Shown: piece by piece, positions 1-33,207 of the stretch
How the letters are laid out: every line of letters begins with the position of its first letter
Numbering within the stretch: the stretch's first letter is position 1
Assembly: GCA_001785115.1 (NCBI GenBank)
Contig: MFSU01000052.1
Location: forward strand, 1 to 33,207
Source: Candidatus Muproteobacteria bacterium RBG_16_65_34
Lineage (GTDB): Bacteria > Pseudomonadota > Gammaproteobacteria > Acidiferrobacterales > Sulfurifustaceae
DNA length: 33,207 nucleotides
Direction of reading: 5' to 3'
The notes under the pieces: model-generated
Database searches by the model: none
Seen by the model: only the letters and a program-made list of their open reading frames with translations
What the model was told of the DNA's origin: nothing
Translations under genes and position numbers: made by a program

Positions 1-14
1 GGCTCGACGTCGAT

Positions 15-1616
15 GTGCGGCTGTGGCGCGTGGCGAGCTTTGCGGTCGCGGCCATGGTGGCGGCGCCGATCGTGGTCGTGGCGCTCGCCTGGTTTGCGCC
101 TGCAGGCGATGTCTGGCGGCACCTTGTCGACAACGTGCTCGGTGAGGTGCTGCGTAATACCCTGGTGCTCCTCATCGGCGTCGGCGTGGGCGTGTTCGCC
201 CTTGGGGTGGCACTCGCCTGGCTGGTGGCGGTGTGCGAGTTCCCGGGGCGGCGGTTTTTCGACTGGGCGCTCATGCTGCCGCTCGCGGTTCCGGCGTACG
301 TGCTCGCCTTCGTGGCCGTGGGGTTGCTGGATTTCAGCGGACCGGTGCAGTCCTGGCTGCGTGCCGTGTTCGGTCCCGGCCACTGGTTTCCTCAGGTGCG
401 CTCGGCGGGCGGCGTGATCGCGGTCATGGTGCTGGCGTTTTACCCCTACGTATACATGCTCACGCGCACGGCGTTTCTCGCCCAGGGCCGCAGCCTGCTC
501 GAGACCGGCCGCGTCTTCGGCCTCTCGCCCGTCGCGGCGTTTGTGCGTGTCGCGCTGCCCATGGCGCGGCCGGCGATCGCGGCCGGTGTCGCCCTGGCGC
601 TCATGGAGACGCTCGCCGACTTCGGCGCCGTGGCGGTGTTTAATTACGACACCTTCACCACCGCGATCTACAAGGCCTGGCAGGGATTGTTCAGTCTGAG
701 CGCCGCGGCGCAGCTCTCCTCGCTGCTGCTGCTGTTCGTCGCCGCCACCCTCGTCGGCGAACGGCGCCTGCGCGGGCGCGCGCAGTATCATGTCGGTATG
801 CGGCCCGCGCGCGAGCAGCGTTACCGGCTGCGGGGCGCGCGCGGCTGGGCGGCGGCGGGGTTTTGCGCGGCCGTGTTGCTCGCGGCCTTTGTCCTGCCCG
901 TGGCCCAGCTCGCGCACTGGGCGTGGCAGGTAGCGCGTACCGACCTCGACGCGCGCTACCTGCGGTTCTTCGCCAACACGCTCGCCCTCGGCGCGGCCGC
1001 CGCCGCGATTACGACACTGTGCGCGCTGCTGCTCGCCTTTACCTATCGCCTCAAGCCCGACCGCATCGTGCGCGGCGCCGTGCGTTTCGCGACGCTCGGT
1101 TATGCGCTGCCCGGATCGGTGCTCGCGGTCGGCATCATGATCTCCTTCGTTTGGCTCGACCGCTATTTCCTGCGGCCGGTGCTGGAGTGGATGGGCCTTG
1201 CGTCCGGCCCGGTGCTCGCCGGCGGCCTGCTGGCGCTCGTGCTCGCCTACGGCGTGCGCTTCATGGCCGTGGCGCACGGGCCGGTGGACAGCGCCTTCGA
1301 GCGCATCAAACCCTCGCTCTGGCTCGCGGCGCGCAGCCTCGGCGCCTCCGGTCGGGAGATCCTCTGGCGCGTGACCTTCCCGATGCTGCGCGGCGGGTTG
1401 CTCGGCGCGGCGCTGCTCGTGTTCGTGGAGGTCATGAAGGAGATGCCGGCGACGCTGCTGCTGCGGCCCTTCGGCTGGGACACGCTCGCCACGCGCATCT
1501 TCGAGATGACCTCCGAGGGCGAATGGGAGCGCGCCGCGCTGCCGGCCGTCACGCTCGTGCTCGCGGGATTCGTTCCGGTCATTCTGCTCGTGCGCCGTGC
1601 GGCGCCCAAGTCGTAG
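15..1616 (+). CDS. Iron(III) ABC transporter permease (FbpB/ThiP-like, two fused permease domains); 5' end may lie upstream of the window
   Basis: 533-aa hydrophobic ORF with two binding-protein-dependent permease EAA-like regions (GRVFGLSPVAAFVRVALPMARPAIAAG; ARSLGASGREILWRVTFPMLRGG). The frame stays open to the window edge. Confidence 0.85.
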   Translation: MRLWRVASFAVAAMVAAPIVVVALAWFAPAGDVWRHLVDNVLGEVLRNTLVLLIGVGVGVFALGVALAWLVAVCEFPGRRFFDWALMLPLAVPAYVLAFVAVGLLDFSGPVQSWLRAVFGPGHWFPQVRSAGGVIAVMVLAFYPYVYMLTRTAFLAQGRSLLETGRVFGLSPVAAFVRVALPMARPAIAAGVALALMETLADFGAVAVFNYDTFTTAIYKAWQGLFSLSAAAQLSSLLLLFVAATLVGERRLRGRAQYHVGMRPAREQRYRLRGARGWAAAGFCAAVLLAAFVLPVAQLAHWAWQVARTDLDARYLRFFANTLALGAAAAAITTLCALLLAFTYRLKPDRIVRGAVRFATLGYALPGSVLAVGIMISFVWLDRYFLRPVLEWMGLASGPVLAGGLLALVLAYGVRFMAVAHGPVDSAFERIKPSLWLAARSLGASGREILWRVTFPMLRGGLLGAALLVFVEVMKEMPATLLLRPFGWDTLATRIFEMTSEGEWERAALPAVTLVLAGFVPVILLVRRAAPKS

Positions 1617-1656
1617 CGTCGCAAAGTGGTAGAAACTTTGCGGGATTTCACCCGCC

Positions 1657-1685
1657 TTGGCTTGGACCGGGGCGTGCGCTATAGT
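1657..1685 (+). promoter_or_regulatory. Putative sigma70 promoter of the riboswitch/gcv transcript (TTGGCT-N17-TATAGT)
   Basis: -35-like TTGGCT at 1657-1662, 17-nt spacer, TATAGT at 1680-1685, immediately upstream of the riboswitch. Confidence 0.5.
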
Positions 1686-1715
1686 CCCGCCCTCGACATA
1701 CCCCCGTGGGAGAGA

Positions 1716-1819
1716 CCCCGCCACTAAATCAGGGGCATGTTCTGGTGAACATGCGGAGCCGTTGGGCCCATCGCTGCTCGGATGGATGCCGATGGCAGGC
1801 CCCTGTTTTAGTGGCGGGG
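1716..1819 (+). repeat. Inverted repeat forming P3 of aptamer 1 (CCCCGCCACTAAATCAGGGGC / GCCCCTGTTTTAGTGGCGGGG)
   Basis: 21-nt arms pair with one mismatch. The outer 13 nt are identical to the repeats at 1890-1987 and (with one fewer C) 15411-15480. Confidence 0.9.
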
Positions 1820-1889
1820 CGCCGACGGCGCAACCCGCCCGGAATCGCTCAGGCAAAAGGACCGCGGGGATCAGTCGACTCTGGAGAGA

Positions 1890-1987
1890 CCCCGCCACTA
1901 AACCGGGGGAATGCCGGTGCGAAATAGAGTAGACGGCGACCACTCGCTTTGTTCGCATCGAAGGCATTACCCGATTTAGTGGCGGGG
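1890..1987 (+). repeat. Inverted repeat forming P3 of aptamer 2 (CCCCGCCACTAAACCGGG / CCCGATTTAGTGGCGGGG)
   Basis: 18-nt arms pair with one mismatch. Same outer arm sequence as the aptamer 1 insert but an unrelated interior. Confidence 0.9.
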
Positions 1988-2024
1988 CACCGAAGGGGCT
2001 CAAGCTCTCAGGTTACCGGACAGA

Positions 2025-2059
2025 GGGGCGATGGCTTTTATGGCCATCGCCCCTTTTTT
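2025..2059 (+). terminator. Rho-independent terminator, expression platform of the glycine riboswitch
   Basis: GGGGCGATGGC / GCCATCGCCCC stem followed by TTTTTT. It overlaps the 3' P1 strand (CAGAGGGG) of aptamer 2. Confidence 0.8.
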
Positions 2060-2073
2060 ATTTATTAACCCGA

Positions 2074-2164
2074 AACCGCAGATGAACGCGGATAAACGCA
2101 GATAAACCGTCTCTGGAATTTCTTGTTTCTTAACATCGGCGTTTATCTGCGTTTATCTGCGGTT
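2074..2164. repeat. Iterated palindrome, CGCAGATAAA family
   Basis: Left arm AACCGCAGATGAACGCGGATAAACGCAGATAAACCG (2074-2109); right arm CGGCGTTTATCTGCGTTTATCTGCGGTT (2137-2164). Long hairpin between the terminator and the gcvT start. Confidence 0.85.
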
Positions 2165-2175
2165 ACGAAAATCAT

Positions 2176-3273
2176 ATGGGACTTAGAACGCCGTTATACG
2201 ACAACCACGTCAAGATGGGCGCCAAGATGGTGGACTTCGGCGGCTGGGACATGCCGCTGCACTACGGCTCCCAGATCGAGGAGCATCGCAAGGTGCGGGC
2301 CGACTGCGGCATGTTCGACGTCTCGCACATGAACGTGGTCGATCTCAAGGGCGCGGGCGTGCGCGATTTCCTCAAGCTGCTGCTCGCCAACAACGTCGAC
2401 AAACTGAAGACGCAGGGCAGAGCGCTGTACAGCTGCCTGCTCAATACCAAGGGCGGCGTGATCGACGACCTCATCGTGTACTTCATGGACGCGCAGTGGT
2501 TCCGGATCGTCGCCAACGCCGCCACGCGCGAGAAGGACATGGCCTGGATCGGCACCGCCGCGCGCGAATTCGGCGAGGTGAAAGTGGTGCAGCGCGACGA
2601 TCTCGCCATGATCGCGGTGCAGGGTCCGAACGCCAAAGAGAAGGTCTACCGGGCGCTCGGCGAGCAGCTCCGCGGGCTCGCCGGCGAGATCAAGCCGTTT
2701 CACTCGGTGACGGTCGGAGCGTTGCATGTCGCCACGACCGGCTACACCGGCGAGGACGGATTCGAGATCGTTCTTCCGGCCACGGCCGCCGCCTTTACCT
2801 GGCAGATGCTGCACGAGGCCGGCGTCCCGCCCTGCGGGCTCGGGGCGCGCGACACGCTGCGGCTCGAGGCCGGGATGAATCTCTATGGCGCGGACATGGA
2901 CGAAACCACCACGCCGCTCGAAACCGGACTGGCCTGGACCGTCGCGCTCGAGCCCGCGGATCGCAAGTTCATCGGGCGCGAGGCCCTGGAAAAGCAGAAT
3001 GCCGCCGGCGTTCCGCGCCAGCTCGTCGGGCTCGTGCTCGAAGACAAGGGCGTGCTGCGCAACCACCAGAAGGTCACCTGCGACGGCGCGGGCGAGGGCG
3101 AGATCACCAGCGGCACGTTTTCGCCCACGCTCGATATGTCGATCGCGCTGGCGCGCGTGCCGGCCGCCGTCGGTATCGGCGAGCGCTGCACGGTGGACCT
3201 GCGCGGCAGGCCCGCGTCGGTGCGCGTCGTGAAGTATCCGTTCGTCCGTAATGGCAAGAGTTGCTTTGGCTAG
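2176..3273 (+). CDS. gcvT: Aminomethyltransferase, glycine cleavage T protein
   Basis: [30 protein letters not shown]...[10 protein letters not shown]...[21 protein letters not shown]; adjacent to gcvH. Confidence 0.97.
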
Positions 3274-3310
3274 AGAAAAGTGAAAAGAGGAAAGACAAAA
3301 GGAAGAGTTT

Positions 3311-3706
3311 ATGAACACGATTCCCAAAGACCTTAGATACACGAAGTCGCACGAGTGGGTGAAGCAGAATCCCGACGGTACCGTGACCGTCGGCATCACG
3401 CACCACGCCCAGGACCTGATGGGCGACATGGTGTACGTGGACCTGCCGCAGGCAGGCGCGCAGGTCGCCGCGGGCAAGGAGTGCGGCGTGGTCGAATCGG
3501 TGAAGGCGGCCTCCGACATCTACGCGCCGGTTTCCGGCGAGATCGCCGAGGCCAACGCGGCGCTCGCCGCCGCGCCCGAGACCGTGAACAAGGACCCCTA
3601 CGGCGCGGGCTGGATGTTCCGGTTGAAGCCCGCGAACAAAGCCGAGCTCGATGGTCTGCTCGATGCCAAGGCGTACGAGGCGCTGGTGGCTTCGGAGAAG
3701 CATTGA
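3311..3706 (+). CDS. gcvH: Glycine cleavage H protein
   Basis: RYTKSHEWV...[17 protein letters not shown] (lipoyl-lysine motif ESVKAAS). Confidence 0.98.
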
Positions 3707-3713
3707 AAAAATA

Positions 3714-3814
3714 GACAGGATTAACAGGATTTCTCAGGATTTACAGGATTACTTCGAGAATACTTTTTTAGGCCTTAATCTTGTTAATCCTGTTTCAATC
3801 CTGTTAATCCTGTG
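3714..3814. repeat. Iterated palindrome, ACAGGATTA family (copy 1)
   Basis: GACAGGATTAACAGGATTTCTCAGGATTTACAGGATTA (3714-3751) opposed to TAATCTTGTTAATCCTGTTTCAATCCTGTTAATCCTGTG (3776-3814). Confidence 0.85.
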
Positions 3815-3836
3815 AATTGAATTATTAGGAAATACG

Positions 3837-5237
3837 ATGCCGTTTATTCCGCATACCGACGCCGATATCAAAGCGATGCTCCAAAGCATCGGCGTGAAGT
3901 CCATCGACGAACTCTTCAGCGAGATTCCGGAGCGGCTGCGTGCGGGAAAACTGACGCAGACGCCCGAAGGCATGAGCGAGATGGACGTCGCGCGCCTGAT
4001 GCAGAGCCGCGCGACGCAGGACGGCGCTTACATCAACTTCATCGGCGCCGGGGCCTACGAGCATCACATTCCGGCGGCGGTGTGGGAGATCGTGACGCGC
4101 GGCGAGTTTTACTCCGCCTACACGCCGTACCAGGCCGAGGCGAGCCAGGGCACGCTCCAGCTCCTCTACGAATACCAGACCATGATGGCCTCGCTCACCG
4201 GCATGGACGTCTCGAACGCCTCGCTCTACGACGGCGCTTCGGGGCTCGCCGAGGCGGTGTTGATGGCGGTGCGCGCGCACAAAAAGGCGCGCCGGATTCT
4301 CATGCCGTCCACGGTGCACCCGATCTACCGCCGCGTCGTGCACGCCATCGTCAAGAACCAGGGGATCGAGCTCATCGAGATTCCGTATTGCACCGAGGGC
4401 GGCCACACCATTCCGGAGTCCCTCAAAAAATACGAAGGCGGCGCCTTCGCCGCGCTCGTGATTCCGCAGCCGAACTTCTTCGGCGTGCTGGAAGAGGCGG
4501 ACGCGCTCACCGATTGGGCGCACGCGCACAACATGTTCGCGATCGCGCTCGTGAACCCCGTCTCGCTCGCGCTATTGAAGCCGCCGGGCGAGTGGGGCGC
4601 GAAGGGCGCGGACATCGCGGTGGGCGAGGGCCAGCCGCTCGGCGCGCCGCTTGCCTCCGGCGGACCCTATTTCGGTTTCATGGCCTGCAAGGAGCCGCTC
4701 ATGCGCCAGATGCCGGGGCGCATCATCGGCCGCACGGTGGACAAGGACGGAAAGCCCGGGTTCACGCTCACGCTCCAGGCGCGCGAGCAGCACATCCGCC
4801 GCTCCAAAGCGACGTCGAACATCTGCACCAACCAGGGACTGATCGTCGCCGCGGCGACTATTCACATGGCGCTCCTTGGGCCGGATGGCTTGGAGCGCGT
4901 GGCCGCCGCGTGTCACGTGAACACGACGGCGCTCGTCGACCGGCTCACCGCGATCAAGGGTGTCACGCGCGTCTTCAACCGCCCGGTATTCCACGAGGCG
5001 GTGCTCAGTCTCGATGTGCCGGTGGCGGATGCGCTGCGCGCGCTCGAGGCCCAGGGCATCCTCGGTGGCTACGATCTGACCGAGCATTATCCGGAGTTCG
5101 GCCAGAGCATTCTTGTTTGCGCCACCGAGACCCGTACGCCCGAGGACATCGAGCAGTATGCCTTTCACCTGGAACGCGTTGTCAGCAAGCGCCGGCTGGA
5201 TCCGCCGTGCGCGGTTAAGGTGTCACCCAACGTGTAA
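3837..5237 (+). CDS. gcvPA: Glycine dehydrogenase (decarboxylating) subunit 1
   Basis: [27 protein letters not shown]...[15 protein letters not shown]...[14 protein letters not shown]; GcvP N-terminal family. Confidence 0.96.
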
Positions 5238-5252
5238 ACAAGGAGAGCAACC

Positions 5253-5753
5253 ATGGCCGAGATCAAACTACGCGGAACCCCCATCCACACCAACGGCGAT
5301 CTGCCCAAGGTCGGCGGCCCCGCCCCCGACTTTCATCTGACGGACGCGGATCTGAACGACGTCACGCTCGCGAGCTTCAAGGGCAAGAAGAAACTCCTCA
5401 ACATCGTGCCCTCGCTCGACACGCCGACCTGCGCGCTGTCGACGAAAAAGTTCAACGAGGACGCCAAGAAGCGCAACGACGTCGTGATGCTGATCGTCTC
5501 GGCCGACCTGCCGTTCGCGCAGAAACGCTTTTGCAGCGCCGAGAACACCAACAGCGTGAAGACGCTGTCGATGATGCGCGACCGCAACTTCGCCAAGGAC
5601 TACGGCGTGCTGATCCAGGACGGGCCCTTGAAGGGCATCACCGCGCGCGCGGTGGTGGTGCTCGATGAGAACGACAAGGTGAAGTACACCGAGCTCGTGC
5701 CCGAGATCGCGCAGGAGCCGAATTACGACAAGGCGCTGGCGGCGTTGAAATAA
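5253..5753 (+). CDS. tpx: Thiol peroxidase (Tpx-type peroxiredoxin)
   Basis: VGGPAPDFHLTDADLNDVTLASFKGKKKLLNIVPSLDTPTCALSTKKFNE...ADLPFAQKRFC. Confidence 0.95.
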   Translation: MAEIKLRGTPIHTNGDLPKVGGPAPDFHLTDADLNDVTLASFKGKKKLLNIVPSLDTPTCALSTKKFNEDAKKRNDVVMLIVSADLPFAQKRFCSAENTNSVKTLSMMRDRNFAKDYGVLIQDGPLKGITARAVVVLDENDKVKYTELVPEIAQEPNYDKALAALK

Positions 5754-5807
5754 GGAAGAGAGACTGGTATTAGTTTTCGACGCAGAGACGCGAAGGCGCA
5801 AAGAAGG
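5691..5807 (+). repeat. Direct repeat copy 1: tpx 3' end plus downstream sequence
   Basis: About 117 nt nearly identical to 6362-6478 (GAGCTCGTGCCCGAGATCGCGCAGGAGCCGAATTACGACAAGGCGCTGGCGGCGTTGAAATAAGGAAGAGAGACTGGTATTAG...). Confidence 0.95.
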
Positions 5808-5855
5808 CTAGAATAACGAATCGAGGTAGGCGAGATTTCCTCTAAGGAGGCGGCA

Positions 5856-6080
5856 ATGGAGCGACATCGTTTTTCCGTCGTGGTTGAGAAAGATAAGCAC
5901 GGTTATTTTGCGTTCTGCCCGGAGCTGCAGGGTTGCTATACGCAGGGGGACACCTACGAAGAGGCGCTGGAGAACATTCACGATGCAATCAATCTTCACG
6001 TCGAGGACAGAAAGGCCTCGGGCGAGGAGCTTCCCCAAGCGGAACAGATCAGTCTGACGTATTTTGATATCGCCGTATGA
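5856..6080 (+). CDS. hicB: HicB family antitoxin
   Basis: FSVVVEKDKHGYFAFCPELQGCYTQGDTYEEALENIHDAINLHVED; AAGGAGG ribosome-binding site upstream. Confidence 0.9.
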   Translation: MERHRFSVVVEKDKHGYFAFCPELQGCYTQGDTYEEALENIHDAINLHVEDRKASGEELPQAEQISLTYFDIAV

Positions 6081-6301
6081 CACGGCTTCCGCGTGTTACC
6101 GCAGCGGAGGTTATCGGGGTTCTGGAGAAAGCGGGATTTTCGTTAGCCCGCCAGAGCGGCAGCCACAAGATCTACAAGAACGCGGCTGGAAGAAGAGTCA
6201 CGGTATCGTTCCACGCCGGAAAAGTGCTACACCCGAAGCTGCTAAAGAGCATCCTGAAAGATGCCGACCTATCGGTGGAAGTGTTTGATCGGGTGCTCTG
6301 A
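6077..6301 (+). CDS. hicA: HicA family mRNA interferase toxin
   Basis: VIGVLEKAGFSLARQSGSHKIYKNAAGRRVTVSFHAGKVLHPKLLKSILKDADLS; ATGA overlap with hicB. Confidence 0.92.
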   Translation: MTRLPRVTAAEVIGVLEKAGFSLARQSGSHKIYKNAAGRRVTVSFHAGKVLHPKLLKSILKDADLSVEVFDRVL

Positions 6302-6361
6302 TGAGTCGTGCAGGAGGGCTTTGTTGTGACGCCGGAAGGGCTCGATGTCACCAGGCACATG

Positions 6362-6478
6362 GAACTCGTGCCCGAGATCGCGCAGGAGCCGAATCACGAC
6401 AAGGCGTTGGCGGCGTTGAAATGAGGAAGAGAGACTGGTATTAGTTTTCGACGCAGAGACGCGAAGGCGCAGAGAAAA
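6362..6478 (+). pseudogene. Direct repeat copy 2: relic of tpx C-terminus (ELVPEIAQEPNHDKALAALK*) plus downstream sequence
   Basis: Constant 671-nt offset from 5691-5807. In-frame C-terminal residues are retained but the rest of tpx is absent. Confidence 0.9.
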
Positions 6479-6489
6479 GCGAAAGCTAG

Positions 6490-6522
6490 GGTGGATTAAG
6501 GCGCGTCAGCGTCGAGTCCACC
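6490..6522. repeat. Short palindromic intergenic repeat (GGTGGA...TCCACC)
   Basis: GGTGGATTAAGGCGCGTCAGCGTCGAGTCCACC. Resembles the GGTGGRTTA-type palindromes seen in many proteobacterial intergenic regions. Confidence 0.5.
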
Positions 6523-6608
6523 ACTTTGCCAGGGCGGACGACGGTTGAGCGAGTACCGAAGGCCTTATCTGTGGCGGCAAACGATTTTATTTTGATTCGA
6601 GGTTGTCA

Positions 6609-8060
6609 ATGCTGATTTTCGAACAGTCCCAAACCGGCCGTCGCAATCCGTCCCAGGCCCCGCTGGCGAAGGCCGATGTTAAGGATATTCCGGGAAAATT
6701 CCGCCGCAAGCAGCGCCCGCTGCTGCCGGAGGTGTCCGAGATGCAGGCGGTGCGGCACTATACGCGGCTGTCGCAGAAGAACTTCTCGATCGACACGCAT
6801 TTCTATCCGCTCGGTTCGTGCACCATGAAGTACAACCCGCGGGCGTGCAACAAGGCTGCGATGCTGCCGCAGTTCCTCGGGCGCCATCCGTATGCGCCGG
6901 AGAGCACCGGGCAGGGGTTTCTGGCCTGCATGTATGAGCTCCAGGAAATTCTGAAAGACGTCACCGGCATGAAGGGGGTGTCGCTCACGCCGCTCGCCGG
7001 CGCGCAGGGCGAGTTCGCCGGGGTGGCCATGATCCGCGCGTATCACGATGCGCGTGGGGACAGGGCGCGCGCCGAGATCCTCATCCCGGACGCGGCGCAC
7101 GGCACCAACCCGGCGACCGCGGTGATGTGCGGGTATACCGTGCGCGAGATCCGGACCGATGCCAACGGCGATGTGGACATCGAGGCGCTCAAGGCCGCGG
7201 TCGGACCGCAGACCGCGGGGCTCATGCTCACCAATCCCTCGACACTCGGTGTGTTCGAGCGGCGCATCACCGAGATCGCCAAGATCGTGCACGACGCCGG
7301 CGGGTTGCTCTATTACGACGGCGCGAACTTAAATGCCATTCTCGGGCGCGTGAAGCCGGGCGACATGGGTTTCGATGTGATTCATCTCAATCTGCACAAG
7401 ACCTTCTCCACGCCCCATGGTGGCGGCGGCCCCGGCGCGGGTCCGGTGGCGGCGGGCGCAAGACTTGAGCCGTTTCTGCCGGTGCCGATCGTGGGCGTGA
7501 CCGCTGACAAGTATCACTGGCTCACGGAGAAGACGCGCCCGCAGACGATCGGAAGGCTCAGCGTCAACATGGGCAACGCCGGCGTGCTGTTGCGCGCCTA
7601 CGTGTACGCGAAGCTCCTCGGACGCGAGGGCATGCACCGGGTGGCGGAATTCTCGACGCTCAACGCCAACTACATCATGGCCGAACTTTCGAAGCGCGGC
7701 TTCGACATGGCGTACCCCAACCGGCGCGCGACGCATGAGTTCGTGCTGACCTTCAAGAAGCTCAAGGACGAGACCGGCGTCTCCGCGATGGACGTGGCCA
7801 AGCGCCTGCTCGACAAGGGTTTCCACGCGCCCACGACCTATTTCCCGCTGCTGGTGCCGGAGTGCTTCCTGATCGAGCCCACGGAGACCGAGGCCAGGGA
7901 GGAGCTCGACCGCTTCATCGCGGCGCTGGAGGAAATCCTGAAGGAGGCGCGCACCAACCCGGAGCTGGTGCAGGGCGCGCCGCACACGTTGCCGGTCAAG
8001 CGCCTCGACGACGTGCGCGCGGCGCGCGAACTGGACCTTACTTGGAAGCCGGCGGCGTAA
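6609..8060 (+). CDS. gcvPB: Glycine dehydrogenase (decarboxylating) subunit 2 (an in-frame TTG start at 6603 is possible)
   Basis: [20 protein letters not shown]...[20 protein letters not shown]...[20 protein letters not shown] (PLP-lysine motif). Confidence 0.97.
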
Positions 8061-8063
8061 AAG

Positions 8064-8447
8064 ATGGCGCTGCTGAAAGACCTCTGTGACCTGCGGCGCG
8101 TGGTGCGCGCCGGGGGTTATTCATTGTGCGGCCTCAAGGCGGCACTCAGGAACGAAGCGGCCTTCCGTCAGGAAGCGGCGCTATTCGTGATTCTTGCACC
8201 GCTCGGTTTCTGGCTCGGGCGCAGCGGCGTCGAGCGCGCGCTGCTCGTGGGAAGCCTCGTGCTGGTGCTGATCGTGGAGCTGCTGAATTCGGCGATCGAG
8301 GCGGTGGTGAACCGCGTGGGCTCCGAGCGCCACGAGCTTTCCGGCCGGGCGAAGGACCTGGGCTCGGCGGCGGTGTTGCTTGCACTCGTGCTCGTGCCGC
8401 TGACTTGGGCGCTCGTGCTGTGGGAGCGCTTCTCCGGAGGCGGCTAA
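8064..8447 (+). CDS. dgkA: Diacylglycerol kinase (DgkA family)
   Basis: GYSLCGLKAALRNEAAFRQEA...VLVLIVELLNSAIEAVVNRVGSERHELSGRAKDLGSAAVLLAL. Confidence 0.95.
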   Translation: MALLKDLCDLRRVVRAGGYSLCGLKAALRNEAAFRQEAALFVILAPLGFWLGRSGVERALLVGSLVLVLIVELLNSAIEAVVNRVGSERHELSGRAKDLGSAAVLLALVLVPLTWALVLWERFSGGG

Positions 8448-10249
8448 GCGGCGGCGTTTTTGCCCTGTGCCGTGTCGGGAGCTTCGTTACGCGCCACCCG
8501 GCGGCATTCGAGGAAGATGCGTTTGTCGCAGCGCTCGCAGACCGAGCGGTCCAGGCGCTTGAAGACGCTCTCGATGGCGTCGGCCTTGGTGATAAAGATG
8601 TTCTCCCGGCCGAATCTCTCGGCGAAGCCCCCGCGTTTCAATATCTCGCAGACCTCGTCCTTGACCTTGCATAGATAAAGGCCGCCGCCCAGCTTGCGCC
8701 GGCGCTCGGCCTCCTGCACCAGCATCTCGGCGCCGGCGACATCGATGAAGTTGATGCCGTTGCCGACGATGAGCAGATGCCGCTGCTCCGGATGCTGCGC
8801 GAGCAGGCTTTGCAGCACACCCTGCACGTGGTCCACCGCGCCGAAGAAGAGCGAGCCGTCCACGCGCACGATCTTGAGCTGCGGACACTCGGGCAGTTTC
8901 GGGTCGGTGACGAGGTGGCGGTTGGGGCTCGCGGGGTCGGGCACGCGCGTCACGATCCCGGGGCGCGCGGTGCGCATGAGGTACATCACGAGCGAGAGCA
9001 TCACGCCGACGTAAATCGCGAACTCGAGCTCGACGAAGAGCGTGGCGAGGAACGTGGTCGCGAGCACCGCCGTCTCGCGCCTGCTCGCGCGCACGATGGT
9101 GGCGATGTGGTGGAAGTCGATGAGCCGCCAGGCCACGAGCAGCAGGATGCCGGCCATGGCCGCGATCGGCAGGTGCGCGGCGAGCGGCGCGACGATCAGC
9201 ACGATGAGGGCGAGCGCGCCGGCGGCGAAGATCGCGGCGAGCGGCGTCACCGCGCCGGCGGCGTAGTTAATGCCGCTGCGGGTGAACGAGCCCGATGAAG
9301 CGTAGCACGAGAAAAAGCTGCCCACGATGTTGGCCAGCCCCTGGCCGACGAACTCCTGGCTGCCGTCGATGCGCTGTCCGGATTTGAGCGCCACGGAGCG
9401 CGCGATCGACACCGCCTCCACGAGCCCGAGCATGGCGATGGCGAGCGCGCCGCTGCCGAGCGCCTTGATCGAGCTCAAGCTCAGGTCCGGCATCGACAGC
9501 GGCGGGAGATGCCCGGGCAGCTCGCCCACGAGCGCGATGCCGCGTGCGGTATCGCCGAGGAGCGCGGCCAGCACGCTCCCGAGGATCATGGCGAGCAGCA
9601 TACCCGGCCAGCGCGGCTTGAAAACCATGAGCAGCGCGCCGCCGGCGAGGGTAGCCGCGGCGACGGCGGTGACGTAGGGGTTGATCTCGCCGATCTGGAG
9701 GAAGAGGTCCTGCCAGGTGTGCAGGAACGATTCGCCCGCGGGGATTTGGATGCCGAAGAAGTGTTTCAACTGGCTCGTGCCGATCAGGATCGCCGCGCCG
9801 GCGGTGAAGCCGACCACGACCGAGTGCGAGACGAAATTGACGAGCGCGCCCATGCGCGCCGCCCCGAGCGCGAGCTGATACACACCGGCGAGGAAGGTGA
9901 GCGTGAGCGCCATCTGGATGAAGCGCTCGCTGCCGGGCTCGGCGAACCTGGCGACGGTCGCGAACACCACGATCGAGATCGCCGTCGTCGGGCCGGAGAT
10001 CAGATGGCGCGAGGAGCCGAAGAGCGCCGCGACGATCGGCGGGACCATGGCGGTGTAGAGCCCGTATACCGGGGGCAGCCCCGCGATCATGGCGAAGGCC
10101 ACGCCCTGCGGCAGCACCACCACCGCGCCGGTGAGCCCCGCGAGGAGATCGGCCTTAAGGGTCGCGCGGCCGACGCGCGGCCACCAGCGCAGGAACGGAA
10201 ACAGGCGCGCCTGCCAGACGGTGCATTGAGGGGCGGGGAAATCGGGCAT
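8444..10249 (-). CDS. SulP family inorganic anion transporter with C-terminal STAS domain
   Basis: DLLAGLTGAVVVLPQGVAFAMIAGLPPVYGLYTAMVPPIVAALFGSS; STAS region LLIVGNGINFIDVAGAEMLVQEAERRRKLGGGLYLCKV; Cys-rich tail. Confidence 0.93.
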   Translation of the reverse strand: MPDFPAPQCTVWQARLFPFLRWWPRVGRATLKADLLAGLTGAVVVLPQGVAFAMIAGLPPVYGLYTAMVPPIVAALFGSSRHLISGPTTAISIVVFATVARFAEPGSERFIQMALTLTFLAGVYQLALGAARMGALVNFVSHSVVVGFTAGAAILIGTSQLKHFFGIQIPAGESFLHTWQDLFLQIGEINPYVTAVAAATLAGGALLMVFKPRWPGMLLAMILGSVLAALLGDTARGIALVGELPGHLPPLSMPDLSLSSIKALGSGALAIAMLGLVEAVSIARSVALKSGQRIDGSQEFVGQGLANIVGSFFSCYASSGSFTRSGINYAAGAVTPLAAIFAAGALALIVLIVAPLAAHLPIAAMAGILLLVAWRLIDFHHIATIVRASRRETAVLATTFLATLFVELEFAIYVGVMLSLVMYLMRTARPGIVTRVPDPASPNRHLVTDPKLPECPQLKIVRVDGSLFFGAVDHVQGVLQSLLAQHPEQRHLLIVGNGINFIDVAGAEMLVQEAERRRKLGGGLYLCKVKDEVCEILKRGGFAERFGRENIFITKADAIESVFKRLDRSVCERCDKRIFLECRRVARNEAPDTAQGKNAAA

Positions 10250-10359
10250 GGGGTCGCCGGATTATATCGCCTTTCGCGCCGCCGGATCAGCCTGTGCGAA
10301 CCGCGTCCGCCGCGGTTGAGCAAGCGCGCTTTATATCCGTATAATCGCGCACCTCATTC

Positions 10360-10950
10360 GTGTCCAATGACCCGTTCATGCTCGATGTCCTGCACGGCCT
10401 GTTCAACCATCCCGGCCTGAGGAAGCTTTTTCTTCGGCTGCGCTACGTGCTCGCGCTCGTCCTGCTCGCGGCCGTGGCGCGCTACGCGCGGCCCGAGTGG
10501 CTGCCGCCCGCGTTCCTCGTGTCACTCTTCGGCGAGGGGATTCAGCTCTGGTCGTTCGCCTCGCTGGTGAAAAACGAGCAGCTCACGGCGCGCGGGCCGT
10601 ATGTATTGGTGCGCAACCCGATGTACCTCGGGCGCTTCTTTCTGATCCTCGGGGTCGTGCTGCTGTTGGCGAACGTCTATGTCACGGCGGCGTATGTCGT
10701 GCTGTATTACTTTTATATGGTCAACCGTGTCGGGCGCGAGGAGCGGCGCCTCGAAGCGCTCCTCGGCGAGCCATATCGCGAGTACCGCCGGCGCGTGAAC
10801 CGCTTCTGGCCCACGTTCTCGCGCCTCGCCGATCCGGGGCTGCGGTTTTTCCGCCGCGACGTGCTCATCCGCAACAACGGCCACTGGAACCTCGCGGCGA
10901 TGCTCGCGGCCTACGGCGCCTTATACGGGTATCTCCAGTATCTCCGCTGA
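10360..10950 (+). CDS. Isoprenylcysteine carboxylmethyltransferase / phospholipid methyltransferase-like membrane protein
   Basis: LTARGPYVLVRNPMYLGRFFLILGVVLL...REERRLEALLGEPYREYRRRVNRFWP. Confidence 0.85.
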   Translation: MSNDPFMLDVLHGLFNHPGLRKLFLRLRYVLALVLLAAVARYARPEWLPPAFLVSLFGEGIQLWSFASLVKNEQLTARGPYVLVRNPMYLGRFFLILGVVLLLANVYVTAAYVVLYYFYMVNRVGREERRLEALLGEPYREYRRRVNRFWPTFSRLADPGLRFFRRDVLIRNNGHWNLAAMLAAYGALYGYLQYLR

Positions 10951-10968
10951 GCGCGGCGCGACCGTCGG

Positions 10969-13059
<2,091 letters not shown>

Positions 13060-13149
13060 GCGCGAACCTCGTTCCGGGCGGGCCGTTCGACTATACCCCT
13101 TCATCCCCGGATTGTCTTATAGTGCGCCTGAGAAGCTTAGGGTCTTTCC

Positions 13150-13833
13150 GTGCGCATTCTGATCATCGAGGACGACGCCGACATCGCCGCCAATCTCTAC
13201 GATTACCTGGAGGGGCGCGGGCACGAGGTGGACCGCGCCGCCGACGGCGTGACCGGGCTGCATCTTGCGGTCACCCACGAGTACGACGCGATCCTGCTCG
13301 ACCTCGCGCTGCCGGGGATGGACGGGCTCGCGCTGTGTCGCAAGCTGCGCGAGGAGGCCAAGCGCGACACGCCGGTGCTCATGCTCACCGCGCGCGATAC
13401 GCTCCCGGACAAGCTCGCGGGCTTCGCGAGCGGCGCCGACGACTACCTGGTCAAGCCGTTCGCGCTGAGCGAGGTCGAGGCGCGGCTCGCCGCGCTCGAA
13501 CGCCGACGCAGCGGGCGCGTGGCGGGCCGGGCGCTGCGCGTCGGCGATCTCGTGTTCGACCCCTACACGCTCAGCGTCGAGCGCGCCGGCGCGCCGGTGA
13601 AGTTGCCGCCCAAGTGCCTGCGGCTGCTCGAGCTGCTGATGCGCCATCCCAACCGGGTGTTCGCGCGCGCCGAGCTCGAGACCGCCGTGTGGGGCGAGGA
13701 GCAGGAGCGCGGCGACACGCTGCGCTCGCACATGCACATCCTGCGGCGCGCGCTCGCGCGACCGGGCAAGCCCGACCTGGTCGAAAACGTGCACGGGCTG
13801 GGCTACCGCCTCACCGATGCGGCTGAACGTTAA
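13150..13833 (+). CDS. OmpR-family response regulator
   Basis: MRILIIEDDADIAANLYDYL...DAILLDLALPGMDGL...DDYLVKPF...winged-helix C-terminus ENVHGLGYRL. Confidence 0.95.
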   Translation: MRILIIEDDADIAANLYDYLEGRGHEVDRAADGVTGLHLAVTHEYDAILLDLALPGMDGLALCRKLREEAKRDTPVLMLTARDTLPDKLAGFASGADDYLVKPFALSEVEARLAALERRRSGRVAGRALRVGDLVFDPYTLSVERAGAPVKLPPKCLRLLELLMRHPNRVFARAELETAVWGEEQERGDTLRSHMHILRRALARPGKPDLVENVHGLGYRLTDAAER

Positions 13834-15133
13834 GCCCAGCCTGCGGCGGCGGGTCGCGCTCGGGATCGCGACCCTCGGCATCCTGATCGTCGCCGCCCAC
13901 AGCGTGGCGCTCTACCTGGTGACGCGGGATCAGGAGGAGGAGCTGACCGCCCAGATCCTCACCGAGGAGATGGACCATCTGATCGCGGCCCACGCGCGCG
14001 ACCCGGGCGCGCCGCCGCCGCGGATCCGCAATCTCAACGGCTACCTCGTAGCGACGGAGCGCGCCCGCGCGGAGCTGCCCCCGTACCTGCGCGAGCTGCC
14101 CCTGGGCGATCACGAGTTGCGCGTGCGCGACGTCACGCTGCGGGTGGCGGTGCGCGCGGTAGGCGCGACGCGCTTTTACATCGCCTACGACGCCACGCAC
14201 CACGAAGACCGGATGCGCCAGCTCCTGTGGCTGCTGCTCCTCGGGGTCGTCGCCACGGCGGCGCTCGCCGCGGGGCTCGGATACTGGCTCTCGGAGCTGC
14301 TGACGCAGCCGGTGAGCGATCTCGCCGCGCGCGTGGGCGCGCTCGGGCCGGGGCGCCCGGACGCACCGCTCGCCGACCGCTACGCCGACGAGGAGGTCAA
14401 GCGGCTGGCGCAGGCGTTCGACGGCTATCTGCGCAAGGTCGCGGATCTGATCGAGCGGGAGCAGGAGTTCACCGCCAACGTCAGCCACGAGTTGCGCACG
14501 CCGCTGACCGCGATCCAGACGAGCTGCGAGCTGCTGGCACAGGACCCGCGCCTGGATGCGGCGGCGCGCGGGCGCCTCGACATGATCCGGCGCGCCGCGG
14601 CGCGCATGTCGGAGCTCACGCGCGCGCTGCTGTTCCTCGCGCGCGGGGAGCCGGCCGCCGAGGTCGAGGACGTTTCGGTCCACGCGTGCGTCGCGGAGGT
14701 CGCGGAGCTTCTGCGCGATGCGCTGGCGCAGCGCGGGCTCGCGCTCGAGATCGCGGTGGATCCGCCGGCGGTGCTGCGCGTGGACCGAAACGCGCTGTTC
14801 CTCACGCTCGCCAATCTCCTCAAGAACGCGGTCGAGCACACCGAGCGCGGGAGCATCCGCGTGCGCTACCGGGACCGGCGGCTCGAGATCGAAGACTCCG
14901 GACGCGGCATTCGCGAGGAGGAGCTGCCGCGGATCTTTCAGCGCTTTTACCGCGGCGCGGCCGGCACCGGCGAGGGCTTCGGACTGGGGCTCGCCATCGT
15001 CAAGCGCATCTGCGATCGCTACGGCTGGCGGCTCGCGGTCGAAAGCCGCCTCGGCGCGGGCACGCGCGTGAGCGTTTCGTTCGCCGACGCCGGTTCTTCA
15101 CAGAATCTTCACGCGGCCGCGACGGAAAATTGA
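13817..15133 (+). CDS. Sensor histidine kinase (HAMP, HisKA, HATPase)
   Basis: EFTANVSHELRTPLTAIQTSCELL...LANLLKNAVEH...IEDSGRGIREEELPRIFQRFYRG...GFGLGLAIVKRICDRYGW; overlaps the regulator gene. Confidence 0.95.
   Translation: MRLNVKPSLRRRVALGIATLGILIVAAHSVALYLVTRDQEEELTAQILTEEMDHLIAAHARDPGAPPPRIRNLNGYLVATERARAELPPYLRELPLGDHELRVRDVTLRVAVRAVGATRFYIAYDATHHEDRMRQLLWLLLLGVVATAALAAGLGYWLSELLTQPVSDLAARVGALGPGRPDAPLADRYADEEVKRLAQAFDGYLRKVADLIEREQEFTANVSHELRTPLTAIQTSCELLAQDPRLDAAARGRLDMIRRAAARMSELTRALLFLARGEPAAEVEDVSVHACVAEVAELLRDALAQRGLALEIAVDPPAVLRVDRNALFLTLANLLKNAVEHTERGSIRVRYRDRRLEIEDSGRGIREEELPRIFQRFYRGAAGTGEGFGLGLAIVKRICDRYGWRLAVESRLGAGTRVSVSFADAGSSQNLHAAATEN
15096..15112 (+). promoter_or_regulatory. 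Possible PmrA/QseB-type response-regulator box (CTTCAC-N5-CTTCAC)
   Basis: Two CTTCAC half-sites, 11-bp period, at the 3' end of the kinase gene upstream of the arn operon. Confidence 0.25.
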
Positions 15134-15297
15134 TGTTCCCTGCCGTAGCATAGCGTGCGGGTAGGTCGGCCTCGCCCGCCGATATCGGCTTGGCGAAGCC
15201 GCGATCTCCCGAAGCCGGATTCGCGGCGGCACGCATTGCGTTGGGTGTCGATCGTGGCTATTTTTTCTGGAAAAAGCAGTTATCCGCAGATTTCGCA

Positions 15298-15391
15298 GAT
15301 TATTGCGGCGGCACGAATCTACCTGAACATGCCGAGGAGGCCTGAAACGGCGCCGGCACCGCATCGAAGCCTCGATGCCGCCGCAATAATC
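15298..15391. repeat. 94-bp element with perfect 16-bp inverted termini
   Basis: GATTATTGCGGCGGCA ... TGCCGCCGCAATAATC, with an inner GCATCGA-AGCC-TCGATGC hairpin. Confidence 0.85.
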
Positions 15392-15410
15392 GAAAAGTCA
15401 TAAGATTTTC

Positions 15411-15480
15411 GTCCCGCCACTAAATCGACACAAAGGGACTGCAAATTGGCACGGCGGTACCGTCGATTTAGTGGCGGGAC
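15411..15480. mobile_element. 70-bp MITE-like element with perfect 19-bp terminal inverted repeats
   Basis: GTCCCGCCACTAAATCGAC ... GTCGATTTAGTGGCGGGAC. Termini match the inserts in both glycine aptamer P3 stems. Mobility is inferred. Confidence 0.7.
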
Positions 15481-15653
15481 GCAGATGAATCATTTGGCTT
15501 GAATGACTGCCTGGCGCGCCCATATGGTGAGAGAAGGAAAGTTACTCGTAACATTCTTAAAATCTGCGGAAATCTGCGTAATCTGCGGATGCAATCGCCG
15601 TTTTTAGGTTCATTCAAGCGGCCTCACAAAAAAACCGGATCCTCGCGCACACC

Positions 15654-17354
15654 ATGCCCACACAGCCCCCGCAAACAAACGATTCAAGGCGTTCCTGGAA
15701 GCAGGATCTGGTTATTCTGACCTTGATCTTGGGCACGCTGTTCGGGTACGCGCTGGGCGAGCGCGCGCTGTGGGACCCGGACGAGGGGCGCTATACCGAG
15801 ATCCCGCGCGAGATGCTCGAGACCGGCGACTATGTGACCCCGCGGCTCAACGGCGTGAAGTACTTCGAGAAGCCCGTGCTGTTTTACTGGCAGCAGGCGC
15901 TCGCGCTAAAGGCGTTCGGCCTCAACGAATGGGCGGCCCGGCTGTGGCCGGCGTTGTTCGCGCTGTCGGGGTGTCTCGTCGTCTACGCCGCGGGCCGGCG
16001 GCTCTACGGCCGGCGTGCCGGCCTGCTCGCCGCCGGCGTGCTGGCGACCAGTCCGCTGTATTATTTCCTCGCGCGCGTCATCACGCTGGACATGGCGGTC
16101 ACCGCGCTGCTCACGGCGGCCATGCTGGCGTTTCTGATCGGGTATCGCGCGCCGCCGGGCGCGGCGCGGCGGTGGTATTTCTGGGGCTTCTACGCGCTCA
16201 CGGCGTTCGCCACGCTGACCAAGGGCCTGATCGGCATCGTCATCCCGGGCATGGTGATCGGCGCCTGGATGGCGCTGCTCGGCGAGTGGCGCCTGCTGCG
16301 CTCGATGTATCTGCCCTCGGGGCTCGCGCTGTTTCTGCTCATCGCCGCCCCGTGGCACATCCTGGTCTCGCAGGCGAACCCCGAGTTCGCGCAGTTCTAT
16401 TTCATCCACGAGCATTTCCAGCGCTATCTCACGACGGTCCATCAGCGCTATCAGCCGGCGTGGAGTTTTATCCCGGTGCTGCTGCTCGGCGTCTATCCGT
16501 GGACGGCGTTTCTGCTCCAGGCGATCAAGGACGCCCTGCCGGTTTCGTGGCGCCAGCGCCGGCAGCACCCGGATGCGCTGTTCCTGATGCTGTGGGTCGG
16601 CGTGGTGTTCGCGTTCTTCTCGTTTTCCTCTTCCAAGCTGATTGCGTATATCCTGCCGGTGCTGCCGCCCCTGGCCTTGCTCATCGGCCGGTATCTGGCG
16701 CGTCTGCCCGAAACCCCCGGGATGCGCTCGGCCTGGTGGGCGCTACTGGGGGCGGGTCTGGCGCTCGCGCTGACGGTGGTGCTTATGCCGCGGTGGTACG
16801 TGGGAGAGGGGTCGCAAGCCATCGAGTTTGCCGAGACATTCGGTGGGTTGATCCGCGCCTTCAGCGGGTTTTTCCTCGCGACCGCGATCGTCGCCGCGGT
16901 CTTCCTCCGGCTCCGGCGTCCCGCCGCGGCGGTCACCGCGCTCGCGCTGATCTCGGCCGTGGCGCTGAGTTTTGCCGCCGTGCGTTTTACCGCGCTCGAT
17001 GACAGGTATTCGGTCAAAAGTCTGGTCCTGGCCCTGAAGCCGCGGCTTCAGCCGGCCGACGAGGTGATGGTCTATCACACCTATTATCAGGAGCTTCCGG
17101 TCTACCTGGGCCGGCGGGTCACGGTGGTAGAATGGCGCGGCGAGCTCGAGTTCGGCACCCGGCAGGAAGACACCGGCGCCTGGATGATCGACGACGCGAC
17201 GTTCTGGCGTCGCTGGCAGGGCGCGAACCACGTCTACCTGATCACCCGCCGGGAAAACTACGAACGCCTGCGGGCGGGCAACCGCGCGCGGTTTCACCTG
17301 CTGGCGCAGACGCGCGAAAACGTATTGATCTCCAACAAGGAACCCGCCTCATGA
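15654..17354 (+). CDS. arnT: Undecaprenyl-phosphate L-Ara4N transferase (ArnT-like, GT39/GT83 family)
   Basis: LGERALWDPDEGRYTEIPREMLETGDYVTPRLNGVKYFEKPVLFYWQQALALKAFGLNEWAARLWPAL; heads an arn gene set. Confidence 0.9.
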   Translation: MPTQPPQTNDSRRSWKQDLVILTLILGTLFGYALGERALWDPDEGRYTEIPREMLETGDYVTPRLNGVKYFEKPVLFYWQQALALKAFGLNEWAARLWPALFALSGCLVVYAAGRRLYGRRAGLLAAGVLATSPLYYFLARVITLDMAVTALLTAAMLAFLIGYRAPPGAARRWYFWGFYALTAFATLTKGLIGIVIPGMVIGAWMALLGEWRLLRSMYLPSGLALFLLIAAPWHILVSQANPEFAQFYFIHEHFQRYLTTVHQRYQPAWSFIPVLLLGVYPWTAFLLQAIKDALPVSWRQRRQHPDALFLMLWVGVVFAFFSFSSSKLIAYILPVLPPLALLIGRYLARLPETPGMRSAWWALLGAGLALALTVVLMPRWYVGEGSQAIEFAETFGGLIRAFSGFFLATAIVAAVFLRLRRPAAAVTALALISAVALSFAAVRFTALDDRYSVKSLVLALKPRLQPADEVMVYHTYYQELPVYLGRRVTVVEWRGELEFGTRQEDTGAWMIDDATFWRRWQGANHVYLITRRENYERLRAGNRARFHLLAQTRENVLISNKEPAS

Positions 17355-17716
17355 ACCATCTTCCGCTGATTCTGCTGGGCGTGTTGCTCAACGCCGGCGC
17401 GCAACTGCTGCTCAAGGAGGGCATGCGGCGCATCGGCTATTTCGAGTTCGCCTGGGCGAACGCCGTCCCCGTGGGCGTGCAGGTGGCCGCCAACCCGTTC
17501 GTGCTGGCCGGCCTGCTCGCTTACGTCGTGAGCGTGATGGTGTGGCTGCTGGTGCTCTCGCGCGTGGAGGTGAGCTTCGCCTACCCGCTGCTCTCCGTGG
17601 GCTACATCGTCAATGCCGTGGCCGCGTATTATCTGTTCCAGGAAAACATTTCGCTCACGCGCATCGCCGGCATCCTCATCATCGTCGCCGGGGTCTATCT
17701 CATCACCCGCAGCTAG
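17351..17716 (+). CDS. SMR/EamA-type small membrane protein, ArnE/ArnF-like flippase subunit
   Basis: MNHLPLILLGVLLNAGAQLLLKEGMRRIGYFEF...SYPLLSVGY-like segment (FAYPLLSVGYIVNAVAAYYLFQENISLTRIAGILIIVAGVYLITRS); ATGA overlap with arnT. Confidence 0.85.
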   Translation: MNHLPLILLGVLLNAGAQLLLKEGMRRIGYFEFAWANAVPVGVQVAANPFVLAGLLAYVVSVMVWLLVLSRVEVSFAYPLLSVGYIVNAVAAYYLFQENISLTRIAGILIIVAGVYLITRS

Positions 17717-17724
17717 GACCGAAC

Positions 17725-18888
17725 ATGGCAACCGAAGAATTCCTGCCGTTCTCGCGGCCCTCGATCAGCCGCGAGGCGATCGCCGAGGTGGTGGCGTGCC
17801 TCGAATCCGGCTGGATCACCACCGGGCCGCGCGTGAAAAAATTCGAGGACGAGCTCAAGCGCTATTTCGGGGCGCCGCACGCGCTGGCGCTGTCCTCGGC
17901 CACGGCCGGGTTGCATCTGGCGTTGCTCGCGCTCGAATTGAAGCCGGGCGACGAGGTCATCACGACCCCGATGACCTTCGCCGCCACCCTCAACACCATC
18001 GTGCTTGCGGGCGGCAAACCGGTGCTCGTCGACGTGGAGCCGGACACCTATAACATGGATGTCTCCCAGCTCGAAGGCGCGATCACCAAGCACACACGCG
18101 CCATCGTGCCGGTGCACTTCGCGGGCCTGCCCGTGGACCTCGATCCGCTGTATGCGCTGGCGGCCAAGCACGGCCTGCGCGTGATCGAGGACGCGGCGCA
18201 CGCGATCGGCACGGAATACCAAGGCAAGCGCATCGGCGCCTTCGGCGACACGCAGGTGTTCAGCTTCCACCCGAACAAGAACATGACCACCGGCGAGGGC
18301 GGCTGTGTGGTGACGCGCGACGACAAGCTGGCCGAGACGATCGCGCTGCTGCGCTTCCACGGCATGGACCGCGAGGCGTGGAACCGCTTCGGCAAGACCG
18401 GTTCCCAGCATTACGAGATCGTCCTGCCGGGCCTGAAGTACAACATGATGGACCTCCAGGCCGCGCTCGGGCTGCACCAGCTCCCGGCGCTCGAGGGGTT
18501 CATCCAGCGGCGCACGCAGCTCGCGCAGCGCTATCAAAAACTTCTCGCGGGCTGGCCGCAGTGGACGCTGCCCGGCGCGCCCGGGTATCCGCACCGGCAT
18601 GCGTGGCATCTCTATACGCCGCTCATAAATCCGCAGGCCGCGGGCATGGACCGCGACGCCTTCATGACCGGCATGAAGGAGCGCAACATCGGCACCGGGC
18701 TGCATTACCGCGCGGCGCATCTGTATCCGTATTACCGCGAGCATTTCGGCTTCAAGCCGGGCGATTTTTCGAACGCCGAAACCATCTCCGACCGCATCGT
18801 GAGCCTGCCGCTCTTTCCCGCCATGACCGAAGCCGATCAGGATCGTGCGATCGCCGCCATGGCGAGTGTCTTCGGGAGGCGCGCGTGA
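17725..18888 (+). CDS. arnB: UDP-4-amino-4-deoxy-L-arabinose--oxoglutarate aminotransferase
   Basis: EFLPFSRPSISREAIAEVVACLESGWITTGPRVKKFEDEL...VIEDAAHAIGTEYQGKRIGAFGDTQVFSFHPNKNMTTGEGGCVV. Confidence 0.94.
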   Translation: MATEEFLPFSRPSISREAIAEVVACLESGWITTGPRVKKFEDELKRYFGAPHALALSSATAGLHLALLALELKPGDEVITTPMTFAATLNTIVLAGGKPVLVDVEPDTYNMDVSQLEGAITKHTRAIVPVHFAGLPVDLDPLYALAAKHGLRVIEDAAHAIGTEYQGKRIGAFGDTQVFSFHPNKNMTTGEGGCVVTRDDKLAETIALLRFHGMDREAWNRFGKTGSQHYEIVLPGLKYNMMDLQAALGLHQLPALEGFIQRRTQLAQRYQKLLAGWPQWTLPGAPGYPHRHAWHLYTPLINPQAAGMDRDAFMTGMKERNIGTGLHYRAAHLYPYYREHFGFKPGDFSNAETISDRIVSLPLFPAMTEADQDRAIAAMASVFGRRA

Positions 18889-19826
18889 TGCAGCCCTATG
18901 TGAGCGTCGTGATCCCGGTGTACAACGAGGAGGAGAACCTCGAGGCGCTGTTCGGGCGTCTGACGAAGGTGCTCGATGTCCTGGGCCGGCCGTACGAGAT
19001 CCTCTTCACCAACGACGGCTCGCGCGACCGCTCGGGCGCGCTGCTGCGCGAGTTCCACCGGCGCCGTCCGCGCGAAGTGCGGGTCATCGACTTCAACGGC
19101 AACTTCGGCCAGCACATGGCGATCATGGCCGCGTTCGAGCGCGTGCGCGGCGAGGTGGTGGTGACGCTCGATGCCGACCTCCAGAACCCCCCGGAGGAGA
19201 TTCCGAAACTGCTCGCGGCGATCGAGGCCGGACACGACGTGGTCGGCGGTTACCGCAAGGACCGCCAGGACAGTTTTTTCCGCCGCTACGCCTCCAAGCT
19301 CATCAACGCGATCCGTGCGCGCATCACCCATATCACGATGCGCGACCAGGGCTGCATGTTGCGCGCCTACCGCCGGCGGATCGTGGACCTGATCGCCTCG
19401 AACAGCGAGACCTCGACCTTCATTCCCGCGCTCGCCTACAGCTACGCCGCGAACCCCACGGAGGTGGAGGTGGAGCACGCCGCGCGCGCCGCCGGACGCT
19501 CGAAGTACAGTCTGTACCAGCTCGTGCGGCTCAACTTCGATCTCATGACCGGATTTTCCGTGGTGCCGTTGCAGCTCTTCACCCTGTTCGGCATTGCGCT
19601 CTCGGCGCTCTCGGGGCTGTTTGTGGTCTACCTCGTCATCCGCCGGCTCGTCATCGGGCCCGAGGCCGAAGGCGTGTTCACCTTGTTCGCGATCCTCTAT
19701 TTCCTGGTGGCGGTGGGCATCCTGGGACTGGGGATCATCGGCGAATACATCGGCCGCATCTACCAGGAGGTGCGGCGGCGCCCGCGCTTCGTGATCCGCG
19801 AGATCCTGGAGCAGACCGATGCTTAA
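18888..19826 (+). CDS. arnC: Undecaprenyl-phosphate 4-deoxy-4-formamido-L-arabinose transferase (GT2)
   Basis: YVSVVIPVYNEEENLEALFGRL...FTNDGSRDRS...VVTLDADLQNPPEEIPKLL; C-terminal transmembrane segments. Confidence 0.93.
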   Translation: MQPYVSVVIPVYNEEENLEALFGRLTKVLDVLGRPYEILFTNDGSRDRSGALLREFHRRRPREVRVIDFNGNFGQHMAIMAAFERVRGEVVVTLDADLQNPPEEIPKLLAAIEAGHDVVGGYRKDRQDSFFRRYASKLINAIRARITHITMRDQGCMLRAYRRRIVDLIASNSETSTFIPALAYSYAANPTEVEVEHAARAAGRSKYSLYQLVRLNFDLMTGFSVVPLQLFTLFGIALSALSGLFVVYLVIRRLVIGPEAEGVFTLFAILYFLVAVGILGLGIIGEYIGRIYQEVRRRPRFVIREILEQTDA

Positions 19827-20760
19827 GCCCGGGATCGTCGTCTTCGGTTACCACGACGTCGGCTACGAGTGTCTGGACGCGCTGATTGCCCGCGGCAGCC
19901 GCGTGCTCGCGGTGTTCACGCACCGGGACAACCCGGCGGAGAACATCTGGTTCCAGTCGGTGGCGGAGCTGGCGCGGCGGCACGCGATTCCGGTCCACAC
20001 GCCGGAGACCGTGAACACGCCGGAGTGGATCGCGCGTCTGCGCGCGCTCAAGCCGGATATTATCTTCTCGTTCTATTACCGCAACCTGATCGGCCAGGAA
20101 ATTCTGGATATCCCGCGCCTCGGCGCCTTCAACCTGCATGGCTCGCTGCTGCCGAAGTACCGCGGGCGCGTGCCGATCAACTGGGCGGTGCTGCACGGCG
20201 AGACCGAGACCGGCGCGACGCTGCACTATATGGTCAAGCGCCCGGATGCCGGTGACATTGTGGACCAGGAGGCCGTTCCCATCGGCCCGCGGGACACGGC
20301 GCAGGAGGTCTTTATCAAGGTGACCGCGGCGGCGCGCAAGGTCCTGGAACGGAGCCTCGACGCCATCAAGCAGGGCCGCGCCCCGCGCCGTCCGCAGGAC
20401 GAGTCGCGGGCGACCTGCTTCGGCGGACGCAAGCCCGAGGACGGGCGCATCGACTGGCGCCGCGACGCGCGCGCGATCTTCGATCTCATCCGGGCGGTGA
20501 CGCATCCCTATCCCGGTGCGTTCACCGACGTCGGCGGGCGGCGGTTATTCATCTGGTGGGCCGAGCCGCACACGGACTGCGCGGGTGCGCCCGGACAGAT
20601 CGTCGCGGTCGCGCCGCTGCGCGTGGCGGCCGGCCAAGGCTGTCTTGAGGTCGCAAAATGGCAATGGCGCGACGGGCCGGAGCAAGGCGCCGGCGACGCC
20701 CACGGCCTCACGCTTGACCAGCTTCTGGGCGAGACAGCCCCGCAGGCGGCATCGGTTTAA
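19819..20760 (+). CDS. Formyltransferase corresponding to the ArnA N-terminal domain (stand-alone)
   Basis: [79 protein letters not shown]. Confidence 0.92.
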
Positions 20761-20786
20761 CTTACGCATCCAAAAATGGAGTCAGC

Positions 20787-21827
20787 ATGAGCCTCAAAGT
20801 CCTGATCCTCGGCGTGAACGGGTTTATCGGCAACAGCCTCACCGAGCGCATCCTGCGCGACACCGACTGGGAGGTGTACGGCATGGACATGGGCCGGGAC
20901 AAGCTCGGGGAGTCGCTCGGCCACGAGCGCTTCCACTATGTCGAAGGTGACATCACGATCAACAAGGAGTGGATCGAATACCACATCAAGAAATGCGACG
21001 TGGTGCTGCCGCTCGTGGCCATCGCCACGCCCGCGACCTATGTGCAGGACCCGCTGCGCGTCTTCGAGCTCGACTTCGAGGCGAACCTCGAGATCGTGCG
21101 CCAGTGCGCGCGCTACAAGAAACGCGTGCTGTTTCCCTCCACCTCCGAGGTCTACGGGATGAGCGCGGACACCGAGTTCGACGAGGAGAGCACCAGCCTC
21201 GTCCTCGGGCCGATCCACAAGCAACGCTGGATCTACTCGTGCTCGAAGCAGTTGCTCGACCGCGTGATCTACGCCTACGGTCAGCGCGACGGCCTCAAGT
21301 TCACGCTGTTCCGGCCGTTCAACTGGATCGGTCCCAAGCTCGACAACATCCTCGAGCCCAAGGAGGGCAGCTCGCGCGTGCTCACGCAGTTCATCGGCAA
21401 CATCCTGCGCGGCACGGACATCCGGCTCGTGGACGGCGGCGCGCAGCGCCGCAGCTTCACCTACATCGACGACGGGGTGGACGCGCTCAAGCGCATCATC
21501 GAGAACAAGGACGGTTGCGCCGACGGGCGCATCTTCAACATCGGCAACCCGAAGAACGACATGTCGGTGCGCGAGCTCGCCGAGACCCTGGTCGCGCTCG
21601 TGAAGACCTATCCCAAGTACGCCGCGCTCGCCGACAAGACCCGTCTCGTCACGGTGAGCTCGGGCGACTACTACGGCAAGGGCTACCAGGACATCTTGAC
21701 GCGCGTACCCTCGATCCGCAACGCGCAGCAGTATCTGGGCTGGAACCCGACGACCGATTTCACGACGGCGCTGCGCAAGACGCTCGACTACCACCTGGGG
21801 CGGCCGTCGCAGGAACTGGAAGGTTAA
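20787..21827 (+). CDS. UDP-glucuronate decarboxylase/dehydrogenase corresponding to the ArnA C-terminal domain (stand-alone)
   Basis: [19 protein letters not shown]...[48 protein letters not shown]...[12 protein letters not shown]. Confidence 0.93.
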
Positions 21828-21852
21828 GAAACCCCAACAACAAAAAAATTCA

Positions 21853-21945
21853 GACAGGATTAACAGGATTTACAGGATTCAAAAACAAGCAAAAACCGGA
21901 TTTTCTTTTTCAAGATTTAATCCTGTAAATCCTGTTAATCCTGTC
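21853..21945. repeat. Iterated palindrome, ACAGGATTA family (copy 2)
   Basis: Perfect 27-bp inverted arms GACAGGATTAACAGGATTTACAGGATT (21853-21879 / 21919-21945). Confidence 0.95.
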
Positions 21946-21968
21946 TATTTCTTTTCTTTGATTCGGAC

Positions 21969-22871
21969 GTGACCGCTGAACTGGCGATTAAGGTCGATGT
22001 GGACACCGAGCGCGGCACGCGCCTCGGCGTGCCGGCGTTGCTCGAGCTCTTCGGCGAGCTCGGCGTCCCGGCGACGTTTCTGTTCTCGCTCGGGCCGGAC
22101 AACACCGGCCGCGCGATCCGGCGCATCTTCCGGCCGGGATTTTTCCGCAAGGTCGCGCGCACGAGCGTGGTCAGCACCTACGGCCTGCGCACGCTGTTGA
22201 ACGGCGTGCTGCTCCCCGGGCCGCACATCGGCCGGCGCCACGAGGCGCTGATGCGCGATGCGCGCAGCCGCGGCCACGAGGTCGGCATCCATTGCTACGA
22301 CCACATCCGCTGGCAGGACGGGCTCGCGCGCATGACGCGCGAAGAGGTGTTCGCCGAATTCGCCAAGGCGCGCGCGGAGTTCGAGCGCATCTTCGGCGCG
22401 CCGGCGCGCACCGCCGGCGCCGCCGGCTGGCAGGCGAACGGCTTGAGCCTCGCGGCCTATGACGCCGCGGAGTTGCTGTACGCAAGCGACACCCGCGGCG
22501 CCTACGCCTTTTTCCCGCGCGCTGACGGCACGGTGTACCGGACCTTGCAGATTCCGACGACGCTGCCGACCCTGGATGAGCTGCTCGGGCGGCCGGAATT
22601 CCCGGACGCGCGCCTGGTGGATCATTATGTCGCGCTGCTTCGCAGCGACCGCCCGAATATCCTGACGATCCACGCCGAGATCGAGGGCATGAGCCGGATC
22701 GGGTTCTTCCGGGAACTACTCGATCGGCTGCGGGCGCTCGGCGTGCAGTTCGCGCGGTTGGACGCGCTGGCGCAGGATTATTTGCGCAACCGGGCCGGCA
22801 TCCCGGTCTGCGAGCTGATCGCCGGCGAGGTCGACGGGCGCTCGGGCACGCTCGCCGTCCAGCGCGCCTAG
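21969..22871 (+). CDS. arnD: 4-deoxy-4-formamido-L-arabinose-phosphoundecaprenol deformylase (GTG start)
   Basis: LAIKVDVDTERGTRLGVPALLELFGELGVPATFLFSLGPDNTGRAIRRIF...HEVGIHCYDHIRWQDGL. Confidence 0.93.
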   Translation: MTAELAIKVDVDTERGTRLGVPALLELFGELGVPATFLFSLGPDNTGRAIRRIFRPGFFRKVARTSVVSTYGLRTLLNGVLLPGPHIGRRHEALMRDARSRGHEVGIHCYDHIRWQDGLARMTREEVFAEFAKARAEFERIFGAPARTAGAAGWQANGLSLAAYDAAELLYASDTRGAYAFFPRADGTVYRTLQIPTTLPTLDELLGRPEFPDARLVDHYVALLRSDRPNILTIHAEIEGMSRIGFFRELLDRLRALGVQFARLDALAQDYLRNRAGIPVCELIAGEVDGRSGTLAVQRA

Positions 22872-22893
22872 CCCAAAACGTCGCACGCGACCC

Positions 22894-23631
22894 ATGACGC
22901 AACCCGCACCCCCGGCCGACCGCGCGCCGCCGTCCGTGACGCGGTTTTACCTGATCCATGCCGGCCTGCCGGCGCTGCTGACGCTCGCGCTGCTGGTCGT
23001 GTTCCAGGTTACCGATCTCGACCGGGCGCTCAGCGATCTGTTTTACGATCCCGCCGCGCGGCAGTTTCCACTGCGTTACGCCTGGTTTCTCGAGGTGGTG
23101 CTGCACCAGTGGGCGAAGTATCTGCTCGTGGTCATCGGCTGCGGCACGCTCGCGGGTTTTGTCGCCTCGTTCGGGGTTCCGGCGCTGCGCGCGCAGCGCC
23201 GCACGCTGCTGTTCGTCTTTCTCGCCATGGTCCTGGGCCCGCTTGCCGCCGGGGCGGTGAAGGAGTTTTCCAGCCAGCACTGTCCCCATAATCTGGAAAT
23301 CTACGGCGGGTATGCGCCGCAGACGCGGCTGCTCGAGCCGGCGCTGCCGGGCATCAAGGCCGGGCAGTGCTCCCCGAGCGGCCACGCCTCGGGCGGCTTC
23401 GGGCTCATGGCGTTTTACTTCGTCTGGTACCGCCGCCGGCGCCGCGCGTATGCCGCGCTCGCGGCGGGCGTTACCTATGGCTCTATTCTCGGTTTCGGCC
23501 GCATCCTCCAGGGCGCGCATTTCCTGTCGCACATTTTCTGGTCCGCGGTCGTTGTCTGGTTTGTCATCCTGTTGCTCCATCGGCTGATCCTGCTGCCGCG
23601 CGCTGGTCGAAACATCCGCGCTGCCGCATAA
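22894..23631 (+). CDS. PAP2-family phosphatase (lipid A / undecaprenyl-PP phosphatase-like)
   Basis: KEFSSQHCPHNLEIYGGYAP...CSPSGHASGGFGLMAFYF...GRILQGAHFLSHIFWS (PAP2 motifs). Confidence 0.88.
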   Translation: MTQPAPPADRAPPSVTRFYLIHAGLPALLTLALLVVFQVTDLDRALSDLFYDPAARQFPLRYAWFLEVVLHQWAKYLLVVIGCGTLAGFVASFGVPALRAQRRTLLFVFLAMVLGPLAAGAVKEFSSQHCPHNLEIYGGYAPQTRLLEPALPGIKAGQCSPSGHASGGFGLMAFYFVWYRRRRRAYAALAAGVTYGSILGFGRILQGAHFLSHIFWSAVVVWFVILLLHRLILLPRAGRNIRAAA

Positions 23632-23640
23632 TGGCGCGCC

Positions 23641-24414
23641 ATGATTGCTCCCGACATCGATCCCGTCGCCCTCCAGCTTGGGCCCCTCAAGATCCACTGG
23701 TACGGGGTCATGTACCTCGTCGGTTTTCTCGGTGGCTGGTGGCTCGGCGTGTACCGCGCGAAGCGCCCGGGCTCCGGCTGGCAGCCGAACGAGATCTCCG
23801 ATCTGCTGTTTTATCTCGCGCTCGGCGTCATTCTCGGCGGACGCCTGGGCTACACGCTGTTTTACAACCTGCCTTATTACCTGAAGCATCCGCTCGAGGT
23901 GTTTTTCCTCTGGACCGGCGGCATGTCGTTTCACGGCGGGCTGCTCGGCGTGATCCTCGCGATGTGGCTGTACGCGCGCAAGACGCAGCGCGGGTTTTTC
24001 GCCGTCGCCGATTTCGTCGCGCCGCTGGTTCCCCTCGGCCTCGGCGCCGGACGCATCGGTAATTTCATCAATCAGGAGCTGTGGGGGAAGGCAACGGATC
24101 TTCCCTGGGGCATGGTGTTTCGCACCGGCGGGCCGCTCCCGCGCCATCCCTCGCAGCTCTACGAGTTCGCGCTCGAAGGCGTGGCGCTGTTTGCGATCCT
24201 GTGGCTGTACTCCGCGCGCCCGCGCCCGACCGCCGCAGTCTCGGGGCTGTTTCTCGCCTGCTACGGCGTGTTCCGCTTTGCGGTCGAGCTCGTGCGCGAG
24301 CCCGATGTGCAGTTAGGTTATCTCGCCTTCGGCTGGGTCACGATGGGGCAGGTGTTGAGCCTGCCGATGATTCTGCTGGGCGCGGGATTGATCTGGTGGG
24401 GGCGGCACAGGTGA
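23641..24414 (+). CDS. lgt: Prolipoprotein diacylglyceryl transferase
   Basis: [24 protein letters not shown]...[15 protein letters not shown]...[26 protein letters not shown]. Confidence 0.97.
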
Positions 24415-24478
24415 CGGGCCGTGCGCTCTGGAATAGACGCCAAGAGTGCAGAGACGCGGAAAAAGAAAAAGAAGAATG

Positions 24479-24595
24479 GACAGGATTAACAGGATTTCTC
24501 AGGATTAACAGGATTAGGTCAAAGGCAAAACCAAAAAGACTTTCCTTGATTTGGTTTTAATCCTGTTAATCCTGAGAAATCCTGTTAATCCTGTC
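24479..24595. repeat. Iterated palindrome, ACAGGATTA family (copy 3)
   Basis: Perfect 38-bp inverted arms GACAGGATTAACAGGATTTCTCAGGATTAACAGGATTA (24479-24516 / 24558-24595). Confidence 0.97.
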
Positions 24596-24627
24596 TATTG
24601 CTTTTCCGTTCTCCGCGATCAGTGTCC

Positions 24628-24834
24628 TCAGCGCTTTTCGTCGAGCTCGTCGCGCCGCACGAACAGCCGCCGGTCGGCGCCCACCGCGAGTTTCACACGG
24701 CTGGTCGCGATGTCGACCACGCGGATTTCGATCGGCCCGTTCGCGAACAGCTCGCCCGCCGGCATGGACGGATCGGCGCTCGGATCGAGATCGATCAGGA
24801 TTCCTTCATCGAGTTTTCTGGTCAGGACTAGCAT
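24628..24834 (-). CDS. csrA: CsrA-family regulator with an approximately 18-aa insertion after the first beta strand
   Basis: MLVLTRKLDEGILIDLDPSADPSMPAGELFANGPIEIRVVDIATSRVKLAVGADRRLFVRRDEL. N- and C-terminal halves match CsrA. Confidence 0.8.
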   Translation of the reverse strand: MLVLTRKLDEGILIDLDPSADPSMPAGELFANGPIEIRVVDIATSRVKLAVGADRRLFVRRDELDEKR

Positions 24835-24911
24835 GTATCACCCTGACCCGTAGGCATGCAAGAACTCTGCCATCCCGCATGCCGCGGTCAGACCCATCTC
24901 GGCCGACTGCG

Positions 24912-24968
24912 TGATCCACACCGTCGTCACATTCACGAACTCGCGGATGCCGCGGGCGGAAAGCCCCC
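24912..24968 (-). pseudogene. Relic of aldehyde dehydrogenase C-terminus (LSARGIREFVNVTTVWI)
   Basis: About 84% match by eye to the 3' end of the intact ALDH gene at 25325-25381, on the far side of ykgJ. Confidence 0.75.
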
Positions 24969-25319
24969 TCAGTCAATGCCCTCGCAGCGTTGCGCCTCGT
25001 GCCGCCAGGCGGCTTGATTCATAAGTTGCGGCCAAAAGGGATAGTTGCGGCACTGTGCCGGACGCACGGGATAAATGCGGCAGCGCTTGTCCGGCCCGAG
25101 GAAGACGCAACGCCCGCCGGCCATGCTGAGACCCTCGGTGCCGTCGTCGTAACGCACGATGTAGCGGCGCCGGAACCAGCGCCAGGAGATGCCGAGATAG
25201 TCCTGGATGCGCCGCTGCTCGGCCCGCGACGCCTCGACGTAGTAGTACGCGGGATCGCCGGTGCAGCACTTGCCGCAGCCGGTGCATTCGAACCGCAGCG
25301 CCCGTTGCTCGTCCAGCAT
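24969..25319 (-). CDS. YkgJ family cysteine-cluster protein
   Basis: FECTGCGKCCTGDPAYYYV...GGRCVFLGPDKRCRIYPVRPAQCRNYPFWPQL. Confidence 0.92.
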   Translation of the reverse strand: MLDEQRALRFECTGCGKCCTGDPAYYYVEASRAEQRRIQDYLGISWRWFRRRYIVRYDDGTEGLSMAGGRCVFLGPDKRCRIYPVRPAQCRNYPFWPQLMNQAAWRHEAQRCEGID

Positions 25320-26678
25320 TTACCTGATCCACACCGTCTTGATGTTCACGAACTCGCGGATGCCGTGAACGGAAAGCTCGCGCCCATAACCGGAGGCCTT
25401 CACGCCGCCGAAGGGCAGCCTGGGGTCGCTCTTCACCATGCCGTTCACGAAGCTCGCGCCCGACTGGATACGCCGCGCGAATCGCTCGCCGCGCGCGGCG
25501 TCCGCGGTCCAGACGCTCGCGCCCAGGCCGTAACGGTTGTCGTTGGCGATGCGCAGGGCGTCGTCCTCGTCGCCGGCCCGGATGACGATCGCCACCGGCC
25601 CGAAGAGCTCTTCTTCATAGGCGCGCATGCCGGGCCGGACCTGATCGATCATGGAGGGCTGGTAAAAATAACCCGGCCCGGCGATCGGCGCGCAGCCGAA
25701 GACGGCGCGGGCGCCCGCCTGGATCGAGTCGGCGACTTGGCGGTGCAACTGCGCGCGCAAATCCGCGCGCGCCAGGGGCGCAAGCGTTGTGTCCGCCTTC
25801 AGGGGATCGCCGGCTTTCAACGCCTCGGCCTTCTGCCGGAACAGTGCGATGAACCGTTCCGCGATCTCGGGAACCAGAATGAAGCGCTTGGCGGCGATGC
25901 AGCTCTGGCCGCAGTTCTGGAAGCGCGCGGTCACACCGACACTTGCGGCCTGCTCGAGGTCGGCGTCGGCGAGCACGACGAAGGCATCCGAGCCGCCGAG
26001 CTCGAGCACGGTTTTCTTGAGCGCGGCGCCCGCGGCCGCGGCGATCTTCCGGCCCGCGGCCTCGCTGCCCGTGAGCGTCACCGCGTGGATGCGCGGGTCG
26101 GCGATGAGCTGCTCCGCCTGCGTCGCCGGGATCATGAGCGTGCGGAACACGCCCGCGGGAAAGCCCGCGGCGCGGAAGATCTCTTCGATCGCCAACGCGC
26201 ATTGCGGCACGTTCGAGGAATGCTTGAGCACCATCGTGTTGCCGGCCATGAGCGCCGGCGCGGCCGCGCGGAACACCTGCCAGAAGGGAAAATTCCACGG
26301 CATGACGGCGAGGATCGTCCCGAGCGGGAGATAGGCGATGTAGCTCGATCCCGCGTCGGTCTCGATCTTTTCATCCCTGAGAAACTCCGCGGCCTGCCCG
26401 GCGTAGTACTCGCAGCCCCAAGCGCATTTCTCCACCTCGGCACGCGCCTCCTTGAGGAGCTTGCCCATCTCGAGCGCGACGAGCGCGCCGTAGCGCGCGG
26501 CGTAGCGCCGCAGTTCCGCGGCGGCGTTGCGCATCAGCCGCGCGCGCTCCTCGAACGGGGTCGCCCGCCAAGCCGGCGCCGCGACGGCACTCTCCGCGAG
26601 CGCCGTCTCAAGCTGCGCGTCGCGCCACGGTTCGTAGCTTTTCAACAACTCGCCGGTCGCGGGATTGATGGATTCCAT
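25320..26678 (-). CDS. NAD(P)-dependent aldehyde dehydrogenase (succinate-semialdehyde dehydrogenase-like)
   Basis: MESINPATGELLKSYEPW...VMPWNFPFWQVFRAAAPALMAGNTMVLKHSSNVPQCA...ELGGSDAFVVLADADLE...FQNCGQSCIAAKRF. Confidence 0.94.
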   Translation of the reverse strand: MESINPATGELLKSYEPWRDAQLETALAESAVAAPAWRATPFEERARLMRNAAAELRRYAARYGALVALEMGKLLKEARAEVEKCAWGCEYYAGQAAEFLRDEKIETDAGSSYIAYLPLGTILAVMPWNFPFWQVFRAAAPALMAGNTMVLKHSSNVPQCALAIEEIFRAAGFPAGVFRTLMIPATQAEQLIADPRIHAVTLTGSEAAGRKIAAAAGAALKKTVLELGGSDAFVVLADADLEQAASVGVTARFQNCGQSCIAAKRFILVPEIAERFIALFRQKAEALKAGDPLKADTTLAPLARADLRAQLHRQVADSIQAGARAVFGCAPIAGPGYFYQPSMIDQVRPGMRAYEEELFGPVAIVIRAGDEDDALRIANDNRYGLGASVWTADAARGERFARRIQSGASFVNGMVKSDPRLPFGGVKASGYGRELSVHGIREFVNIKTVWIR

Positions 26679-26733
26679 GACCTTTCGTCGGTACTGCGAT
26701 CTTGGGGCAGACAAGATACTCTATACTAATGGA

Positions 26734-26800
26734 ACCTCTAAAAATGCATTCGCATAAGATTGTTTGCGGCAAGATGTCTTGGTGTTGAATTTCCAGAGGT
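26734..26800. repeat. Possible 67-bp element with imperfect terminal inverted repeats (ACCTCTAAAAATGCA / TGAATTTCCAGAGGT)
   Basis: About 12 of 15 matching terminal positions; lies between the divergent ALDH and lytic transglycosylase genes. Confidence 0.35.
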
Positions 26801-26815
26801 ACGCTAAAAGCTAAA

Positions 26816-28759
26816 ATGACGTTCCGACTCCGGGGTGCGTTTCTTCTGTGGACTTTGCTGGCGGCCTGGCCCGCGGCCCTGCCGGCAATGGGGTTTTTGG
26901 TCAGTGAAGAAGAACAGCGCCGCGACTACCTTGCGGCCCAGACCGCCATCCGCGCCGGCAATATCTCCAAGTTTCAGTCTCTGCTGAAAAGCCTCGACGG
27001 CTACATCCTGCACGGCTACCTCGAGTACGAATACCTGAAAGACCGGGTGGCGACGACGCCGGCGCCGGAGCTGCACCGCTTCCTCGAGGACAACGCCCAG
27101 GCCCCGATCGCCGACACCATCCGCAAGAAGTGGCTGCACCAGCTCGCCGCCCGCGGCGACTGGAACACCTTCCTCGCCGAATACAAGGACATCGACGACG
27201 ACCCCGAGCTCGCGTGCGTGCGCCTGGCGCAGCTCCTGCGCGGGAGCGAAGAGCAGGCCGCGCTCATGATCGAGATCGAAAAACTCTGGCGCACGGGCAA
27301 GCGACTGCCCGCGGCCTGCGAGCCGGTGTTCGCCGTCTGGCGCAAGGCCGGGCACATGACGCGCGAGCGGGTGTGGGAGCGCATCCGGCTCGCCATGGAG
27401 TCGCGTAATCTCGTGCTCGCCGGCGAGCTCGCGCCGTATCTCGATCCCCGCGAGCGCGTTTGGGTCGCCCGCTGGCAGGCCATGCACCGCGATCCGGTGC
27501 GCGGGCTCCAGGGCGTTAATTATCCCGTGGACACGCCGGTTGCGCGCATGGTGGTCACGCACGGTGTGGTGCGGCTCGCGCACCGCGATCCCGAGGAGGC
27601 GATGCGCCGCTGGGAGGCGCTCAAGGGCCGCTACCAGTTCTTCGGCGAGGACGACAATTACGTCCTGCGCTACATCGGCATCCTCGCGGCGCAGAATCAT
27701 TCGCCCCTGGCGCTCAAGTGGCTCGCCGCGGTGTCGGCGGACCCGAACGACGAGAACCTGCGCCTCTGGCGCGTGCACGCGGCGCTGCGCGCCGGCGACT
27801 GGGAGATGGCGAAGAGCTTCGTCGCGGGGCTTACCGAGGAGCAGCAGAAGCAGCAGCAGTGGCGCTACTGGAAGGCGCGTATCCTGGAGGGGACCGGCGA
27901 GCAGAAGCAGGCCGAGCGGCTCTACGCCGGGCTCTCGCGCGAGCGCGGCTACTACGGCTTCCTCGCGGCGGACCGCGTGGGCGCGGATTACTCCATGCAG
28001 CACCAGCCCGTCGAGGCGAGCCCGGAGGAGGTGAGCACCGTGCTCGCGCGCCCGGGCATCCAGATGGCACAGGAGCTCTACCTCATGGGCCAGGTTCTGG
28101 ATGCGCGCCGGCAGTGGAGCTGGATCGTGCGGCGCATGAACAATCGCGAGCTCGCGGTGGCGGCGGTGATCGCGCGCCACTGGGGCTGGTACGACCGCGC
28201 CATCCTCACGGTGAGCAAGAGCGATCATCAAGACGACCTCGATCTGCGCTTCCCGATCCTCTACCGCGACACGATCGAGGCGAACGCCAGTCTCCACGGC
28301 GTCGATCCCGGCTGGGTCTACGGCGTGGTGCGCCAGGAATCGGCCTTCGTGGTGGACGCGCGTTCCCAGGCCGGGGCCTTGGGCCTGATGCAGCTCATGC
28401 CGCAGACCGGCCGCCTCACGGGGCGCAAGCTCAACCTGAACATCCGCAGCAACCAGGCGCTGCTCAACATCGAGAACAATCTGCTTCTGGGCGTGGGCTA
28501 TCTAAAAGAAGTCCTCACGCGCAACAACGGCCATCAGGCGCTCGCCACCGCCGCCTACAACGCCGGCCCCAATCGCATCGGCGCCTGGATGCCGCAGGGC
28601 GAGCCCCTGGATGCGGACATCTGGGTCGAGACCATCCCGTTCAACGAGACCCGCGATTACGTCAAGAACGTGATGGCCTTCACCACCGTCTACGACTACC
28701 GCCTGGGCATCCGGCCCACCCGTATTTCCGCGCGCATGCCGCAGGTCGTGCCGGCCAAG

Positions 28760-28765
<6 letters not shown>
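26816..28765 (+). CDS. slt: Soluble lytic murein transglycosylase (Slt70-like)
   Basis: Helical repeat N-terminus and catalytic domain VRQESAFVVDARSQAGALGLMQLMPQTGRLTGR...LATAAYNAGPNRIGAWMP. Confidence 0.94.
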
Positions 28766-28870
<105 letters not shown>

Positions 28871-28935
28871 GGCGGAGTGCGTTATAGTATTCAGCCGTTG
28901 CCTCGCTACTCGCCACTCGAAACTAGCTGCTGCCT

Positions 28936-29940
28936 ATGAAGATATGCATTTTGGGCGGAACCGGCTTCGTCGGCAGCCGCCTCGCCGCGCGCCTCTGCGA
29001 ACAGGGCCACCAAGTCTGGATTCCCACGCGCCGGTTGATGCGTCACCGGGAGCTCTCGGTGTTGCCAACCGTGCAGCTCATCGAGGGCGACGTGCACAAC
29101 CCGGCGTTCCTGGCCCGGTTGTTCGCGGGCGATGCGCCGGGGAGCGCCATGGCCGCGGGCGGCCGGGCGCCGGGAGCGGCCATGGACGCGGTGATCAACC
29201 TCGTCGGCATCCTGAACGAGAAGGGCCACAGCGGGCGGGGCTTCGCGCACGCCCATGCGGATCTGCCGGCCAAGGTGGTGGAGGCGTGCCGCAAGGCGGG
29301 CGTCAAGCGTCTGCTGCACATGAGCGCGCTCAACGCCGCGCTCTCCGCGCCGAGTCATTACCTGCGCACCAAGGCGATGGGCGAAGACGCGGCGCACCGC
29401 GCCCACGGGCCGGAGCTCGCGGTAACGAGCTTTCGCCCCTCGGTGATCTTCGGCCCGGGCGATTCCTTCACCAACCGCTTCGCGCAGCTCCTCAGGCTCT
29501 CGCCGTTCGTGTTCCCGCTCGCCTGCCCGAACGCGCGCTTTCAGCCGGTCTACATCGAGGATGTGGTGCAGGCCTTCATTGCCGCGCTCGAAAACCACAA
29601 GACCTTCGGGCAGCGTTACGACCTCTGCGGCCCCAAGGCTTACACGTTCAAGGAGATCGTCGAATACCTCGCGCGCCTGCTCGGCCGGCGCACGCGCATC
29701 GTCGGCTTGAACGACACGCTCTCGTACCTGCAAGCCGTCGCGATGGAGTTCGTGCCGGGCAAGCCGTTTTCCCTCGACAACTACCGCTCGCTCAAACTCG
29801 ACAGCGTCTGCCCCAAGGGCTTCCCGGAAGTCTTCGGCCTCACGCCCGCAAGCCTCGAGCAGATCGTCCCGGGCTATCTCGGCCGCGACAACGACCAGGC
29901 GCGCTACGCCGCACTGCGCGGCCTCGCCGGCAGACGCTAA
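28936..29940 (+). CDS. NAD(P)-dependent epimerase/dehydrogenase, complex I NDUFA9-like family
   Basis: MKICILGGTGFVGSRLAARLCEQGHQVWIPTRR...DAVINLVGILNEKG...RPSVIFGPGDSFTNRFAQLLRLSPFVFPLA. Confidence 0.9.
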   Translation: MKICILGGTGFVGSRLAARLCEQGHQVWIPTRRLMRHRELSVLPTVQLIEGDVHNPAFLARLFAGDAPGSAMAAGGRAPGAAMDAVINLVGILNEKGHSGRGFAHAHADLPAKVVEACRKAGVKRLLHMSALNAALSAPSHYLRTKAMGEDAAHRAHGPELAVTSFRPSVIFGPGDSFTNRFAQLLRLSPFVFPLACPNARFQPVYIEDVVQAFIAALENHKTFGQRYDLCGPKAYTFKEIVEYLARLLGRRTRIVGLNDTLSYLQAVAMEFVPGKPFSLDNYRSLKLDSVCPKGFPEVFGLTPASLEQIVPGYLGRDNDQARYAALRGLAGRR

Positions 29941-29948
29941 AGGGAATA

Positions 29949-29985
29949 GACAGGATTAACAGGATTTCTCGGGATTCACAGGATA
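29949..29985 (+). repeat. Half copy of the ACAGGATTA-family palindrome (left arm only)
   Basis: GACAGGATTAACAGGATTTCTCGGGATTCACAGGATA with no opposing arm nearby. Confidence 0.85.
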
Positions 29986-30310
29986 ACGAAGGCCTGAATA
30001 ATAGTTTTTGCAGCAAAGGCGCAAAGAGTATTTCATCTTTGATGAACCAATGGGCTTATTGCTTGACGTTGCACTTTACCGCCGCGTTATGGCCGCACGC
30101 ATGGCTCGGCAATTCGATCGGAATTGGCAGGGGCGTTGTGTAACGTAAAGCAACGACCCCTGATTTCGCTTATCTTTACATCCTGAACAGCCGACTTTGA
30201 TGCGGTAGACTGTCTCAATTGGATTGGCACAGAAGATCTGTGTAGGTCAGTGAGGGAATACAGTGTGTGCAGTTCTTGGTAGCTGCTAACTGTGAACGGT
30301 GAGGACTACG

Positions 30311-31711
30311 ATGAGACCTATAACGCAAGAAATGCTGCGGGAAATAGTTCCGGACTTCGCACAGGCTATCCGGGAAAAGAAAACCAAGACAGTTAAACCA
30401 GCGTTTGCAGTTATCAACTTTCGCGATGAAAAGTCGCAAAACTATGAACGGCCAATTGAGTCTGTACCGATCGACCTCCTTCGATATCGTAAGGACAACG
30501 GGCGGATTGCTTCTGACGTGATGAACTATGAAAAACTGAATGGCCGCTTAGACGAAAAGGATAAGGATGCCCAGCAAATTCTCCGAGGTTTCTTGGAGAA
30601 AAAGCATCCCGAAATGACCGAGATACTTATCAAGTCGATCGAGCATACTGGACAGAGCGAACCCGCAATAATCACTTGTGACGGATTCATAATTAACGGC
30701 AATCGCCGAAAAATGGTGCTTGAATCCTTGCGCAAGCGCCACCCCGGAGATGAAAAATACCAATACGTGAAAGTTGTCATACTTCCCGGTACTGGCGAAG
30801 AAGGTGGACCGCCTACTCTGTTGGAGATTGAGCGTCTCGAGAACCGCTACCAACTGCAGAGTGAGGGAAAGTCGGAGTACTATGGTTTCGATAGAGCACT
30901 ATCTATCAAGCGAAAGATGGAACTGGGGTTTTCCCTTGAAGAGCAACTGAAGGATGACCCGCGATATGTAAGGTCAACGGAGCCGGAACTTAAAAAGGCA
31001 GTTAAACAATACGAGCGTGATTACATTTTGCCTCTGGAATGCGTCGATCGTTATCTTCAGCAATTTGATCGCGAAGGCATGTACGGGACCATTTCTTCAG
31101 GGGTGTCAGACAGGGAAGGACGTTGGCAAGCATTTATTGATTACAGCAACTCTTATTCTACCCGTTTGAAAAACCAGCAGTGGCAAATTGAAAATGCTGT
31201 TGATGAAGAGGACGTAGGGGCGATTGAGGAGGCGGCATTCAAGATGATCCGACTGCGGACATTGAAGGGGCTACCAAAGATTCACCACATAATGCGGGAG
31301 TTGCCGAAGATGTGCGCTCTGAAAGACAGCCGAAAGTCAATTCTTAGCATCGCAAACGAAGTGGACTCTTCTCTTTCGTCGGACGAGCAGTTTGACGCCC
31401 AGGGGGACGCGCTATCCTTGGATGATGTTGACAAAAAGTGGGCACAACGCCATCAGCAAAAGCTGATTATGCTTACAAAGAAAGCGCTGGATTTCGCGGA
31501 ATCATCCAGGGAGAAGGAAACGCCGTTGATGCTTCTTGAGGCGGCGTTGAAAAAACTCACGCACGAAGACTTTGCTATCGAAAATATACCTCATGTGCAA
31601 TACCATGAAGCAGGAAGACTTGCACGTGAGATCCAGCAGATTGCACGGGACATCGAGCACCAGCTTTACGAAAACGAGAAAAAGCTAAAAGATTTGCACC
31701 GTAAGAAATGA
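30311..31711 (+). CDS. ParB/sulfiredoxin-fold domain protein (ParB-like)
   Basis: ESVPIDLLRYRKDNGRIASD...LIKSIEHTGQSEPAIITCDGFIINGNRRKMVLESLRKRHP (ParB-like GxRR motif); GGTGAGGA upstream of ATG; long helical C-terminus. Confidence 0.75.
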   Translation: MRPITQEMLREIVPDFAQAIREKKTKTVKPAFAVINFRDEKSQNYERPIESVPIDLLRYRKDNGRIASDVMNYEKLNGRLDEKDKDAQQILRGFLEKKHPEMTEILIKSIEHTGQSEPAIITCDGFIINGNRRKMVLESLRKRHPGDEKYQYVKVVILPGTGEEGGPPTLLEIERLENRYQLQSEGKSEYYGFDRALSIKRKMELGFSLEEQLKDDPRYVRSTEPELKKAVKQYERDYILPLECVDRYLQQFDREGMYGTISSGVSDREGRWQAFIDYSNSYSTRLKNQQWQIENAVDEEDVGAIEEAAFKMIRLRTLKGLPKIHHIMRELPKMCALKDSRKSILSIANEVDSSLSSDEQFDAQGDALSLDDVDKKWAQRHQQKLIMLTKKALDFAESSREKETPLMLLEAALKKLTHEDFAIENIPHVQYHEAGRLAREIQQIARDIEHQLYENEKKLKDLHRKK

Positions 31712-33207
31712 GCTGCAAGGTAACTATCAGCAACGGCAGACTGGTAATTGATGACCCATCGCGGTTATTGACCGGCAGGCACCATAGCCAAATGTCCGTT
31801 TGGGGTTTCCGATATGAACCCAACACAAACTCGTACGTAGCGCGAGCGGATGAAATATACACTTTGTTGCAAAAGATCACGAAATATTTTTCGCGGTATC
31901 AAATTCCGCTAGAGCTGAGTCAAGATGTCGAATTAGCGCAGTCCGAGGTCCAACAGTCACAAGATGAGTTGAGTACTGCTCTTGAAACGGGCGCACTCTT
32001 CAAAAGCGGCGTGACCGAGCCCTTGAACGTTCGCGATTTCACGGATTTCCTAATCAGCCGGATTCCGCGCCGACTCAAAGAACACCAGGTTAAAGCTGCC
32101 CTGCATCTTCTCGCAGTCCGTAATGGAGCCAATTTTTCAGTCCCTGGAAGCGGTAAGACTACAGTTGTCTTGGCGGTCTTTGATTGGCTCAGAAGTCGCG
32201 GCGAAGTCGATTCGTTATTTGTCGTTGGACCCCCGTCGTGCTTTGCGCCGTGGCGTATGGAGTACGAGGCAGTAATTGGGAAGAAACCGTCACTCGAAAT
32301 TTTGGCAGGAGGTGACGTCGAAGATCGACAAAGCAAGTACTACGCGAGCAAGGATAATCTATCCGACCTCTATCTAACCTCTTTTCAGACGTTACAGAGG
32401 GATTGGGAGCGGGTTAAGTTGCTATTTAATCAGCGAGACGTCCGCTTTGTCTTTGTCGTTGATGAGGCGCACTATATTAAGCAGTTAAACGGTGCGTGGG
32501 CGAATGCCGTATTAACTGTTGCACAGTACGCCAGGATTCGCTGGATATTGACCGGTACCCCGTTTCCGCACTCGTATGCAGACGCCTTCAATTATTTCGA
32601 TGTTTTGTGGCCTCGATGTTCACCAATTTCTCAACACGATAGGATCAGAATCACGAACGATATTCAGAATAAAAAAGATGCTGATGCTGCACATTTGCTT
32701 AGCTCACGTATTGGGCCGCTATTTTATAGGGTCAGGAAGCGTGATCTCGGGTTGGCTCCACAGGACTTCCGCCCGCCCATGATGATCCAAATGAACAAAC
32801 ATGAGCGACATGTCTACGATTCGATCGTTGAAAAGATACGAAATCTTTCTATAGGAGATGATTTTCGAGAGTTTGAATTGCTGATTCGGCTACGACGAGG
32901 TCGCATGATGAGGCTCCGACAATGCCTATCTTATACACGACTGCTTGGAACCGCCGTTTCAGAATACAGTGAGGATTTGCTTGATGAAAAAGTGTCACTC
33001 GCTGATACGATCAAGCATTACGATGAGCTAGAATCTCCGGCAAAATTGGAAGCGGCACTCGCGCTTGTCGAGCAGTTGCGCCAGCAAGGGGAAAAAGTAG
33101 TCATTTGGTCCAATTTCGTCGAGACGCTGAAATTGCTGCGTAGACGCTTGGAGGATGCGGGTCATAGAACGGAACTTATTTACGGTGAAACACCTACCGA
33201 AACTACC
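31708..33207 (+). CDS. SF2 (SNF2/DEAH-like) helicase/ATPase, truncated by the window end
   Basis: Not in the ORF track because no stop lies in the window. My translation reads MSCKVTISNGRLVIDDPSRLLTG...RLKEHQVKAALHLLAVRNGANFSVPGSGKTTVVLAVFDWL (Walker A)...FVFVVDEAHYIKQ (DEAH)...WILTGTPFPHS (motif III)...KVVIWSNFVETLKLLRRRLEDAGH. ATGA overlap with the ParB-like gene. Confidence 0.88.
   Translation, partial: MSCKVTISNGRLVIDDPSRLLTGRHHSQMSVWGFRYEPNTNSYVARADEIYTLLQKITKYFSRYQIPLELSQDVELAQSEVQQSQDELSTALETGALFKSGVTEPLNVRDFTDFLISRIPRRLKEHQVKAALHLLAVRNGANFSVPGSGKTTVVLAVFDWLRSRGEVDSLFVVGPPSCFAPWRMEYEAVIGKKPSLEILAGGDVEDRQSKYYASKDNLSDLYLTSFQTLQRDWERVKLLFNQRDVRFVFVVDEAHYIKQLNGAWANAVLTVAQYARIRWILTGTPFPHSYADAFNYFDVLWPRCSPISQHDRIRITNDIQNKKDADAAHLLSSRIGPLFYRVRKRDLGLAPQDFRPPMMIQMNKHERHVYDSIVEKIRNLSIGDDFREFELLIRLRRGRMMRLRQCLSYTRLLGTAVSEYSEDLLDEKVSLADTIKHYDELESPAKLEAALALVEQLRQQGEKVVIWSNFVETLKLLRRRLEDAGHRTELIYGETPTETT

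Follow-up and report, generated by a model that had tools for sequence, protein, structure and literature searches.

Why do both aptamers of a tandem glycine riboswitch carry an unusually long hairpin with the same arms? The locus lies upstream of gcvT in Candidatus Muproteobacteria bacterium RBG_16_65_34, within what we call the window, the whole 33,207-nucleotide stretch of DNA analysed here. Its features are as follows.

1697-1874, + strand: glycine riboswitch aptamer 1 (Rfam RF00504, 58.1 bits)
1716-1728, + strand: 5′ arm of the P3 hairpin of aptamer 1, CCCCGCCACTAAA
1729-1806, + strand: interior of P3 hairpin 1, 78 nt, unlike the other interiors
1807-1819, + strand: 3′ arm of the P3 hairpin of aptamer 1, TTTAGTGGCGGGG
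1875-2033, + strand: glycine riboswitch aptamer 2 (Rfam RF00504, 37.1 bits)
1890-1902, + strand: 5′ arm of the P3 hairpin of aptamer 2, CCCCGCCACTAAA
1903-1974, + strand: interior of P3 hairpin 2, 72 nt
1975-1987, + strand: 3′ arm of the P3 hairpin of aptamer 2, TTTAGTGGCGGGG
2025-2059, + strand: intrinsic-terminator-like hairpin GGGGCGATGGC/GCCATCGCCCC followed by a T run, read from the sequence
2176-3273, + strand: gcvT (glycine cleavage T protein), the ORF downstream of the riboswitch, named by eye from its sequence
starting at 3311, 3837 and 6603: gcvH-, gcvPA- and gcvPB-like ORFs after gcvT
15411-15480, no strand assigned: free copy, a class A hairpin (see below) inside a longer dispersed repeat

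Rfam places the two hairpins exactly at P3, where the initial annotation had read them, and their outer 13 nt are identical. The P3 stems measure 105 nt in aptamer 1 and 99 nt in aptamer 2. Despite these inserts, both aptamers exceed the RF00504 gathering score of 32 bits; aptamer 2, which scores lower, has two mismatches in P1 when aligned to the Rfam model. The terminator-like hairpin overlaps the 3′ side of aptamer 2 and is probably the expression platform. At one and the same stem position, copy 1 has T/T, copy 2 has C/A and the free copy has a T-A pair, just as the initial annotation described. All three fold far better than shuffled sequences (z = -7.0 and -7.7 for the P3 hairpins, -8.9 for the free copy), and their interiors are unrelated, as had also been claimed. 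The hairpin stem takes the place of a variable peripheral helix and could conceivably have been domesticated as RNA structure, as the initial annotation suggested. An inverted repeat of the GCAGATAAACGCGGATAAACGC type (2071-2103 / 2135-2167) lies between the riboswitch and gcvT.

The arms recur throughout the host genome, a 75% complete MAG of 2.03 Mb in 109 contigs. CCCCGCCACTAAA occurs eight times in the forward and eight times in the reverse orientation, in every case as part of an inverted pair spanning 68-104 bp, whereas its reversed control has no occurrence in the 2.03 Mb, so the repetition is not due to chance. When the search was relaxed to CCGCCACTAAA and the pair on contig C48 was added, the total came to 19 places, bearing out the expectation of further genomic copies. 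These hairpins are about 64-104 bp long, contain no ORF and are inverted pairs, except for the copies truncated by contig ends; since several copies stop there, the census is a lower bound. Assembly error is possible at repeats in a MAG, and the copy at C109:25235 adjoins an assembly gap.

The 19 places fall into two classes. In class A (14 places), comprising the free copy of the window and 13 others, the interior is conserved. Ten of the 14, the free copy included, lie inside a longer dispersed repeat; the remaining four have unique flanks, and no recognised RNA gene is found at these sites. The free copy had been said to share the same ends, and its location held up, but its outer arm agrees at 12 and not 13 positions (TCCCGCC for CCCCGCC). 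Class B (five places) has the same outer stem around unrelated interiors of 72-78 nt, and four of the five copies are in or against RNA genes. Apart from the two glycine P3s, its copies, which are absent from the initial annotation, are as follows.

P3 of RNase P RNA (RF00010, 339 bits): class B copy
5′ edge of tRNA-Val(TAC): class B copy, whose last bases overlap base 1 of the tRNA
C48:40843-40938: class B copy, the pair CCGCCACTAACCCGG/CCGGGTTAGTGGCGG in outline

The C48 copy has no credible Rfam match, drawing only miRNA models far below their cut-offs, and was therefore ruled out as a known RNA. An extra helix at a stem tip, resembling the intervening sequences (IVSs) of rRNA, is present in P3 of both aptamers and of RNase P. 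The interiors of the riboswitch, RNase P and tRNA copies have no mutual similarity, which rules out decayed copies of a single sequence.

The window contains several other repeats. The free class A hairpin is part of a composite dispersed repeat, which spans approximately 15238-15600, recurs at nine other places and also holds a nested palindrome, TTATTGCGGCGGC...GCCGCCGCAATAA, missing from the copy on C56. Dispersed ACAGGATTAACAGGATT repeats lie at 3707, 21836, 24472 and 29942, with complements, and several form inverted pairs. A 120-nt direct duplication (5686-5805 and 6357-6476, 94% identical) covers the end of a peroxiredoxin-like ORF. A 53-nt direct repeat (24912-24964 and 25325-25377, 87% identical) has its first copy at the end of an aldehyde-dehydrogenase-like ORF and its second further downstream, and a tandem array of heptamers, from AGTAGCG to AGTGGCT, occupies 28761-28884.

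Relatives from other genera show what the riboswitch looks like without the hairpins. A match was obtained in 51 of 60 genomes of the family and order, nearly always with two aptamers, and the sequence outside P3, including the terminator-like platform, closely resembles that of the window. Among the relatives measured, the median P3 is 26 nt in aptamer 1 and 20 nt in aptamer 2, confirming that stems of about 100 nt are unusually long; these short P3s are mutually unrelated and come from other genera, as the genus is represented by a single genome. The comparison of gcvT leaders proposed at the outset found short P3s in these other genera. Because the relatives have tandem aptamers with short, unrelated P3s, the tandem riboswitch is older than the hairpins, and the aptamers were therefore occupied separately, or one was converted from the other. 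A single insertion before aptamer duplication, which the initial annotation had allowed, is contradicted by this pattern. Insertion of a hairpin into the riboswitch is well supported.

The paired arms were found in none of 193 relatives searched. Near-identical arms, CCCCGCCGCTAAATCG...CGATTTAACGGCGGGG, with one compensatory change and one mismatch, enclose an unrelated, shorter interior in the RNase P P3 of G005, which belongs to another genus of the same family; elsewhere this genome has two ORF-less palindromes, a loose CCCCGCTACTAAATCGGC-TT-GCCGATTTAGTAGCGGGG and a degenerate one. In G034, from another family of the order, related arms (CCACTAAATCG, CCACTGAATCG) occur in both glycine P3s, which are 70 and 52 nt long and contain CCCGACCACTAAATCG and CCCAGCCACTGAATCG.

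In several relatives, RNase P also has a long P3, built on different arms (L182, L183, L162, L163 and L177), such as a perfect 24-bp CCCGACTACTCACCCTAAAGGAGC stem in G025; these are possible further hairpin families. In another genus, the glycine riboswitch P3s of L147 (G031) and L148 (G035) are 50-78 nt long and in part of low complexity; they seem to have grown in some other way.

Beyond the order, we scanned 85,462 species for CCCGCYRCTAAA pairs, with the arms fixed in advance. The scan returned 13 places, close to the number estimated from base composition and thus about what chance could give; the locations are what goes beyond chance, and the weight rests on them. Two matches are in SAH riboswitches (RF01057) of gammaproteobacteria, Ca. 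Thiosymbion oneisti and a Sedimenticola MAG, where the hairpins sit in the same loop but have different interiors. Two more are in 23S rRNA of Planctomycetota: one was checked with Rfam and has a second hairpin in the same gene, and the other was assigned by the same local sequence. The RNase P RNA of the planctomycete KLAP200 (G194) contains two hairpins whose interiors look alike by eye. Five matches from Bacteroidales and Actinobacteria (L224, L227-L230) lie at the 3′ ends of tRNA-fMet genes, where the 3′ strand of the acceptor pairs with sequence downstream to make a long hairpin, of which it is one arm; we did not count them as firm members, since that strand itself gives CCCGCTA. The last three (Bosea, Spirochaetales and Lysobacterales) are not in known RNAs. 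A plasmid or phage origin was rejected: neither the class A element nor the GIY-YIG protein described below matched the plasmid collection searched, and a single viral-contig match had no obvious relation.

The KLAP200 genome also has a longer copy. Here, a 326-bp element in 23S rRNA, with arms CCCCGCTACTAAAATGCTCT/AGAGCATTTTAGTAGCGGGG, surrounds an intact ORF whose product has a GIY-YIG domain (Pfam, 1.2e-14), an endonuclease-encoding version of which the initial annotation was unaware. The arm of the endonuclease-bearing copy, CCCCGCTACTAAA (L268/L306), differs from CCCCGCCACTAAA of the window at one of 13 positions. This is the only GIY-YIG ORF seen with YRCTAAA arms, the other GIY-YIG loci having different ones. 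In the host genome, at 75% completeness, we found no GIY-YIG ORF with these arms; there is one distant GIY-YIG ORF, on C29, without them.

A protein search of Planctomycetota with the KLAP200 GIY-YIG sequence gave matches in 130 of 395 genomes. The nearest relatives are in the RNase P RNA of G380 and in the 23S rRNA of G332 (two copies), and the nearest homologues in general are in 23S rRNA, in RNase P RNA or beside tRNAs, many of them hairpin-ended. The G380 element and one ORF-less KLAP200 hairpin occupy the same RNase P helix, and this helix is P12 by comparison with E. coli. Other homologues lie inside elements about 265-370 bp in length that end in hairpins, with terminal sequences such as CCCCGCACACA and CCCCGTTAGAGAT, and are located in 23S rRNA, RNase P P12 and elsewhere. 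A tRNA or tmRNA lies within 150 nt of 26 of 55 distinct GIY-YIG loci, all 26 on the same strand, as compared to about 1% expected by our estimate from tRNA density, although the 55 are a non-random draw to which many-copy genomes contribute several; in a gammaproteobacterial set the count was one of 18. Flanking inverted repeats scoring 13 or more were found at 19 of 66 loci versus 0.7% of chimeric controls, most loci being without a strong one. Four small gammaproteobacterial GIY-YIG ORFs (L277, L280, L284 and L287) are flanked by common GTCATCCCGCG/CGCGGGATCCAG-type inverted repeats and are perhaps another hairpin family tied to GIY-YIG.

In three genomes, a GIY-YIG element and an ORF-less hairpin have their outer arms in common: G194, G304 and G574. 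The ORF-less hairpin of G304 (L320; 73 bp) directly adjoins the GIY-YIG element, and that of G574 (L312; 29 bp) is close to it. In the latter two, agreement stops after the outer ~9 nt and further in the arms are different, an oddity also seen in the window.

The boundaries provide a further clue to how the hairpins arrived. At 17 sites, with few exceptions, they read CC/CCGCY...RGCGG/GG (slashes marking the edges), so that the immediate flanks are complementary CC and GG at nearly all of them; no consistent direct repeat indicating a target-site duplication was found at these 17 sites. The C30, Spirochaetales and Bosea copies, which are outside RNA genes, sit at the centre of existing palindromes. 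Together, these observations fit insertion at hairpin tips. The anatomy and distribution read from the sequences, with common arms, an insertion-like spread, sites in RNA genes and a GIY-YIG ORF in one copy, lead us to favour, as the better-than-even explanation, that the long P3s are separate hairpin insertions and that the short copies belong, as non-autonomous members, to a class of GIY-YIG elements with hairpin ends. The riboswitch hairpin then looks like a little-known parasite hiding in the tips of functional RNAs.

On this anatomy, we infer the steps of cutting, homing and exchange as follows. The element would be defined by its outer arms, CCCCGCYRCTAAA...TTTAGYRGCGGGG, with the interior free to vary. 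A full-length element would carry the gene for a small GIY-YIG endonuclease, and this enzyme, acting in trans, would cut and home DNA and mobilise the short copies as well; most likely it recognises or cuts hairpin tips or arms, with repair copying the hairpin in. In this way the element could have entered the P3 tip of a working tandem glycine riboswitch, separately for each aptamer. With palindromic arms, the insert would always branch off the host RNA as an extra helix of its own, looped out, with which the RNA could still fold and the aptamers presumably retain their function, and the element may preferentially survive in, or be targeted to, RNA stem tips. Repair between copies, using the arms as homology, would keep the arms fixed and the interiors exchangeable. 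Points against this explanation are that unrelated interiors inside identical arms are odd for ordinary transposition, that the short P3s come from other genera and not from the species or genus itself, that the host genome yielded no GIY-YIG ORF with these arms, and that the GIY-YIG loci other than the KLAP200 copy have different arms and mostly no strong flanking inverted repeat.

Could the hairpins instead be an ordinary MITE, the non-autonomous derivative of a DDE-transposase IS, with the RNA sites as tolerated insertions? The 19 copies do look like bacterial MITEs in being short, multi-copy and ORF-less with terminal inverted repeats, one family has a conserved interior, and the majority of class A copies are within another dispersed repeat. 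However, the 17 sites lack a consistent target duplication, and a conventional MITE with such a duplication was rejected; the host genome revealed no longer arm-bounded transposase element or known transposase for these hairpins; the one long element found with arms of this kind, in another phylum, codes for a GIY-YIG nuclease; and the copies with unrelated interiors are strongly biased to RNA genes. We consider this origin unlikely. Selection rather than targeting offers another account, in which the element is mobile without site preference, by whatever route, RNA-gene copies are kept since a stable tip helix is neutral or stabilising, and the copies with unrelated interiors are older or from different sources. 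The four class A copies at unique sites without a recognised RNA gene and the three palindrome-centred sites agree with it. Old copies, however, should lose arm and interior identity equally, whereas the arms are identical and the interiors unrelated, and the GIY-YIG homologues are concentrated at same-strand RNA genes, making this account improbable in our judgement.

A further account does without a mobile element: the P3 helices would be ancestral or convergent, the arms having originated within the RNAs and passed from one P3 stem to another through gene conversion or template switching. In its favour are the related-arm RNase P P3 common to another genus and the native P3s of some relatives, which begin ACCCC or CCCCGC. 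This account seems very unlikely given that, in the host, the same arms recur at 14 dispersed positions where no RNA gene is recognised, that unrelated RNAs in other phyla have them too, and that relatives in the same family have short, unrelated P3s. A broken riboswitch with the hairpins as decay, to which the lower score and P1 mismatches of aptamer 2 might point, is hardly credible when the core outside P3 and the terminator-like platform match relatives so closely and both aptamers pass the gathering threshold despite the inserts. Of what the initial annotation proposed, a repeated palindrome set into a permissive stem is supported by the many copies, the short P3s of relatives and the arms in other structured RNAs and other phyla.

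Several known systems resemble these hairpins in part. REP sequences and REPINs are dispersed palindromes mobilised in trans by the small nuclease-like RAYT protein. The likeness is in the dispersed palindromes and the small nuclease-like protein; the enzyme associated here is a GIY-YIG protein, whereas RAYT is a Y1 transposase, and the GTAG/GGAG tetranucleotide at the hairpin foot was absent in the flanks examined. The RPEs of Rickettsia, stem-loop repeats of 105-146 bp reported from the genes of tmRNA and of RNase P RNA (Ogata et al. 2002, cited in PMC2229807), are likewise short stem-loop repeats inside RNA genes. As they are described there, RPEs are Rickettsia families of similar sequences, whereas class B conserves its outer arms only, and the hairpins reported here span several phyla, occupy riboswitches and have an endonuclease-encoding version. 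The IVSs of 23S rRNA are also additional sequence within a structured RNA, tolerated by the ribosome (PMC11270868), but the present arms are found in riboswitches, in RNase P RNA and beside tRNA and not in rRNA alone.

A parallel to the GIY-YIG ORFs inside rRNA comes from CPR bacteria, whose rRNA insertions encode GIY-YIG proteins, match neither group I nor group II introns and are mostly at the top or base of stem-loops; the authors doubted that the GIY-YIG copies had spread by homing (PMC11270868). That study covers rRNA only, and its main text names no hairpin, palindrome or inverted repeat. A 2024 review of MITEs only speculates about riboswitches (PMC10969869). In the open-access literature, we found no paper describing a natural riboswitch aptamer with a mobile repeat in it and none on GIY-YIG elements that end in hairpins, which is weak negative evidence, and arm fragments led to unrelated papers only. 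We tentatively raise, as somewhat short of an even chance, the broader possibility of a widespread and undescribed mobile class, in which hairpin-ended GIY-YIG genes and their ORF-less satellites home into the stem tips of structured RNAs such as riboswitches, RNase P RNA and 23S rRNA, and to sites bordering tRNA and tmRNA genes, in different bacterial phyla, the outer stem serving as both recognition sequence and splint and the interiors being swapped between fixed arms.

The erratic long peripheral helices of riboswitches, RNase P RNA and rRNA may thus have a source in parasitic hairpins rather than in slow growth of the helices. Such elements would also offer a testable way in which small GIY-YIG nucleases, usually annotated merely as nuclease family proteins, persist and propagate. 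An enlarged aptamer gets a low score in RNA annotation or may escape searches, and riboswitches of this kind may therefore be under-counted.
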